A stretch of 64,000 nt of DNA, taken from the NCBI GenBank assembly GCA_945882315.1, contig CAMCWB010000005.1, forward strand, positions 1 through 64,000, given 5' to 3'. This document shows positions 1 to 64,000 of the stretch, piece after piece (position 1 is the stretch's first letter; each line of letters opens with the position of its first letter). This stretch comes from Bauldia litoralis. GTDB taxonomy: Bacteria > Pseudomonadota > Alphaproteobacteria > Rhizobiales > Kaistiaceae. Position numbers and translations under genes: made by a program. The notes under the pieces are model-generated. The model was not told the DNA's origin, searched no databases, and worked only from the letters and a program-made list of their open reading frames with translations.

Positions 1-52
1 CGTCGATCGCGTCTGGCTGACGCAACTGAATGACGGTGCTATCTCTCGACAT
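1..52 (-). CDS. Transposase N-terminus, IS256/mutator type (partial)
   Basis: The minus-strand ATG at 52-50 opens a frame reading MSRDSTVIQLRQPDAID before running off the window. This matches the usual N-terminus of one large IS256-family transposase group, in which a short polar stretch and 'QP..IDDPLT' precede the conserved body. An AGGAAGGAG ribosome binding site sits about 9 bases upstream. Only 17 codons are visible, so the family call rests on N-terminal resemblance and on the interrupted glycosyltransferase next door. The DDE catalytic domain is not visible. Confidence 0.55.
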   Translation of the reverse strand, partial: MSRDSTVIQLRQPDAID

Positions 53-148
53 GGCGTATCGCTCCTTCCTGGAGGTTCTGGCAGGCTCTCACCCGCCTCG
101 ATACGCCGCCTCTCTCAAACCGTCGTCACCCAGATTCACGCATAACTC
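1..148 (-). mobile_element. Edge of an IS256-type insertion sequence (runs off the left end)
   Basis: The leftmost ~148 bases read, on the minus strand, as the 5' end of an insertion sequence: a short leader followed by a strong ribosome binding site (AGGAAGGAG, complement of about 62-70) and a transposase start. The glycosyltransferase reading frame entering from the right loses homology at about position 148 and stops at 136, inside this leader, which places the insertion boundary at roughly 140-150. The rest of the element lies outside the window, so terminal repeats and target duplication cannot be confirmed. Confidence 0.55.
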
Positions 149-555
149 CGGAGCGCGCCGATCATCTCGACCAGCCAATCGGCATCGACGATCTCGTCAT
201 CGTCGACAAAGGCCAGAAAATCGGCGCCCATCGCATGCGCTTCGTTGAGCGCGCGGTTGCGGGCGAAGGGAATTCCGGACTGGGGTTCCATCACATAGCG
301 TGCCTCGCCCGCGACGGAGGCGGCGAAAGCCGCGACGGAGGCTTTGGCGGAACGCCGCCGGTCATTGTCGACGACGAGGAAGCAAAGTTCCATTCCGGCG
401 GGCGAGCGGACGTTCGTAAAGCTGGCGAGCAGGGCTCCGAGCATGACCGGCCGACGGTGGGTAATCGTCGCCACGCAGAGCCTCGGCCTCCGCCGGCCCT
501 CGCCCGTACGCCCGACCTCGGCAATCGCCTCGTTCAAGACTCCGTCCCTTTGCAC
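136..555 (-). pseudogene. Family 2 glycosyltransferase, truncated by the IS
   Basis: This frame holds the N-terminal half of a GT-A fold family 2 glycosyltransferase. The nucleotide-binding strand 'LCVATITHRRP' is at residues ~26-36, 'VVDND' at ~61-65, and 'FVDDDE', the metal/nucleotide-sugar DxD region, at ~115-120. Family members are usually 250 residues or longer; this one ends at 139 residues, two or three codons after 'MIGALR', with a stop that appears to belong to the inserted element. The first codon shown is GTG (555-553); a TTG at 537-535 with a GGAG just upstream is an alternative start. The product would lack the acceptor-binding half and is probably inactive. Confidence 0.7.
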
Positions 556-722
556 AGAGCAGATCGACTCAATATCGCATCATCCCCCAAGGCGCGCCCC
601 GAGCATTTCATATCCTGTTGCCGGGGCGGACCCCAACCGGGAATATCCGGCCGGCCGGGCGAGGAAGGACGATGGCGGGATGAGCACCCGCGGCATTACG
701 AATCATGCAGTTTCGGGCCGGG

Positions 723-1805
723 TTAGGCGCGGGCTTTGCCCAGCCGGACGACTTCGGCGGTTGCCGAGGACTGCTCGATGGCGAGCGTCACCTCAAGATT
801 GGTGCGGGCGTCGCGGGCGGTCGTGTTGGGGCCGGGCTTGCCGGTCGCGACATAGTCCAGCCAAATGCGGATCTCCTCGCCGAGCGGACCCCAATAGCTG
901 CCGAGCGCCCAGTTGCCGGATGCATTGCTGGTCAGGAAGCCGGTCTCGGTATCGCGCCCGACATAGGTGCTGGTGACGCCTTCCTCGCTGTGGACGATGT
1001 TCTCGCGGTGGTCGCCGTCGAAGAAGATGACGCCCTTCTCGCCGAGCAGCTCGGCGCGGATCATGCGGCCGTGGCTCGGATAATTGCTGGGCAGCGCATA
1101 GCCGAGGCCGAGATTGACGATGGTGCCGTCCTCATAGGTGATGATCGCCCAGGTGACCTCGTCGGCATCGTGGCCCATGTCACGGAAGACAATGCCGTGC
1201 GAGCGCGAGACGATCTCGACCGGTCGGATGCCTTCGAGGAACCAGCCGTAGAGATCGACGAGATAGGTGAGCGCGTCCTTGACGAAGGTCGCCTCTTTCG
1301 AACGCGCGATGATCTTCAGCGCATTAGCCTTGGTGTGGTAGTGGCGGCCGGTGCCGGCGACGATGCGGCCGAGCTTGCCGTCGAGGATCTGCTGCTTGCC
1401 GACGAGATAGGGACGGTTGAAGCGGAGGCTGTAGCCGACATGGAGGCTGGTGCCGCTTTCCTCCGAGGCCGCGATCATGCGGTCGGCATCGTCGAGGGTG
1501 AGCGCGATCGGCTTCTCGACGAAGACCGGCTTGCCGAGCTTCAGTGCCTCGATGACGGGTGCGGCGTGCTGCGGCTCGCTGGTCGAAACGATGACGGCAT
1601 GGACCCGCTCGTCCTGGATGATGTCGCTGTTGTTGCCGGAGACACGGTCGGCCTTGAACTGCCTGCCGAGCTTTTCGGCGCGGGCCGGGTCGATGTCGGA
1701 AATCGCCAGATAGTCGACGGCGGGATGGGCCGCCGCCATGCCGGCGCGCAGCGACCCGATATGCCCGGCGCCGACGACCGCGACGCCGAATTGCTTGTGA
1801 CGCAT
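723..1805 (-). CDS. Gfo/Idh/MocA-family NAD(P)-dependent oxidoreductase
   Basis: A 360-residue protein with the N-terminal Rossmann signature 'VAVVGAGHIGSLRAG' (residues ~8-22) and the hallmark 'EKPIAL' motif (~97-102), whose lysine is a conserved catalytic/cofactor residue of this family. The C-terminal half is the usual alpha/beta substrate domain ('GYSLRFNRPY' onward). Members oxidise or epimerise sugars, inositols and related polyols; the substrate cannot be read from sequence. It lies 16 bases downstream of the BKACE gene on the same strand, so the two probably form an operon for catabolism of one compound. Confidence 0.85.
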   Translation of the reverse strand: MRHKQFGVAVVGAGHIGSLRAGMAAAHPAVDYLAISDIDPARAEKLGRQFKADRVSGNNSDIIQDERVHAVIVSTSEPQHAAPVIEALKLGKPVFVEKPIALTLDDADRMIAASEESGTSLHVGYSLRFNRPYLVGKQQILDGKLGRIVAGTGRHYHTKANALKIIARSKEATFVKDALTYLVDLYGWFLEGIRPVEIVSRSHGIVFRDMGHDADEVTWAIITYEDGTIVNLGLGYALPSNYPSHGRMIRAELLGEKGVIFFDGDHRENIVHSEEGVTSTYVGRDTETGFLTSNASGNWALGSYWGPLGEEIRIWLDYVATGKPGPNTTARDARTNLEVTLAIEQSSATAEVVRLGKARA

Positions 1806-1821
1806 TGCCTGTCCCGCGTGC

Positions 1822-2703
1822 TTATTGCTTTTTCAGCCCAAGGATTTCGCGGGCCGCATTTGGCGTCGCGACGGTTTCGTTGAGATCCTCGACGATCTTG
1901 GCCGCCCGCTCGACAAGGGCCGCGTTGCCCGGCGCCAGGACGCCGCGCGACATATAGAGATTGTCCTCGAGGCCGACGCGGACATGGCCGCCGAGGATGA
2001 CGGCAAGCGCCGCCATCGGGAATTGCTGGCGCGAGACGCCGAAGGAGGCCCAGAGCGCCCCTTCCGGGAGAAGGTCGCGCATGGCGATCATCGTCTCCGG
2101 CGTCGCCTCCGCCGCCCATGGAATGCCGAGGCAGATCTGGAAGAGGTAGGGCTTCTCGACAACGCCCGATTCGATCAGCGCCTTGGCCTGGCGGATGCCG
2201 CCGAGATCGAAGACCTCGAGCTCCGGCTTGACCCCGGCTTCGCGGATCAGCTTAGCCATTTCAGCGACATGGCCGGGCGTGTTGAGAAAGACGTGCGGCC
2301 CGAAATTGAAGCTGCCGATATCGAGGCTGCAGACTTCCGGCTTCAGTTTCTGGACATGCGAGACGCGCCGCGCCGGCGTCGACATGGTCGTGCCGGGCCC
2401 AAGATTGCGGGGCTCGTCGGTGCCGAGGATGATGCGGGCGCCGGGGCCGGTGGTGAGGTTGACGATGACGTCGGAGCCCGATTGGCGAATGCGGTCGACG
2501 ACCTCGCCATAGAGGCTGTCCTCCATGGACGGCTTGCCGGTCGCCGGGTCGCGGACATGAATATGGACGACCGCCGCGCCGGCCTTGGCCGCCTCGAGGC
2601 ATTCGCGGGCGATATCGGCCGGCCTGACCGGAACCGCTGGGTTGATGCCGGTCGAATCGCCGGCCCCGGTTACCGCACAGGCGATGATGACATTCCGACT
2701 CAC
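1822..2703 (-). CDS. BKACE-family beta-keto acid cleavage enzyme
   Basis: This 293-residue protein belongs to the beta-keto acid cleavage enzyme family (DUF849; founding member Kce, 3-keto-5-aminohexanoate cleavage enzyme), zinc-dependent TIM barrels that condense a beta-keto acid with acetyl-CoA. The zinc-ligand motif 'VVHIHVRD' (~45-52) and the strand 'LDIGSFNFG' (~127-135) are clear. Family members differ mainly in the keto acid accepted, so the substrate is open. It is the first gene of a likely two-gene operon with the Gfo/Idh oxidoreductase, which could generate the keto acid; that link is inference. Confidence 0.85.
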   Translation of the reverse strand: MSRNVIIACAVTGAGDSTGINPAVPVRPADIARECLEAAKAGAAVVHIHVRDPATGKPSMEDSLYGEVVDRIRQSGSDVIVNLTTGPGARIILGTDEPRNLGPGTTMSTPARRVSHVQKLKPEVCSLDIGSFNFGPHVFLNTPGHVAEMAKLIREAGVKPELEVFDLGGIRQAKALIESGVVEKPYLFQICLGIPWAAEATPETMIAMRDLLPEGALWASFGVSRQQFPMAALAVILGGHVRVGLEDNLYMSRGVLAPGNAALVERAAKIVEDLNETVATPNAAREILGLKKQ

Positions 2704-3066
2704 TGGCAGCCTCCCCCTCGCTTATTTTCTTGCGGAAGCCGGATTGGCGCCGGTCTTCCGTCCGGACCGCACAATGACGATTTCCGGCGGGCTTTCAACC
2801 CATCCGGGCCGGCCCGTTTTTCCGGATCGCGGCCCCTTGCGGCCGTCGGCCCGCGCCCCATCTTGCCGCCCAGGATGGCTTCGCCGGGCCGCCGCAACCG
2901 AAAATAAACCTCTTTTGGCCAAGCTCGGGCTGGGGTCCGGTGAAAATTCCGCGGCGGCGCGTTGATTTCGATCAAAACACCGTGACGCGCGGCGCGGCAA
3001 AGTGGCGGTGGACTTGAAGGCGTTCCGCCAGTAATTTCGCTTCGTTCTAAATCCGGACTTTGTCGA
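2704..3066. other. Divergent intergenic region between BKACE and hemA
   Basis: This 363-base gap separates the minus-strand BKACE gene from plus-strand hemA and must hold both promoters. The only recognisable element is the FNR/FixK-type palindrome at 2962-2975. A 91-codon minus-strand frame across 2700-2975 has an Arg/Pro/Gly-rich composition and no family resemblance, and was not called. Confidence 0.5.
2962..2975. promoter_or_regulatory. FNR/FixK-type box upstream of hemA
   Basis: The sequence TTGATTTCGATCAA is a perfect match to the TTGAT-N4-ATCAA palindrome bound by FNR, FnrL, FixK and Anr regulators. Its centre is ~98 bases before the hemA ATG and ~265 bases before the BKACE start, so hemA is the likelier target. 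Oxygen-responsive control of hemA through such boxes is established in other alphaproteobacteria, where haem demand rises under low oxygen. Ten fixed bases in a perfect palindrome are very unlikely by chance in 64 kb. Confidence 0.75.
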
Positions 3067-4356
3067 ATGGACTATCAGTCGATCTTCGCCGAGGCGATCG
3101 CTGCCCTCCACGCCGAAAAGCGCTATCGGGTGTTCGCCGATCTTCAGCGGGTTGCGGGCCGTTTCCCGACCGCGATCTGGCGCTCGGACAAGGGCTCCCA
3201 GGAAATCACCGTCTGGTGCTCCAACGACTATCTCGGCATGGGCCAGCACCCGGACGTCGTCGAGGCGATGCGCGAGACCGCCTTGACGATGGGCGTCGGC
3301 GCCGGCGGAACCCGCAATATCTCCGGCACGAATCACCCGCTGGTGGCGCTCGAGGACGAACTCGCCGATCTGCATGACAAGGAAGCGGCGCTGGTCTTCA
3401 CCTCGGGCTTCGTCTCGAACGAGGCGGCGATCTCGACCATCGCCAAGCTCCTGCCCGACTGCGCCATCCTGTCCGACGAACTGAACCACGCCTCGATGAT
3501 CGAGGGCGTGCGCCGCTCGGGCGCCCAGAAGATGATCTTCCGGCACAACGATCTCGGCCATCTCGAAGAGCTTCTGAAGTCGCTGAGCCGCGTCCGCCCG
3601 AAGCTGATCGTGTTCGAATCGGTCTATTCGATGGACGGCGACATCGCCCCGATCGCCCAGATCTGCGATCTCGCCGAGAAATACGGCGCCATGACCTATC
3701 TCGACGAGGTCCATGCAGTCGGCATGTACGGCCCACGCGGCGGCGGCATCGCCGAGCGCGAGGGCGTCATGGACCGGGTCGACGTGATCGAGGGAACGCT
3801 CGCCAAGGCATTCGGCGCGCTTGGCGGCTATGTCGCGGCGAGCCGGTCGATCGTCGACGCGATCCGCTCCTATGCGCCGGGCTTCATCTTCACGACGGCC
3901 CTGCCGCCGGCGATCGCCGCTGCGGCGACGACATCGATCCGCCACCTGAAGGCCTCCTCGGCGGAGCGCGAGGCGCAGCAGCGCTATGCGGCGCTGACCA
4001 AGAAGGCGCTGCTCGAGGCCGGCCTGCCGGTGATGAAATCCGACACGCATATCGTGCCGGTGCATGTCGGTGACGCCAATCTCTGCAAGATGGCGAGCGA
4101 TCTCCTCCTCGAAGAGCACGGCATCTATATCCAGCCGATCAACTATCCGACCGTGCCGCGCGGCCAGGAGCGCCTGCGCATCACGCCGACGCCGCTGCAT
4201 GACGAGGTGCTGATCGCGAAGCTCGCGGTGGCGCTGACGGCGGTGTGGGAGGCGATCGGCATGCCGCTCTTCGCCGGCGACGCCGAGGCGGTGCCGCGCA
4301 AGGCCGCCGCGGGCGGCAACGCCCGCATGGCGATCTTCCCGCCGGCGGGGGGCTGA
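3067..4356 (+). CDS. hemA: 5-aminolevulinate synthase
   Basis: This pyridoxal-phosphate enzyme condenses glycine and succinyl-CoA to 5-aminolevulinate, the first step of haem synthesis by the C4 (Shemin) route typical of alphaproteobacteria. The 429-residue length is close to the family norm. Visible motifs include '[13 protein letters not shown]' (~50-62), '[15 protein letters not shown]' (~78-92), the PLP-contacting '[10 protein letters not shown]' (~214-223) and the Schiff-base lysine in '[13 protein letters not shown]', Lys247. It appears monocistronic, with an FNR/FixK box ~98 bases upstream and a weak hairpin just after the stop. Confidence 0.97.
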
Positions 4357-4376
4357 GATTCCCTTGAGGTCGGGTC

Positions 4377-4396
4377 GAAAGTACGCAGTACTTTTC
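4377..4396. terminator. Weak hairpin after hemA
   Basis: The sequence GAAAGTAC-GCA-GTACTTTTC forms an AT-rich stem of 7-8 bp, ending in TTTTC on the plus strand and matched by GAAAA on the other. It lies between the converging ends of hemA and the minus-strand gene at 4405-4692 and could stop transcription from both sides. The stem is weak for a GC-rich genome, so this is tentative. Confidence 0.35.
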
Positions 4397-4404
4397 TGAG
4401 GGTC

Positions 4405-4692
4405 TTAGGCTGAATCTTCAGGGATCAGCGCCCAGACCTTTGTCCCCATGGGAATGTCCGCCATGGCGAATGGTCCCTCCAGCAAGAGCGATCGCGATCG
4501 TTGAGGGACATGCATCCCCATCGCCCAACCTTTGCATGTCGCGATAAGATTTAACCCGCTCGGGGTTTCCAGGACGAGTTGATCACCAGCTTTCAGGTGC
4601 CCAGCAAAATCATTTGGAAGTCCTGGCTCCACAACGATGTCTCCAGCGATCTGGAAAATATCCTCGACGATGCAAACGAGACGGCGATCCAC
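4405..4692 (-). CDS. Small protein of unknown function, EF-Tu domain-2-like
   Basis: A 95-residue frame starting at GTG, 8 bases after the stop of the upstream binding-protein gene, with a weak AGG in the gap. The middle ('VEDIFQIAGDIVVEPG', then 'LKAGDQLVLETPSG') resembles the beta-barrel domain 2 of EF-Tu and related GTPases without any GTPase domain; this is resemblance only. Base composition is clearly lower in GC than the neighbours and codon use is less biased, which suggests recent arrival. Its role is unknown. If it is not real, the low GC of this stretch still needs explaining. Confidence 0.55.
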   Translation of the reverse strand: MDRRLVCIVEDIFQIAGDIVVEPGLPNDFAGHLKAGDQLVLETPSGLNLIATCKGWAMGMHVPQRSRSLLLEGPFAMADIPMGTKVWALIPEDSA

Positions 4693-4700
4693 TGGCTTGC

Positions 4701-5420
4701 CTAACCCGCCGGCGCCACCGTCGCGTCGGGCTGGTTGCTGCGCTTCAGGGCGTCGGCGACGAAGCCCGAGGCCTTCATTTCCTCGACGAAAGCTTTGAGA
4801 TAGTCGGCGGCGCGATCGCGGCCGTGCGGCATGCCCATCGCCTGGCGGATCTCCTGGAAGCGTCCACCGAGCATACGGGTGCCGGGATGCGCCTTGACGA
4901 AGCCGGCGAGCGGCTGCTTCACGCCGGCAAGGGCATCGAGGCCCTGATCGAGGAAGGCGGCGAAGCTGTCCGGCACGCGGACCAGTTCGGCTTTTGCGAG
5001 CGTACGCGTCAGGAAGAGGTCGTAGGCGGCGCCCTTGTTGACGGCGATGCGGACGCCGGAGCGGTCGACATCGTCCATCGTCGTGATCGGCGAAGCGGCG
5101 GGCACGACATAGACGCCCTCGATGATCACATAAGGCGCGGTGAAAGCGATCTCGGCGGCGCGCACCGGCTCGATGGCCAAGAAGGCGACGTCCCAGCGGT
5201 CCTGCTTCAGCGCGTCGACCACCTTGCCGGCGGCGTCGAAGGGCACGAAGCTAAACTCGAGACCGAGGCGTTTCGCAAGCTCGCGTCCGAGATCGACGGT
5301 GACCCCGCGCGGCGCTTCCGCGCCCCCCTGCACCAGAACCGGATTGCCAATGTTGAGTGCGATCCGCAGCACGCCCGTCGGCGCGAATTCGCGGATTAGT
5401 TCCTGTGACGGCGCCAGCAT
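4701..5420 (-). CDS. Amino-acid ABC-transporter-type binding protein, no signal peptide
   Basis: A 239-residue protein of the bacterial solute-binding family 3 (SBP_bac_3) fold: 'GVLRIALNIGNP' (~16-27), 'GVTVDLGRELAKRLG' (~39-53), 'DVAFLAIEPVRAAEIAFT' (~77-94) and a second-lobe 'RIAVNKGAAYDLFL' (~124-137). Such proteins capture amino acids in the periplasm for ABC importers. Here there is no hydrophobic leader before the first domain, and no permease or ATPase gene lies nearby. It may be a cytoplasmic or regulatory version, or the true start may lie upstream and be mis-set. Upstream bases to 5444 do not encode an obvious leader. Confidence 0.8.
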   Translation of the reverse strand: MLAPSQELIREFAPTGVLRIALNIGNPVLVQGGAEAPRGVTVDLGRELAKRLGLEFSFVPFDAAGKVVDALKQDRWDVAFLAIEPVRAAEIAFTAPYVIIEGVYVVPAASPITTMDDVDRSGVRIAVNKGAAYDLFLTRTLAKAELVRVPDSFAAFLDQGLDALAGVKQPLAGFVKAHPGTRMLGGRFQEIRQAMGMPHGRDRAADYLKAFVEEMKASGFVADALKRSNQPDATVAPAG

Positions 5421-5444
5421 GTGTCCTCCCCTTTTTTCAGGAGG

Positions 5445-6362
5445 CTAGCAGAGTTTGCGGATATCCGGCAGCGCCTCGGCGGCGCATTTGCGGCCCTCCT
5501 CGATCGCCTCGCGGCCGCGATAGAACTCCATGATGCCGATCTCCCGCAGATTCGGCACGAGCACGATATCGGGGCGCTCGACGGTAAGCCGGCTCTCGGT
5601 GATCTGCGCCTGCATGATGTTGATCGAGTTGGTCAGGACCTCGAAATAACCGGGCGGCGCGTTGCCGGTGCCGAGGAGGCGGGCGGCCATCATGTCGGCC
5701 GGCCGGCGGATCGCTTCCGGCATCTGCCCGCGGACCCGGTCGAGGATGTCGTTGCGCGGCCGGTCGCCATTCTCCGCCGGCTTGTTGCGCCGGCGGGCGC
5801 GGCGTCCGACGCGGTTGTCGTTGAGGTTGACGGCGATGACGATATCGGCGCCGAGTTCGCGGCAGGCCGACACCGGGACCGGATTGACCATGCCGCCGTC
5901 GACCAGCCAGCAATCGTCGACGAGGCACGGCTTGAAGATGCCCGGCAGCGAGATCGAGGCGCGCACCGCCTGGTCAATCGGGCCGGTCCGCATCACCAGT
6001 TCGCGGCCGGTCATGAGATCCGTGGCGATGGCCGCGAAGGGCTTGGCGTAGCTCTCGATCGGCTCGGTGACGCCGAGACGGTTCAGGAAACCGGCGATCT
6101 GGCGGCCGTCGATGAGGCCGCCGCCAAGCAGGCGGAGATCGAGAAGCCGCACGATCTCGCGGAGATTCACGCCCTCGATCCAGAGCTTCAGCTCGTCGAG
6201 CTTGCCGGCGACGCAGGCGGCGCCGACGAAGGCGCCCATCGAGGTGCCGCAGACGATGTCCGGCTCGACGCCGGCCTCGCCGAGCACCTCGATGATGCCG
6301 ATATGCGACCAGCCGCGGGCCGAACCGCTGCCGAGCGCCAAACCGATGCGGGGACGAGCCAT
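5445..6362 (-). CDS. Patatin-like phospholipase (RssA/NTE type)
   Basis: A 305-residue lipid acyl hydrolase with the patatin fold. The oxyanion loop 'GSGSARGWSHIG' (~12-23), the nucleophile elbow 'GTSMG' (~39-43, catalytic serine in the middle) and the aspartate of the Ser-Asp dyad in 'DGGMVNPVP' (~174-182) are all intact. There is no signal peptide, so it probably acts in the cytoplasm or at the inner membrane, as RssA-type proteins do. It lies 24 bases upstream of the binding-protein gene on the same strand. The lipid substrate is unknown. Confidence 0.88.
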   Translation of the reverse strand: MARPRIGLALGSGSARGWSHIGIIEVLGEAGVEPDIVCGTSMGAFVGAACVAGKLDELKLWIEGVNLREIVRLLDLRLLGGGLIDGRQIAGFLNRLGVTEPIESYAKPFAAIATDLMTGRELVMRTGPIDQAVRASISLPGIFKPCLVDDCWLVDGGMVNPVPVSACRELGADIVIAVNLNDNRVGRRARRRNKPAENGDRPRNDILDRVRGQMPEAIRRPADMMAARLLGTGNAPPGYFEVLTNSINIMQAQITESRLTVERPDIVLVPNLREIGIMEFYRGREAIEEGRKCAAEALPDIRKLC

Positions 6363-6477
6363 TGCCGATCAATCCGTGAGAATCTTGCAGAGGCTTAGCA
6401 AGGCCCAGCGGCGCTGTCAGCGCCGCACCACTTCGTCACCCAAGCGAAAGCCGTGGACCACCACCAAGACCGGCAGC

Positions 6478-6516
6478 GGACGCGGCATGGATTCCGGCTT
6501 TCGCCGGAATGACGAC
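6478..6516. repeat. Dispersed palindromic repeat unit, short form
   Basis: The core ATTCCGGCTTTCGCCGGAAT at 6491-6510 is a perfect 8-bp stem with a TTTC loop, followed by GACG. It is the short form of the hairpin found twice in the longer composite repeats at 30125-30224 and 47013-47110. It sits between the ends of the EEP hydrolase and the patatin gene, where it could also act as a transcription attenuator. Confidence 0.6.
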
Positions 6517-6545
6517 AAAAAAGGCTGTGACCAGAAAGGCTGTCG

Positions 6546-7487
6546 CTAGAAATCCATCCGGGCGTAGACGGAGCGATGGTCCGACGGCCAGGGCGTGACG
6601 ACGAGATCGGCTTCGGGCGCCTTCTCGCCGGCAATCCCGGCGTCGAGCACCTTGCCGCCGCGCGCATAGACGAAATCGATGCGGTCGTGATGGTCTTCCG
6701 GGTCGGTCGGCTCGGAGGTCGGCGTCCAGGTGAAGGCCGGCCGGGCGACCGGGTCGCCATGGATGGCGCGGAAGGCGTCGGTGAAGCCGAGCTCCTGGAT
6801 ACGGGTCGAGACCGGCCAGGCGACGGCGAGCGGCTGGGTGCCGGCCTTGGCGGCGGCCTCGGTCCAGTCGAGATGCGACGGCTCGTTGAAATCGCCGAAG
6901 ATCAGGACGGGCGCATCGCCGGCGAAAGAGGCGAGGTCGGATTCGAAGAGCTTCAGGGCCGCGCCGCGGGTTTCGGCGGCGGAAGCAACCGCCTCCCCGG
7001 CCGTCTTCAGGAAGGGATAGGGACCGTATTCGATCGAGAGGAGCTGGTAGGGCTGGTAAGGCGCGTCGTCGAGATGGAGGTTGAATGCTACGATCTCCTT
7101 GCCATCCATGTCGATCCTGACGCCGAGATCATTCGCCGAGGCGCCCTTGATCGGCCAGCGGCTGAGGATGGCGTTCGACCAAAGCGCCTCGTTGGTCGCG
7201 GCCTGTTCGTAAACGTGGAAGCCAAGCGCCGCGGCGAGCTTGCCGGCGACGCTTTCGCCCTGCGGCGGGCAGCTTTCGGCCGTGCAGTCCGGGCCTTCGA
7301 GGCGGGTTTCCTGGATGCCGATGATGTCGGCCCCGGCCGCCTTGATCGCCGCGACCGTCTCGTCAACCGGCTTGCCTTCATTGCCGCCGGCGCCCCAGAC
7401 GTTGAAGCTCATGGCGGTTACTTCGGCGGCGGCCGTCGGCGTCGCGGCAAGCAGGACCAAGCCCAGGGTTGCGATAGCGCGTTTCAT
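6546..7487 (-). CDS. Secreted endonuclease/exonuclease/phosphatase-fold hydrolase
   Basis: A 313-residue protein whose N-terminus is a clear Sec signal peptide (about 'MKRAIATLGLVLLAATPTAAA', cleavage near residue 21). The mature part has EEP-superfamily active-site motifs: 'MSFNVWGAGG' (~26-35), 'IIGIQETRLEG' (~54-64, metal-binding Glu), 'IFGDFNEPSHLDW' (~198-210) and the terminal 'PSDHRSVYA' (~301-309, catalytic Asp-His). The family includes sphingomyelinases, DNases and inositol phosphatases, so the substrate is open. Its position on the same strand just upstream of the patatin gene allows a shared role in lipid breakdown, which is inference. Confidence 0.85.
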   Translation of the reverse strand: MKRAIATLGLVLLAATPTAAAEVTAMSFNVWGAGGNEGKPVDETVAAIKAAGADIIGIQETRLEGPDCTAESCPPQGESVAGKLAAALGFHVYEQAATNEALWSNAILSRWPIKGASANDLGVRIDMDGKEIVAFNLHLDDAPYQPYQLLSIEYGPYPFLKTAGEAVASAAETRGAALKLFESDLASFAGDAPVLIFGDFNEPSHLDWTEAAAKAGTQPLAVAWPVSTRIQELGFTDAFRAIHGDPVARPAFTWTPTSEPTDPEDHHDRIDFVYARGGKVLDAGIAGEKAPEADLVVTPWPSDHRSVYARMDF

Positions 7488-7560
7488 GGTTCCCCCCTCA
7501 CATTCCGATTCAAGAGCCGCTTGTTAAAGCCTGAAGGCGACGGGGAAATGACGCCCGGAC

Positions 7561-8622
7561 CTACTCGCCCGGCTGCGTCGCCTTCGCCTGCCGGCGGAGG
7601 GTCAGCTTGGCGCCGAAGGGGGCGACGATGATGACCCCGACCAGGCGGAAAATCTGGTGCGCGGCGACGAAAGCCGAGTCCATGTGCATGGCGAGCGCGA
7701 TGGCGATCATCGCATCGACGCCGCCCGGCGCGAAGGCAACGATGAGCTGGTCGAGCGGCACCTCGATGATCCGGGTCACCAGCCAGGCGAAGAAGCCGGA
7801 AACGCCCATCGCGATGACGAAAGCCCCGACGGTCGTGGCCGCGTTCTCGGCGATGTAGCGCAGCGTCGTACCGGAGAAGCGGACGCCCACGGATGTGCCC
7901 AGGATGATGAAGGCGGCGATCAGGACGGGCTGGGGGAAGGAGCCCAGCACCAATCCGCTGCCATGCAGGAGGGCACTCCCCAGAAGGCCGCCCGTCATCA
8001 GGCCGACGGGTATGCGGAGTTTCTTGAACAGCAGCGAACACGGAACGCCGACGCCCAAGAGAAGCAGAAGTTCGAACGGCGTCGCGAGAATGCGATCGAC
8101 CGGCGCACCCGGTGCCTCCAGCACGGTGACGATCGTCGGCAGCAAGGCGATCAGGAAGAATATGCGGACCATCTGGTTGATGGCGACCTTGCGGAGGTCG
8201 GCCTTGGTCTCGGCGGCGGCGACGAGGCAGTACATCATCGCGCCCGGCAAGGCCGCGAAATAGGCGGTCGGCCGATCCCAGCCGCCGAAGCGAACCAGGA
8301 AAGTCTGGACGCAGAACTGGCAGATGACGACGCTGACCGCGAGGATGGCGAGGCTGACCGGCCATTCGACGATGCCGGCCACGACCTCCGGCGTGACGCC
8401 GGCGCCGAGGATGATGCCGAGCATCACCATCGAGGCCTCGATGAGGCGCGGCGGCACATAAGGCTTCAGGCCCGAAACGGCGGCGATGCTGACGGCGATC
8501 ATGGCTCCGGCGAACCAGCCGGCCGGAATGCCGAGCGCATTGGCCGAAAAGCCGCCAACGCCCGCAATGACGAGCGCGATCGCAAAGCCCCTCAGGCTTT
8601 TGACATCAAATGTTCGGCGCAT
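7561..8622 (-). CDS. AbrB-family multi-spanning membrane protein (putative transporter)
   Basis: A 353-residue, strongly hydrophobic protein with about ten membrane segments arranged as two similar halves, each carrying glycine-rich 'GIPAGWFAGAMIAVS'- and 'RIPVGLMTGGLLGSA'-like segments. This is the signature of the AbrB duplication family, historically mislabelled as ammonia monooxygenase or regulator and now regarded as a membrane transporter-like family. The start ATG lies 12 bases after the stop of the aminotransferase pseudogene, so both were probably co-transcribed. The substrate is unknown. Confidence 0.8.
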   Translation of the reverse strand: MRRTFDVKSLRGFAIALVIAGVGGFSANALGIPAGWFAGAMIAVSIAAVSGLKPYVPPRLIEASMVMLGIILGAGVTPEVVAGIVEWPVSLAILAVSVVICQFCVQTFLVRFGGWDRPTAYFAALPGAMMYCLVAAAETKADLRKVAINQMVRIFFLIALLPTIVTVLEAPGAPVDRILATPFELLLLLGVGVPCSLLFKKLRIPVGLMTGGLLGSALLHGSGLVLGSFPQPVLIAAFIILGTSVGVRFSGTTLRYIAENAATTVGAFVIAMGVSGFFAWLVTRIIEVPLDQLIVAFAPGGVDAMIAIALAMHMDSAFVAAHQIFRLVGVIIVAPFGAKLTLRRQAKATQPGE

Positions 8623-8634
8623 GTCTCTCGGTAT

Positions 8635-9810
8635 CTAATTTTTCTTGAGCCAGTCGACGAGGCGAACGGTCGCCTCACCGATCTGGTCTGCGCTCCGGGC
8701 GAAGCACAGTCTGAGAAATCCCTTGCCGGCCTCGCCGAAGGCATCGCCGGGCGCGACGCCGATATTGGCTTCGTCGACGAGGCGGAGACCGAGCTTCCTT
8801 GTATCCGATTCACCATCGACGGCGAAGAAGAGGTAAAATGCGCCTTCCGGCTCGGCAAAGCGAACGCGACCGGTTGCCGCAAGGCCGGCGCAGACGATGT
8901 CCCTGCCCTGCCGGGCCCGGTCGACCTGGAGGCGGACGAAGTCCTCGCCATCGTCGAGGGCCACGGTCGCGGCGCGCTGCATGAAGGCGGCAACGCCGGA
9001 GGTCGAGTACTGGACGAGGTTCTCGATCGCCTGGCCCAGCGCCGGCGGCGCCGAAAGCCAGCCGATCCGCCAGCCGGTCATCGCCCAGTTCTTGGAGAAG
9101 GTGTTGACGAAGAGGATGCGGTCGTCGGGATCGGCGACGTCGTAGAAGGACGGCGCCCGCGGCCCGGAATAATAGAAGCGGTTATAGACCTCGTCGGCGA
9201 TGATCCAGAGGCCGAGCCCACGGGCGAAGCGGAGGATGGCCGCGAGCTCCGCCGGCTTTGCCGTCCAGCCGCTCGGATTGCTCGGCGAATTCAGGAAGAT
9301 CGCCCGCGTCTTCGGTCCGACGCTGTCGAAAAGCCGGTCGAGATCGAGTTCCCAGCCGGCATTGCCGAAATGCATCGGCACCGGCACCGCCCGCGCCCCG
9401 GCGACCCCGATCGCGGCGGTGATATTCGGCCAGGTCGGCGTCGGCAGGACGACCTCGTCGCCGGCGCCCGCCGCCATGCGGACGGCGATCTGGATAGCCT
9501 GCATGCCCGAGCCGGTGACGAAGAAGCGCTCCGGCGGGAAGATCTTGCCGAAGCTGCGCGTGTGGTAGGGCGCCAGCGCTTCCCGGATCTCGGGAATGCC
9601 GCGCTAGTAGGTGTAGAAGGTCTCGCCCGCGGCGAGCGAGCGGGTGACGGCGTCGGAGATGAAGGCGGGCGTCGGGAGATCGCCCTCGCCGGCCCAGAGC
9701 GGAATGAGCCCTTCCCGGGTATGGCCGTAGTTGAAGACCTCGACGATGCCGCTTTCCGGCGCTTCACGCGCCTCGCGCGACAAAGCCTCCAGGGCTTCTT
9801 CTTGGTTCAC
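8635..9810 (-). pseudogene. Class I/II PLP aminotransferase broken by one in-frame amber codon
   Basis: Reading from the ATG at 9810, the frame gives 68 residues ending 'AGETFYTY', then TAG at 9606-9604, then continues in the same frame 'RGIPEIREALAPYHTR' to a natural TAG at 8635. Without the internal stop it would be a full-length fold-type I aminotransferase of about 391 codons. The PLP-lysine region 'NTFSKNWAMTGWRIGWL', 'NSPSNPSGW' and 'DEVYNRFYYSG' are intact. In relatives the disrupted position is normally 'FYTWQRGIPELR', so the TAG most simply derives from CAG by a single C-to-T change. No frameshift or further damage is seen, so this is recent, a sequencing error, or translational readthrough. 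Confidence 0.85.
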
Positions 9811-9853
9811 GGCATCACCGTCTCAGTCTGCGGACACGCCGGCAACCCGACAA

Positions 9854-9880
9854 GGGTCGGGCGCCAGAGGCGCCCGACCC
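9854..9880. terminator. Perfect 12-bp hairpin downstream of mscL
   Basis: GGGTCGGGCGCC, loop AGA, GGCGCCCGACCC form a 12-bp perfect stem 22 bases after the mscL stop on the minus strand and 44 bases before the aminotransferase start. No long T run follows, so termination would depend on stem strength. Its placement between two same-strand genes fits a terminator for mscL. Confidence 0.7.
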
Positions 9881-9901
9881 AGTCCGCCGTGCGATTTCGT
9901 T

Positions 9902-10306
9902 CTAGCGCTTCGCGAGGAGGTCGCGGATATTTTCGAGCAGGAGTTCCTGGCGCGGCGTCTCGGCCACAGGCGGAGGCGCTTTGCGCTTGAGGCGGTTCAT
10001 CGCCTTGACGACCATGAACAGGACCCAGGCGACGATGAGGAAGTTGATGAGCAGCGTGATGAAATTGCCGTAGGCGATGGTCGCACCGGCTTCACGCGCC
10101 AGAGCGAGCGAGGCTTGCGGCGCGCCGCTCAACTGAACATACATCTGCGAGAAATCGATGCCGCCGGTGGCGAGACCGATGAGCGGCATGAGGATGTCGT
10201 TGACGATAGACTGGACCAGGCCGCCAAAGGCGGCGCCGATAATCACGCCGATCGCGAGATCGACCATATTGCCCTTGAGGGCAAACTCCCTGAATTCCTT
10301 GAGCAT
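9902..10306 (-). CDS. mscL: Large-conductance mechanosensitive channel
   Basis: A 134-residue inner-membrane channel that opens under membrane tension to release solutes during hypo-osmotic shock. It begins with the conserved '[20 protein letters not shown]' amphipathic helix and pore-lining TM1, includes '[11 protein letters not shown]' (~35-45), and has a second membrane helix '[19 protein letters not shown]' (~79-97) followed by a Lys/Arg-rich and Pro-rich tail with the helical C-terminal bundle '[14 protein letters not shown]'. The length is typical. It appears to be transcribed alone, with a strong hairpin after the stop. Confidence 0.97.
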
Positions 10307-10472
10307 GCTTCACCTCCGTCGACCGGCCTCGTAAAGAAGACGTATAGCCCTTCTACCCCCGCAGGCAACGCAGGCCGGGGATCTCGCGGAATGGCGCTTC
10401 GGCCGGCTGCGCATTCGTGCGAATTTCGACAGTATGCCGCGATTCGCAGTCAACAGGACAAACGGCGTTCCG

Positions 10473-10724
10473 ATGGCCGATAGCAACGAACAGAGCTGGT
10501 GGCGGCGGAGCAGGTTCCTGGCCTTCGTGGCGCTTGTGGCGGGCGGCGTTCTCAGCGTGCTCGCGCTGATCCTGCCGCTGCCCGATTTCGGCCATGTGCT
10601 CGGCCTGCCCTTCGCGACCTTTGCCGCGACGATCGGGGCGCCGGTGATCGCCGCCCTCGCAATCTTCTGGCTGGCCGACCGGCAGAGCCGGCTCGACCGC
10701 ACGCATGGATATTACGAGGACTAG
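10473..10724 (+). CDS. DUF4212-type small subunit of a sodium:solute symporter
   Basis: An 83-residue protein starting at 'MADSNEQSWW'; an upstream in-frame ATG at 10434 is possible but lacks homology. Two hydrophobic helices (~14-36 and ~43-66) are flanked by the family's N-terminal 'WWRRSRF' and C-terminal 'FWLADRQSRLDRTHG', which match the small subunit found before VC_2705-type symporters. It precedes the large subunit by 22 bases. It presumably assembles with it in the inner membrane; what it does there is not established. Confidence 0.75.
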   Translation: MADSNEQSWWRRSRFLAFVALVAGGVLSVLALILPLPDFGHVLGLPFATFAATIGAPVIAALAIFWLADRQSRLDRTHGYYED

Positions 10725-10746
10725 ACTCTTGACCGGGTGGGCCTGA

Positions 10747-12423
10747 ATGGACGGCAGCCAGCGCAATTATCGCGGGGCGGGCAAGGGCTTCGTCCTCTTC
10801 GCGGCGGCCTATGCGGTTTTTGCCGGCGTCGTGGCGATGCTGACGCAGGTCGGGCTTCCCGACACGGCGGCCGCGATTCTCTTCCTGGCCGTCACGCTCG
10901 CGGCCTTCATCACCATCGCGCTGGTCGCCCGCACGATGGACCTGCCGTCTTTCCTGGCGAGCGCCCGCGCGCTGCCGCCGGGGCTGAACGGCATGGCGAC
11001 GGCGGCGGCGGCGATTGCCGGGGCTGGCTTCCTCGGCCTTGCCGGGACGTTCCTCTCCGGTGAAAGCGCCGGCATCGCGGTGATCGCCGGATGGGCGCTC
11101 GGCTTTCTCGCCCTGTCGATCCTGATTGCCCCGTTCTTCCGAAAATCGGCGGCGGCGACCGTCGCCGAGTTTCTCGGCATCCGCTACGGCAGCGTCGAGG
11201 TCCGGGTCGTGGCGGTCTTCGTCACCCTCCTCGCCTCGGTGATCCTGCTGATCGCCGAGCTGGCCGCGGCGGGGCTGGTCGCCGAGCGGCTTCTCGACCT
11301 CTCGCCCGTCACCGGCATCGCCATCGCCTCCGTCATGGCGATCGCCGCGTCGCTGTTCGGCGGCATGCAGGGCGTGACGCTGACCGGGGTCGCGCAATAT
11401 ATCGTCATGGCGATCGCCTTCGTCACGCCGGTCGCCGCAATCTCGCTGCAAACCTACGACCTCCCGCTGCCGCACTTCACCTACGGCTATGCGCTGGAAG
11501 ACATCGCCGCGCTGGGCGGCGATGCGACGGCCTACAGCGCCGGCGAATTCCTGCCGCTCGGCGGGCTCGACGGGTTCAATATGCTCGTGCTGGCGTTGAG
11601 CCTTGCGGCAGGCATTGCCAGCATGCCGCATATCGTCATGCGGAGCGGGGCGGCGGCGAGCCTCGGCGCGGCGCGGCGCTCGGGCGGCTGGGCACTCCTT
11701 TTCGTGCTCCTGCTTGCCGCGGCGGCGCCCGCCTATGCCGCATTCGCAAGGCTCGCCACGGTCGCCGATTCCGATGTCGGGCCAATCGATCCGAGCTTCC
11801 TCGTCCTCGACTTCCCGGTGATCGCCGGCCTGTCGTCGGCGACCACCGCGCTTCTGGCCATCGGCGCGCTGGCGGCGCTGCTCGCGGCGTCGAGTGCCGC
11901 CCTCTTCTCGATCGCCGTGACGATCGGGCACGACCTCTATGCCGGCCTCATCGACCGCCGCAGCGCGGCGGGCCGGCGGCTGATCGTCACCCGTATCGCG
12001 ATCGTCGCCGTGGCGGCTTTCGCGGCTTTGGAAGCGACACGATCCACCCCCAAAATCTTCGAGCTCGCCGTGAGCGCGCTGTCGCTCGCCGCCTCCGGCC
12101 TTTTCCCCGCGATCGTGCTCGGCATCTGGTGGAAGCGGGCGACCGCCTGGGGGGCCCTTGCCGGAATGCTCGCCGGCTTCGTGGCGGCGGCAGCCTATGT
12201 CGTGGCCGTGGTCGGCGGCGGCATGGAGCCGTGGCGGCCGCTCGGCAGCGCCGGCACCGGCCTGCCGGCGATGGCGGCGGCGTTTTTCGGCTTGCCGGCC
12301 GGATTCCTGACGATCATCTTCGTCAGCCAGCTCACCCGCGAGCCGACGGACGAGCAGGCCGACCTGGTCGACGCGATCCGGCGGCCGTCGCCGAGCCCGC
12401 TTCTCGACGCCAACCGCAATTGA
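10747..12423 (+). CDS. Sodium:solute symporter, large subunit (VC_2705/ActP-like)
   Basis: A 558-residue protein of the SSS family with about 13 membrane segments. Recognisable features are 'FLASARALPPGLNGMATAAA' (~58-77), 'AEFLGIRYGS' (~140-149), the sodium-site-bearing 'GMQGVTLTGVAQYIVMAIAF' (~205-224) and 'GIASMPHIVMR' (~290-300). Relatives move acetate and other monocarboxylates with sodium; the substrate here is not proven. The preceding small subunit and 22-base spacing define a two-gene operon, and the downstream aminopeptidase follows by only 13 bases. Confidence 0.85.
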   Translation: MDGSQRNYRGAGKGFVLFAAAYAVFAGVVAMLTQVGLPDTAAAILFLAVTLAAFITIALVARTMDLPSFLASARALPPGLNGMATAAAAIAGAGFLGLAGTFLSGESAGIAVIAGWALGFLALSILIAPFFRKSAAATVAEFLGIRYGSVEVRVVAVFVTLLASVILLIAELAAAGLVAERLLDLSPVTGIAIASVMAIAASLFGGMQGVTLTGVAQYIVMAIAFVTPVAAISLQTYDLPLPHFTYGYALEDIAALGGDATAYSAGEFLPLGGLDGFNMLVLALSLAAGIASMPHIVMRSGAAASLGAARRSGGWALLFVLLLAAAAPAYAAFARLATVADSDVGPIDPSFLVLDFPVIAGLSSATTALLAIGALAALLAASSAALFSIAVTIGHDLYAGLIDRRSAAGRRLIVTRIAIVAVAAFAALEATRSTPKIFELAVSALSLAASGLFPAIVLGIWWKRATAWGALAGMLAGFVAAAAYVVAVVGGGMEPWRPLGSAGTGLPAMAAAFFGLPAGFLTIIFVSQLTREPTDEQADLVDAIRRPSPSPLLDANRN

Positions 12424-12436
12424 GACGTCACCGATC

Positions 12437-13402
12437 ATGACCGACGCTCCCCGCACGCATTTTCCGCCGATCGAGCCCTATCGGACGCACCGGCTGAAGG
12501 TTTCGGCGCTGCACGAGCTCCATGTCGCGGAATACGGCAATCCCGACGGCAAGCCGGTCGTGCTCGTGCATGGCGGACCCGGCGCCGGCTCCAACCCGAC
12601 CATGCCGCGCTTCCACGATCCGGCCGTGCATCGCATCGTGCTCTTCGACCAGCGCGGCTCCGGCCGCTCGACGCCGCATGCCGAGCTCGAGGAAAATACG
12701 ACCTGGGATCTCGTCGCCGACATGGAGCGAATCCGGCTCCATCTCGGGATCGACCGCTGGCAGCTCTTCGGCGGCTCGTGGGGTTCCTGCCTGTCGCTCG
12801 CTTATGCCGAAACGCATCCCGAGCGAGTCATGGAGATGATCCTCCGCGGTATCTTCACGCTCCGCCAGAAGGAGCTTCGCTGGTTCTACCAGGAGGGCGC
12901 CTCCTTCCTGCTGCCGGAGGCCTTCGAGGAGTATTGCCGGCCGATCCCGGAAGCCGAGCGCGGCGACATGATCGGCGCCTATTACCGGCGCCTGACCGGA
13001 CCCGACCTCGATCTGCGGCTTGCCTGCGCCCGCGCCTGGAGCATGTGGGAAGGCTCGGCGCTGTCGCTGCTGCCCGATCCGGCGCGCGTCGCCGCCTTCG
13101 GTTCACCGCATTATGCGATCGCCTTCGCGCGCATCGAATGCCACTACTTCCAGCACAAGGGCTTCCTCGACACCGACGACCAGCTCATCGCGCGGGCCCA
13201 TCTGCTGCGCGATATTCCCGGCGTCATCGTCCACGGCCGCTACGATCTCTGCACGCCGGTCACCACCGCGTGGGACCTTCACAAGGCCTGGCCGGGGTCC
13301 GAGCTCGTCATCGTCCCGGACAGCGGGCACGCGATGTCGGAGCCCGGCATCGTCGACGGGCTCGTCCGCGCCACCGAGAAATTCAAGCCGCTGGCGATGT
13401 AA
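12437..13402 (+). CDS. pip: Proline iminopeptidase (prolyl aminopeptidase)
   Basis: This 321-residue alpha/beta hydrolase of peptidase family S33 removes N-terminal proline from peptides in the cytoplasm. The oxyanion motif 'HGGPGAGSNP' (~44-53), 'DQRGSGRSTPHA' (~70-81), and the nucleophile elbow 'GGSWGS' with Ser114 are diagnostic, with the catalytic His in 'PDSGHAMSE' (~294-302). The start is 13 bases downstream of the symporter gene, so the two may be co-transcribed. The length is close to the family norm of about 315. Confidence 0.95.
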   Translation: MTDAPRTHFPPIEPYRTHRLKVSALHELHVAEYGNPDGKPVVLVHGGPGAGSNPTMPRFHDPAVHRIVLFDQRGSGRSTPHAELEENTTWDLVADMERIRLHLGIDRWQLFGGSWGSCLSLAYAETHPERVMEMILRGIFTLRQKELRWFYQEGASFLLPEAFEEYCRPIPEAERGDMIGAYYRRLTGPDLDLRLACARAWSMWEGSALSLLPDPARVAAFGSPHYAIAFARIECHYFQHKGFLDTDDQLIARAHLLRDIPGVIVHGRYDLCTPVTTAWDLHKAWPGSELVIVPDSGHAMSEPGIVDGLVRATEKFKPLAM

Positions 13403-13478
13403 CGGCTAGATCAGTTCATTGCTCGGCGGAGCACCGGCTTCCTCTCTCCCGATGGAGACTTTGCACAATTCCGGCTGT

Positions 13479-13640
13479 TGGGGTCCTCCCCCGTTTTACG
13501 GGGGAGGTGGCGACACGAAGTGTCGACGGAGGGGGCGGCGACCCGAAAGGCCTATCCAGGATTTCACTCGCTTCGGAGGCTGTGGTCGCCCCCTCCACCG
13601 CCTATCGGCGGTCCCCCTCCCCCGCTTCGCAGGGGAGGAT
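13479..13640. repeat. Large palindromic intergenic repeat, copy A
   Basis: The left arm is a hairpin of GTCCTCCCCCG and CGGGGGAGG around TTTTA, followed by GGCGACACGAAGTGTCG and GGAGGGGGCGGCGAC. The right arm carries the complement (GTCGCCCCCTCC) and a second hairpin CCTCCCCCGC-TTCG-CAGGGGAGGA. The whole therefore folds as one large inverted repeat. A second copy lies at 42166-42384. The rest of the 13403-13696 gap contains no supportable gene. Confidence 0.8.
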
Positions 13641-13696
13641 CAACCGTTCCGCAAAGGTCTCCCATGGAGAGGGCAACAACGACGGCTTCCGTCGCT

Positions 13697-14137
13697 TTAG
13701 ATCCGCTCGGCCGATTCCTCGGTCTTCAACTGGCGGACCATGTCGAAGAATCGCTGCATCAGCCGCTCGGCGAAGCTGAGAGCCTGATCGAATTCCGGGT
13801 CCTGCGGCGGAACGCCGGCCGTCGTGCCGCTTTCCTTGGAAACGGATTTCTCGAGCTGTTCGGCGAGGCTATCGACCTTCCTGGTCAGCGCATCGACCTC
13901 GCGCGCCAGGCTCTCGATACGTGCATCGGCCGCCGAGCGGTCGTCCGCCAGCACGTCGCACTGCCAGGAGCCGTCACGCTTGACGCAATGCGACATCGCG
14001 CCCGTCTCGGTATCGAGGCGGACGAAGCCGTCCTCGTCGGGCGCAATCTGGTAGCGGCCGGCGGGCGGAGCCGACTGCGCCCATGCAGGGACGGCGCCCA
14101 GAACGGCGCCGGCAACGATCAGGGCAAACAGCCTCAT
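13697..14137 (-). CDS. Secreted coiled-coil protein of unknown function
   Basis: A 146-residue protein with a clear signal peptide (cleavage after 'PAWA', about residue 20). The mature region has a short beta-rich segment 'GRYQIAPDEDGFVRLDTETG' containing a Cys pair further on ('SHCVKRDGSWQCDV', ~49-62) that could form a disulphide. A heptad-like stretch (~67-100, 'ARIESLAREVDALTRKVDSL') suggests a coiled coil. The function is not recognised. It stands alone on the minus strand between a repeat and a plus-strand operon. Confidence 0.7.
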   Translation of the reverse strand: MRLFALIVAGAVLGAVPAWAQSAPPAGRYQIAPDEDGFVRLDTETGAMSHCVKRDGSWQCDVLADDRSAADARIESLAREVDALTRKVDSLAEQLEKSVSKESGTTAGVPPQDPEFDQALSFAERLMQRFFDMVRQLKTEESAERI

Positions 14138-14231
14138 CGCGCGTCCTCCCGAAAAAATAACCCCGATCTTTTTACCACAGAAGCGGTCCGGCAGCGACCG
14201 GGCCGAGACCGGACGGAGCCTTGGCGCATGA

Positions 14232-14326
14232 GCCGGTCCAAAGGATCGGGATCACGCTCCGGATTCCCCTATTTCGCGCCGTGCCGCGACGGAAAGCCGG
14301 TTTCCACTTTTCCGACATTGCTCTAG
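14232..14326. repeat. Diverged copy of the AGAGC...GCTCTAG repeat
   Basis: This stretch contains a short hairpin around GATCGGGATCACGCTC, then GACGGAAAGCCGGTTTCCAC, and ends TGCTCTAG. It shares this order with the two better-preserved copies at 48099-48228 and 49919-50047. It lies in front of the DUF952 gene start at 14363 and is part of that gene's upstream region. Confidence 0.55.
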
Positions 14327-14362
14327 GTTCGGCCGCGAATCCGGGGCTCGACGCGACCACCT

Positions 14363-14707
14363 ATGGCCATCATCTACAAGATCTGTCCGGCAGCCCTCTG
14401 GGCGACCGCCGAAAAAGAAGGAATCTTCAAGGGTTCGCCGGTCGATTTCGAGGATGGCTATATCCATTTTTCGACGGCGGCGCAGGTGGTCGAGACGGCG
14501 GCGCGCCATTTCAAGGCGCAGCCGGACCTCGTGCTGGTGGCGATCGACAGCGACCGGCTCGGAGCCGCACTCCGCTGGGAGAAGGCCCGGTCGGGCGACC
14601 TCTTCCCGCATCTCTACGAGCCGCTCGATCTCGCCGCGGTACGGTCCATCGAGACGCTGCCTCTCGGGCCGGACGGGCATCATCGTTTTCCGGTGCTGGC
14701 CGCATGA
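14363..14707 (+). CDS. DUF952-family protein
   Basis: A 114-residue protein of the DUF952 family: 'IYKICPAALWATAEKEG' (~4-20), 'GSPVDFEDGYIHFSTAAQV' (~23-41), 'LVLVAIDSDRLGAALRWE' (~56-73) and 'FPHLYEPLDLAAVRSIE' (~80-96). The fold is distantly related to ADP-ribosyl-transfer-type folds in structural databases, but no reaction is established. Its stop overlaps the pyrD ATG by four bases, so it is translated in tandem with pyrD. This pairing is frequent in alphaproteobacteria, though the functional reason is unknown. Confidence 0.85.
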   Translation: MAIIYKICPAALWATAEKEGIFKGSPVDFEDGYIHFSTAAQVVETAARHFKAQPDLVLVAIDSDRLGAALRWEKARSGDLFPHLYEPLDLAAVRSIETLPLGPDGHHRFPVLAA

Positions 14708-15777
14708 GCCGTCGTTACCGGCTGCTGCGGCGCCTGCTCTTCACGCTCGATCCCGAACGCGCCCACCACATGGCGATGAGGGCGCTTGCCTCGGGCATGG
14801 TGCCGGCGATGCCGGGCGATGCCGATCCCCTCCTGGCCCGCGACCTCCTCGGCCTCCGTTTTCCCAATCCGATCGGCATGGCAGCCGGCTTCTCCAAGGA
14901 TGGCGAAGCCGTCGACGGGCTGTTCTCGCTGGGCTTCGGCTTCGTCGAGGTCGGCACCGTGACGCCGCTGCCGCAGCCGGGCAATCCGAAGCCGCGCCTC
15001 TTCCGCCTGCCGGAAGACCGGGCGCTCATCAACCGCTTCGGCTTCAACAGCCGGGGACATGACGCGCTCCTCGAGCGCCTTGCTTCGCGCAGCGGCAAGA
15101 CCGGGATTCTCGGCATCAATGTCGGCGCCAACAAGGACAGCGCCGACCGTATCGAGGATTATGTCCTCGGCGTCCGGCGCTTCGCGGCAAGTGCCGCTTA
15201 TCTGACGATCAACATCTCATCGCCCAACACGCCGGGTCTCCGCGACCTCCAGGAGAAGGCGTTTCTCGGCGACCTCCTCGCCCGCGTCGGCGCGGCGCGC
15301 GACGCGGCGCCGACCCGGCGTCCGCTGCTTCTGAAGATCGCCCCCGACCTCGACGATGCGGCACTGGAAACGATCGTCGGCACGGCGATCGATGCGAAGA
15401 TGGACGGGATGATCGTCTCGAACACGACGATCGCGCGCGAACGGCTGAAGAACCCGAACGCCGCCGAAGCCGGCGGCCTGTCGGGCTGGCCGCTGATGCG
15501 GCGCTCCAACATCATGATCGCCAAGGTGCGGCGGCTCGCCGGCAACCGGCTGGTGTTGGTCGGCGCCGGCGGCGTCCACTCGCCCGAGACCGCCTTCGTC
15601 AAAATCGCGGCGGGCGCCGATCTCGTGCAGCTCTACACCGGCTTCATCTATGAGGGTCCGGGCCTGCCGGCGCAGATCCTGACCGGCCTCGTCCGGCTGG
15701 TCGAGCGGCAGGGCTTCGCCAATGTCGCCGATGTCGTCGGATCGGATGTCGACCGCTGGGTGAAGGCGCGGCCGTAA
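14704..15777 (+). CDS. pyrD: Dihydroorotate dehydrogenase (quinone), class 2
   Basis: This 357-residue FMN enzyme oxidises dihydroorotate to orotate in pyrimidine synthesis and passes electrons to the quinone pool. The N-terminal membrane-associating helix and 'LDPERAHHMAMRAL' (~17-30) mark class 2. The FMN barrel motifs 'NPIGMAAGFSKDGEAV', 'FGFNSRGHDALLERL' (catalytic serine in 'FNS'), 'INISSPNTPGLRDLQ' and 'LVGAGGVHSPETAF' are all present. The start overlaps the DUF952 stop (ATGA). Confidence 0.96.
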   Translation: MSRRYRLLRRLLFTLDPERAHHMAMRALASGMVPAMPGDADPLLARDLLGLRFPNPIGMAAGFSKDGEAVDGLFSLGFGFVEVGTVTPLPQPGNPKPRLFRLPEDRALINRFGFNSRGHDALLERLASRSGKTGILGINVGANKDSADRIEDYVLGVRRFAASAAYLTINISSPNTPGLRDLQEKAFLGDLLARVGAARDAAPTRRPLLLKIAPDLDDAALETIVGTAIDAKMDGMIVSNTTIARERLKNPNAAEAGGLSGWPLMRRSNIMIAKVRRLAGNRLVLVGAGGVHSPETAFVKIAAGADLVQLYTGFIYEGPGLPAQILTGLVRLVERQGFANVADVVGSDVDRWVKARP

Positions 15778-15810
15778 GGCCGGGCGGATCGGCGGCGCTA
15801 TTTCAGAGCC

Positions 15811-15850
15811 GCGTGGGCACGCTGCTGCGCAGCTCTGCGCACCCTACGGG
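15811..15850. repeat. Palindromic GTGGGCACGC...GCGCACCCTACGG repeat
   Basis: This imperfect inverted repeat belongs to the widespread 'CCGTAGGGTGCGC...GCGTGCCCACG' class of extragenic palindromes. It lies between the pyrD and MATE ends, and its CTA supplies the minus-strand TAG stop of the MATE gene at 15846-15844. The MATE reading frame therefore ends inside the repeat. Confidence 0.55.
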
Positions 15851-17175
15851 AAGGCGGTGACCATCCTTACGCGGCAGCGCCAGTAAAGCGTGGCGCCGCG
15901 AATGCCCAGGAAGACCAGAAGCGCGAGCCAGAGTCCGTCGATGCCGAGGGACGGCGTCAGGAGCCACCAGGCCGCGACATAGACCGCCAGCGACAGAAGC
16001 ATCATGTTGCGCATGTCGCTCGACCAGGTCGCGCCGATGAAGAACCCGTCCATCTGGAAGGCGAGCGTGCCGACGAGCGGCGTCAGCGCCGCATAGACGA
16101 GATAGAGGCGCGCCACTGCGCGGACCTCTTCGCTCGCGGTCATCGCGGCGATGATCCAAGGTCCGCCGAACCACAGGACAGCGCTTGCCGCCGCGGCGAT
16201 CGCGAAGCCCCAGCCGATCGACAGGCTGAGCGAGCGTTCGAAGGCGGGACGATAATGCGCGCCGACGGCGCGCCCGGCCATCTGCTCCGCCGCGGTGGCG
16301 AGGCCGTCGAGGAAATAGGAGCCGACGAAGAAGAGGGTCAGCAAGATCTGGTTGGCGGCGAGCACGACGTCGCCGCCCTTGGCGCTCTGCGCCGTGAAGA
16401 AGGCGAAGGCAAAGAGGAGCGCGAAGGAGCGGATCATGATGTCGCCATTGACCGCGGCGAGACGGCGGAAGGCGGCCCGGTCGAGGATGCGGACGCGGCT
16501 CGGCCGGCGCGCCTTGTCCATGAGCGCCATCGCCAGCGGCAGGCCGATCGCCATCGTCGTCAGCTCGGCCAGAAAAGCGGCCCAGGCAACCCCGGCGACG
16601 CCCCATTCCAGATGACTGACGAAGATGATGCTGAGGACGGCGTTGAGGCCGTTGAGGACGGTCTGGAGCAAGAGCCCCAGGCCCGGGCGGCCGAGACCGA
16701 TCAGCCAGCCAAGGATGACGTAGTTGGCAAGCGCGAAGGGCGTCGCCAGGACGCGGATGTCGTAATAAGTCGCGGTCGCCTCGCGGACCGCGTCGCTGCC
16801 GCCGATCAGGCCGAGCGCCAAGGCGAGGATCAGGCGGTGCAGGACGAGGACGGCGGCGCCGAGGATGGCGGCGAGGATGATGCCGCGCCAGAACATCGCC
16901 TGCGTCTCGGCCGCATCGCCCGCCCCATGCGCCTGGGCGGTGAAGCCGGTGGTGCCGCTCCGCAGGAAATTGAACGTGGTGAAGACGATATCGAAAACGA
17001 TGGCGCCGACGGCGATGCCGCCGAGCAGCGCCGGCTCGCCGAGGCTGCCGATCACCGCTGTGTTCACGACGCCGAGGAGCGGCGTCGACAGAAAGGCGAA
17101 GGTCATCGGCACGGCGATCGCCAGGACGCCGCGATGGGTGACCTCAAAAGGCCGGATATCTGCCGAAATCGCCAA
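15844..17175 (-). CDS. MATE-family efflux transporter (DinF-like)
   Basis: A 443-residue inner-membrane protein with 12 predicted helices in two homologous halves. The N-terminal half opens with 'IAVPMTFAFLSTPLLGVVNT' (~20-39) and the characteristic 'GFTAQAHGAGD' (~76-86); the second half has 'RAVGAHYRPAFERSLSLSIG' (~289-308). MATE proteins export drugs or metabolites in exchange for protons or sodium. The substrate is unknown. The gene ends inside a short palindromic repeat, which may have replaced the original last codons. Confidence 0.9.
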   Translation of the reverse strand: MAISADIRPFEVTHRGVLAIAVPMTFAFLSTPLLGVVNTAVIGSLGEPALLGGIAVGAIVFDIVFTTFNFLRSGTTGFTAQAHGAGDAAETQAMFWRGIILAAILGAAVLVLHRLILALALGLIGGSDAVREATATYYDIRVLATPFALANYVILGWLIGLGRPGLGLLLQTVLNGLNAVLSIIFVSHLEWGVAGVAWAAFLAELTTMAIGLPLAMALMDKARRPSRVRILDRAAFRRLAAVNGDIMIRSFALLFAFAFFTAQSAKGGDVVLAANQILLTLFFVGSYFLDGLATAAEQMAGRAVGAHYRPAFERSLSLSIGWGFAIAAAASAVLWFGGPWIIAAMTASEEVRAVARLYLVYAALTPLVGTLAFQMDGFFIGATWSSDMRNMMLLSLAVYVAAWWLLTPSLGIDGLWLALLVFLGIRGATLYWRCRVRMVTAFP

Positions 17176-17187
17176 TAATCCTCGCGA

Positions 17188-17465
17188 GTCTTGCTGCCGT
17201 CAGCATGTATCACAGAGCGCGTGCCAATTCGGGCCGCCTCCGTGGCTATGGACGGCGTCGGCAGGATTCTCGACCGGCCGGGGCATTTGGGCGACGCATT
17301 AACTGCCCGGCCGCGTCACCTGGCAGGCCGATCTCGTTATCGCATCGATCCTTCTCAACGCGTCGAGACGCAGGTGCAGCGCGAGTTCCTGGGAGGCGCC
17401 GATTGCGACGAGATGCAGGGCTATCTGATCGAGGGCCGGACGAGGCGCGTCAGGCATTTTTAACC
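17188..17465 (+). pseudogene. Collapsed remnant of a second MHYT-GGDEF-EAL gene
   Basis: Three blocks of this short region match three separated parts of the intact gene that follows, in the same order. The first is the MHYT stretch encoding 'MYHRARAN...GIWAT' (compare 'MFHRARAN...GIWATH'). The second is 'LPGRVTW.ADLVIASILL'-like sequence (compare 'LPGRVTWAPDLLIASIIL'). The third is 'RVETQVQREFLGG...CDEMQGYLIEG', the EAL C-terminus. Roughly two kilobases between these blocks are missing and frames are broken, so this is an internally deleted tandem duplicate. The short open frame across it is not a gene. Confidence 0.8.
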
Positions 17466-17543
17466 CTCTCCTTGGAGATGTGCCATTTTTAATGCTTTGC
17501 CAACCACCTGGCAGTCTACTCCCGGTTGAGGGACGGCAGCGCC

Positions 17544-19914
17544 ATGTATCGGATTCTTACTTGCCTGGGCGTCGAGCACGATTGGCGCCTGGTCGCGCTG
17601 GCGGCAGTGGTCTGCTTCCTCGCCAGCCTTGCCGCAGTCAGCATGTTCCATCGCGCCCGTGCGAACGCGACCCGGGCCCGCGCCATATGGGTGGCAGCGG
17701 CCGGCGGCGCCACCGGCTGCGGCATCTGGGCCACACATTTCATCGCGATGCTGGCTTATGACCCGGGCATCGAGGTCGCTTTTGACATCGGCCTGACGGC
17801 GCTCTCGCTGCTTGCCGCCGTGGTGGTGACCACGATCGGGCTCGGTGTCGGCGTCTATGGCGCGCATCGCTGGAGCGCGGCGATCGGCGGCGGCATCATC
17901 GGCGCCGGCGTCGCCTGCATGCACTATCTCGGCATGTGGGCGGTCGAACTGCCCGGCCGCGTCACCTGGGCGCCCGACTTGCTGATCGCCTCGATCATCC
18001 TCGGCATGACCTTCGGTGTCGCGGCTCTGGCGCTCGCGGTGCGGAGAGACGATGGGCGCGCAATTCTCGCAGCAGCGCTGCTCCTGACGCTCGCGATCGT
18101 GTCGCATCACTTCACGGCGATGGGCGCCGTTCTGATCCTCCCGGACCCGACGCGCTTCGTCGATCCGTTCTCGCTGGCGCCGATGGCGCTTGCCCTTGCG
18201 ATCGCCGGGGCGGCGATGACGGTGCTCGGCTTGAGCATCGCCGGCTCGGTCTTCGACCGCCATCTCGCCGGCCGCGCGGCCGAGGCGGCGCGCCTCCATG
18301 GACTCGCGGATGCGGCAACCGAAGCCCTCGTCATCTGCGTCGGCGACAGGATCGTCGACGTGAATTCGAGCCTCGAGCGACTGACCGGATACAAGCCGGC
18401 ATCGCTGATCGGACGCCCCATCAGTATCCTCTTCGACGGCGACGAAGCGGCGACGAAGCTCCATGACCAGCCCCGCGAGGTTCCGCTCCTCAGGGCGGAC
18501 GGCGATCCGATCGCCTGCGAAGCGACGGCGCGCACAACCGCCTTCCGCGACGAGATTCGCACCGTGGTCTCGATCCACGATCTGCGCGAGCGCAAGCTGG
18601 CCGAGGCGCGGATCGTCCATCTCGCGCATCACGACCCACTGACCGACCTGCCCAACCGGGCCGCCTTCAACGAGCGGCTGAACAAGACGCTCGAGAATGC
18701 CGCCAAGGCAGCCAGCGCCTTCGCCATCCTGTGCATCGATTTTGATCGCTTCAAGGAAGTCAACGACGTCTTCGGCCATTCCGTCGGCGATTCCATGCTT
18801 CGGGAAGTTGCGACCCGCCTCCAGGACGCGGCGGGCGAAGCCTTCGTCGCCCGCCTCGGCGGGGACGAATTCACCGTCATCCTTGAGGGACCGCAGCCGG
18901 CGGAAGCCGAGGCGTTGGCGGCGCGCCTTCAGGCGGCTGTCACCCCGGATATCCTTGTCGACGGTCACGAGCTGCGCATCGGCCTCAGCATCGGCATCGC
19001 GCTCTACCCGCAAGACGGAATCGATGCGGCGATGCTGCTGGTCAACTCCGACGCCGCGCTCTACCGCGCCAAGGCGGACGGACGCGGTACGATCCGCTTC
19101 TTCGACGCCGACACAGACAAGCGCCTGCACGAGCGGCGCACTTTGCAGATCGGCCTCCGTCAGGCGCTGGCCCGCGGCGAGATCTATCTCCACTACCAGC
19201 CGCAGGCGTATATCGACGGCACGATCATCGGCTTCGAGGCGCTGGCCCGGTGGGACCACCCGGTTCACGGCACGATTCCACCCGCGACCTTCATCCCGCT
19301 CGCGGAGGAGAATGGCGCCATCATCCCGATCGGCGAGTGGATCCTCCGGCAGGCGTGCAAGGAGGCGGCGTCCTGGGCGCAGCCGCTGCAGATCGCCGTC
19401 AATCTTTCACCGGTGCAGTTCCGCTATGGCAACCTGCCGGCGCTTGTCCACTCGGCCCTGCTCGAATCCGGCCTGCGGGCGAACCGCCTCGAGCTGGAGG
19501 TTACCGAGGGCGTCCTCATCGGCGATTTCGATCGCGCGACGCTGGTCTTGCGGCAACTGAAGGCATTGGGCGTGCGCATCGCCATGGACGACTTCGGCAC
19601 CGGCTACTCGTCGCTCTCCTATCTCGAAGCCTTCGCTTTCGACAAGATCAAGATCGACCGAAGCTTCATCGGCAGCCTGGAACGCGGCAAGCGATCCGCG
19701 GCGATCATCCGCGCCGTGATCGGCCTCGGCCGAGGCCTTGACCTGCCGGTCGTTGCGGAAGGCGTCGAGACCCGCGCGCAGCGCGAATTCCTGTCCGGAA
19801 GCCTGCGACCAGATGCAGGGCTTCATCGTCGGACAGCCGGGGCCGATCGAAGACTATGCGGAGATCGTCGGATCGCCGCGTGCGAGGCCGGCGCTAACGG
19901 TCGTCGCCGGTTGA
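17544..19914 (+). CDS. MHYT-PAS-GGDEF-EAL c-di-GMP enzyme, frameshifted near its end
   Basis: The start at ATG 17544 is preceded by GAGGGA. Residues ~1-230 form an MHYT sensor of seven membrane segments with the hallmark 'MHYLGMWAVELPG'; a PAS domain follows (~250-345). Next come GGDEF (intact 'ARLGGDEFTVI', cyclase motif) and EAL ('GFEALARW', 'DDFGTGYSSLSYLEAF', 'KIDRSFIGSL', all phosphodiesterase motifs intact). It should both make and degrade c-di-GMP. After 'GVETRAQREFLSG' (~19800) the frame slips: a one-base shift restores 'CDQMQGFIVGQPGPIEDY' ending at TGA 19914, whereas the unshifted frame runs to TAG 19928 with unrelated sequence. This is either a real frameshift or an assembly error. 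Confidence 0.85.
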
Positions 19915-19924
19915 CGCCAATCGC

Positions 19925-20197
19925 CTAGCGGCCGCCGACCTTGAACAGGCGGATGACCAGCCAAATCGGGAAGACGATCACCGCGCCGAGCAGGAAGTAG
20001 CGGACGATCCACTCGATCGAGTCGAAGCCGTACATGTACAGCCGCCAGACGAAGTCGCGGAGGCCGTTGACGATGTCGAAAGGCGAGACGCCGAGCGCGC
20101 TCAGGATGATGCCGACGACGAAGGAGATCGCCACCAGCCGCAAAAGGACGGCCAGCGGCGAACCGCCGAAGAAGCGCGTAACGTAGTTGCGGTCCAT
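19925..20197 (-). CDS. DUF6460-like small membrane protein
   Basis: A 90-residue protein with two hydrophobic segments (~13-37 and ~63-84) and the conserved opening 'FFGGSPLAVLLRLVAISFVV'. This matches short alphaproteobacterial membrane proteins grouped as DUF6460; no function is known. It overlaps the unshifted end of the c-di-GMP gene by four bases but not the restored end at 19914, a further hint that 19914 is the original stop. Confidence 0.75.
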   Translation of the reverse strand: MDRNYVTRFFGGSPLAVLLRLVAISFVVGIILSALGVSPFDIVNGLRDFVWRLYMYGFDSIEWIVRYFLLGAVIVFPIWLVIRLFKVGGR

Positions 20198-20267
20198 TTT
20201 GCCAAGCTCCGGCGGATCAAGTCGCGACTTTATATGGCGACGGCAGCAACCGGTCCAATAGGCCGTC

Positions 20268-21875
20268 TCAGCCGGCGATCAGTTTCTCCAGCGTCTCCAG
20301 CCGGTCGGCCTCGGCCGGCGGCTTGTCCCAGCGGAGCCGGGAGATACGCGGAAAGCGCATGGCAATGCCGGATTTGTGGCGGGTGGAGCGCTGGAGCCCC
20401 TCGAAGGCGACTTCCAGTACCAGGCCCTTGGCGGCGTCATGGACGACTTCGCGCACCGGGCCGAAGCGGTTGACGGTGTTGTTGCGGACGAAGCGGTCGA
20501 TCTCGGCAAGCTCGGCGTCGGTGAAGCCGAAATAGGCCTTGCCGACCGGAACCAGCTCGGAACCGCCCTCGCCATCCTTCCAGACGCCGAATGTGTAGTC
20601 CGAATAGAAGGACGAGCGCTTGCCGTGGCCGCGCTGAGCATACATCAGCACGGCGTCGACGGTGTGCGGGTCGCGCTTCCATTTGAACCAGGGACCTTTC
20701 GGGCGGCCGGGCTCGTAGACCGAGTCCCAGCGCTTCAGCATGACGCCTTCGATGACGGCTTCCGGCGGAGCACGGCGGAGCGCCATCAATTCCTCACCAT
20801 TGGCGAAGGCGAGAAGCGGCGAGATGTCGAGCCGGTCGGAGCGTGCGCCTACGACCAGCGCCTCGAGACGCGCCCGGCGCGCGCGGAAGGGGAGCGTGCG
20901 GAGATCGTCGTCGCCGTCGACGAGGCAATCATAGACGCGGATGAAGGCCGGGTGGCTCGCCATCAGCTTCGGCGAGACGGTCTTGCGGTTGAGGCGCTGC
21001 TGGAGGTCGGAGAAGGAGCCGAGGGCGAAGCCGGCCTCACCGCGCGCGCCGATCAAAAGCTCGCCATCGAGGGCGCCTTCGTAGTCCAGTCCATCGACGA
21101 GATCGGGGAAGGCGCCGGAGATATCGTCGCCGGTGCGCGTATAGAGCCGCGCGGCGCCTTTCTCGCGCACCGCCTGGACGCGGATGCCGTCCCATTTCCA
21201 TTCGGCGGCGTAGAGATCCGGCGTAATCAAAGCGAGATCATTGTCGGCCAGCGCATGGGAGAGCATGACCGGCCGGAACGGCGCCAGGATCTTCGATTGC
21301 GGCTTCTCCGCCCGGCCTTCGAGCCAGGCGAAGAGGTCGAGATAGGGCGGCGCCAGGCCGTGCCAGACTTCCTCGATCTCGTTGACCTGGCGCTTGCCCA
21401 GATCGGCGAGCGCCTGCTTGGCGAGGCGCGACGAGACGCCGATGCGGAGGCCACCGGTGACGAGCTTGATCAGCGCCCAGCGTCCGGTGGCGTCGAGCAT
21501 GTCGAGCCAGCCGGCGACGAGCGTCGGGCCTTCGCTGCGCGAGGCGCGCAGCAGCCGCTCGACGATGTCGCGAAGCCGCGGCGGCTCCTCGCCAACCTCA
21601 TCCCGCGCATTCCAGACCAGGGAAATCGTCTCGGCGAGATCGCCGACATAGTCGTAGGAATAGGCGAAGAGGACCTCGTCGATGCGCTCGCCGACCAGCG
21701 CCCGCAGCATCGCCGGCTTGACGCTCGGAACCGCCAGTTCGCCGGTCAGCGCGGCCAGCGCATAGCCGCGGTCGGGGTCTGGCACGGTCGCGAAATAGTC
21801 GGCGAGCAGCCGCAGCTTGGCGTTTCGCTGCGGCGTCAGGACGAGCCGGTCGAGAAGGGCGGCGAAGCGCTGCAT
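20268..21875 (-). CDS. ATP-dependent DNA ligase of the ligase-associated repair system
   Basis: A 535-residue ATP-dependent ligase that seals nicks through a lysine-AMP intermediate. An N-terminal helical DNA-binding domain (~1-200) is followed by the adenylation domain with motif I 'EWKWDGIR' (Lys227), 'YTRTGDDISGAFPDL' (motif Ia/III region) and 'GVMLKRWDSVYEPGR' (motif IV/V), then an OB domain with 'GKAYFGFTDAEL'. This is the bacterial type that travels with an MBL-fold exonuclease, a DEXH helicase and PdeM, all in this window. Bacteria use the NAD-dependent LigA for replication, so this enzyme is a dedicated repair ligase. Confidence 0.93.
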   Translation of the reverse strand: MQRFAALLDRLVLTPQRNAKLRLLADYFATVPDPDRGYALAALTGELAVPSVKPAMLRALVGERIDEVLFAYSYDYVGDLAETISLVWNARDEVGEEPPRLRDIVERLLRASRSEGPTLVAGWLDMLDATGRWALIKLVTGGLRIGVSSRLAKQALADLGKRQVNEIEEVWHGLAPPYLDLFAWLEGRAEKPQSKILAPFRPVMLSHALADNDLALITPDLYAAEWKWDGIRVQAVREKGAARLYTRTGDDISGAFPDLVDGLDYEGALDGELLIGARGEAGFALGSFSDLQQRLNRKTVSPKLMASHPAFIRVYDCLVDGDDDLRTLPFRARRARLEALVVGARSDRLDISPLLAFANGEELMALRRAPPEAVIEGVMLKRWDSVYEPGRPKGPWFKWKRDPHTVDAVLMYAQRGHGKRSSFYSDYTFGVWKDGEGGSELVPVGKAYFGFTDAELAEIDRFVRNNTVNRFGPVREVVHDAAKGLVLEVAFEGLQRSTRHKSGIAMRFPRISRLRWDKPPAEADRLETLEKLIAG

Positions 21876-22021
21876 CGCCTCAGGCTCCGGCCGCGGGGCG
21901 CCGCGCCAAAAGACCGCGTTTCCGCCGGGCGTCAGGCATGGTGATCCCGGGCGGCAACGTGGTATGAAGGATTACAGATAGTTGTGCGTCTATTTTCTTG
22001 TAAAGAGTCCGGGGCAAGTCG

Positions 22022-22774
22022 ATGCGGGCCTTGGTCATAACCCTCTCGCTGGCGATGATCGTGGCCCTGCTGGTCGGCACCCTGGTTGTGTTCGGCGGGG
22101 TCCGGGTCAACCCGACGCTTCTCACGCTGCTCGGCGGCGGCCTCTTCATGGTGGCCGTGCTTTTTGCCTGTATCTCCGCCATCGGACCCAAATACCGGCC
22201 TACCCCTGCATTGACGCCGATCATGGCGAGCGCCGCGGCGCTTGCGGCGACCTTCGTGCTGGTCGCCAATCTGCAATTGTCGTCGGGCCAGGCCTCGGCA
22301 TTCCGGACAAGCCCGCCGCAGCCTGAAACATCGGAGCCGGTGCCGCAGGCCCGTTCAGTCGAGCCTGACGAAGTCCCGGCAGAGCTTTCGCTCCCTGAGC
22401 CGCCGGACGATGCTTTCGTCGCGATTCCGCCGCCCGACGACGTTCCCATGGACGCGCCGCCGATCGCCGACGAGCCGCCCGCGACGGCCGCGCTGCAGAG
22501 CGAGCCGACGCCGATGACTGCACCGACGGTGCCCGGCGCCACGACCGTTCCAATCCCGGTGCCGCGGCCGCGATCGCCCTCGGAGACGCCGCAGATGCTG
22601 GCACCCGGCGAAACGCTGACGCTCTCCAACGATCCCTTCGACGCGTCGACCCGGCCGCCGGTGCGAACCGTCACGCCGGGTGCAGCCGCGCCGACCCAGG
22701 CTGCGCCGCGCGGGGTCACTCCGCCTCTTCCTCGTACCCGACCATGTGGAGCGGGCGGGCCGCCGTGCCCCTGA
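22022..22774 (+). CDS. Membrane protein with a long Pro/Glu-rich tail, function unknown
   Basis: A 250-residue protein. Three hydrophobic segments (~4-28, ~34-54, ~66-86) are followed by a ~160-residue proline-rich, acidic, probably unstructured tail ('EPPDDAFVAIPPPDDVPMD', 'TVPIPVPRPRSPSETP'). No catalytic motif is visible. It is read on the plus strand through the gap between the minus-strand exonuclease and ligase genes, and its last ~59 bases overlap the exonuclease 3' end. Hydrophobic segments with a distinct low-complexity tail support a real gene. Confidence 0.65.
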   Translation: MRALVITLSLAMIVALLVGTLVVFGGVRVNPTLLTLLGGGLFMVAVLFACISAIGPKYRPTPALTPIMASAAALAATFVLVANLQLSSGQASAFRTSPPQPETSEPVPQARSVEPDEVPAELSLPEPPDDAFVAIPPPDDVPMDAPPIADEPPATAALQSEPTPMTAPTVPGATTVPIPVPRPRSPSETPQMLAPGETLTLSNDPFDASTRPPVRTVTPGAAAPTQAAPRGVTPPLPRTRPCGAGGPPCP

Positions 22775-23726
22775 GGGCGCACCAGCGCACCAGTGCTTCC
22801 TCGCGGCCATGGGTGACCCAGACCTCTTCCGGGTCGAGTTCGGCGATGGTCGCGGTCAGTTCATCCCAATCGCAGTGATCCGAGAGGATCAGCGGCAGTT
22901 CGACATTCGACTGCTTGGCGCGCTGGCGGATGCGCATCCAGCCCGAGGCGAAGCAGGCGACCGGATCGGGGAAGCGGCGCGCCCAGCGTTCGGCAATCTC
23001 GGAGGGCGGGCAGATGACCACCGCGCCGGCGAAATCGCCCTTGGCGCCGGTGGCGACCGTCGCCGGACCGAGCGGGCCCAGCGCCACCCCCTCCGCCTCG
23101 TAGAGCCGGCAAAGCTTTTCCATCGAGCCGTGCAGATAGATCGTCCGTTCGTAGCCGGCGTCGCGCAGCATGCGGATGACGCGCTGCGCCTTGCCCAGCG
23201 AATAGGCGCCGACGAGATGGGCGCGCTCGGGGAACTGGGCGAGCGAGGCGAGCAGCTTGGCGATCTCGGCCTCGGCCGGCGGGTGGCGGAAGACCGGCAG
23301 CGCGAAGGTCGCCTCGGTGATGAAGATATCGCAGGGTATCGGCTCGAAGCCGCGGCAGGTGGGATCGGCGCGGCGCTTGTAGTCGCCTGAGGCGACGATC
23401 GTCGGGCCGCCTGTCCGCACCTCGATCTGGGCCGAGCCGAGGACGTGGCCGGCGGGATGGAACCGGACCTCGGCGCCGCCGATCGTCAGCGGCCGTCCGA
23501 GTTCGGCCGCCTGCGTCGTGCCCGCAAAAGCCTCGCCATAGCGCGCCGCCATGATGCGCAGCGTCTCGGGCGTCGCGAGCACCGAGCCGTGGCCGGCGCG
23601 GGCGTGGTCGGAATGGCCGTGCGTGATCAGCGCGCGCGGCACCGGGCGGACGGGATCGATATGGAAATCGCCCGGCCGGCAATAGAGGCCGGCCGGCGTC
23701 GGGCAGAGGGTGTCTTCGGGCCGCAT
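22716..23726 (-). CDS. Ligase-associated MBL-fold DNA exonuclease
   Basis: This 336-residue protein starts at ATG 23726 ('MRPEDTLCPTPAGLYCRPGD'); open sequence further upstream is a shadow of the MFS gene. The metallo-beta-lactamase/beta-CASP metal motif 'THGHSDHARAG' (~32-42), 'FHPAGHVLGSAQ' (~74-85), 'VASGDYKRR' (~95-103) and the distal 'LSDHCDWDEL' (~285-294) are typical of SNM1/Pso2-like nucleases and of the ligase-associated exonuclease family. It is predicted to trim DNA ends before sealing by the ligase encoded downstream on the same strand, about 840 bases away. Confidence 0.9.
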   Translation of the reverse strand: MRPEDTLCPTPAGLYCRPGDFHIDPVRPVPRALITHGHSDHARAGHGSVLATPETLRIMAARYGEAFAGTTQAAELGRPLTIGGAEVRFHPAGHVLGSAQIEVRTGGPTIVASGDYKRRADPTCRGFEPIPCDIFITEATFALPVFRHPPAEAEIAKLLASLAQFPERAHLVGAYSLGKAQRVIRMLRDAGYERTIYLHGSMEKLCRLYEAEGVALGPLGPATVATGAKGDFAGAVVICPPSEIAERWARRFPDPVACFASGWMRIRQRAKQSNVELPLILSDHCDWDELTATIAELDPEEVWVTHGREEALVRWCALRGTAARPLHMVGYEEEAE

Positions 23727-23966
23727 TGCCTGAAGTGTGGGGTGGCAAGGTGTCCGCGACAAGGAGGCTGTCCGGAACTCGCGAAAAGTACCGCTTTCGG
23801 TTGAAAGCGCCGCAAAACACCTTGTCCGGCGCCAAAACGCGTGAGACGAATTGCCACAAGCGCGGCTGGCCGCGCAGCGAGTCGCGCCAAAAGCGGCCGC
23901 ATCGGGTGTGAGAGACGCTTCACGAGATCGCCGCCATGCGCTGGCGGCCGGCGGAGGGACGACACC

Positions 23967-25640
23967 ATGACAGACATGACGATGAACGGCGCCGCGGCGC
24001 CCCGGCGCATGACCGGCGCGGAGAAGCGCGTGATCTTCGCTTCTTCCCTCGGCACAGTGTTCGAGTGGTATGATTTCTACATCTACGGGACGCTGGCGGC
24101 GATCCTCGCCAAGCAGTTCTTCTCGTCGGCGCCGCCGAACGCCGCCTTCATCTTCACGCTGCTCGCCTTCGCCGCCGGCTTCGCGGTCCGGCCGTTCGGC
24201 GCGCTGTTCTTCGGCCGGCTCGGCGATCTCATCGGCCGCAAATACACCTTCCTCATCACCATGACCCTGATGGGCATCGGCACCTTCCTGATCGGCGTCC
24301 TGCCGAACTATGCCGCATGGGGCATCGCGGCGCCGACGATCCTGATTCTCCTCCGCCTCGTGCAGGGCTTGGCGCTCGGCGGCGAGTATGGCGGCGCGGC
24401 GACCTATGTCGCCGAGCATGCGCCAAACGGCCGGCGCGGCTTCTATACCTCCTGGATACAGACGACGGCGACGCTCGGCCTGTTCATGGCGATCGTCATC
24501 ATCCTCGTCATCCGCACGTGGATGGGCGAGGAGGCGTTCGCCGACTGGGGCTGGCGGATTCCGTTCCTGCTGTCGTCGATCCTGCTCGTGGTGTCGATCT
24601 GGATCCGGCTGTCGCTGGCGGAATCGCCGATGTTCCAGAAGATGAAGAACGAGGGCACGCGCTCGAAGGCGCCGCTCAAGGAAGCCTTCGGGACGCCGCG
24701 AAACGCCAAGATTGCGCTGCTGGCGCTGTTCGGCGCCACGGCCGGCGAAGCGGTGATCTGGTATGGCGGGCAGTTCTACGCACTGTTCTTCCTGACGCAG
24801 ACGCTGAAGGTGCCGGCGGTCGACGCCAGCATCATGATCGCGGTGTCGCTCCTCATCGGCACGCCCTTCTTCATCTTCTTCGGCTGGCTTTCGGACAAGA
24901 TCGGCCGCAAGCCGGTCATGCTCGCCGGCTTCGCGATCGCGGCGCTGACCTATTTCTGGATCTTCCAGGGGATCACGCATTACGCCAACCCGGCCCTGGA
25001 GCGGGCGCTCGCTGCATCGCCAGTGACGGTCATCGCGGACCCGGCCGAGTGCTCCTTCCAGCTCAAGCTGACCAACACCGAGACCTATGCGACGTCGTGC
25101 GACATCGCCAAGTCGACGCTGGTGACGAAGTCGGTGAATTACGACAACGTGGCGGCACCGGCGGGCACGGTCGCATCGGTCAAGATCGGCGAGCAGGTTA
25201 TCCCGGCCTTCAACGGCGCCGGGCTTCCGACTGCCGACCTCAAGGCCCAGACAGCGGCTTTCGACAAGGTGATCGCCGATGCCGTCACAGCGCATGGCTA
25301 TCCGCCCTCGGCCAACCCCGATGAGATCAACCGGCCGATGACGGTGGTGCTGCTCACTATCCTCGTCCTCTATGTGACGATGGTCTACGGGCCGATCGCG
25401 GCGTGGCTGGTGGAACTCTTCCCGACACGCATCCGCTATACCGGCATGTCGCTGCCCTACCATATCGGCAATGGCTGGTTCGGCGGCTTCCTGCCGGCCA
25501 TCGTCTTCGCGATCGTCGCCTCGACCGGCAACATCTATTCCGGCCTCTGGTACCCGATCGCGATCGCGGCGATGAGCTTCGTCGTGGCGCTCCTGTTCCT
25601 GCCGGAAACCAAGGATCGCGACCTGAACCATATCGAATAG
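23967..25640 (+). CDS. MFS metabolite:H+ symporter with a large extracytoplasmic insert
   Basis: A 557-residue major facilitator protein of the metabolite:H+ symporter group. The start at 23967 follows GGAGGGAC. The N-terminus 'LGTVFEWYDFYIYGTLAAIL' and 'RPFGALFFGRLGDLIGRKYT' are diagnostic of this group, as are 'RLVQGLALGGEYGGAATYVAE' and 'LFPTRIRYTGMSLPYH'. Between helices ~9 and 10 lies an insertion of roughly 110 residues (~350-465) with two Cys, predicted to sit outside the cytoplasm; typical members lack it and are ~430-450 residues. The substrate is probably a carboxylate or osmolyte. Confidence 0.88.
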   Translation: MTDMTMNGAAAPRRMTGAEKRVIFASSLGTVFEWYDFYIYGTLAAILAKQFFSSAPPNAAFIFTLLAFAAGFAVRPFGALFFGRLGDLIGRKYTFLITMTLMGIGTFLIGVLPNYAAWGIAAPTILILLRLVQGLALGGEYGGAATYVAEHAPNGRRGFYTSWIQTTATLGLFMAIVIILVIRTWMGEEAFADWGWRIPFLLSSILLVVSIWIRLSLAESPMFQKMKNEGTRSKAPLKEAFGTPRNAKIALLALFGATAGEAVIWYGGQFYALFFLTQTLKVPAVDASIMIAVSLLIGTPFFIFFGWLSDKIGRKPVMLAGFAIAALTYFWIFQGITHYANPALERALAASPVTVIADPAECSFQLKLTNTETYATSCDIAKSTLVTKSVNYDNVAAPAGTVASVKIGEQVIPAFNGAGLPTADLKAQTAAFDKVIADAVTAHGYPPSANPDEINRPMTVVLLTILVLYVTMVYGPIAAWLVELFPTRIRYTGMSLPYHIGNGWFGGFLPAIVFAIVASTGNIYSGLWYPIAIAAMSFVVALLFLPETKDRDLNHIE

Positions 25641-25663
25641 GCATTCAGCCGATCCGACATGCG

Positions 25664-25699
25664 AACGCCGGCACGGTTGACCGTGCCGGCGTTTTCTTT
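25664..25699 (+). terminator. Intrinsic terminator after the MFS gene
   Basis: ACGCCGGCACGG, loop TTGA, CCGTGCCGGCGT form a perfect 12-bp stem followed by TTTCTTT, starting 24 bases after the MFS stop. This is the clearest Rho-independent terminator in the window. The minus-strand gene ending at 25708 lies immediately beyond it. Confidence 0.88.
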
Positions 25700-25707
25700 G
25701 CGGGTGG

Positions 25708-26622
25708 TCAGTTAGCGAAGGCCCCCGGGCGCTTCGGCTCCTTGCCGACGCCACATTTCACGGTCACCGGTACCCATTCCGTCGAGATCGGATGGCCCTT
25801 TACGACGATCTTGTATTCGCGCGTGATCGACGTGTCGTAGGAATATTCCTTCGACCATCGCTTGGCGTATCCGTCGGGTGTCTTGTCGACGCTGATGCTC
25901 GCCGCCTGCTTTTCGCCGTCCTTCCGGTGCAGCGTGAACTCGATCTTGCCGGGCTTGTTGGTGTGGAACTCGGCGATGAGACGCACCGGTTTGCCGCAAA
26001 CCGGCTTGGCCGGGCTTGTATAGAGCCTCACCTCGTTCACCTTCAGGGCGACGGGCACGCGGGCCGGCGGCGTTGCATCTGCCGAAGCCGAAGCCGGCTC
26101 CTTCTTCGACGAGCAGACGACGCGCACCGGGAAGATACCCTTCACGCTGGGGCCGCTATTGCTCGATTCGGCCCACAGGCGGAGGCCGATCTCCATGTCG
26201 CGGACCGTCTTCTTGGCGCCGCCGAAGACGCTGCAGAGCGAGGCGGCGTCGTTCTTGAACGGTGCGAGGAAGTTCTTACCGATGGTGGTGTGCTCGAGCT
26301 TCTCATACTCGAAGGTTTTGTGCTCGGGCATCCACCAGAGATACTCGCCGGTGCGCTCGACGACGACGGCGGCATTCCAGAAGCGGTTGCCGACGGACTT
26401 GAGCTTCACCTTGGTGCGGACGTTGAAGTTCTTGCTCTGGCTGGACCACACCCAGCTCTTGCCGTTGTGTTCCATCTCCATGTAGGGCGCGTCGTCGAGC
26501 GTGGTCTGGACGACATGGAATTTAAGTTCGGTGATCTTGGCTGCGGCCGGCGCGGCGAAGACGAAGGTGGAGACTGCGAGGGTTGTCGCGGCTATGGCGA
26601 CAGAGAATGCGGGGCGTTTCAT
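25708..26622 (-). CDS. Secreted protein of unknown function
   Basis: A 304-residue protein starting at ATG 26622 (AGGAG eight bases upstream), with a clear signal peptide cleaved near 'APAAA' (~residue 28). The mature chain is beta-rich, with aromatic motifs 'WVWSSQSKNF' and 'YLWWMPEHKTFEYEKLEH'. Cysteines occur around 'SLCSVFGG', 'RVVCSSKK', 'KPVCGKPVR' and 'VKCGVG', enough for two disulphides. The C-terminal ~100 residues look like an immunoglobulin-type beta-sandwich. I do not recognise the family. It shares a divergent promoter region with the repair helicase. Confidence 0.75.
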   Translation of the reverse strand: MKRPAFSVAIAATTLAVSTFVFAAPAAAKITELKFHVVQTTLDDAPYMEMEHNGKSWVWSSQSKNFNVRTKVKLKSVGNRFWNAAVVVERTGEYLWWMPEHKTFEYEKLEHTTIGKNFLAPFKNDAASLCSVFGGAKKTVRDMEIGLRLWAESSNSGPSVKGIFPVRVVCSSKKEPASASADATPPARVPVALKVNEVRLYTSPAKPVCGKPVRLIAEFHTNKPGKIEFTLHRKDGEKQAASISVDKTPDGYAKRWSKEYSYDTSITREYKIVVKGHPISTEWVPVTVKCGVGKEPKRPGAFAN

Positions 26623-26679
26623 TTTTGATCTCCTGTCGAATGGTTGAACGTCGATGGAGATCAATCGCGCTTTTCCGCT

Positions 26680-26694
26680 GAACGGCAGTTGAAC
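26680..26694. promoter_or_regulatory. Candidate LexA (SOS) box
   Basis: GAAC-N7-GAAC, the reverse of the GTTC-N7-GTTC site used by alphaproteobacterial LexA, lies in the divergent region 58 bases before the secreted-protein gene and 177 bases before the DEXH helicase. Eight fixed bases occur by chance about once or twice per window, so only the location next to a DNA-damage gene makes it notable. Confidence 0.3.
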
Positions 26695-26778
26695 GGGAGG
26701 GTTGTGTTCCCGATTCCGGCAATCTCCGCAAGTTATTGATTTTCTTGATTTTCATGGCGATCTAGAACGATGCCGAGC

Positions 26779-26794
26779 TGTGACCGGCGTCACA
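26779..26794. promoter_or_regulatory. Candidate CRP-like site before the repair helicase
   Basis: TGTGACCGGCGTCACA fits TGTGA-N6-TCACA exactly, with one more matching base pair on each side (CTGTGAC...GTCACAG). It lies 77 bases upstream of the helicase start, suitable for promoter control. Which CRP/FNR-family protein would bind in this organism is not known, and the site could also be a small hairpin in the transcript leader. Confidence 0.35.
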
Positions 26795-26870
26795 GGCTCC
26801 GGGTTCTCGCAGCCGTCATCGACCATCGCATGTGATGGACGCTCGCGCCGGCCCGGTCTACGCCTGACGC

Positions 26871-29405
26871 ATGAGCCTCCGCCGAGCCTCGCGCGCCGTC
26901 GCCCCGCCTCTGCCGGCGCCCTTTGCCGACTGGTTCGCGGCACGCGGCTGGGCGCCGCGGCCGCATCAGCTGGAGCTGCTTGCCAAGACGCAGGCCGGGC
27001 ATTCGACGCTGCTGATCGCGCCGACCGGGGCCGGCAAGACGCTGGCCGGATTCCTGCCGAGCCTCATCGCGCTCCATGAGCGGCCGAAGAAGGCGCCGAT
27101 CGGCGGGCGCGGCATCCACACGCTCTACATCTCGCCGCTGAAGGCGCTGGCCGTCGACATCGCCCGCAATCTCGGCGGGCCGGTCGCGGAGATGGGATTG
27201 CCGGTCCGGCTGGAGACGCGGACCGGCGACACGCCCGTCCACAAGCGGCAGCGGCAGAAGCTGAAGCCGCCGGATATCCTGCTGACCACGCCGGAGCAGG
27301 CGGCGCTGCTGCTTTCGGCGCCGGATGCCGAGCGCTTCTTCGCCGACCTCGACACCGTCATCCTCGATGAATTGCATTCGCTGGTGGTCAGCAAGCGCGG
27401 CGATCTCCTGTCGCTCGACCTGGCGCGCCTCAGGACGCTGCGGCCGGGGCTGAAGGCGATCGGCCTCTCGGCGACGGTCGCCGAGCCGGATGACCTGCGC
27501 GGCTGGCTGGTCGGACAGTCGCCAGACAAGCCGGCGCCAGAAAAGCCGGCGCTCTCCGATCTCGTCGTGGTGCGGGGCGGGGCGAAGCCAGATATCTCGA
27601 TCCTCGCCTCCGACGAGCGCGTGCCCTGGGCCGGGCATTCGGCGCGCTACGCCTTCGCCGACATCTACGACCGGATCGCGACGCACCAGTTGGCGCTGCT
27701 CTTCGTCAATACGCGCAGCCAGGCCGAGATGGTCTTCCAGGAACTCTGGCGGATCAACAATCGCGACCTGCCGATCGCGCTCCATCACGGCTCGCTCGAC
27801 GCAACGCAGCGGCGGAAGGTCGAGGCGGCGATGGCCGCCGGCCAGCTCCGCGCCGTGGTCTGCACCTCGACGCTCGATCTCGGCATCGACTGGGGCGACG
27901 TCGACCTCGTCATCAATATCGGCGCACCCAAAGGGGCGAGCCGGCTCGCCCAGCGCATCGGCCGCGCCAACCACCGGCTCGACGAACCGTCCAAGGCGAT
28001 CCTGGTGCCGGCCAACCGCTTCGAGGTGATGGAATGCCAGGCGGCGCTCGACGCAAATTATCTCGGCGCGCAGGATACGCCCGCGATCCGGCCGGGGGCG
28101 CTCGACGTGCTGGCGCAGCATATCCTCGGCATGGCCTGCGCCCGCCCCTTCGACGCCGACGCCCTCTATCGCGAAACGATCTCGGCCTATCCCTATCGCG
28201 GGCTCGATCGGGAGACCTTCGACAAGGCCGTCGATTTCGTCGCGACCGGCGGCTATGCGCTGCGCACCTATGAGCGTTTCGCCCGCATCCGGAAAGGACC
28301 GGACGGCCTGTGGCGCATCACGCATCCGCGCGTCGCGCAGCAATACCGGCTGAATGTCGGGACGATCATCGAGGCGCCGCTGCTGAATGTCCGCCTGACG
28401 CGGAGCCGGCGCGCCGTGGTGGCGGCGCGGGGCGGCCGGGTGCTGGGCAAGATCGAGGAATCCTTCATCGAGGCGCTGGCGCCGGGCGACACGTTCCTCT
28501 TCGCCGGGCTGATCCTCCGCTTCGAGGGCCTGTTCGAGAATGAGGTGATCGCGACGCGCACGGCCGACGACACGCCGAAGATCCCGATCTATGCCGGCGG
28601 CAAGTTCCCGCTCTCGACCTATCTCGCCGCCGGCGTGCGCGCCATGCTCGCCGACGAGGGCAAGTGGACAGTGCTGCCCGACCAGGTCTCCGACTGGCTG
28701 CGCATCCAAAAAGAGCGCTCGGTACTGCCGCGGGCCGACCAGCTTCTCGTCGAGACCTTCCCACGCGGCAACCGGCATTATCTCGTCGCCTATCCGTTCG
28801 AGGGACGGCTGGCGCATCAGACGCTCGGCATGCTTCTGACGCGGCGGCTGGAGCGAGCGCGGCTCCGGCCGACGGGCTTCGTCGCCACGGACTACTCGCT
28901 GGGCGTCTGGGGGCTCGGCGACCTCGGCCAGGCCTTTGCGGACGGAAAGCCGACCATCGCCGAGCTCTTCGACGAGGACATGCTCGGCGACGACCTCGAT
29001 GCCTGGATGGCGGAGAGCTACCTTCTGAAGCGCATGTTCCGGAACTGCGCCCTCATCTCGGGGTTGATCGAGAAGCGGCATCCGGGCAAGGAGAAGTCCG
29101 GCCGGCAGGTGACAGTCTCCTCCGACCTGATCTATGACGTGCTGCGCAAGCACGAACCCGACCATATCCTGATAAAGGCGACCTGGGCCGACGCGTCGAG
29201 CGGCCTGCTCGACATCGGCCGGGTCAGCGATATGCTGGCGCGAATCAAGGGTCGGATTGTGCTCAAGCGGCTCGACCGGATTTCACCGCTGGCGGTTCCG
29301 GTCATGCTCGAAATCGGCAAGGAATCGATCGTCGGCGAGGCGCATGAGGACGTGCTCCGCGAGGCCGCGGACGACCTCGTCAGGGACGCGATGGGCAATG
29401 GCTGA
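26871..29405 (+). CDS. Ligase-associated DNA-damage-response DEXH-box helicase (Lhr-like)
   Basis: An 844-residue superfamily 2 helicase. The Q-like 'PRPHQLELLAKTQAG' (~29-43) precedes Walker A 'APTGAGKT' (50-57); Walker B 'DELH' is at 166-169, 'GLSATVAEPDDL' (motif III) follows, and domain 2 carries 'VCTSTLDLGIDWGDVDLVI' and 'QRIGRANHR' (motif VI). The C-terminal half is the Lhr-core type winged helix and beta-barrel. The family is defined by co-occurrence with the ATP-dependent ligase, the MBL exonuclease and PdeM, and is thought to unwind or remodel damaged DNA for end processing. It overlaps pdeM by eight bases. Confidence 0.93.
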   Translation: MSLRRASRAVAPPLPAPFADWFAARGWAPRPHQLELLAKTQAGHSTLLIAPTGAGKTLAGFLPSLIALHERPKKAPIGGRGIHTLYISPLKALAVDIARNLGGPVAEMGLPVRLETRTGDTPVHKRQRQKLKPPDILLTTPEQAALLLSAPDAERFFADLDTVILDELHSLVVSKRGDLLSLDLARLRTLRPGLKAIGLSATVAEPDDLRGWLVGQSPDKPAPEKPALSDLVVVRGGAKPDISILASDERVPWAGHSARYAFADIYDRIATHQLALLFVNTRSQAEMVFQELWRINNRDLPIALHHGSLDATQRRKVEAAMAAGQLRAVVCTSTLDLGIDWGDVDLVINIGAPKGASRLAQRIGRANHRLDEPSKAILVPANRFEVMECQAALDANYLGAQDTPAIRPGALDVLAQHILGMACARPFDADALYRETISAYPYRGLDRETFDKAVDFVATGGYALRTYERFARIRKGPDGLWRITHPRVAQQYRLNVGTIIEAPLLNVRLTRSRRAVVAARGGRVLGKIEESFIEALAPGDTFLFAGLILRFEGLFENEVIATRTADDTPKIPIYAGGKFPLSTYLAAGVRAMLADEGKWTVLPDQVSDWLRIQKERSVLPRADQLLVETFPRGNRHYLVAYPFEGRLAHQTLGMLLTRRLERARLRPTGFVATDYSLGVWGLGDLGQAFADGKPTIAELFDEDMLGDDLDAWMAESYLLKRMFRNCALISGLIEKRHPGKEKSGRQVTVSSDLIYDVLRKHEPDHILIKATWADASSGLLDIGRVSDMLARIKGRIVLKRLDRISPLAVPVMLEIGKESIVGEAHEDVLREAADDLVRDAMGNG

Positions 29406-30111
29406 AGCGGCGCAACACCTTTCCGGCACGGGGCCGGCAACGCTGATCGGCGTTCAGGGCACCGTGCTCGAGGCTTTGCCGGAGGGCGCGCTGTGGTGGG
29501 AAGGCGAACGCCTCCTCGCCGTCGCCGACCTGCATCTCGAGAAAGGCTCCTCCTTCGCGCGGCGCGGCCAGATGCTGCCGCCCTACGACACGGTCGAGAC
29601 GCTGTCACGGCTCGCCCTGCTGATCCGGCGCTTCAATCCGGCGACGGTGGTGGCGCTCGGCGATTCCTTCCACGACGATGGCGGCGCCGGCCGCATGACG
29701 CCGCGCGACCGGGCTGCGCTCGTGGATCTGCAGCGCGGCCGCAACTGGATCTGGATCGCCGGCAACCATGACCCGAAGGCGCCCGCCGGCCTCGACGGCG
29801 ACTGCCTCGACATGCTGACGCTCGGTTCGATCCGCTTCCGCCACGAGCCTTCCGCGACCCCAAGCGATGGCGAGATCGCCGGCCATCTCCACCCGGCGGC
29901 GCGCGTCGCAGGACGGGGCAAGTCGGTGCGCCGGCCCTGCTTCGTCGGCGACGGGACGCGGCTGGTGCTGCCCGCCTTCGGCGCCTATGCCGGCGGCCTC
30001 AACGTGCTCGACCGTGCCTTTGCCGGGCTCTTCGCGCGGCCGTTCCGGGCCTTCGTGCTCGGCAAGGACCGCGTCTATGCAGTGGCGCGGACCGTGCTCC
30101 GGCACGGGTGA
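29398..30111 (+). CDS. pdeM: Ligase-associated endonuclease/phosphoesterase PdeM
   Basis: A 237-residue calcineurin-like metallophosphoesterase starting at ATG 29398 inside the end of the helicase gene. Metal-site motifs are in order: 'AVADLHLEKG' (~41-50), 'ALGDSFHDDGG' (~84-94), 'WIAGNHDPKAP' (~118-128) and 'GEIAGHLHPAA' (~158-168). PdeM is the fourth member of the ligase-associated repair set and is assigned an endonuclease or phosphodiesterase role in DNA processing. The eight-base overlap implies translational coupling with the helicase. Confidence 0.92.
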   Translation: MAEAAQHLSGTGPATLIGVQGTVLEALPEGALWWEGERLLAVADLHLEKGSSFARRGQMLPPYDTVETLSRLALLIRRFNPATVVALGDSFHDDGGAGRMTPRDRAALVDLQRGRNWIWIAGNHDPKAPAGLDGDCLDMLTLGSIRFRHEPSATPSDGEIAGHLHPAARVAGRGKSVRRPCFVGDGTRLVLPAFGAYAGGLNVLDRAFAGLFARPFRAFVLGKDRVYAVARTVLRHG

Positions 30112-30124
30112 GCTAACCCGAATA

Positions 30125-30224
30125 CTCCGCTCATTCCCGCGCTACGCGGGAATCCAGCGCCACGACAAAGGCTGCGAATTGGCGCCCCTGGATCCCCGCT
30201 TTCGCGGGGACGAGCGGATGGGGA
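30125..30224. repeat. Composite palindromic repeat with CCGCTCAT/ATGAGCGG-like ends
   Basis: The outer ends CTCCGCTCATT and GACGAGCGGATGGGG are inverted. Inside are two hairpins, ATTCCCGCG-CTA-CGCGGGAAT and GGATCCCCGC-TTTC-GCGGGGA, separated by ~30 bases beginning CCAGCGCCACGACA. A second full copy is at 47013-47110, a half copy at 39847-39885 and a single hairpin at 6478-6516. It lies in the gap between the ends of pdeM and the TIGR02186 gene. Confidence 0.75.
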
Positions 30225-30250
30225 GAGATCCGCCCAATGGCCTCGGGCTT

Positions 30251-31024
30251 CTAATCGCGCCGGAAGACGACGCCGCCGAGCCAGCCGGTGAAGAGCGCCA
30301 GGACGACGCAGACGACGCCGTAGACGAAGGATTTCTCGCGCGAGAAGACCGACAGATATTGCTCGAATCCGGTCTTGGAAATGCGGAAGGATTCGTCGGC
30401 TTGGGCCAGCAGCGCACCATCGGCGAAGAGGAAGACACGGACGGTGTAGAAACCGACCGGGGCGTTGGCCGGCACCCAGACCGTCGTCCGGAAGACGCTG
30501 TCGCCGATGAAGGTGACGCTGTCCTGCTGCTCGCTATAGAGGCCGGCATTCTGCTTGATGCGCAGGAAGGCCTCGCGGAATTCGGCGGCGGCGGGATCGT
30601 TGGCCTGCGGGCGGCCGCGATAATCGAACCGGCTGTTGGCGAAGCCCAGCCGGTACCGTTCGAGGACCAGCTTCTCCGCCAGGTCGTCGATGTTGCCGCT
30701 GGCGTTAACCGTATAGAAGGACGGCGCCGCGAGGATCGTCTCGGAATCGGTGTTCGCCCAGACGCCGAGAATGCGGTCCTTGCGCCGGGCGATGACCGAT
30801 TCCGGCGGGCCCTGCACCAGCGTCGCGACCTGATAATGACCGCTCCGCGACACCGACTGCGCATCGCGCTCGATGACGCCGAAGAGCGTGATCGGCGCAC
30901 CGGTGAAATTGGAGCTGATCTTCACTTCGGCGGTCGAGAGGGCGATCGTCATGTGCTCGGCCACGGCCGGGCCCGCGGCAAGCGCGCCCGCGACCACCGC
31001 GAGGAGGACGGACCGGCGCATCAC
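30251..31024 (-). CDS. TIGR02186-family membrane-anchored protein, TSUP partner
   Basis: A 257-residue protein with a signal peptide (~1-22), a beta-rich periplasmic domain ('HMTIALSTAEVKISSNFTG', 'DSVTFIGDSVFRTTVWVP') and a C-terminal membrane helix (~234-251) ending 'GGVVFRRD'. This is the TIGR02186 layout. The gene overlaps the upstream TauE/SafE exporter by four bases, and this pairing is conserved in alphaproteobacteria. It is presumably an accessory subunit on the periplasmic side of the exporter; its exact role is unproven. Confidence 0.85.
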   Translation of the reverse strand: MMRRSVLLAVVAGALAAGPAVAEHMTIALSTAEVKISSNFTGAPITLFGVIERDAQSVSRSGHYQVATLVQGPPESVIARRKDRILGVWANTDSETILAAPSFYTVNASGNIDDLAEKLVLERYRLGFANSRFDYRGRPQANDPAAAEFREAFLRIKQNAGLYSEQQDSVTFIGDSVFRTTVWVPANAPVGFYTVRVFLFADGALLAQADESFRISKTGFEQYLSVFSREKSFVYGVVCVVLALFTGWLGGVVFRRD

Positions 31025-31950
31025 AGCCCGGCTCCGAAAAGCAGGGTAATGGTGAAGCGCTCATCCGGCGTCGCGACGAGGCCGACGAGGAAGCGGACCG
31101 CGACGGCGATGACAAGCAGCGCCAGCATGGCGCGGAGATGATCGCCGCGGAGGTTCTGGCCGATGCGGGCGCCGAACTGGGCGCCGATGACGCCGCCGAC
31201 CATCAGGATGACGGCGAGCACGAAATCGACCGACTGGTTGGTCATCGCATGCAGCACGGTCGCGACCGACATGGTGCCGACGATCTGCACCAGCGAGGTG
31301 CCGATGACGACATTGGTCGGCACGCGCAGCAGGTAGATCAGCGCCGGCACCATGATGAAGCCGCCGCCGATGCCGAGCAGCGTACCGAGGAAACCGATGC
31401 CGATGCCGATCAGCACCACCGGGATGACGCTGATGTAGAGCTTCGAGCGCTTGAAGCGCATCTTGAAGGGCAGGCCGTGCAGCCAGGTATGCTGGCCCGG
31501 ACGCCGAAGCGGCGCCGGGCGACCGCGGCGCGCGTTGAAGATCGAGCGGATCGACTCGTTCAGCATCAGCCCGCCGATGAGGCCGAGAAAGGTCACGTAG
31601 GCGAGCGCGACGATGAGATCGAGCTGGCCGAGGCGGCGGAGAAGATCGAAGACGACGACACCGATGCTGGAGCCCATGACGCCGGAGACGACCAGCACCA
31701 TCGCCAGCTTCATGTCGATCATGTTGCGGCGCCAGTAGGCGAGCGCGCCGGACGCCGAGGAGGCGACGATCTGCGGCGCGACGCTCGCCACCGCAACGAC
31801 GGGTGGAATGCCGGAGAAGATGAGGAGCGGCGTCAGGAGAAAGCCGCCGCCGACGCCGAACAGGCCCGAGAGGAAGCCCACGGCTCCCCCCATGCCGAAG
31901 ATGACGAACATGTTGACCGAAAGCTCGGCGATGGGGAGGTAGATCAACAC
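31021..31950 (-). CDS. TauE/SafE (TSUP) family anion exporter
   Basis: A 309-residue inner-membrane protein with eight predicted helices in two repeats. The family glycine motifs 'GFLSGLFGVGGGFLLTPLLI' (~25-44) and 'GFLGTLLGIGGGFIMVPALI' (~187-206) are clear, each at a repeat start. TSUP members export sulphite, sulphoacetate or related organosulphur anions. A basic loop ('RRGRPAPLRRPGQHTWL') separates the halves. It is translationally coupled to its TIGR02186 partner (four-base overlap). Confidence 0.88.
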   Translation of the reverse strand: MLIYLPIAELSVNMFVIFGMGGAVGFLSGLFGVGGGFLLTPLLIFSGIPPVVAVASVAPQIVASSASGALAYWRRNMIDMKLAMVLVVSGVMGSSIGVVVFDLLRRLGQLDLIVALAYVTFLGLIGGLMLNESIRSIFNARRGRPAPLRRPGQHTWLHGLPFKMRFKRSKLYISVIPVVLIGIGIGFLGTLLGIGGGFIMVPALIYLLRVPTNVVIGTSLVQIVGTMSVATVLHAMTNQSVDFVLAVILMVGGVIGAQFGARIGQNLRGDHLRAMLALLVIAVAVRFLVGLVATPDERFTITLLFGAGL

Positions 31951-32098
31951 GGATTAAGAATCGATCGCGGCGGCGCGCGCTCCTTGTTCGACTTGAGCGC
32001 GCAAAACGCGCTCGGGCGAGTGCCGGAAATTGCGGCGGATAAAGCGCCGCCGGTTCGCGGCTGTCAACGCGAAACGACCGTTCCCGGCCGGAATCCGG

Positions 32099-35000
32099 TC
32101 AGGTCGACGGGGTGGCGAGCGCGGTGGCGAGATCGGCACTGATCTGTCCCGTCTCCGACAGTCCGATCGTGCGCTGGAAAGCGCGGACCGCCTCCGTCGT
32201 CTTCGGGCCCTCGAAGCCATCCGCCGGACCGGGGTCGTAGCCCTGCTCGGCAAGGAGCGTCTGGATCTTCTTGACCAGCGCGCTGCCATCGGCCTCGGTG
32301 ACGCCGGCCGTGGCGTCTTTCCAGCCGCCGGCGGGCGTCGCCGCGGTGTTGGCCTCGGTGATCACGGGCGTGGCGCGCCAGGCCGTGGTGGTGGCCCGCG
32401 CCCGCGTGAGATCGTCGGGCGACAGGGCCTTGGCGACCTCGTCCCGGCGGACGCCGGCATCCTTGTCGCCGGGCGCTGCCGCGACGGCGAACCACTTGTA
32501 GGATTCGACGAGATCCTGGGGCGTACCGAGGCCGCGGGCATACAGCACGCCGAGATTATACTGGCTGTCCTTGATGCCGTAATTGGCGGCGGCGAGGAAC
32601 CATTCGAAGGCCTTGTTCTGGTCCGGGGCGCCGTCGACGCCCTGGCTCATCATCACCGCCAGATTGTGCATGGCGCCGACATTGCCCTGGTCGGCGGCGT
32701 GCTGGTACCAGACGACGGCGGTGGCGAGATCCTTCTTCACGCCCTGGCCGCGCTCATAAAGGCTGCCGAGACGGTATTGGGCGACGGCGAGGCCGGATTC
32801 GGCGGCCTTGCGGTACCAGTCGGCCGCCATGGCGAGATCGGGCCGGGTTCCGTTGCCTTCGGCATAGCGCGCGGCGACCTCGAAGGCGGCAGCCGGATCG
32901 CCGGCAGCGGCGGCCTGGCGAAGCCGCGCCGGGCCGATGGCGGGCTCGGCCTGGGACGCCGCCTGGGAAGCAACAAGAGCGGGCGCCTCAGTTGCGGCAA
33001 CAGCCGGCGCGGACGGCGCGGCCTCGGCGCGTTCGAAGGCGGATGGCGACGGCGCCACCGGCTCGTCGCCGAAGCGGCTGTCGAATTGCTCCGGCGCCGC
33101 GAAGGCAATCGCCGCGCCGGGGTCGGCGGTGGGCGGCACCATGGCGGCGTTGCTGATCCTCGGCATGGCGACATCGGCCGAGGCCGGCAAGGCCGCAACC
33201 AGCATCGGGAGCGGCGGCGGCGCGGCCCGGAGGGCGACGGGCGCGGGCGCGGCGGCGCGGGCCTGGTGCTGTCCGTCGCGATCGCCAAAATACTGGATCG
33301 CCGAGATCGCCAGCACGAGTGCGGCGGCGGCGAGCAGGAGCGGACGCTTGCGATTGCGGATCGCCTGGCCGATGCGGGCGAAAGTGCTCTGCTTCTCTTC
33401 CACGGCTTCCTCCTCCCCGTCCATTTCTGTAGCGGCCTCGGCGGCCGCTGCCTGCGCAGCGCGGCGGGCCGCGGCAATGAAATCGGCCTTGCGATCGGAT
33501 TTCTTGTCGTGATCGCCGCTGGTGGCGCTCCGCGCCAGCTCGCGAAGCGCGGCGAGGTCGGGCTTGCCGGAGCCGGGCTCGAGCGGGCGATGGTCTTGCG
33601 GCGGCCGCGGCGTGGCACGCACGGCCGGCAGCAGGGAGGGCGCCTCGGCGCGCAGCGGCGCTTCGACGCCATAGGTGCCGGTGGCACGGGCCGGCTCGCG
33701 CATCGACAGCGCCTCCGGCTCGGTCGAATCCTGTTCGAGCTTGGTGAGCCGGTCGACGACGCGGGCCAGCGTCTCGTGGACCGAGCCCAGCGTCTCCTTC
33801 GTCCGCGTATCGGCTTCGCCAGCGGCCGAGCGGATGTTTTCGAGGTCGTCCTTGAGGGCGCGGACGAGCGGGCTGTCGCCAGCCGGGGCCGCCATGTCGC
33901 GGACCGCCTCGCGGGCGGCTAGCCGCGCCGCCTCGACCGATTCGCCGCGATTGTCGGTCAGGTAGCGCTGGAGCTGGGCGAGATTCTCCTCGACCTGCTT
34001 CAGGGTCTGGGTGCGCGGCATCGAGCGCTCGATCTCCGAGGCGAGATGCGCGACCTGCGCTTCCAGTTCGGCGATCCCCTGCCCGTCGCCGGCCGAGGTC
34101 GTCGCGGTGTCGAGGCGCCGGGCGAGTTCGGCGATCTGGTTCTCGATGTGGTCGACGCGAACCGGCTTCTGGCCGGCGATGTCGCGGCGCACCGCACCGA
34201 TCTCGGCCTTGATGTCATCAAGCGCGGCAGCCGGGTCGCGGCGGCCGGAATCGAGCCGCTCGATACGATCGAGGACCTCGGCGAAGCGATCCTGCAGGGC
34301 CGACAGCGCATCGTTGGGCGAGGTCCTGCCGAGGAACGCGTCGATACGGCCGGCGATATCGTCGATGCGCGATTCAAGCCGTGCCACGGCATCGGAACCG
34401 CCACCGCGCATGGCAGCGGCATTGGCGGTGCTGAGCGCGGCCTCGATGCCGCGTGCCAGCTCGGCGACGCGCATTTCGAGGCGGGCGATGGCGCGCGGGC
34501 TGTCGGCAGCCTCGAGCGCCCGGCGCACGGAACCGATCTCGCTGCCGAGGACGTCGAGACGATCGCGGTCCGGCAGGCGGCCGGTCAGCTCGCTGAGGCC
34601 ATCGGCGAGGCGATCGAGCCCGGCGGAATCGATCGCCGAGCGCAGCTCGCCGAATTCGTCATGCATGCGGCGAAGAAGGTCGCGTTCACCCGGCAGGGCG
34701 GCGGTGAGCGTCTCGATACGGTCGGCAAGTTCGACCAGCGCATCGCGCTCGGCCTCGCCGCGATGCGGCGCGGCAAAGCCGTCGGCAAGCGCGGCGATGT
34801 CGGCGCGCAGTGCGGCGACCGCGGCGACGACGGCGTCGCCGTCATGCCGGCTGTCCTCGCGACGGATGCTCCGCGGCTCGTCGATCTCGTCGATCGACCG
34901 CTGGCGCGCCGAGATTTCGGCAATGACCGAGGCGAGATCGGAGCCGGCGCTTCTCGTCGGACGCGGCGCCTGCGCTGCCGGGCGGGCGGCGGCGAGCCGC

Positions 35001-35707
35001 GTCTTGGCCTGGTCGATATGCGCTTCGAGGGATTGCAGCGTCGCATCGAGCGCCGCGGCACGGCCCGACGGCTTGTCGGCGCCCTGCGCCAAAAGCGAAT
35101 CGAGACGCGCCTTGATGGTGTCGAGCTTGGTCGAGGGATCTTCGGCGGGCTGCGGCTTCGGCCTCGCGATGGAGGTCAGCCGCGCATCGAGATCGCGGAT
35201 GGCGGTCGAGACGCGCTCGAGGCCGCTGTCGCGGCCGGCATCGCGCGTCACCCTGCCGGCACGGGCGCGCAGGCCTTCGATGGAGCTCCGCGCCGTCTCG
35301 TCGGTGTTGTCGATATCGCGCGAGAGCTGGTCGACGATCGAGGCGACGCCCTTCAGCGAGTTCGAGCGCCCGGCGTCGCGGCGGCCGCTGGCGGCACCAA
35401 GCCGCGTTTCGATCTCGTCGAGGCGGCCCTGGAGCCCGGAAAGGGCGCTCCGCGAATTCTCGTCCATGGCGCGGATGCGGCGGGTCAGGCGTTCGACCGC
35501 GTCGGCGACGGCGCTCGCCTCGACATCGTCGTCGTCGTCCTGGTCGTCATCCTCGGGAGCGCTGGCGCGATCGGCCGCGGCCTGCTTTGCGATGAGGTCG
35601 TTCAGCCATTCGGAGACGCTGAGGCCCGACCGGCGTGCTGCTACACGCGCCGCTTCGCGTATTTCATCGTCGATGCCTCTAATGCTCCACGGCACGCCCG
35701 ATTTCAT
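32099..35707 (-). CDS. podJ: PodJ-like polar localisation factor with Sel1 repeats and PG-binding domain
   Basis: A 1202-residue protein starting at ATG 35707 ('MKSGVPWSIRGIDDEIREAA', the PodJ-type N-terminus). Residues ~50-690 are nearly continuous heptad-rich coiled coil. A basic region precedes one membrane helix 'RPLLLAAAALVLAISAIQYF' (~805-824). The periplasmic part has a Pro/Ala linker, about four Sel1-like repeats ('AAGDPAAAFEVAARYAEGNG', 'AVAQYRLGSLYERGQG' type) and a C-terminal peptidoglycan-binding domain ('IQTLLAEQGYDPGPADGFEG'). In Caulobacter PodJ organises one cell pole for pilus and adhesin assembly. Orthology rests on architecture and the N-terminus. Confidence 0.85.
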   Translation of the reverse strand: MKSGVPWSIRGIDDEIREAARVAARRSGLSVSEWLNDLIAKQAAADRASAPEDDDQDDDDDVEASAVADAVERLTRRIRAMDENSRSALSGLQGRLDEIETRLGAASGRRDAGRSNSLKGVASIVDQLSRDIDNTDETARSSIEGLRARAGRVTRDAGRDSGLERVSTAIRDLDARLTSIARPKPQPAEDPSTKLDTIKARLDSLLAQGADKPSGRAAALDATLQSLEAHIDQAKTRLAAARPAAQAPRPTRSAGSDLASVIAEISARQRSIDEIDEPRSIRREDSRHDGDAVVAAVAALRADIAALADGFAAPHRGEAERDALVELADRIETLTAALPGERDLLRRMHDEFGELRSAIDSAGLDRLADGLSELTGRLPDRDRLDVLGSEIGSVRRALEAADSPRAIARLEMRVAELARGIEAALSTANAAAMRGGGSDAVARLESRIDDIAGRIDAFLGRTSPNDALSALQDRFAEVLDRIERLDSGRRDPAAALDDIKAEIGAVRRDIAGQKPVRVDHIENQIAELARRLDTATTSAGDGQGIAELEAQVAHLASEIERSMPRTQTLKQVEENLAQLQRYLTDNRGESVEAARLAAREAVRDMAAPAGDSPLVRALKDDLENIRSAAGEADTRTKETLGSVHETLARVVDRLTKLEQDSTEPEALSMREPARATGTYGVEAPLRAEAPSLLPAVRATPRPPQDHRPLEPGSGKPDLAALRELARSATSGDHDKKSDRKADFIAAARRAAQAAAAEAATEMDGEEEAVEEKQSTFARIGQAIRNRKRPLLLAAAALVLAISAIQYFGDRDGQHQARAAAPAPVALRAAPPPLPMLVAALPASADVAMPRISNAAMVPPTADPGAAIAFAAPEQFDSRFGDEPVAPSPSAFERAEAAPSAPAVAATEAPALVASQAASQAEPAIGPARLRQAAAAGDPAAAFEVAARYAEGNGTRPDLAMAADWYRKAAESGLAVAQYRLGSLYERGQGVKKDLATAVVWYQHAADQGNVGAMHNLAVMMSQGVDGAPDQNKAFEWFLAAANYGIKDSQYNLGVLYARGLGTPQDLVESYKWFAVAAAPGDKDAGVRRDEVAKALSPDDLTRARATTTAWRATPVITEANTAATPAGGWKDATAGVTEADGSALVKKIQTLLAEQGYDPGPADGFEGPKTTEAVRAFQRTIGLSETGQISADLATALATPST

Positions 35708-35977
35708 CGTCCGACCCCTCGCCGCAACTCTATCGGCAGCCCTCACCCGGCGGACCGCCCGGCCGATGGCAGACACAAGGGAATCGCGTCTGTTTCGACC
35801 TCGCCAAAGACTTCTGCCAACATGGTAAACAAGCCGTTAACCAGCGGCCGTCCCGGCCCGAAATCGGCACGGCGCGTTAACGATTTTTCGCCGCTGCCCT
35901 GGCCGCGACGGACACTATTCGGTCATCCCCGTTCGGCTATGGTCGGACGAGAGAAGAAACCAAGGGCGGAGGCTCCA

Positions 35978-37771
35978 TTGCCGATCTACAAGGCTCCGGT
36001 CGAGGAAACGCTTTTCCTCCTCAACGACGTCCTCGGCATCGGCCGCTACGCCAACCTGCCCGGTTTTGCTGACGCGACGCCCGACACCGTCGAGGCGGTG
36101 CTTTCCGAAGGCGCCAAATTCGCCGAGGAGGTCCTCGCCCCGCTCAACCGAAGCGGCGATGTCGAGGGCTGCACACGCCACGACGACGGCAGCGTCACGA
36201 CCCCGGCCGGCTTCAAGGACGCCTACAGGAGTTTTGCCGAGGGTGGCTGGATCGGCCTTTCCGGCGATCCGGAATTCGGCGGCCAGGGCCTGCCCTATGT
36301 CGTCGCCGCGGCGATCAACGAATTCGTGACCTCGGCCAACATGGCCTTCGGCATGTATCCCGGGCTGACGCAGGGCGCCGTCACCGCGCTGACTTTCCAC
36401 GGCAGCGACGAACAGAAGAAGCTCTATCTGCCGAAACTCACCACCGGCGAATGGACCGGGACGATGAACCTGACGGAGCCGCAGGCCGGCACCGATCTCG
36501 GGCTCATCCGAACCAGCGCCCGGCCGAACGAGGACGGCTCCTTCGCGATCACCGGCTCGAAGATCTTCATTTCGAGCGGCGAGCACGATCTCGCGCCGAA
36601 CATCGTCCATCTCGTGCTGGCCCGCGTCGAAGGCTCGCCGGAAGGCACCAAGGGCATCTCGCTCTTCGTCGTGCCGAAATTCATTCCAACCGCCGATGGC
36701 GGCATCGGGGCGCGCAACCCTGTCGAATGCGGCGCCATCGAGAAGAAGATGGGCATCCACGGCAACGCCACCTGCGTCATGAATTATGACGGCGCCACCG
36801 GCTGGCTGGTCGGCGAGAAGGACAAGGGCCTGCGCGCCATGTTCACGATGATGAACGAGGCGCGGCTCGGCGTCGCCATCCAGGGCCTGGCGCTTTCCGA
36901 AGTGGCCGGCCAGAACGCCGTCGCCTATGCGCGCGACCGCCGGCAGGGACGCGCCATCAGCGGCGTCAAGGATCTCACCGCCAGCGCCGACCCGATCATC
37001 GTCCATCCCGACATCATGCGCACGCTCGTCGCGATCCGCGGCTTCAACCTGGCGGCGCGTGGGCTAACGCTTTCGGCAGCGCTCGCCGCCGACATCGTCC
37101 GGCGCTCGCCCGACGCGGCGGAACGGCAGGCCGCCGACGACCGGCTCGGCCTGCTGACGCCGGTGCTGAAGGGCATGATCACCGATCGCGGCTTCGACAA
37201 TGCGGTGGCGGCGCAGCAGGTCTATGGCGGCCACGGCTATATCGCCGAGAACGGCGTCGAGCAGTTCGTGCGCGATGCCCGTATCGCCATGATCTATGAA
37301 GGCGCCAACGGCATCCAGGCGCTCGACCTGGTCGGCCGCAAGCTCGCCAAGGATGGCGGGCGCGCCATCATGGCGTGGTTCAAGGACGTCGGCGACTTCA
37401 TCAAGGACAACAGCGCCGACGAGGCGCTGGCGCCCTTCGTCAGGCCGCTCAAGGCAGCACTCGGCGACCTCGAAAAGGCGACGCAATGGTTCGTCGCCAA
37501 TGCGCTCGCCAATCCCGACAATGCCGGCGCCGGCGCGACCGACTACATGCATCTCTTCGGCCTCGTCGCGATCGGCCATATGTGGGGCCTGATCGCCAAG
37601 GCCGCGACGCCGAAGATCGCGTCGGGAGACCCACAGGCCGCGAAGCTCGCCCAGGACCTTTCGGTCGGCCGCGCCTATGTCGAGCGGGCGCTGCCGGAAA
37701 CGGCACTGCGACTCGCCAGGATCACGGCCGGCGCCGACCGGCTGATGGCGGTGCCGGCGACTGCCCTCTAA
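35978..37771 (+). CDS. Acyl-CoA dehydrogenase (long form)
   Basis: A 597-residue FAD flavoprotein that introduces the alpha-beta double bond in acyl-CoA. I place the start at TTG 35978 ('(M)PIYKAPVEETLFLLNDVL'), six bases after GGAGG, because family members begin there; the in-frame ATG at 35939 and the open frame further upstream lack homology. Key segments are 'MNLTEPQAGTDLGLIRTSA' (flavin/substrate loop), 'ITGSKIFISSGEHDL', 'QQVYGGHGYIAENGVEQFVRD' and 'IYEGANGIQALDLVGRKL', followed by the extra C-terminal domain of this subclass. It heads the beta-oxidation cluster. Confidence 0.92.
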   Translation: MPIYKAPVEETLFLLNDVLGIGRYANLPGFADATPDTVEAVLSEGAKFAEEVLAPLNRSGDVEGCTRHDDGSVTTPAGFKDAYRSFAEGGWIGLSGDPEFGGQGLPYVVAAAINEFVTSANMAFGMYPGLTQGAVTALTFHGSDEQKKLYLPKLTTGEWTGTMNLTEPQAGTDLGLIRTSARPNEDGSFAITGSKIFISSGEHDLAPNIVHLVLARVEGSPEGTKGISLFVVPKFIPTADGGIGARNPVECGAIEKKMGIHGNATCVMNYDGATGWLVGEKDKGLRAMFTMMNEARLGVAIQGLALSEVAGQNAVAYARDRRQGRAISGVKDLTASADPIIVHPDIMRTLVAIRGFNLAARGLTLSAALAADIVRRSPDAAERQAADDRLGLLTPVLKGMITDRGFDNAVAAQQVYGGHGYIAENGVEQFVRDARIAMIYEGANGIQALDLVGRKLAKDGGRAIMAWFKDVGDFIKDNSADEALAPFVRPLKAALGDLEKATQWFVANALANPDNAGAGATDYMHLFGLVAIGHMWGLIAKAATPKIASGDPQAAKLAQDLSVGRAYVERALPETALRLARITAGADRLMAVPATAL

Positions 37772-37823
37772 GCCTTCGGCCGGACAGGCCTATATAAAGA
37801 CGACAGCCCACCGAGGACGACCC

Positions 37824-39032
<1,209 letters not shown>

Positions 39033-39034
39033 CG

Positions 39035-39832
39035 ATGGCGGTTGAGGGGAATGTTCTGGATGTCGATGAAGAAGATTTCTATCTCGACTTTCGTCGCGAT
39101 ATCGACCGAACGTTTGGCGTTAAGCTCACAGATGAGGAAGTTGGTACTTTCGAAACGGTGGGTGACGTCTTCGCGGTCGTTCGAAGCCGTTTGAACGGTA
39201 TCGAACGTAGTGATGCACTGCCTTGTTTGACAGCTGCCACCTTCTACGCGCTTCGGCGCGCATTGCTGGTGCACAATCCAGGTGCCAATACGTCACCGAA
39301 AAGCCTGTTAGGCGATTCCATCACGGCCAAAAATCCAAAGAAGGTTTGGCGCGACCTAGAAGAACATTCACAGCTTAGTCTGCCATCGCTGCAGCCGACG
39401 AAAGCGAGCGAGATCGTTGCGCTGATGATGGTGATCATCTCCGTATTGATCGGCGGTTTTATTGCACTTGAACATTTGAGCATCGATTTTGAACGCATTA
39501 CAGCGTTCCTCGCTCTGGGACTGCTCGGCAACATGGCCCTGGCCCTCTTCGTCAGCTTGATGGCTGGACTTGTGCTGGCTTGCGTTACGTCAGCTTTGGG
39601 TCCGAAAGAGATTCCGAAAGAAATCAAGACGGTCGGCGATCTGGCCGAAGCTACCGCCAAACTGAATCTCAGTAGCTACGCCAAACGATTTGGTGCTGTC
39701 CGAAATCGGGATGTCTGGGCGTCGCTAGTCTGGATCATCCAGGAATTTGGGTGGCCGAAGATTCCCATCAACGCGGATACGCGCTTCTTTCCGAAGAAGT
39801 TGGACCCACCCGACTGGTTGAAGTCACGATGA
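39035..39832 (+). CDS. Low-GC membrane protein with an acyl-carrier-like N-terminus, function unknown
   Basis: A 265-residue protein starting two bases after the thiolase stop. Residues ~13-50 ('[20 protein letters not shown]', '[11 protein letters not shown]') resemble the helix pattern of acyl carrier-like domains, but no phosphopantetheine DSL serine is seen. Two membrane helices (~125-147 and ~155-187) follow, then a soluble tail. GC content is far below the flanking fatty-acid genes and codon use is unlike theirs, indicating acquisition by transfer. It is followed by a half copy of a dispersed repeat. I do not recognise a family. Confidence 0.7.
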
Positions 39833-39846
39833 TGCCCGGCTCTTCG

Positions 39847-39885
39847 CCCTTGGGTCCCCGTTTTCGCGGCGATGAGCGGATGGGG
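39847..39885. repeat. Half copy of the composite CCGCTCAT/ATGAGCGG repeat
   Basis: The sequence runs from CCCTTGGGTCCCCGTTTTCG through GATGAGCGGATGGGG, matching the right-hand hairpin and right end of the composite repeats at 30125-30224 and 47013-47110. The left half is absent. It lies just behind the low-GC gene and may mark the junction at which that gene entered the beta-oxidation cluster. Confidence 0.6.
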
Positions 39886-39928
39886 ACGCGTTGTTCGAAT
39901 TTCAAACTGATGCCGTAGGAGAGCGATC

Positions 39929-42148
39929 GTGGATTTGAAAAATTTCCGTTTCGACATCGACGCCGACGGCATCGCGACCATCGTCTGGGACATGGCGGGG
40001 AAGTCGATGAACCTCATCGACATGTCGGTCATCGATGAGCTCGAGACAATCGTCGCCGAGATCAAGTCTAACGAGGCGATCAAGGGCGCGATCATCACCT
40101 CCGGCAAGGAGAGTTTTTCGGGCGGCGCCGACCTGAAGATGCTGGAAGGGTTGAACGAGGCTTTCCAGGCGGCACTGAAGCGCGATGGGCGCGAGGCGGC
40201 GGTGAAGCGGCTGTTCGACGATGCCAGCCGGCTCGGCAATGTCTACCGGAGGCTCGAGACCTGCGGGAAGCCGGTCGTCGCGGCGATCAACGGCACGGCC
40301 GTCGGCGGCGCCTTCGAGCTGATGCTTGCCTGCCATTATCGGGTCGTCGCCAATGACGAGGGCATCAAGCTTGGGCTGCCGGAAGTAAAGGTCGGTCTCC
40401 TGCCCGGCGCCGGCGGCACGCAGCGCGTCGCGCGCCTCGCCAACCCGCAGGATGCGCTGCAGATGCTGCTCAAGGGCGAGCAGCTTTCGCCGGCCAAGGC
40501 GAAGGGCATGAAGCTGATCGACGCGGTCGTCGCCAAGGATGAGTTGCTGGCGACGGCGCGGAAATGGCTGAAGGAAAGCCCGCGCGCCAAGCAGCCCTGG
40601 GACGAGGACAATTTCAAGCTGCCCGGCGGCAAGGTGTATTCGCCGGCCGGCGCCAATGTCTTCCCCGCCGCCAATGCGCTCTACCGGCGCGAGACCTATG
40701 ACAATTATCCCGGCGCGCGCGGCATCCTCGCCTGCGTCTTCGAGGGGTTGCAACTGCCCTTCGACGCGGGGCTTCGCGTCGAGGCGCGCTATTTCGCCCA
40801 TGTCCTGCAATCGAAGGAAGCGGCGGCGATGATCCGCTCGCTCTTCATCTCGCTGCAGGAACTGAACAAGCTCGCCAGGCGCCCGGCTTCAGTTCCGGTC
40901 GAGCCGATCCGGAAGATTGCCGTCATCGGCGCCGGCTTCATGGGCGCCGGCATCGCCGAGGTCAGCGCGCGCGCCGGCATCGAAGTGGTGCTTCTCGACC
41001 GCGACGATGCCAGCGCCGCCAAGGGCAAGGCGACGATCGAGGCGGCCTATCAGAAGAGCGTGTCGCGCAACCGCATGACGGCCGTCGACAAGGATGCGGC
41101 TTTGGCGCGGGTCACGACGGGCGCGGATTTCGCAGCGCTCGCCGGCGTCGACCTCGTCGTCGAAGCGGTCTTCGAAAGCCGCGAGGTCAAGGAAGACGTG
41201 ATCAAGCGCGCCGAGGCGGTTCTGCCGGCCGGCACGATCTTCGGTTCCAACACCTCGACGCTGCCGATCACTTCGCTCGCGGCGACATCGGCGCGGCCGA
41301 AGGATTTCATCGGCATCCATTTCTTCTCGCCGGTCGACCGGATGATGCTGGTCGAGATCATCATGGGCAAGAAGACCGGCGACAAGGCGCTCGCCCGCGC
41401 CCTCGATTTCGTCCGCGCCATCAAGAAGACGCCGATCGTCGTCAACGACTCGCGCGGCTTCTACACCTCGCGCGTCGTCGAAACCTATATCGGCGAAGGC
41501 CACCGCATGCTGGTCGAGGGCGTACCGGCGGCGATGATCGAGAATGCCGGGCGCATGGCGGGCATGCCGGTCGGGCCGCTGTCGCTGAACGATGAAGTGG
41601 CGCTCGACCTGTCGCTGAAGATCATGAAGGCGGCGCGCGCCGATCTCGGCGACGACGCCGTACCAGCCGAGCAATATAAGCTGATCTCGGAGATGGTGGA
41701 GACAGAGGGCAGGCTCGGCCGCAAGAACGGCAAGGGCTTCTACGACTACCCGGAAGCACCGAACGCCAAGAAGAAGCTGTGGCCGGGGCTTGCCGGGCTC
41801 GTTCCGAAATCCGTCGATCCAGACACGATCGACGTCGGCGAGTTGAAGCAGCGCTTCCTGGTGCGGCAGGCGGTCGAGACGGCGCGCTGCTTCGAGGAAG
41901 GCGTGCTGACCGATGTCCGCGAGGCCGATGTCGGCTCGATCCTCGGCTTCGGCTTCGCGCCCTTCACCGGTGGGACGCTCTCCTACATCGACTTCATGGG
42001 CGTCGCCGAATTCGTGGCGCTCGCCAACAAGCTCGCCAAGAAGCATGGCGACCGCTTCAAGCCGAACAAGCTGCTCCGCGACATGGCGAAAAAAGGCGAG
42101 ACGTTCTACGGGCGCTTCTCGCCGGAGGCGCGGGACAAGGCGGCTTAG
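39929..42148 (+). CDS. fadJ: Bifunctional enoyl-CoA hydratase / 3-hydroxyacyl-CoA dehydrogenase
   Basis: A 739-residue multifunctional beta-oxidation enzyme with a GTG start at 39929 preceded by TAGGAGAGCG. The N-terminal crotonase domain (~1-300) has 'GAIITSGKESFSGGADLKML' (oxyanion) and 'GLPEVKVGLLPGAGGTQRVA' (catalytic Glu region). The C-terminal dehydrogenase carries the NAD motif 'VIGAGFMGAGIAEVSARAG' (~332-350), 'GSNTSTLPITSLAA', 'GIHFFSPVDRMMLVEI' and a C-terminal helical domain with 'NGKGFYDYPE'. Together with the dehydrogenase and thiolase upstream it completes the cycle. Confidence 0.94.
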   Translation: MDLKNFRFDIDADGIATIVWDMAGKSMNLIDMSVIDELETIVAEIKSNEAIKGAIITSGKESFSGGADLKMLEGLNEAFQAALKRDGREAAVKRLFDDASRLGNVYRRLETCGKPVVAAINGTAVGGAFELMLACHYRVVANDEGIKLGLPEVKVGLLPGAGGTQRVARLANPQDALQMLLKGEQLSPAKAKGMKLIDAVVAKDELLATARKWLKESPRAKQPWDEDNFKLPGGKVYSPAGANVFPAANALYRRETYDNYPGARGILACVFEGLQLPFDAGLRVEARYFAHVLQSKEAAAMIRSLFISLQELNKLARRPASVPVEPIRKIAVIGAGFMGAGIAEVSARAGIEVVLLDRDDASAAKGKATIEAAYQKSVSRNRMTAVDKDAALARVTTGADFAALAGVDLVVEAVFESREVKEDVIKRAEAVLPAGTIFGSNTSTLPITSLAATSARPKDFIGIHFFSPVDRMMLVEIIMGKKTGDKALARALDFVRAIKKTPIVVNDSRGFYTSRVVETYIGEGHRMLVEGVPAAMIENAGRMAGMPVGPLSLNDEVALDLSLKIMKAARADLGDDAVPAEQYKLISEMVETEGRLGRKNGKGFYDYPEAPNAKKKLWPGLAGLVPKSVDPDTIDVGELKQRFLVRQAVETARCFEEGVLTDVREADVGSILGFGFAPFTGGTLSYIDFMGVAEFVALANKLAKKHGDRFKPNKLLRDMAKKGETFYGRFSPEARDKAA

Positions 42149-42479
42149 GCACGGAGGGGGTCGGGGTCCTCCCCCGTTTACGGGGGAGGTGGCGCAGCGA
42201 AGCTGCGACGGAGGGGGCGGCGACACGGCAGGCCACTCTCCACAAATTGCCTCTCAACTTTGTGGTCGCCCCCTCCACCACGCTGCGCACCCAACTCGGC
42301 TGCAGTCGAGTTGGGCATTCAATAATGCTCAAATCGGGTGCACCCGATTTGAGTGTCCCCCTCCCCCGCTTCGCAGGGGAGGATCCGAGTCGCCGAGGGA
42401 CTCGACAGCCCGCCCCGGCAGCGATAAGCCGATGAGGTATTTATTCCTCTGACGGCGCAGGGGCGCGGAGGGGTTTCGG
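42149..42479. other. Intergenic region occupied by a large palindromic repeat
   Basis: Nearly all of this 331-base gap between the FadJ-like gene and the S24 regulator is palindromic repeat (42166-42384). The remaining ~95 bases before the GTG start at 42480 contain no recognisable promoter and no supportable gene. Confidence 0.6.
42166..42384. repeat. Large palindromic intergenic repeat, copy B, with two extra palindromes
   Basis: The ends match copy A at 13479-13640: a left hairpin GTCCTCCCCCG-TTTA-CGGGGGAGG, then GCGCAGCGAAGCTGCG and GGAGGGGGCGGCGAC, with the complementary GTCGCCCCCTCC and a terminal CCTCCCCCGC-TTCG-CAGGGGAGGA. Unlike copy A, the right half carries two additional palindromes: CCAACTCG...CGAGTTGG (42291-42314) and a perfect 26-base palindrome at 42328-42353 centred on GTGCAC. 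The element could fold into a cruciform-like structure. Confidence 0.8.
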
Positions 42480-43109
42480 GTGCTCTCCCATACCGGCATC
42501 TGGGCGGCGATCGACCGGCTTGCCGCCGACCACGACATGACGGCGTCCGGCCTTGCCCGGCGGGCCGGGCTCGACCCGACGACGTTCAATCGTTCCAAGC
42601 GCACGGCCGGGGACGGGCGGCCGCGCTGGCCGTCGACCGAAAGCATCGCCAAGATCCTGACGGCGACCGCGACCGATGTCGGCGCTTTCCTCGGACTTGC
42701 CGGGACGGCCCGTGACGAGGCCGTTCGCCGGCAAGTGCCGCTTCTCGGCCTTGCCCAGGCGGGGGCCGGCGGCTTCTTCGACGATGGCGGCTTTCCGGCC
42801 GGAACCGGTTGGGAGGAGATCGCCTTTCCCGGCACCGGCGAGAATGTCTTCGCCCTCAAGGTCGCGGGCGACTCCATGATGCCGCTCTATCGCGACGGCG
42901 ACCGCATCATCGTGGCGCGCGACGCCGACTGCCGGCGCGGCGACCGCGTCGTCGTCAAGACGCGCGAGGGCGAAGTCATGGCGAAGATTCTGGTCCGGAG
43001 GACACCGCGCACGGTTGACCTCGCCTCGCTCAACCCCGATCATCCGGGCCGGTCTCTGCCTGCCACGGAGATCGAATGGATGGCGCGGATCATCTGGGCA
43101 AGCCAATAA
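42480..43109 (+). CDS. HTH transcriptional regulator with S24/LexA-like peptidase domain
   Basis: A 209-residue protein from GTG 42480. An N-terminal helix-turn-helix (~5-65, 'MTASGLARRAGLDPTTFNRS') is joined to a C-terminal S24 domain. The serine of 'GDSMMPLYRDGDRIIV' (~131-146) and the lysine of 'VVVKTREGEVMAKIL' (~158-172) match the Ser-Lys dyad of LexA/phage repressors. It may be a stress-cleavable repressor, or an inactive regulator using the fold for dimerisation. Such proteins occur in chromosomes without prophages, and no other phage gene is nearby. The stop overlaps the next start (TAATG). Confidence 0.85.
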   Translation: MLSHTGIWAAIDRLAADHDMTASGLARRAGLDPTTFNRSKRTAGDGRPRWPSTESIAKILTATATDVGAFLGLAGTARDEAVRRQVPLLGLAQAGAGGFFDDGGFPAGTGWEEIAFPGTGENVFALKVAGDSMMPLYRDGDRIIVARDADCRRGDRVVVKTREGEVMAKILVRRTPRTVDLASLNPDHPGRSLPATEIEWMARIIWASQ

Positions 43110-43831
43110 TGCACTGGTCGCGTAGCCTCGCTCTGGTTCTCATTCTTCTCGGCATCGCTCCGGTTCTCATCGCGTTCGCGCAGCAGGACAGGGGCGAGAC
43201 TTTTCCGCCGGCTTCCGAAGGCGCTTCGCAGGCCCCGGCGATCGCGCCGCCCGTCCCCGACATCGCCCCCTCGGCGCCGAAAGCCGTCGCGCAACTGCCC
43301 GAGACGGTTCCGCCGGCCGGCCGCGACGTCACTCCGCCAGGCATGACGCCGGGCCCGGCGACCGCAGGGCCGCTGGTGCGCGAGCCGGTTCCCGCAGCGC
43401 CCCCGGAACCGCCGAAATGGCGGCGCTTCTTCCTGCCGACGACCTTCGATGCGGCGACCTTCCAGTTCGACGACAAGACCATCCGCATCGCCGGCGTGAC
43501 TGCGCCGGCGCCGGAGGAAACCTGCGCCCGGCAGGATGGGTCCGACTGGCCCTGCGGGAAGACCGCCCTGCACTCGATGCGCATGTTCCTCGGCGGCCGG
43601 GCGATCGAATGCTACTTCCCCTATGCCGACACCGCCGTCGAGATCACGGCGCCCTGCCGGGTGGGCAATGTCGACCTCGGCCTCTGGCTCCTGAAGACCG
43701 GTTGGGCAAAGCCCGGCGACTACGCGACCGACGAATATTCCAAGGCGGCCGAGCTGGCGCACTGCAACCGGCGCGGGCTATGGCGCGGGGAAGTGACGGT
43801 GCCGGCCTGTCCGTCCCGGGCGAATGGTTGA
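43109..43831 (+). CDS. Membrane-anchored or secreted thermonuclease-like (SNase-fold) protein
   Basis: A 240-residue protein whose ATG at 43109 shares one base with the previous stop, implying coupling. A hydrophobic N-terminal segment (~5-24) is followed by a long Pro/Ala-rich linker (~30-105), then a domain reading 'TIRIAGVTAPAPEETCARQD', 'CGKTALHSMRMFLGGRAIEC' and 'LGLWLLKTGWAKPGDYAT'. This is the layout of staphylococcal-nuclease-like domains. The canonical catalytic Arg/Glu positions are not all evident, so activity is uncertain. Four or more cysteines suit an oxidising, extracytoplasmic location. Confidence 0.72.
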   Translation: MHWSRSLALVLILLGIAPVLIAFAQQDRGETFPPASEGASQAPAIAPPVPDIAPSAPKAVAQLPETVPPAGRDVTPPGMTPGPATAGPLVREPVPAAPPEPPKWRRFFLPTTFDAATFQFDDKTIRIAGVTAPAPEETCARQDGSDWPCGKTALHSMRMFLGGRAIECYFPYADTAVEITAPCRVGNVDLGLWLLKTGWAKPGDYATDEYSKAAELAHCNRRGLWRGEVTVPACPSRANG

Positions 43832-43970
43832 ATCGGCGCCGCGCCGACCTAAAAATCCCCATTGGCAGAATTGACGGAAGGGTGGAGACTGGCCCGACGT
43901 CGATAAAAACCAGAAAATGACGGCACGCCAAGCGCCTCTATCCGGCGGCGCAGATAGGGAGACACACTCT

Positions 43971-44933
43971 ATGAGTCGTTGGATTTCACGCGCCGGCCTC
44001 GGCGCATTCCTGGCCGCATCGCTGAGCGTCAGCGCTTATGCGGCGCCGGCCGAGCTTTCGATCATGGCGCCGGCCGGCCCCGGCGGCGGCTGGGACCAGA
44101 CGGCGCGCGCCATGCAGGCGGCGCTGCAGGAAGCCGGCATCGTTCCGAACGTCCAGGTGACCAATGTGCCCGGCGCCGGCGGCACGATCGGGCTTGCCCA
44201 ATTCGTCAACACCGCCAAGGGCAGCCCCAACCAGCTGATCGTCGGCGGCTATGTGATGGTCGGGGCGATCATCGCCAACGCCTCGCCGGTCTCGCTCGCC
44301 GACGTGACGCCGATCGCCCGCCTCACGGGCGAGTATGAAGCAATCGTCGTGCCGAAGGATTCGCCGATCCAGTCGGTCGCCGATCTCGTCGACGCGCTCA
44401 AGAAGGATGTCGGCGCGGTGAGCTGGGCAGGCGGCTCGGCCGGCGGCGCCGACCATATCGCCGTCGGGCTGATCGCCAAGGCGGCCGGCGTCGATGCGTC
44501 GAAGATCAACTATGTGCCCTTCTCGGGCGGCGGCGAAGCGCTTGCCGCGATCCTCGGCAACCAGGTCACCGCCGGCATCTCCGGTTATGGCGAGTTCGCC
44601 GGCCAGGTCGCTTCCGGCGATCTCCGGCTGCTCGCGGTCAGCGCGCCGGAGCGACTTGCCGGCATCGACGCCCCGACGCTGAAGGAGTCCGGCCTCGACG
44701 TCGAGGTGCAGAACTGGCGTATGGTCGCCGCCGGCCCCGACATCACGGCGGAGCAGAAGGCGGATCTCGTCGCCACCGTCGAAGCGCTGGCGAAGAGCGA
44801 GCCGTGGAAGGCGACGCTTGCCTCCAAGGGCTGGATCGACACCTTCCTCGCGGGTGACGATTTTGCCGCTTACCTCAAGCAGCAGGTCGACCTCACGACG
44901 GTGGCCCTGAAGGACATCGGCGTCGTCAAGTGA
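43971..44933 (+). CDS. tctC: Tripartite tricarboxylate transporter substrate-binding protein (TctC/Bug)
   Basis: A 320-residue periplasmic binding protein starting at ATG 43971 after AGGGAGAC, with a signal peptide ending 'SAYA' (~24). The Bug-family pattern is clear: '[20 protein letters not shown]' (~28-47), '[17 protein letters not shown]' (~62-78), '[19 protein letters not shown]' and '[16 protein letters not shown]'. It captures a carboxylate and delivers it to the TctB-TctA membrane complex encoded directly downstream (four-base overlap with tctB). Confidence 0.93.
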
Positions 44934-45478
44934 ACGATACGCCGACCCGAAGCGAGCGCCGCCCCGACCGGGCGGCGCTCGTCATTGCGGCGCTGCTCGC
45001 CGGCCTCGCCGCACTGATCGCCTTCAACACCCACAACCTGCCCGAAGGCATCGCGAGCTACTCGCGGGTCGGCCCGCGCGCCTTCCCCTATGCGATCGCC
45101 GCCTGGCTCGGCCTGATCGCGCTCGGCACGCTTGTCGCCGCCTGGCGCAACGAATTTCCGCCGCGCGAAAAGGACGAGATCCAGCCGATCGCCTGGATCG
45201 TCGGCGGACTTGTCCTGCAACTCGTGCTCATCCGCTATACCGGCTTTGCTTTCGCGACCGGCGCGGTCTTTGCCGCGACCGCGATGGCCTTCGGCCGCGG
45301 TCCCCTCTGGTTCACCTATGCGGTTGGCGTCGTCCTCGCCATGACCCTCTGGTTCGCCTTCGCGACGGGCCTCAACCTCGTCCTTCCGGCCGGCCCGCCC
45401 GAGCGCTTTGTCCTCGACCTTTTCCATGCCTTGATCGCGATGTTTTCCGGCGGCGGTCCCGTGCCGGTGGGGGCCTGA
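44930..45478 (+). CDS. tctB: Tripartite tricarboxylate transporter small membrane subunit (TctB)
   Basis: A 182-residue membrane protein with a GTG start overlapping the tctC stop by four bases. Four hydrophobic segments (~17-33, ~45-63, ~77-105, ~112-140) and the family opening '(R)[21 protein letters not shown]' and '[20 protein letters not shown]' identify TctB. It is thought to assist the large TctA subunit. The tctA gene begins two bases after its stop. Confidence 0.9.
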
Positions 45479-45480
45479 GC

Positions 45481-46997
45481 ATGGACACCTTCTCCGCCCT
45501 CGGTGCCGGCCTTTCCGTCGCGATCGAGCCGATGAACCTGCTGTTCGCGCTGATCGGCGTGACGCTCGGCACCGCCGTCGGCGTGCTGCCCGGCATCGGC
45601 CCGGCGCTGACCGTCGCGCTCCTGCTGCCGGTCACCTTCAAGCTCGACCCGGCCGGGTCGCTGATCATGTTCGCCGGCATCTATTACGGCGGCATGTATG
45701 GCGGTTCGACGACCTCGATCCTGCTCAACACGCCGGGCGAAAGCGCCTCGATCGTCACGGCGCTCGAAGGCAACAAGATGGCGCGGGCCGGGCGCGGCGG
45801 CGCGGCGCTGGCGACGGCGGCGATCGGCTCCTTCGTGGCGGGCACGATCGCGACCATCGGCCTTGCCCTGATCGCGCCCTGGGTGGTGCGCTTCGCGCTG
45901 ATGATGGGGCCGGCCGAATATTTCGCGCTGATGGTGCTCGCCTTCGCGACCGTCTCGGCGGCCTTCGGCGATTCGACGCTGCGCGGCATCACCGCGCTCT
46001 TCATCGGGCTGACGCTCGGCGTCGTCGGCATCGACCTGCAGACCGGCCAGCCGCGCATGACCTTCGGTCTCCTCGACCTCTATGACGGCATCGAGGTGAC
46101 CACCGTCGCCGTGGCGCTCTTCGCGATCGGCGAGACGCTTTCCGTCGCGGCGGCCGGGGCGCGCGGCGTCGAGAAGATCGAGTCGGTGCGCGGCTCGCTG
46201 TGGATGACGGCGGCGGACTGGTCGCGGTCCTGGAAGGCGTGGCTGCGCGGCACCGCCGTGGGCTTCCCGATCGGCGCCATGCCGGCCGGCGGCGCCGATA
46301 TCGCGAGCTTCCTCTCCTACGTCACCGAGCGGCGGCTCTCGAAGCGGCCGGAGGAATTCGGCCATGGCGCCATCGAGGGCGTTGCCGGCCCCGAAGCCGC
46401 CAACAACGCCTCGCCGCCGGCACGCTGGTGCCGCTCCTGACGCTCGGCCTGCCGACGACGGCGACGGCGGCGATCATGCTCGCCGGCTTCCAGCAATATG
46501 GCCTGCAGCCCGGCCCCCTCCTCTTCGTCAACCGGCCGGACCTCGTCTGGGGCCTGATCGCCAGCCTGTTCATCGTCAATTTCATGCTCATCATCCTCAA
46601 CCTGCCGCTGATCGGGCTTTGGGTGAAGGTTCTGTCGATCCCGCGGCCGTGGCTCTATGGCGGCATCCTCGTCTTCGCGACGCTGGGCACGCTCGGCGCC
46701 AACCCGTCGCTGGTCGAACTCGGCATCCTTCTCGCCTTCGGACTGATGGGCTACGGGCTGCGCCGGTTCGGCTACCCGCTGGCGCCGGTCGTGGTCGGGC
46801 TCATCCTCGGACCGCTTGCCGAGCAGCAATTGCGCCGGGCGCTGGCGATCAGCCAGGGCGACCCGATGGTGCTCATCGGCTCGCCGCTCGCCATCATCCT
46901 GATGGGCATCGCGGTGCTGGCGCTGTTCGGGCCGTTGTTGTGGCGGCTGCTCAAGCCGGCCGGCGCACCGAGTTCACTGGCGGGCGATACGGATTAG
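45481..46997 (+). pseudogene. tctA: Tripartite tricarboxylate transporter large subunit (TctA), frameshifted
   Basis: The frame from ATG 45481 encodes a normal TctA ('[20 protein letters not shown]', '[20 protein letters not shown]', '[13 protein letters not shown]') until ~46413, where it shifts into 'PPARWCRS' and stops at 46440. The +1 frame resumes exactly in register with '[20 protein letters not shown]' and continues to the natural stop at 46997. The family reads '[16 protein letters not shown]' here, so one base, probably a G in TCGGCCGCC, is missing. Unless corrected, the transporter would lose its last ~190 residues. The intact tctC and tctB suggest a recent mutation or an assembly error. 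Confidence 0.9.
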
Positions 46998-47012
46998 CGA
47001 AAACCTCTCCCC

Positions 47013-47110
47013 ACACTCCGCTCATTCCCGCGAAAGCGGGAAGCCAAGGGCCAGTCGGCACCGCTCTGGGCCCCTGGATCCCCGCGTGCAGCGGGGATGA
47101 GCGGATGGGG
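47013..47110. repeat. Composite palindromic repeat with CCGCTCAT/ATGAGCGG ends
   Basis: The outer inverted ends CTCCGCTCAT and ATGAGCGGATGGGG enclose a left hairpin (ATTCCCGC-GAAA-GCGGGAA) and a right hairpin (GGATCCCCGC-GTGCA-GCGGGGAT). The layout and spacing match the copy at 30125-30224, while loops and spacer differ, as expected for old dispersed copies that keep pairing. It fills the gap between the ends of tctA and rsm22. Confidence 0.75.
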
Positions 47111-47115
47111 TTGGC

Positions 47116-48099
47116 TCACAGTGCATCGCCCCAGTCGAGGCGTCGGGCCTCGGCGTAAGCCGCTTTGTCGCGGCGCGGGACGGTCTCCTCGACCAGCCCG
47201 GCGGACGTGCAGAGCTTCAGGCGGATGTCCGCCTTGCTCATGCGCGGCGCCGAGAGGACGCGGGCGGACGGGAGGTCGAGCGCTACTTCCGGACGCGCAA
47301 AGGCCGCGTAGGAATATTTCTCGTCCTCGAAGCCCAGCATCGCCGATTTGGCGAGGCGATGGTCGCGCGAGCGCGGCAGGCGTTCCGAGAAATGGCACCA
47401 ATCCGGCTTGACGATCGGGCAGGCATTGCGATGCGGACAGGGCGCGACGATCGCCGCACCTGCGTCCAGCAGCGCGGCACGCGCCGCACGGATGCGGGCA
47501 AAGCCCGCCGGCGTGCCCGGCTCGACGAGGATGAGAATGCCGGTCGTTGTTCTCCAGAAATCGGCGGCGGCCGCGGCGACCGCATCGACGGGAAGCTCGA
47601 TGAGCGCATAGCTCGCGATCACCAGCTCGGCCGATCGGCCCGACCCGCCGACGTTGCGCATGTCGAGGACAAGCCGCCGGCTCGCCTCCAGCGCGGGAAT
47701 TCCGCTGCCAGCAACAAGGCTGCCGACGATGTCGAGGAAGGCCTGGTGCCGGTCGAGCATGGTGACCTCGGCAATTGCCGGCCATGCATCGAACGCCGCC
47801 CAGCTCGCCGCACCCGAGCCCGCGCCAATGTCGAGGAGGCTGTCGGGCAAAAAGGCCGGCGCCCGGCGCCGCACTTCGGCAAGTGCGGCAGCGTTGGCGG
47901 CATAGGTCGCCGGCATGCGCGCGGCGAGATAGGAGAGAATGTCGGCATGTCCGGAGAGCGCCGCTGCCGATCCGCCGCCGGCGCGATACTGCTCCGACAG
48001 TCGTGCCGATGCCTTGCCGAGTTCGCTCCGTGAAACGCCTTCGAGCTGGCGTTCGATCGCCTGTTTCAGGGCCGCGGGAAGATCGCCGGACACCGCCAC
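47116..48099 (-). CDS. rsm22: Rsm22-family ribosomal small-subunit methyltransferase-like protein
   Basis: A 327-residue protein of the Rsm22/METTL17 family, associated with assembly of small ribosomal subunits in alphaproteobacteria and mitochondria. The SAM-binding core 'SLLDIGAGSGAASWAAFDAW' (~89-108) and 'ITEVTMLDRHQAF'-type strand are present. The Cys cluster 'CPHRNACPIVKPDWCHFSER' (~220-239) matches the residues that hold an iron-sulphur cluster in METTL17. The GTG start at 48099 abuts the repeat at 48099-48228, so the leader and any ribosome binding site would have to come from the repeat; a second GTG two codons in is possible. Confidence 0.88.
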   Translation of the reverse strand: MAVSGDLPAALKQAIERQLEGVSRSELGKASARLSEQYRAGGGSAAALSGHADILSYLAARMPATYAANAAALAEVRRRAPAFLPDSLLDIGAGSGAASWAAFDAWPAIAEVTMLDRHQAFLDIVGSLVAGSGIPALEASRRLVLDMRNVGGSGRSAELVIASYALIELPVDAVAAAAADFWRTTTGILILVEPGTPAGFARIRAARAALLDAGAAIVAPCPHRNACPIVKPDWCHFSERLPRSRDHRLAKSAMLGFEDEKYSYAAFARPEVALDLPSARVLSAPRMSKADIRLKLCTSAGLVEETVPRRDKAAYAEARRLDWGDAL

Positions 48100-48228
48100 T
48101 AGAGCATGATCCGTTTCATTGAAAACGGATCATGCTCTGGATTTTTTGACTTGCGCAATGTCGGACGGAAAACCGGCTTCCACCCCGGATCGTGGTCCGG
48201 GGCATGCTTTTCCTGACATTGCTCATGC
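48099..48228. repeat. MITE-like repeat, copy 1 (between rsm22 and lysK)
   Basis: The element begins CTAGAGCATGATCCG and ends GACATTGCTC, with inverted ends CTAGAGCA and TGCTC(TAG). A 16-bp perfect stem (48101-48116 with 48123-48138) is followed by a second palindrome around CCCCGGATC-GTG-GTCCGGGG. It shares an identical 44-base run (48181-48224) with copy 2 at 50001-50044. Its right end contains the TCA that is the lysK stop codon, and its left end touches the rsm22 start. Confidence 0.8.
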
Positions 48229-49857
48229 GGCCGGCGCGACGAGCTCGCCGGCAAGCGCCCGCGCGATCAGGGCCCGTGTCTCCGGGATGCCGTAGATCGA
48301 CACGAAGGAGCCGAAGCGCGGCCCGCGCTCCTGCCCGAGCAGGATCTGGTAGAGCGTCGAGAACCAGGCGACCGAGACACCCGGCCCGCCCGACGGGCCG
48401 GTCTTCTCCTGATCCTGGAAGCGCGGAATGGCGCGGGCGACATCGAGGACGATGTTCTGGATCGCCTCGGCGTCGCTGCCGGCCGGCAGTTCGCCGAGCT
48501 TCCGGTCGAGCGCCGTGAGTGCGGCACGCTCGACCTCGTCGGGATGGCGGAAGATTTTGGTCGGCTCGACGAAATCCTTGTAGTAGCGGACGGCGTAGCC
48601 GACCAGCTCGTCGAGCTTCGGATTGTTCTCCGGCGTGACGCCCTTTACGTGGCGGAGGATGAAACCCCACAACACGCCGCGCTCATGCGCGTTGGAGGCG
48701 CTGGCGAGATTGAGCAGCATCGTGAAGCTGATCGGCATCTCGACATCCGGCGGCGTGCCGCCATGGATGTGCCAGACCGGATTGCCGAGCCGCTGGTCGT
48801 CGGGCTGGCGGTCATAGGCGTCGAGGAAGGTGAAATACTCGTCGACCGCCTTCGGGATAACGTCGAAATAAAGACGCTTCGCCGCCTTCGGACGCTGGAA
48901 CATGTAGAGCGACAGGCTCTCCGGGGAGGCATAGGCCAGCCAATCCTCGATCGTCAGGCCGTTGCCCTTCGACTTCGAGATCTTCTGGCCCTTCTCGTCG
49001 AGGAAGAGCTCGTAATTGAATCCGTCCGGCGGCATGCCGCCGAGGACCCTGCAGATCTGCGTCGACAGCTTGACCGAGTCGATCAGGTCCTTGCCCGACA
49101 TCTCGTAGTCGACGCCGAGCGCCGCCCAGCGCATCGCCCAGTCGGCCTTCCACTGGCACTTCACATGGCCGCCGGTGACCGGCACCTCGGTGAGCTTGTT
49201 CGTCGCCGGATCGAGGAAGACGATGGTGCCGGCATCGAGCTTCCGCTCGACGATCGGCACCTGCAGGACATGGCCGGTTGCCGGGCTGATCGGCAGGAAG
49301 GGCGAATAGGTCTGCTGGCGCTCCTCGCGGAGGCTCGGCAGCATGATCGCCATCACCTCGTCATAGGCAGCGAGCATCTTCAGGAGCGTCGCATCGAAGC
49401 GACCGGCCTTGTAGTAGTCCGTCGCGCTGGCGAATTCGTAGGAGAAGCCGAAGCGGTCGAGGAAGCTCCGGAGCCTTGCATTGTTATGCAAGCCGAAGCT
49501 TGGATATTCGCCGAACGGGTCCGGTACCTGGGTCAGCGGCAAATTGAGGTTCTTCTGCAGCAGTTCCTTGTTCGGGACGTTGTCCGGCACCTTGCGGAGC
49601 CCGTCCATGTCGTCCGAGAAGCAGAGAAGCCGGGTCGGGACCGTGTCGCCGGTCAGCAGGCGGAAAGCGGTCCGGACCATCGTCGTCCGCGCGACCTCGC
49701 CGAAGGTGCCGATATGCGGCAATCCCGAGGGGCCATAGCCGGTCTCGAACAGCACGTCCCTGGCGCCCGACTTCTCGAGCCTCGCCACGATCTTGCGCGC
49801 TTCCTCGAAAGGCCACGCTTTCGATCGCGCCGCCGCATCGCGGAGGGCGTCGGTCAT
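48223..49857 (-). CDS. lysK: Lysyl-tRNA synthetase, class I
   Basis: A 544-residue class I LysRS, the archaeal-type enzyme that most alphaproteobacteria use in place of class II. The start at ATG 49857 ('[20 protein letters not shown]') fits the family; upstream frame is repeat-derived. The class I signatures are '[19 protein letters not shown]' (HIGH variant, ~40-58) and '[17 protein letters not shown]' (KMSKS variant, ~295-311), with '[15 protein letters not shown]' between. The last codons run into a dispersed repeat that supplies the stop. Copies of that repeat flank the gene on both sides. Confidence 0.95.
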
Positions 49858-50161
49858 GGCGAGGCTTTCGAGCGGACGGTCGGACAAGATGATTTCCTTC
49901 AGTTTTCGGCCGCGGACCCTAGAGCATGATCCGTTCAATAGAATCGGATCACGCTCTAGATTCGTTGATTTTGCGCAATGTCGAACGGAAAATCGGTTCC
50001 CACCCCGGATCGTGGTCCGGGGCATGCTTTTCCTGACATTGCTCTAGGAAGGCCAAGGGGGCGCGTCAACGCCGAAAGAGCCGGTTCCAGCGGTTGCCGG
50101 GAATGAGTCAAGCCAATAGGTTGGCGCCGACATTGAGCCCAACGCCTTAAAGGATGCTTTC
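49858..50161. other. Intergenic region upstream of lysK, mostly repeat
   Basis: This 304-base gap between lysK (minus) and the TerB-like gene (plus) contains the second copy of the MITE-like repeat at 49919-50047. The ~60 bases next to lysK and the ~115 bases before the TerB-like start hold no motif that I can support; the promoters must lie in these parts or in the repeat itself. Confidence 0.5.
49919..50047. repeat. MITE-like repeat, copy 2 (upstream of lysK)
   Basis: A 129-base element with inverted ends CTAGAGCA (49919-49926) and TGCTCTAG (50040-50047). The left hairpin AGAGCATGATCCG...CGGATCACGCTCT has decayed slightly compared with copy 1; the right palindrome CCCCGGATC-GTG-GTCCGGGG is identical. 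It has the same orientation as copy 1, so lysK lies between two direct repeats. No coding capacity is present, as expected for a non-autonomous element. Confidence 0.8.
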
Positions 50162-50581
50162 ATGGATATCTCGGCAAAGCCCGCCGGCCAGCACGAAGCG
50201 CTGATCTTCGCGATGGTGACGCTCTCGGCGGCCGATACGCGGATGACCGATCGCTAGCTTGCCAAGATCGGCGAGGTCGTCCGCAACATGCCGATCTTCG
50301 CTGGCTTCAACCCGGAGAAACTGGTGCGGACAGCCGAGGCCTGCGGAGTGCTTCTCCGGGAGGATGACGGGCTTGAGCGGGTCCTCGACGTGATCGCCGG
50401 CCTGCCGACGCGGCTCCATGAGACGGCCTATGCGCTGGCCGTCGAAGTCGCCGCCGTCGACCTTCATGTCGAGCAGGAGGAGCTTCGCTTCCTGGCGATG
50501 CTGCGCGACCGGCTCGACCTCGACAAGCTCGCCGTCGCGGCAATCGAGCGCAGCGCCCGGGCGCGGTATCGGACGATTTAG
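50162..50581 (+). pseudogene. TerB-family protein broken by one in-frame amber codon
   Basis: From ATG 50162 (AAAGGA upstream) the frame reads 'MDISAKPAGQHEALIFAMVT' then 'LSAADTRMTDR', TAG at 50255-50257, then in the same frame 'LAKIGEVVRNMPIF' to the natural stop at 50581. The whole matches tellurite-resistance TerB-like proteins of ~140 residues ('ETAYALAVEVAAVDLHVEQE', 'LRFLAMLRDRLDLDKLAV'). Relatives have Glu or Gln at the broken site (GAG or CAG), so one base change explains it. A shorter product from the ATG at 50288 would lack the first helices. Confidence 0.78.
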
Positions 50582-50589
50582 CGAATGGC

Positions 50590-50670
50590 GTAGGGCGGAT
50601 TAGCAAAGCGTAATCCGCCGCCCGCGGGTGCCGCTTCGGCGGGTTACGCCTTCGGCTAACCCGCCCTACG
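50590..50670. repeat. GTAGGGCGGATTAGC palindromic repeat, copy 1
   Basis: CGTAGGGCGGATTAGC-AAA-GCGTAATCCGCC is followed by the inverted arm GGCGGGTTACGCC-TTC-GGCTAACCCGCCCTACG. Each half is a hairpin and the two halves are also inverted relative to each other. A second copy is at 58483-58553. This belongs to a class of extragenic palindromes seen widely in proteobacteria, and sits between the ends of the TerB-like and binding-protein genes. Confidence 0.75.
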
Positions 50671-50675
50671 AACGC

Positions 50676-51563
50676 TCAGAAGAACCCGACCGGGAAATAG
50701 CGGAGGTAGAGTTCCGCGTAGATGCCCTTGGCGTAGATGGTTTCCATGGCGGAATCGATGGCGCTCTTGATGTCGGTCGAGCCGGCCGAGACGGCGATCG
50801 AAAAGCCCTGGCCGAAGAAGCGCGCTTCGAGATAGGGGCCGCCGGCAAAGACGCAGCAGCCGGCGGCGAGTTCGCTCTGGAGCCAGAAACTCAACTGCAT
50901 GCCGTCGCCGAAATGGGCGTCGACCTCGCCGTTCTTCAGCGCCTGGCGGGCCGCGTCGGCGGTCGGATAGAGCTTGCGCTCCACTTCCGGGAAGAAAGCG
51001 GCGAGATAGGCCTCATGGGCCGTCCGCGCGACGACGGCCAGCGTCTTGCCCTTGAGGCCTTCCGGGGTGAAGGCGAATTCGGCTCCGTCGCGGCGAACCA
51101 CGAAACGGGCCGGCGTCTTCATATAGATGTCCGAAAAGTCGAGGGCCGATCGCAGTTGGCCGGAAATCGCGAGGCCGCCGATGGCGGCATCGGCATTCTC
51201 GCCGAGGACCGACTCGACAAGATTGTCGAAAGGCCGCGCCTGGATCGTGCAACTGATCGCAAGCTCCGCGCAGATGGCACGGGCGAGGTCGATGTTGAAG
51301 CCGACCAGCCGACCGTCGGAGTCGAGGAAGTTGAAGGGCGGGAAGTCGTCCGTGGTGACGAAGCGGAGCGCCTGGACGGCGCCGGCCGGCGGCCGCTCGA
51401 CCCGCCGCTTGGGATCCCAGAAATTGGGGATGGTGACGCCTTCCGGCGCCTCGGCGGCGTGGACAGCCGGAACCACCATGCCGCCGACGACGAGCAGCGT
51501 CGTGAGGAACAGGCGCGCGAGCAAGCCTATGTTTCCTGCGCTTTTTCCTGCCAGCAGCATCAC
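50676..51563 (-). CDS. Amino-acid-type periplasmic binding protein (SBP_bac_3)
   Basis: A 295-residue protein with a signal peptide or membrane anchor ('LLARLFLTTLLVVGGMVVPA', cleavage near 'VHAAEA', ~36). The family 3 solute-binding domain follows: 'LRFVTTDDFPPFNFLDSDGR' (~66-85), 'VGFNIDLARAICAELAISC' (~87-105), 'ADAAIGGLAISGQLR' and 'GEVDAHFGDGMQLSFWL'. An N-terminal extension of ~30 residues containing 'NFWDPKRRVERP' precedes the domain and is conserved in a subgroup. No ABC permease is nearby. It probably binds an amino acid or opine-like ligand. Confidence 0.87.
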   Translation of the reverse strand: MMLLAGKSAGNIGLLARLFLTTLLVVGGMVVPAVHAAEAPEGVTIPNFWDPKRRVERPPAGAVQALRFVTTDDFPPFNFLDSDGRLVGFNIDLARAICAELAISCTIQARPFDNLVESVLGENADAAIGGLAISGQLRSALDFSDIYMKTPARFVVRRDGAEFAFTPEGLKGKTLAVVARTAHEAYLAAFFPEVERKLYPTADAARQALKNGEVDAHFGDGMQLSFWLQSELAAGCCVFAGGPYLEARFFGQGFSIAVSAGSTDIKSAIDSAMETIYAKGIYAELYLRYFPVGFF

Positions 51564-51877
51564 GTCACTTCTCTATCGGCCTGGCCGGTGCGGCCCGACT
51601 CCCCGCACATTATAGCGGAGCCTGCCGGGCGCTTCCCAGCGTCGATCAGGCGCCTGGCGGGGGTCGCAATTCCGGTTCCATTGAAAGCGTTGGTTAATCA
51701 ACGGAACGTTTCAAAATCGCAATTTTACCAGTCCTTAATACCCACGGCGATTGATGTACATGCCGGAAATCTAAAGGGTTTTTGCCGTCGAGCGCGCCAT
51801 TGAGGCGGCGCCAGCGGAGATCCGATGACTGGCAGGCGCCCCTGCATGGCGCAGTTCTCTCGATAGGCCGGTGGATC
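51564..51877. other. Divergent intergenic region before the Tad-like genes
   Basis: This 314-base gap separates the minus-strand binding protein from the plus-strand TadG-like gene. The AT-richer core (51680-51740) is a likely promoter area. It contains the near-palindrome GTTGGTTAATCAAC (51689-51702; two mismatched positions), which I could not assign to a known regulator. The in-frame open sequence from 51782 to 51877 looks untranslated. Confidence 0.4.
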
Positions 51878-53803
51878 ATGATGCTCAAGCGATATGCCAA
51901 AGACGAGCGCGGCAGCGTTTCGGTGATGGTGGCCATCCTCCTGCCGCTGCTTCTGGGCTTTGTTGCGCTGGTCGCCGAGTTCGGCTTCGGCTTCGCCGTC
52001 AAGGCGCAGAACCAGCGCATTGCCGATCTTGCCGCCTATGCCGGCGCGTCGGCCTATATCGCTGCGAATTCCACCACCGACATGAATGCCGCGGTCTCGC
52101 GGATCGCTACCTTGAACGGCATCGCGTCCAGCGCCGCGACGGCGAGCCTGATCACCTCCCCGCGCACAACCGGCAGCCAGGCGGTTTCGGTGCAAGTGTC
52201 GACCGGCCAGAGCCTGCTGCTCGCCCCCGTCATCAGCGACACGTCGGCGCTTCAGATCCGGGCGAATGCGGCAGCCGAGATCCCGTCGATTTCGACGCCG
52301 GGCTGCATCATCGCGCTCGATGCGGCCCAGACGGGCGTCACGCTGAGCGGCGGCACGGCGATCACCGCGTCGGCCTGCGCCATTTCCTCGAACAAAACGG
52401 TCACGGTTCCCTGCGGCACGACGATCACGACGAAGGCCGTCAACTACAATTCCGCCGCGGCGCCGAGCCAGCCCTGCAACGGCATCACCGCGCCGAGCGG
52501 ACAGACCCTCAAGATCACCAAGACCTCGACGACCGATCCGCTCGCCGCCGAAGCCAGCGTGACCTCGGCGACGAGCCGGCTTTCGAACTTTGCCTCGATG
52601 AATGCGCCAACCGCGCCGACCGTGGCCGCCGGGACCAATATCGACTTTGCCTATAGTCAGCCGGCAGTCGCTACCGCTGCCAACGCCGTCGGCTGCACTG
52701 CTGTTTGGACCAATAGCAGTAACACTTGGACACTCACCTGCCCCGCGCGTACGGCGCCATATAATTTTGGCACCCTCACGAAGGGGGGCGGCATTACCCT
52801 GAACTTCAATACGGCTGGCTCCGCTGGAAACACCTATAACTTCAGCGGAACTGCCACGCTGCCGGGCACGAACACGTTTGGCCCAGGTACCTATAACCTC
52901 TCCAAGGGCCTCAAGACGGACGGCGGCTCAACCACGACCTTCGCCGCCGGCACATTCAACATCGGCACGATGACGGCGGCCTGCAGCGGCGCGACCTATA
53001 GCATCTGCCACACAGGCACGACGCTCACCTTCAACGGACCGAGCACCTTCAATCTGACCGCCGGCCTCTACAATAGTGGCGGCGCGACGATGAGTTTCGG
53101 CGGCACCAGCACGACGAACACCTACAACATCGGACCGAGCACCGGCGGTAACGCTCTTTATCTCGGCGGCGGCGCCAAGACGACCTTCGCCGACGCGACG
53201 GGCACGTTCAGCGTCGTCGGCAACATCAATGTCGTCAGCGGCGGCGGCAGCTGCCTGACCCTGCCGGCAGCCACCAACCACGACATCAAGGGCTACATCT
53301 CCTCGGCCGGCGGCACCAAGTTCGGGGCCGGCATGTATACCGTGAAGGATTATATCGCCTTCGGAATCAGCGGCGGCGGCAACGTCACCTGCGATGGGGT
53401 TAGCATCGGCGTCCTCGCCGACAATGTGACGATGGTCATGGGCGGATCGGTGCTGCCGTCGTCAGGAAGCTGCTCCGGCCAGGCATTCTGCGTCGGCGCC
53501 GGCTACAGCAGCGTCATCATTACGGCGCCGAGCGCGACAAAGCTTGCCGTCATCGGCCCGACGAGTTCCGGCACGGCCGGAGCGACGCTGACGGAAGGCG
53601 GCAGCAACAACAGCGTTTCGGGCGTCTTCTATTTCCCGCGTGGGCCCATCCTGATGAGCGGCGGCGCCCATATCGGCAACGGCCCCGGGCAATGCCTGCA
53701 GATGATCGGTTCCCGCATCACGCTGAACGGCGGCACGACGGCAGCCTCGGCCTGCATCTCCGGCGCCAGTTCCAGTAGCGGATCGGTAATGCTCGTCGAC
53801 TAA
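51878..53803 (+). CDS. TadG-like protein with a long Gly/Ser/Thr-rich beta-solenoid-like region
   Basis: A 641-residue protein (ATG 51878, second ATG directly after). Residues ~1-60 are a TadE/TadG N-terminus: a short basic leader, 'DERGSVSVMVAILLPLLLGF', and 'AEFGFGFAVKAQNQRIADLA'. Instead of the von Willebrand A domain usual in TadG, residues ~150-630 are low in charge and rich in Gly, Ser, Thr and Asn, with recurring units such as 'TFNGPSTFNLTAGLYNSGG', 'TTFAAGTFNIGTM' and 'GTFSVVGNINVVSGGG'. This pattern suggests a beta-solenoid. It is predicted to be exported and anchored by the N-terminal helix, perhaps as an adhesive surface protein. Confidence 0.8.
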   Translation: MMLKRYAKDERGSVSVMVAILLPLLLGFVALVAEFGFGFAVKAQNQRIADLAAYAGASAYIAANSTTDMNAAVSRIATLNGIASSAATASLITSPRTTGSQAVSVQVSTGQSLLLAPVISDTSALQIRANAAAEIPSISTPGCIIALDAAQTGVTLSGGTAITASACAISSNKTVTVPCGTTITTKAVNYNSAAAPSQPCNGITAPSGQTLKITKTSTTDPLAAEASVTSATSRLSNFASMNAPTAPTVAAGTNIDFAYSQPAVATAANAVGCTAVWTNSSNTWTLTCPARTAPYNFGTLTKGGGITLNFNTAGSAGNTYNFSGTATLPGTNTFGPGTYNLSKGLKTDGGSTTTFAAGTFNIGTMTAACSGATYSICHTGTTLTFNGPSTFNLTAGLYNSGGATMSFGGTSTTNTYNIGPSTGGNALYLGGGAKTTFADATGTFSVVGNINVVSGGGSCLTLPAATNHDIKGYISSAGGTKFGAGMYTVKDYIAFGISGGGNVTCDGVSIGVLADNVTMVMGGSVLPSSGSCSGQAFCVGAGYSSVIITAPSATKLAVIGPTSSGTAGATLTEGGSNNSVSGVFYFPRGPILMSGGAHIGNGPGQCLQMIGSRITLNGGTTAASACISGASSSSGSVMLVD

Positions 53804-53813
53804 ACTCGCCGTC

Positions 53814-54389
53814 ATGACAAAGCTTCGCCCCCTCTCCGCCCTGCTCGCCCGCCTCGCCAACCGCGACGGCGCGGCCGCGGTCGAGTTCGCCATTCTGGCG
53901 CCGATCCTGGCGCTGGTCCTGGCCGGCGCGGTCGATTTCGGCGGCGTGGTCTTCGTCAAGTTCGGACTCGACAACACGGTTTCCTCCGCTTCGAACTACG
54001 CGATCAACGGCCGCGCCAGCGTCAACGGAACCGCCGGCGGGACGCTCGCCAACACGATGGGCGCCATCCTGACCAATAGCGGGACGAGCCCGATCAACGG
54101 CTCGATCATCGTCAACAATGGCCCACGGGTGACGATCACCAACGGGGCGACGTCGGCGCCCGCCGCAACCGCCGCAAACGCCAACTCCTGTTACTGCCCA
54201 ACTCTTTTAGGTACCGCCGTGGCCTGGGGCACGTCCGCCACATGCGGCTCGGCCTGCGCCACCGGCGGCAAGGCCGGGAAATTCGTCGCGATCGAGGCGA
54301 GCCGCCAGTACACGCCGCTCTTCTCCGACTACGGCTTCATCGACGATAACAAGACGGTGACCGTCCGCGCCGTGGTGCAGACGGAATGA
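53814..54389 (+). CDS. TadE-family pseudopilin-like protein
   Basis: A 191-residue protein starting 10 bases after the TadG-like gene. The TadE signature is clear: 'LANRDGAAAVEFAILAPILA' (~15-34) with the conserved Glu before the hydrophobic helix, as in prepilin-type leaders, and 'AGAVDFGGVVFVKFGLDNTV' after it. The rest is a Ser/Thr/Asn-rich extracytoplasmic domain with two Cys pairs ('ANSCYCPTLLG', 'ATCGSACATGG'). TadE-type proteins are minor pseudopilins of Flp pili. The machinery genes (tadA/B/C, cpaBC) are not in this window. Confidence 0.88.
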   Translation: MTKLRPLSALLARLANRDGAAAVEFAILAPILALVLAGAVDFGGVVFVKFGLDNTVSSASNYAINGRASVNGTAGGTLANTMGAILTNSGTSPINGSIIVNNGPRVTITNGATSAPAATAANANSCYCPTLLGTAVAWGTSATCGSACATGGKAGKFVAIEASRQYTPLFSDYGFIDDNKTVTVRAVVQTE

Positions 54390-54826
54390 GAGCGCCCCGC
54401 AAAAGCAGATTCCTGGCCGACAACACCGGCGCGACGGCCGTCGAATTCGCCCTGGTCGTCGGACCTCTTGTTCTCCTGATATTCGGGGCCATCGAAGTCA
54501 GCCGGCTGATGTGGGCGCGGGAAGCCCTTCAATCGACGGCGATTGCCGGGGCGCGCTGCATGGGGATCAGGGAGATCGCCTGCGCGCCGGGCGGAACCTA
54601 CAACGCCACCTCGACCAAGACCTTCGTCAGGGATTGGGCATCCGGCCTTTACGTCACCGTGCCCGCCGCAAACATCACGCTCAGCAATGCCGCTACCTGC
54701 TCCGGGGCAAGCGGCTTCTCGAGCGTGACGATCACCTACAGATTCGAAAGCGTGGTCGCTTTGCTCCTCGAAGCGATCGACCTGAAGAATCTCACCGCGA
54801 CCGCCTGCTTCCCGAACCAGGCCTGA
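54386..54826 (+). CDS. TadE-family pseudopilin-like protein, second copy
   Basis: A 146-residue protein overlapping the previous gene by four bases. The pseudopilin-like N-terminus 'DNTGATAVEFALVVGPLVLL' (~11-30) again carries the Glu before the membrane helix, followed by 'IFGAIEVSRLMWAREALQST'. Four cysteines lie in the exported part ('GARCMGIREIACAPG', 'AATCSGASG', 'TACFPNQA'). It completes a three-gene cluster of TadG-like, TadE and TadE proteins that probably assemble together at the cell surface. Confidence 0.88.
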   Translation: MRAPRKSRFLADNTGATAVEFALVVGPLVLLIFGAIEVSRLMWAREALQSTAIAGARCMGIREIACAPGGTYNATSTKTFVRDWASGLYVTVPAANITLSNAATCSGASGFSSVTITYRFESVVALLLEAIDLKNLTATACFPNQA

Positions 54827-54837
54827 CGGGAAGTCGC

Positions 54838-55656
54838 TCAGGCGCCTGCGGCGAGCGAGACGAGCAGGTCGCGGTCAGCGAGCATCTCTTCCAGAGTCGT
54901 GTAGCCCTGCATGTAGTGGCCGCGATAGCCGCCGCCCTCGATCAGGGCGAACATCCCGGCGAAATCGATCGTCCCTTCGCCGATCCGCAAATGCTCCTCG
55001 ATGGTACCGCGGCAATCGGCGATGCGGACCTCGCCGCAGCGGCCAAGATCCATTTCGGAGAGGAAGCCAGCGATGCCGACGCCGGGCAGCAGATGGGCGT
55101 GGTTGACGGTGAAGGCCCAGCGCAGATTGGGCGAGCCGAGGCTCGCGAAGAAATGCTGGCACTCCTCCAGATCATGCGCGAGGTAGCGCACTTCGGCATC
55201 CGGCGGCTCGGGATTGTGGTTTTCGAGGAGCAGGACGACGCCGGCCTTCTCGGCCGCCGCCGACATGCGCTTCAGCCGTTCGGTCGCGGCCTTGAGCCGG
55301 GCCGGCTTGTCGCTGGTGAAGTGGTAGCCGCCATGCACGATCAGCCATTCGGCACCGATCGCCGCGGTCGCCGCGATATAGGCATCGAAATAGGCGTCGG
55401 CGCCGTCGGAGACATAGGCGTTGGTTTCGGCGGCGTTTACCGCGGAAGCAGTGTGCAGGCCCATATGGACGCCGCTCTTCTCCAGCCGCGCACGCACCGC
55501 CTTCAGCCGCTCGCCGCCGCCCTTCAGAAGCTCCTGCTCGCGGTCGAACGAGACGTCGATATAGCGGATGTCGTTGGCGAGCGCCCAATCGAGCGCCTTC
55601 TCGGGCGACAGGCGATTGCCGATATCGATGCCGATGCGGTCCTTGCCGACTGCCAT
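54838..55656 (-). CDS. Sugar phosphate isomerase/epimerase-type TIM barrel
   Basis: A 272-residue xylose-isomerase-like TIM barrel starting at ATG 55656 (GGGGGGAAAC upstream). Characteristic strands are 'IGIDIGNRLSPEKALDWALA' (~8-27), 'GAEWLIVHGGYHFTSD', 'GVVLLLENHNPEP' and 'RWAFTVNHAHLLPGVGIAGF', with the metal-binding Glu, His and Asp at the barrel top. The family includes isomerases, epimerases, dehydratases and endonuclease IV-like enzymes, so the reaction is not fixed. It ends 11 bases from the convergent end of the TadE gene. Confidence 0.82.
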   Translation of the reverse strand: MAVGKDRIGIDIGNRLSPEKALDWALANDIRYIDVSFDREQELLKGGGERLKAVRARLEKSGVHMGLHTASAVNAAETNAYVSDGADAYFDAYIAATAAIGAEWLIVHGGYHFTSDKPARLKAATERLKRMSAAAEKAGVVLLLENHNPEPPDAEVRYLAHDLEECQHFFASLGSPNLRWAFTVNHAHLLPGVGIAGFLSEMDLGRCGEVRIADCRGTIEEHLRIGEGTIDFAGMFALIEGGGYRGHYMQGYTTLEEMLADRDLLVSLAAGA

Positions 55657-55733
55657 TTGCGTTTCCCCCCGGTCTTTCGGCGGCCTCTTTCGGGCCACTC
55701 CGGAGCAAGCTTAGCGCATCGTCGCGGCAGCAG

Positions 55734-56009
55734 CTAACGGCTCGTGCGGCTGACGACATCCATCAGTTCGGCGATCTTCTGCCGCTGCTCGGCCGGATCG
55801 CCGCTGGCGATGGCATGCTCGACGCAGTGCGCGACGTGATCGCGGAGGACCTCCTCCTCGGCCCGGCGCAGCGCCGCCCGGACCGCGGCGATCTGGGTCA
55901 CGATGTCGATGCAGTAACGGTCGTCCTCGACCATCCTGGAAATGCCGCGAACTTGCCCTTCGACGCGGTTGAGGCGCTTCAGAACCGACGATTTGGCTTC
56001 TTTTTGCAT
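55734..56009 (-). CDS. csoR: Copper-sensing repressor CsoR
   Basis: A 91-residue all-helical metal-sensing repressor. The Cu(I) fingerprint Cys33, His58, Cys62 (in 'DRYCIDIVTQI' and 'RDHVAHCVEHAI') has the same spacing as characterised CsoR proteins and differs from the nickel and formaldehyde sensors of the family. 'KRLNRVEGQVRGISRMVEDD' is the conserved first helix. Apo-CsoR binds an operator and releases it on binding copper. The gene is divergent from the copper ATPase, with one operator between them. Confidence 0.93.
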   Translation of the reverse strand: MQKEAKSSVLKRLNRVEGQVRGISRMVEDDRYCIDIVTQIAAVRAALRRAEEEVLRDHVAHCVEHAIASGDPAEQRQKIAELMDVVSRTSR

Positions 56010-56016
56010 CTTGCCT

Positions 56017-56037
56017 ATATACCCTATGGGGGTATAT
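56017..56037. promoter_or_regulatory. CsoR operator between csoR and copA
   Basis: ATATACCCTATGGGGGTATAT is a near-perfect inverted repeat of the CsoR/RcnR type (TACCC...GGGTA with AT-rich flanks). It lies 8 bases before the csoR start and 31 bases before the copA start, so one repressor site can control both genes. Confidence 0.85.
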
Positions 56038-56068
56038 CCCTAGCTTAGTCCACCAAGAGAATCCAGCC

Positions 56069-58486
56069 ATGCATGATCACGCACATGCCGCCGCCCCTGC
56101 AAGCGGCCCGAGCGGAACCGCGATCGACCCGGTCTGCGGCATGACCGTCAAGCCCGGCGCCGGCAAGCCGACGCATGATCATGACGGCGTCACCTACCAT
56201 TTCTGCTCCGATGGCTGCCGCAAGAAATTCGCCGCCGATCCGGACCGCTACCTCAACAAGGCGACGCCGGCGCCGCCGCATGACCACGGCCATCATCACA
56301 ATCATGCCGGGGCGCATGATCACCACCATCCCGCGCCCGCCGCCGCGGCCGAGGCGGAAGCGCCGGCCGGGCGTCTCTACACATGCCCGATGCATCCCGA
56401 GATCGTCCGCGACCAGCCGGGAAGCTGCCCGATCTGCGGCATGGCGCTGGAGCCGATGGTGGCTTCGGCAGACGAGGAGGAGAATCCGGAACTTGCCGAC
56501 ATGACGCGGCGGCTCCTCATCGCGACGCCGCTGGCGCTCTTCTTCCTGGCGCTCGACATGAGCGCACATTTCCTTGGCGTCGACATCCTGCCCTTCATCG
56601 CGCCCCGGACTCAGCAATATCTGCAACTGGCGCTGTCGATCCCGGCAGTGCTCTGGTGCGGCTGGCCGTTCTTCCAGCGCGGCTACTGGTCGTTGCGCAC
56701 CGGCAACCTCAACATGTTCACGCTGATCGCGGTCGGCACGGGCGCGGCTTTTCTCTACAGCGTCGTCGCCGTGCTGCTGCCGGAGGTCTTTCCGGCAGGC
56801 ATGCGCGATCATCACGGCCTCGTGCCGCTCTATTTCGAGGCGGCGGCGGTGATCACCGCGCTGGTGCTGGTCGGCCAGGTGCTCGAGCTGCGCGCCCGGT
56901 CGCGGACGAGCGGCGCCATCCGCGCCCTCCTCAAGCTTTCCCCGAAGACGGCGCTCAAGGTGGCGCCGGACGGCAGCACGGCGGAGGTCGCGGTGGAGAC
57001 CGTCGTCGCCGGCGACGTGCTCCGGGTGCGGCCGGGCGATAGCGTGCCCCTCGACGGCTTGGTTATCGACGGCCGCAGCGCGGTCGACGAGTCGCTGCTC
57101 ACCGGCGAGTCGCTGCCGATCGAGAAATCCAAAGGCGACACGGTCATCGGCGGCACCAGGAACGGGACCGGCAGCTTCGACCTCAAGGTCGAGCGCACGG
57201 GCGCCGAGACAATGCTGGCGCGCATCGTCGCGATGGTCGCGCAAGCGCAGCGTTCGCGCGCGCCGATCCAGGGCCTCGCCGACAAGGTCTCGTCCTATTT
57301 CGTGCCCGCGGTCATCCTCATCGCGATCATGGCTTTCGGGGTCTGGTATTTCGTCGGGCCGGAGCCGACGCTGGCCCACGGACTCGTCGCCGCGGTCAGC
57401 GTGCTGATCATCGCCTGCCCCTGCGCGCTTGGCCTGGCGACGCCGATCTCGATCATGGTGGCGACCGGCCGTGGCGCCGAGGCCGGCATCCTCATCCGCA
57501 ACGCCGAGGCGCTGGAGCGCCTCGCCTCGGTCGATACCGTCGTCATCGACAAGACCGGCACGCTCACCGAAGGCCGGCCGAAAGTGACGGGCGTCGTGGC
57601 CGCGAGCGGCTTCGGCGAGGACGAGGTGCTGGCGATTGCCGCCGCTCTCGAAGCCGGCAGCGAACATCCGCTGGCCGAGGCGATCGTTGGCGCCGCCCGC
57701 GACAGGACCCTCACCCTTGCCAAGGCGCAGGATTTCACCTCGCTCACCGGCCAGGGCGTTGCCGGCACGGTCGACGGCAAGCGGGTTCTTCTCGGCAATG
57801 TGAAATTGATGGCCGACAACAAAATCGATGTCGCGGCGCTGGACGGTGAAGCGACCCGACGGCGCGAGGACGGCCAGACCGTCATGTTCGTCGCGGTCGA
57901 CGGCGTGTTCGCCGGGCTGGTGGCGGTCGCCGACCCGATCCGCGCGAGCGCCGCGCAATCGATCCGGGCGCTGGAGGCGCAGGGCATCCGCGTGATCATG
58001 GCGACCGGCGACAACCGCACGACTGCGGCTGCGGTTGCCGCCAAGCTCGGCATCGGCGAGGTGCGGGCCGACGTGCTTCCGGAGGACAAGGAAAAGATCG
58101 TTTCGGGCCTGAGGGCCGAGGGACGGCGCGTCGCAATGGCCGGCGACGGGGTCAATGACGCGCCGGCGCTTGCCGCGGCGGATGTCGGCCTCGCCATGGG
58201 CGGCGGCGCCGATGTCGCCATCGAGAGCGCCGGCATGACCCTGATGAAGGGCGATCTCGGCGCGCTGCTGCGGGCCCGCAAGCTCGCCACCGCGACCATG
58301 CGCAATATCCGCCAGAACCTCTTCTTCGCCTTCGTCTACAACGCCCTCGGCATCCCGGTCGCCGCCGGCATCCTCTACCCTGGCTTCGGGCTGACGCTCT
58401 CGCCGATGCTGGCGGCGGCGGCCATGAGCCTGTCGTCGGCGTCGGTCATCGCCAATGCGCTGAGGCTGCGGCGGGTGGAACTGTAG
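56069..58486 (+). CDS. copA: Copper-translocating P1B-type ATPase with YHS and heavy-metal-binding domains
   Basis: An 805-residue Cu(I) exporter. The N-terminus has a YHS domain ('AIDPVCGMTVKPGAGKPTHD', 'HFCSDGCRKKFAADPDRYL', ~18-67), a His-rich linker (~75-92), and a heavy-metal-binding domain 'YTCPMHPEIVRDQPGSCPIC' (~105-124), instead of the classical HMA domain. The membrane part has the Cu-site Cys450-Pro-Cys452. The phosphorylated Asp494 is in 'DKTGTLTEG'; 'GSEHPLAEAI' (HP loop) and 'GDGVNDAPALAAAD' complete the core. Its TAG stop is the first TAG of a dispersed palindrome. Confidence 0.95.
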   Translation: MHDHAHAAAPASGPSGTAIDPVCGMTVKPGAGKPTHDHDGVTYHFCSDGCRKKFAADPDRYLNKATPAPPHDHGHHHNHAGAHDHHHPAPAAAAEAEAPAGRLYTCPMHPEIVRDQPGSCPICGMALEPMVASADEEENPELADMTRRLLIATPLALFFLALDMSAHFLGVDILPFIAPRTQQYLQLALSIPAVLWCGWPFFQRGYWSLRTGNLNMFTLIAVGTGAAFLYSVVAVLLPEVFPAGMRDHHGLVPLYFEAAAVITALVLVGQVLELRARSRTSGAIRALLKLSPKTALKVAPDGSTAEVAVETVVAGDVLRVRPGDSVPLDGLVIDGRSAVDESLLTGESLPIEKSKGDTVIGGTRNGTGSFDLKVERTGAETMLARIVAMVAQAQRSRAPIQGLADKVSSYFVPAVILIAIMAFGVWYFVGPEPTLAHGLVAAVSVLIIACPCALGLATPISIMVATGRGAEAGILIRNAEALERLASVDTVVIDKTGTLTEGRPKVTGVVAASGFGEDEVLAIAAALEAGSEHPLAEAIVGAARDRTLTLAKAQDFTSLTGQGVAGTVDGKRVLLGNVKLMADNKIDVAALDGEATRRREDGQTVMFVAVDGVFAGLVAVADPIRASAAQSIRALEAQGIRVIMATGDNRTTAAAVAAKLGIGEVRADVLPEDKEKIVSGLRAEGRRVAMAGDGVNDAPALAAADVGLAMGGGADVAIESAGMTLMKGDLGALLRARKLATATMRNIRQNLFFAFVYNALGIPVAAGILYPGFGLTLSPMLAAAAMSLSSASVIANALRLRRVEL

Positions 58487-58553
58487 GGCGGATTAGCGCA
58501 GCGTAATCCGCCATAAGCGGCGGGTTACGCCCTTCGGGCTAACCCGCCCTACG
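58483..58553. repeat. GTAGGGCGGATTAGC palindromic repeat, copy 2
   Basis: GTAGGGCGGATTAGC-GCA-GCGTAATCCGCC is followed after AT-rich bases by the inverted arm GGCGGGTTACGCCC-TTC-GGGCTAACCCGCCCTAC. It matches the copy at 50590-50670. Its first TAG is the stop codon of copA, so the repeat has entered or defined the end of that gene. It fills the gap between the convergent copA and aminopeptidase genes and could serve both as a terminator. Confidence 0.75.
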
Positions 58554-58559
58554 CAATCC

Positions 58560-59807
58560 CTACGCCCACTCGCCCTTGCGGAAGACCGGGACGCGGCTGC
58601 CGTCGGGCTTGATGCCGTCGATATCGATCTTGTCCGAGCCGATCATCCAGTCGATGTGGATGAGGCTCTTGTTGCCCCCCTTCTCCGCGACCTGCTCGGG
58701 CGTCAGATTGGCGCCGTCGAGGAAGCATTTCGAGTAGCACTGGCCGAGCGCGATGTGGCAGGCGGCGTTCTCGTCGAAGAGCGTGTTGAAGAAGAGCAGG
58801 CCGCTCTGCGAGATCGGCGAGGAATGCGGGACGAGCGCGACCTCGCCGAGACGGCGGGCGCCGTCGTCGGTCTCCAGCACCTGGGCGAGCACCGCCTCGC
58901 CCTTCGTTGCCTTCGCCTCGACGATCCTGCCCTCTTCGAAGCGCACCGAAATCTCGTCGATCAGCGTGCCCTGGTAGGAGAGCGGCTTGGTGCTCGAGAC
59001 GCGGCCCGAGACGCGGCGCGCATGCGGCGTCGTGAAGACTTCCTCGGTCGGGATATTGGGATTGCAGACGATGCCGTTCTTCGCCATCGAGGCGCCGCCC
59101 TGCCATTCGTGATCGTCGGCGAGGCCGAGCGTCAGGTCGGTACCGGGGCCGGAATAGTGCAGCGACGCGAATCGCTGGCCGTTCAGCCATGCGGTCCGCT
59201 TGCCGAGGGCCGCGTTATGCGCCTCCCAGGCCGCGACCGGATCGTCGCGGTCGACCCGCGAGGCGGCAAAGATCGCATCGGCGAGCTTCTTCACTGCGGC
59301 CGCCTCGTCTTCGCCTGGAAACATCTGCCTCGCCCAGGAGGCGCTGGGATAGGCGATGATGTTCCAGTTGATGTCGAAGCCGGCGATCTTTTCCAGCGCC
59401 GGCTGGTAGGCGATCGAGTTCGCCTTGTTGGCACGCGCCACCTTGGCGGGATCCTCGCCCGACAGGAGCATCGGGTTGTCGCCAACAATGGCGAGGCGCG
59501 CCGTGTTGTTGGCAAACGCCTTGCCGACGCCTTCATAGAGCCAGGACGGCGCCCGGTCGAAGCCCGCGTCGCTGCTGTAGCGGAAGCGCGACAGGGTGAT
59601 CTCCTCGTCTGACAGGATCGGCGTGACGAGGCCGGCGCCGGCCTTATAGGCATGTTCGGCGATCTTGCGGACCAGAGGCAGCGCGGCGACCGGCGCGGTG
59701 AGGAAAAGATCCTGGCCGGCCTGCAGCCGCAAACCGATCTTGACCGCCACTTCGGCGAGCCTGTCGAGCTTCACGGGATCGATCGATGCTGAGGGGAGTG
59801 TCGACAT
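58560..59807 (-). CDS. Aminopeptidase, family M29
   Basis: A 415-residue metal-dependent aminopeptidase related to aminopeptidases T and S, starting at ATG 59807. The two-domain layout is visible, with C-terminal metal-binding stretches 'NIPTEEVFTTPHARRVSG', 'VPHSSPISQSGLLFFNTLFD' and 'NKSLIHIDWMIGSDKIDIDG', each containing the expected His, Glu or Asp. It removes N-terminal residues from peptides, probably in the cytoplasm. It is read divergently from the flavin reductase. Confidence 0.92.
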   Translation of the reverse strand: MSTLPSASIDPVKLDRLAEVAVKIGLRLQAGQDLFLTAPVAALPLVRKIAEHAYKAGAGLVTPILSDEEITLSRFRYSSDAGFDRAPSWLYEGVGKAFANNTARLAIVGDNPMLLSGEDPAKVARANKANSIAYQPALEKIAGFDINWNIIAYPSASWARQMFPGEDEAAAVKKLADAIFAASRVDRDDPVAAWEAHNAALGKRTAWLNGQRFASLHYSGPGTDLTLGLADDHEWQGGASMAKNGIVCNPNIPTEEVFTTPHARRVSGRVSSTKPLSYQGTLIDEISVRFEEGRIVEAKATKGEAVLAQVLETDDGARRLGEVALVPHSSPISQSGLLFFNTLFDENAACHIALGQCYSKCFLDGANLTPEQVAEKGGNKSLIHIDWMIGSDKIDIDGIKPDGSRVPVFRKGEWA

Positions 59808-59935
59808 GAGCAATGAACCTTAAAATTCGCGCCGTTCAGCGCGCTTCCGCAAGAATACTTATTATCCTGCCCGGCTGAAGCGGACTAGAAGAGATACGCA
59901 TCCGGGCGCCCCGGCATCGCGTCGCAGGAGATACA

Positions 59936-60457
59936 ATGGCCGACGATTTCACCGTCCTCGACACGCCCGAGGCGATCGATGTCAGGGCTTTCTGGCGGGT
60001 TCTCGGCGAGCGCGCTAGCGGCGTTTCCGTGGTGACGGCGCGAAGCAGCGCCGGGCCGGCGGGATTCCTGGCTTTGTCGGCCACGCATGTAAGCGCGAGC
60101 CCGCCGACCATGCTGGTTTCGATCGACCGGAAGACGGAGGCGCTGGCGGCCGTGGAGGCGGCCGGACACTTCGCGGTCAACTACCTGCCGGCGGGAAGCG
60201 CGGCGCTTGCCGACATGTTCGGCGGCAAGACCGAGGTGAAGGGCGCGGCGCGTTTCGCGGAGGGCGACTGGATGAGCCTCAAGACCGGCGCGCCGGTTCT
60301 GACAAGCGCCCTCTCGGCGCTCGACTGCCAGGTGGAGAAGCTCGTAGAGGTCGAGGGCACGATCATCGCCATCGGGCGCGTGGTCGCCTGTTTCGGGCGC
60401 GGGACCGGCAACCCGCTCGTCCTGTTCCGCGGGAAATATCAGGAATTGGCGCCCTGA
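59936..60457 (+). CDS. Flavin reductase-domain protein
   Basis: A 173-residue FMN-binding split-barrel protein of the flavin reductase family, with ATG at 59936 after GCAGGAG. Typical strands are 'FWRVLGERASGVSVVTARSS' (~21-40), 'GFLALSATHVSASPPTMLVS' (~45-64) and 'HFAVNYLPAGSAALADMF' (~81-98). Such proteins supply reduced flavin to two-component monooxygenases or reduce small substrates. No monooxygenase gene is adjacent, so the partner is unknown. Confidence 0.88.
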   Translation: MADDFTVLDTPEAIDVRAFWRVLGERASGVSVVTARSSAGPAGFLALSATHVSASPPTMLVSIDRKTEALAAVEAAGHFAVNYLPAGSAALADMFGGKTEVKGAARFAEGDWMSLKTGAPVLTSALSALDCQVEKLVEVEGTIIAIGRVVACFGRGTGNPLVLFRGKYQELAP

Positions 60458-60472
60458 TCCTCGAACTGACGA

Positions 60473-61639
60473 TCAGAAGGTGCCGCCATGGGCGGCGATC
60501 GCCACGACGGCCGGCGCATTCGACCGGTTGCTCCAGGCGTGTTTGGTGCCGCGCTGGACGACCATGTCGCCGCGCTTCAAGGCCGCTTCGCCGGTATCGG
60601 TGACGAGCACGACCTCGCCCTCCAGCACGAAACAGAAATCCAGCGTTTCGGTCTTCTGCATGTAGGAATGGGGTGCCGCAGCCGAATAGGTCGAGGCGGA
60701 AGGTGAGCCCGCCGCCTTGAAGAAGGCGGCCACCTCGCCTGCCCCCACGCTGCCTTTCCAATCGGCGTCCGGCGGATGGGTCTCGACGCGGCAGAGAGAG
60801 CCGCGCTTCGGCGGTTCGAGGCTCTGCGGCAGATCCAGGGTTTCATAAACGATCCGCGCCGGCGTCGAGTCGATCACCCAGAGCCGCGCCGAGGCGAAGC
60901 CCGGTCGCGCCGGGTCGGTCAGCACATCCGGCGCCGGGCCGTCGGAGACGAGGCTCGATCTGCCCTTCTCGCGATCGACGGTGACGATGCGCCGGACAGG
61001 CCTGACGCCTTTCGGCCAGGCGTCGGGCTGTGGTTCGATCACCGCATCCTTGCCCTGCACCAGGCCGTCGGCGCCGTCGACGAAGAGCGCGTCATTCATG
61101 TCGAAGGCCATGATGCAGCCGAGGCGAGGGCTCGACCAGTTGTGCCAGGCGCCGACCTGGATGCAGATATCGCCCGGCTTCATCAGCAGCGTGCGGTCGT
61201 CGAGGATCAGCTCGCGCTCGCCTTCGAGCATGATGCCGTAATCGACCGACTGCGTCTTGTGCATGCCGGAGGAGAAGGCGTTCTTGCCGCCGCGATCCCA
61301 GCTCCGGTTGCCCGGCCGTGCCGTCGGCGGATGCACCGGCTTGAGGTTGGTGTCGCTCGCTGCGTCATAGCCCTCCGGCCGGGCGAGGGTTTCAACGATT
61401 CGGAGGTGTCCGCCCCCCGGCGGTCCGGGAAAATCATAGGGCATGTTGCCCTCGTCGCGGTCGCCCGACAGCGGCAGCGGCGTCTTCGCCCAGACCCAGA
61501 GATTGGTGTTGTTGGTGCGCGTCCCGAGGGAGGCTTCCTTCGCATTGGGCGCCGGCCCGTCGGAGACGATCCTGGAGCGGCCCTCGGCGTCGGTGCCGGT
61601 CACGACCCGGCGGATCGGCGTCATCCCGGAAGTCAGCAT
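60473..61639 (-). CDS. Duplicated (two-domain) cupin protein
   Basis: A 388-residue protein made of two homologous cupin units in tandem. Unit one begins 'TPIRRVVTGTDAEGRSRIVS' (~7) and unit two 'VRPVRRIVTVDREKGRSSLV' (~214), each with 'SDGPAP'. Cupin motif 1/2 pairs are 'VDYGIMLEGERELILDD...GDICIQVGAWHNW' and 'LDFCFVLEGEVVLVTD...GDMVVQRGTKHAW'; the second set retains His but fewer metal ligands than classic dioxygenases. Single-unit proteins of ~170-190 residues are the common form, so this looks like an internal duplication. It lies 27 bases downstream of the TPP enzyme in a likely operon. Confidence 0.82.
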   Translation of the reverse strand: MLTSGMTPIRRVVTGTDAEGRSRIVSDGPAPNAKEASLGTRTNNTNLWVWAKTPLPLSGDRDEGNMPYDFPGPPGGGHLRIVETLARPEGYDAASDTNLKPVHPPTARPGNRSWDRGGKNAFSSGMHKTQSVDYGIMLEGERELILDDRTLLMKPGDICIQVGAWHNWSSPRLGCIMAFDMNDALFVDGADGLVQGKDAVIEPQPDAWPKGVRPVRRIVTVDREKGRSSLVSDGPAPDVLTDPARPGFASARLWVIDSTPARIVYETLDLPQSLEPPKRGSLCRVETHPPDADWKGSVGAGEVAAFFKAAGSPSASTYSAAAPHSYMQKTETLDFCFVLEGEVVLVTDTGEAALKRGDMVVQRGTKHAWSNRSNAPAVVAIAAHGGTF

Positions 61640-61666
61640 GGCGTTCTCCTTTCCGGAGGATTTTGT

Positions 61667-63346
61667 TTAACCGACGAAGGCGAAAGGCGCCTCCGCCTCG
61701 AGATCGGTGGCGATGTCGATCACGGTCGGGCGGCCCGAGGCGAGGCCCCTCTCGATCGCCGGGCCGATATCGCCGGGCCGGTCGACACGGATGCCGAGCG
61801 CCCCGATGTCTTCGGCGATCCTGGCGAAGTTGATGTCGCGGAAGACCCAGAGCTCGCGTGCCTGCTCGGTCTGCTTGCCGCCATAGGAGACGTCGTAGCC
61901 GTGCTTCGACTGGTTGCCGGAGTGGTTGTCGTTGACGACGATCACCGCCGGGATGTTCCAGCGCACCGCCGTCTCCAACTCGCCGATGTGGTACCAGAGC
62001 CCGCCATCCCCGGTGAAGCAGACGACCGGACGGTCGGGCACGGCGCATTTGGCGCCGAGGGCGGCGGGGAACGCCCAGCCGAGATGGCCGGCGCAGCGTA
62101 TGTAGCTCTGCTGCGGCGTGCGCAGGTCGAACATGCCGCCCATCCACATGCCGGCATGGCCGGTATCGCAGACGACGAAGGCGTCGTCGGGCAGGTTCTT
62201 CGACAGCTCGCTGCAGATGCGTTCCGGGCGGATCGGCACCGCATCGGAAGACAGGAGCTCGCTATATTGCTGGTACCAGTCGCCGACATGGCGGCGGGCC
62301 CGGTCGACCCAGCCTTTGCGGCGCGAAGCCGTCGAGGAATCGGCTTGCGCCAGCATCTTCTCGATCGCCACCCTGGCATCGCCGCAGACCGCGGCGTCGA
62401 GGCGATAGTTGCGGCCAAGCGCTTCCGGATCGATGTCGACCTGGATCGACCGCGTGCCGAGCTTCGGGACTTTCCAGAAATGCGTGGTCATGCCGCCGGT
62501 CTCGGTGCCGACGAAGAAGACGAGGTCGGCCTCGAGGACGACCTGGTTGGCGGCGCCCCGCGAATAGGTGCCGACGACGCCGACCGAGAGCGGATGCGTT
62601 GCCGGGATCGCATCCTTGCCGCCATGCGAGGTCGCGACCGGGATCTGCAGTTTCTCGGCGAGCGCCACGATCGCCGGCCCGGCCATCGACCAGCGGGCGC
62701 CGCCGCCGGCGACGATCACCGGCCGCTCGGCGGACTGCAGGATGGCGAGCGCCTTGGCGAGGCTTGCCGCATCGGGCTCCGGCCGGAAGGGCGGCACCGA
62801 CATGAACTCGACGTCGACCGTGTCATCCATCTCGGCCTCTTCGAGGTCGATCTGGCCTTCATTACCGCGGAACTGGAGATGCACGGGACCCGGCGAGCCG
62901 GAGACCGCCGTCCGGAAGGCTTGGCGGACCATGTCGGGGAAACGCTCGACCGAGTCTACCGTGGCGTTGAACTTGGTGACGCCGTCAAAGGCAGGGATAT
63001 CGTCGACCTGCTGGTAGACCTTGCGGAATTTGGTCTGCGGCTCGCGCCCGCCGGTCATGGCGATGACCGGCGACTTGGCGAGCCAGGCGTCGCGAAGGCC
63101 GGCGGCGAGGTTGAGGGCGCCGACCGTCTGCGCCATGCAGACGCCCGGCTTCCGCGAGGCGCGGGCATAGCCGTCGGCCATATAGGCGGCCGACTTCTCG
63201 CCATGCGTCCGGACACGATTGATCTTCGTCGAGGCTTCCATCTCGGCCATCGATCGCCGCAGGATCGCCGGGACGTGGAAGATATGCGTCACGCCATAGG
63301 CATCGAGCATGCGCGCCATGACCTTGGCGCCGGTGGTCTTCGCCAT
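61667..63346 (-). CDS. Thiamine-pyrophosphate enzyme, acetolactate synthase-like
   Basis: A 559-residue TPP-dependent enzyme of the acetolactate synthase/benzoylformate decarboxylase superfamily. The catalytic Glu of the N-terminal domain is in 'RTHGEKSAAYMADGYARASR' (~44-63). The central nucleotide-type domain and the C-terminal 'GDGGLWYHIGELETAVRWNI' plus 'NDNHSGNQ' (GDG-N26-N metal/TPP motif) are intact. True acetolactate synthase needs a regulatory subunit (ilvH), absent here, so this is probably another 2-keto acid ligase or decarboxylase working with the cupin downstream. The substrate is unknown. Confidence 0.88.
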   Translation of the reverse strand: MAKTTGAKVMARMLDAYGVTHIFHVPAILRRSMAEMEASTKINRVRTHGEKSAAYMADGYARASRKPGVCMAQTVGALNLAAGLRDAWLAKSPVIAMTGGREPQTKFRKVYQQVDDIPAFDGVTKFNATVDSVERFPDMVRQAFRTAVSGSPGPVHLQFRGNEGQIDLEEAEMDDTVDVEFMSVPPFRPEPDAASLAKALAILQSAERPVIVAGGGARWSMAGPAIVALAEKLQIPVATSHGGKDAIPATHPLSVGVVGTYSRGAANQVVLEADLVFFVGTETGGMTTHFWKVPKLGTRSIQVDIDPEALGRNYRLDAAVCGDARVAIEKMLAQADSSTASRRKGWVDRARRHVGDWYQQYSELLSSDAVPIRPERICSELSKNLPDDAFVVCDTGHAGMWMGGMFDLRTPQQSYIRCAGHLGWAFPAALGAKCAVPDRPVVCFTGDGGLWYHIGELETAVRWNIPAVIVVNDNHSGNQSKHGYDVSYGGKQTEQARELWVFRDINFARIAEDIGALGIRVDRPGDIGPAIERGLASGRPTVIDIATDLEAEAPFAFVG

Positions 63347-63543
63347 TTCCGTCCTCCCGATGATCGTTGGTATCGGCAGCTTCGAACGAGCCGCTTGGAC
63401 AGTGCGGGGAGGATGGTAGTTCGCCGTGAGACCGGGCGCCAGATCATCGAAAAGGACGGGTTTCGTGGAACCGAAGCGCGAGCAGCGCGTTATTTAGCGT
63501 TTTAGCCTGTAATCGGGGCACCGAGGCAGGCGGGGGTAATCTT

Positions 63544-64000
63544 GTGGTTCGAATTGGAAATTCAGACGAGCCGCCCCCCATGCAGGCGGATGGGCTTGCG
63601 ACGCTCTATAGGCTGACCGACGCCCTTCAGCGGGCAAACGGCTATGCCGATATCGACAATGCGGCCCTCGATGCGATCACCGCGGTTCTCGGCAGCCGCG
63701 CCTCGATACTTCTGTTCGACCATGCCGGCGTGATGCGCTTCGTCGGCTGGCGCGGGCTTTCGGACAGCTACCGCCAGAAGCTGGAGGGGCACTCGCCCTG
63801 GACGCCCGCCGACATCGCGCCGGAGCCGATCTTCGTCGAGGACATCGAGCAGACCGACGAGCCGCCGGAGGTGAAGGAGACGATCAAGGCCGAGGGCATA
63901 AGAGGCCTCGCCTTCATTCCGCTAGTGTCGCGACAGCGGATCATCGGCAAGTTCATGACCTATTACGCCGAGCCGCATCGCTTCTCGGCGAGCGAGGCAA
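63544..64000 (+). CDS. GAF-domain signalling protein, partial (runs off the right end)
   Basis: The frame from GTG 63544 (GGGGG a few bases upstream; ATG 63580 is an alternative) stays open to the window end, 152 codons. After a short leader, 'LATLYRLTDALQRANGYADI' and 'AALDAITAVLGSRASILLFD' begin a GAF domain, continuing through 'RFVGWRGLSDSYRQKLEGHS', 'IRGLAFIPLVSRQRIIGKFM'. Such N-terminal GAF domains usually precede PAS and histidine kinase or cyclase modules. The output domain is outside the window. Confidence 0.8.
   Translation, partial: MVRIGNSDEPPPMQADGLATLYRLTDALQRANGYADIDNAALDAITAVLGSRASILLFDHAGVMRFVGWRGLSDSYRQKLEGHSPWTPADIAPEPIFVEDIEQTDEPPEVKETIKAEGIRGLAFIPLVSRQRIIGKFMTYYAEPHRFSASEA

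Follow-up and report, generated by a model that had tools for sequence, protein, structure and literature searches.

A complete ligase-associated repair set with genes in both gaps

The window analysed here is a stretch of 64,000 nucleotides of Bauldia litoralis DNA. It contains the four genes of a ligase-associated DNA repair set, together with three further open reading frames (ORFs):

20268..21875, reverse strand: ATP-dependent DNA ligase of the ligase-associated set (TIGR04120, 535 aa, KWDG motif)
22022..22774, forward strand: Pro-rich putative membrane ORF (250 aa, coding status uncertain)
22716..23726, reverse strand: metallo-beta-lactamase-fold exonuclease (TIGR04122, 336 aa, THGHSDH motif)
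23967..25640, forward strand: MFS transporter of the metabolite:H+ symporter type (557 aa, probable passenger)
25708..26622, reverse strand: secreted protein (304 aa, predicted C-terminal beta sandwich at about residues 195-290, probable passenger)
26871..29405, forward strand: Lhr-Core DEXH-box helicase (TIGR04121, 844 aa, GAGKT and DELH motifs)
29398..30111, forward strand: PdeM/MPE metallophosphoesterase (TIGR04123, 237 aa, GNHD and GHLHP motifs)

An earlier, sequence-only reading had recognised a ligase, an MBL exonuclease, a DEXH helicase and PdeM within 10 kb, and had named them a ligase-associated repair system. Both the identifications and the name proved correct, as all four proteins scored over the NCBIfam cut-offs of their families: 818.9 bits for the ligase (TIGR04120, cut-off 400), 471.6 bits for the exonuclease (TIGR04122, cut-off 325), 1094 bits for the helicase (TIGR04121, cut-off 850), which also carries the WH_Lhr and DEAD_assoc domains of Pfam, and 238.7 bits for PdeM (TIGR04123, cut-off 150). 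The motifs that we take to be catalytic in these enzymes (KWDG; GAGKT and DELH; THGHSDH; GNHD and GHLHP) were found in all four gene products. From ligase start to PdeM end the set occupies exactly 20268-30111, so that all four genes lie inside 9.8 kb, and they are not contiguous; the PdeM ORF overlaps the helicase ORF by 8 nt. The window holds a complete ligase-associated DNA damage response set, a well-known four-gene system, and there is nothing new in the system itself. From what is established for these families, the four enzymes would act together on damaged DNA: the helicase would open the duplex, PdeM would nick a single strand, the exonuclease would trim and the ligase would seal. According to the portion of PMC10140301 consulted, the precise role of the set and the damage that it handles are not known.

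The Pro-rich ORF is located within the pair formed by exonuclease and ligase. It is antisense to both genes and shares 59 nt with the 3' end of the exonuclease gene. Between the two pairs there are just two genes, those of the MFS transporter and the secreted protein. The locus had been described as two divergent pairs separated by all three of these genes. The three ORFs do exist and two of them are placed as described; the Pro-rich ORF is not, since it lies within a pair.

Layout of the set in relatives

The layout was compared with that of named loci, which are the best 80 of at least 592 matching stretches obtained from a ligase scan of genome contigs and in which the set genes were located by tblastn with the window's proteins. 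Loci L001, L002, L003 and L069 were taken as the same records as G019, G016, G027 and G009; these are genomes of the window's family, so that the loci counts include them twice. Among these best 80 of at least 592 stretches, the exonuclease was present in 68 and lay on the ligase's strand in every one of the 68; five of the 12 loci without it have no more than 9 kb of upstream DNA. Exonuclease and helicase were both present in 40 of the best 80 of at least 592, and they were divergent in 40 of 40. Two divergent pairs are therefore the rule, and the arrangement that had been presented as an unusual split is the usual layout.

Gaps were called tight when they measured at most 300 bp between exonuclease and ligase and at most 400 bp between exonuclease and helicase. 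All four genes were found in 36 named loci (from the best 80 of at least 592). Both gaps were tight in 12 of them, 20 were open only between exonuclease and helicase, one was open only between exonuclease and ligase, and three had both gaps open like the window. The statement that the four genes are adjacent in many genomes holds for those 12 loci, which are a minority of the 36 four-gene loci within the best 80 of at least 592.

Helicase and PdeM lay at most 150 bp apart in 33 of 36 named loci (best 80 of at least 592). Their distance was 2.1-2.3 kb in G026, G023, G019 and G013, and about 10 kb in G014 (L124, L135, L136, L138, L126), where PdeM lies beyond the fetched stretch around the locus. 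MPE genes near blhr genes are reported for 276 of 319 genomes in the part of PMC8301817 consulted.

The window is thus like its relatives in its four families and their motifs, and in a helicase that adjoins PdeM and diverges from the exonuclease. It differs in that an opposite-strand ORF parts the exonuclease from the ligase and in that two more genes lie between the pairs. We read the locus as a complete repair set in the usual order, in which unrelated genes have accumulated in both gaps, and give this reading a probability of about 0.9.

The set in the window's family

The family comparison covered 28 genomes, that is the window's own and 27 others, all from outside the window's genus. Exonuclease and PdeM were over cut-off in all 28 genomes and the helicase in 26, being split over contigs in the other two; a ligase match was found in 28 of 28. 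A tree built from ligase, exonuclease and helicase by a quick method (LG+G4; 28 family rows and 7 others) grouped the window with G011, G006 and G001-G005 (99% SH-aLRT), the branching within this clade being resolved only in part. Ligase and exonuclease are apart in five of these eight genomes, on another contig in the drafts G002-G005 and at 77 kb in G001; their distance is 3.6 kb in G006, 4.9 kb in G011 and 0.8 kb in the window.

The gap contents are named here from their sequences, and the names are presumptive. In 13 of the 14 g8 genomes an EamA-type gene separates exonuclease from ligase; G011 carries L,D-transpeptidase-like, UvrD-like and AspH-like genes, and G006 and G008 carry other transporters. 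Gap contents turn over between lineages. Since the four genes are retained as a set in genomes that have lost their adjacency, linkage does not seem to be required for them to cooperate; conservation of the set even where it is scattered fits a shared function without need for an operon.

The UvrD-like gene, presumably a helicase, occupies the exonuclease-ligase gap of G006 and G011 (L113, 6623-8659; L114, 10488-12542) and was considered as a fifth component. A match of at least 68% identity was present in 25 of the 28 family genomes, including G006, G011 and the window's own. This candidate was rejected: outside G006 and G011 the gene is away from the set as far as coordinates tell, being on contig C39 in the window's own genome and 11 kb from the exonuclease in G001.

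In 42 of 120 sequences (e.g. L018, L047, L058), a gene that we take to be TPR-methyltransferase-like adjoined the exonuclease, and these included sequences with no helicase nearby. Of the 42, 32 were listed, every one a named locus that does not belong to the window's family.

Of the neighbours observed, the most persistent are two genes located just outside 20268-30111:

30251..31024, reverse strand: Alph_Pro_TM membrane protein (PF09608), a persistent neighbour of the set in relatives
31021..31950, reverse strand: permease-like ORF, presumably of the TauE/SafE type, whose homologues accompany the Alph_Pro_TM gene

An Alph_Pro_TM homologue was found at most 2 kb from PdeM in 24 of the 36 PdeM-holding named loci (best 80 of at least 592) and in the fetched stretches of 24 of the 28 family genomes, those of G007-G010 having none. 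In G012 and all eight members of the window's clade, at most 1.2 kb separates it from PdeM. G027 and the 14 g8 genomes have it on the ligase side at 0.4-1.5 kb, except that the distance is larger in G024 (2.3 kb) and G021 (4.5 kb).

The intervening genes

No NCBIfam or Pfam match was obtained for the Pro-rich ORF. The 27 other family genomes yielded no relatives of it, although it may be too divergent or of too low complexity for such searches, and its first 100 residues had no match in 396 genomes of the order. It may not be a gene at all, in which case the 843-bp exonuclease-ligase spacer would be non-coding remnant DNA. Besides the lack of relatives in the searched genomes, this is suggested by a codon-usage score that is weak and uneven, with 0.19 per codon N-terminally and -0.02 over the Pro-rich part (one antisense frame scores slightly higher there, at 0.02), and by a 300-aa antisense ORF that is open across the region of the proposed ORF. 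The four flanking genes score 0.32-0.53, but they belonged to the training set too. Conversely, over the hydrophobic N-terminal part the proposed frame outscores all others (0.19, the next frame reaching -0.07), and the proposed strand is open for 250 codons. Taken together, we put the chance that the ORF is not a gene somewhat short of even.

The MFS protein matched TIGR00883 in two stretches (best 29-340) with 350.4 bits, under the cut-off of 443.45, which indicates that part of its second half departs from the family model. MFS relatives (E<=1e-60) were found in eight other family genomes. In G011 the protein is 82% identical to that of the window and its gene occupies the same place and orientation; this is the only case in the gap. 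In the seven other genomes the gene is away from the set, either on a different contig or separated from the ligase by 9.6 to about 700 kb. Its presence in both the window and G011 implies either an insertion kept since their common ancestor or one that happened twice.

The secreted protein had no family match in NCBIfam or Pfam and no match in any of the 27 other family genomes. Among 396 other genomes of the order, 12 have a relative, which in nine of them matches only the C-terminal part, from residue 157 on. In none of these 12 genomes was the relative seen near the ligase: seven are without such a ligase at E<=1e-50, and in the other five it is on a different contig (three genomes) or at least 1.5 Mb off (two genomes). 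In a single-sequence AlphaFold2 model (mean pLDDT 52.2), only residues 195-290 or so were confident. Comparison of the fold with the PDB gave a best E of 5.3e-4 and a TM-score over the query of at most 0.27 among the 50 matches listed; because these matches are weak and mixed, we name no family for the protein.

The sequence-only reading had left the interveners as either passengers or uncharacterised partners of the set. The proposal of a partner would have one or more of them, most plausibly the secreted protein or the Pro-rich ORF, serve the repair set, for example in anchoring or damage sensing. Their location between set components would suit such a role, as would the place and orientation of the MFS gene common to the window and G011. 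The neighbourhood and relatives searches gave no support to it, however: co-occurrence of the secreted or membrane protein with the set was not observed, as secreted-protein relatives occur in few genomes of the order (12 of 396), which have no such ligase or have it on another contig or far away, and no relatives of the Pro-rich ORF were found in the genomes searched. A transporter or a secreted protein would also have no obvious role in cytoplasmic DNA repair. We consider a partnership very improbable. Finding the interveners elsewhere in relatives had been proposed as the sign of simple insertion, and this is largely what is seen, the MFS gene being elsewhere in seven of eight genomes with G011 as the exception. 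To judge from the sequences, the interveners are most likely passengers that would take no part in repair; read-through or co-regulation of an intervener with the set may occur. The four genes are loosely linked in this order, and a position in one of the gaps does not by itself point to a partner.

Possible consequences for regulation

The accumulation of genes in both gaps would have turned two original transcription units into three, because the Pro-rich ORF parts the ligase from the exonuclease (leaving a spacer of 146 bp, 21876-22021) and because the MFS and secreted-protein genes would replace a shared exonuclease-helicase promoter region by two. Separate promoter regions would lie at 23727-23966 and 26623-26870, and three promoter regions would replace two. 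One of these regions contains the following site:

26680..26694, reverse strand: LexA-box-like site GTTCN7GTTC, 176 bp upstream of the helicase ORF

With this sequence presumed to be the LexA-box consensus, the two pairs might have come under different regulators after the split, the helicase-PdeM pair joining the SOS response through the site. The match upstream of the helicase is exact, and such a site was located at most 350 bp upstream in 6 of 69 helicase sequences, window included. The helicase does not stand out in this respect, since an upstream site was also present in 4 of 96 exonuclease and 11 of 109 ligase sequences. Moreover, no other helicase-bearing locus of the family has the site, there is none upstream of the window's exonuclease, and the whole window contains 4 sites against 1.57 expected, a number reached in 9 of 100 shuffles. 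With the upstream site not conserved in the family, SOS (LexA) control of the helicase pair was rejected as a candidate, and we regard it as unlikely.

Palindromic repeats inside the ligase and helicase of relatives

A side observation on palindromes is the only part of this analysis worth following. The strict palindrome CCTCYCCCN3-7GGGRGAGG is present in 27 of the 28 family genomes, at 0-302 copies per genome, against 0-5 for a reversed-pattern control; the window's genome has 113 strict copies. Two of these are in the window, at 13485 and 42168, each past the stop codon of a long ORF, and the window's own ligase and helicase have no palindromic insert. The copies at 13485 and 42168 are of a longer palindromic repeat, and the flanking sequence on both sides is similar between them.

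In 13 of the 27 other family genomes, a strict copy is found in one loop of the ligase (8 genomes) or of the helicase (5 more). The loci with in-frame repeats are L113, L114, L143, L145 and L146 for the helicase, and L130, L131, L133 and L135-L139 for the ligase. Inserts of at least 15 aa were counted after about residue 88 of the ligase in 16 of 105 loci and at about residues 205-232 of the helicase in 8 of 64 loci; both counts include some duplicates, leave out 3 ligase and 4 helicase sequences that have stops or are short, and do not count the window. Many inserts contain near-perfect palindromes and several have no strict palindrome. Jiella (L054, L066) and Ahrensia (L055) have looser palindromes in this ligase loop, and L004 has them in its helicase. 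The 15 longest ligase matches, of 571-676 aa, have no stop, and no inside stop was listed. In an AlphaFold2 model of the Kaistia granuli ligase (L001), residues 92-151 are disordered between two helices and the rest is confident.

On the 35-row tree, the inserts of at least 15 aa require at the fewest 6 changes in the ligase and 4 in the helicase, with the fragmentary sequences of G010 and G021 (ligase) and G007 and G021 (helicase) left out. Among close relatives, the copies in these two genes are not independent of one another.

The 547 kb of family loci contained 28 strict copies: 11 intergenic, 8 in the ligase, 6 in the helicase, 1 at a gene edge and 2 in another ORF. We judge the last two to be no exceptions, because one (L126:8073) lies between exonuclease and helicase matches and the other (L148:103) adjoins a ligase fragment where a contig ends. 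As the family regions are centred on set genes, the absence of other in-gene copies there comes from a biased sample. A background sample was taken from G001-G003, with 68 copies in 48 stretches, contig-end places being skipped. Of these copies, 18 overlap a candidate ORF (16 ORFs, 13 of which were searched against NCBIfam or Pfam). Three copies are clearly intragenic, one in uvrA and two in a dnaE2-type polymerase. Two more are unsure: one in uvrB, past the end of the family match, and one in cobN, where the match stops before the copy and near a contig end. cobN is not a repair gene. The other 13 of the 18 candidate intragenic copies were not supported or not resolved.

These observations suggest, tentatively and with the odds clearly against it for now, that the set genes in this order are preferred sites of in-frame capture of genome-wide palindromic repeats: the ligase and helicase loops have been filled repeatedly across genera, most copies elsewhere lie between genes, and the clearest sampled cases within genes are in other repair genes. 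If true, the spread of the repeats and DNA repair genes would be linked, by target choice or by tolerance, and the set would offer a compact test bed. This bears on an older puzzle, namely why intragenic palindromic repeats are found so often in DNA repair genes.

Intragenic REPs in DNA repair genes are in print, in uvrA, dnaE2 and a DNA ligase of O. terrae (PMC3733652, part consulted), so that the kind is already known. As far as the same part of that paper goes, a shared intragenic REP site is reported for recB in two Xanthomonas species only. The repeats of the window's relatives are like intragenic REPs and Rickettsia palindromic elements, as presented in the parts of PMC3733652 and PMC10969869 consulted, in being short, palindromic, genome-wide and in frame, with repair genes prominent. 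They differ from the REPs described in that part of PMC3733652 in that several genera of a single order have repeats at one common loop in each of two genes. Among the papers listed, none was seen, by title and opening of the abstract, to treat these two genes in this order.

Palindromes of another kind are present in the window beside the set:

30133..30210, no strand assigned: two different palindromes, ATTCCCGC..GCGGGAAT and TCCCCGC..GCGGGGA, just past the PdeM stop codon

Window-wide, these two patterns had 1 and 2 matches against 0.00 and 0.03 expected, the matches including one at 47079-47097. Similar palindromes were seen within the helicase gene of G004 (L145).
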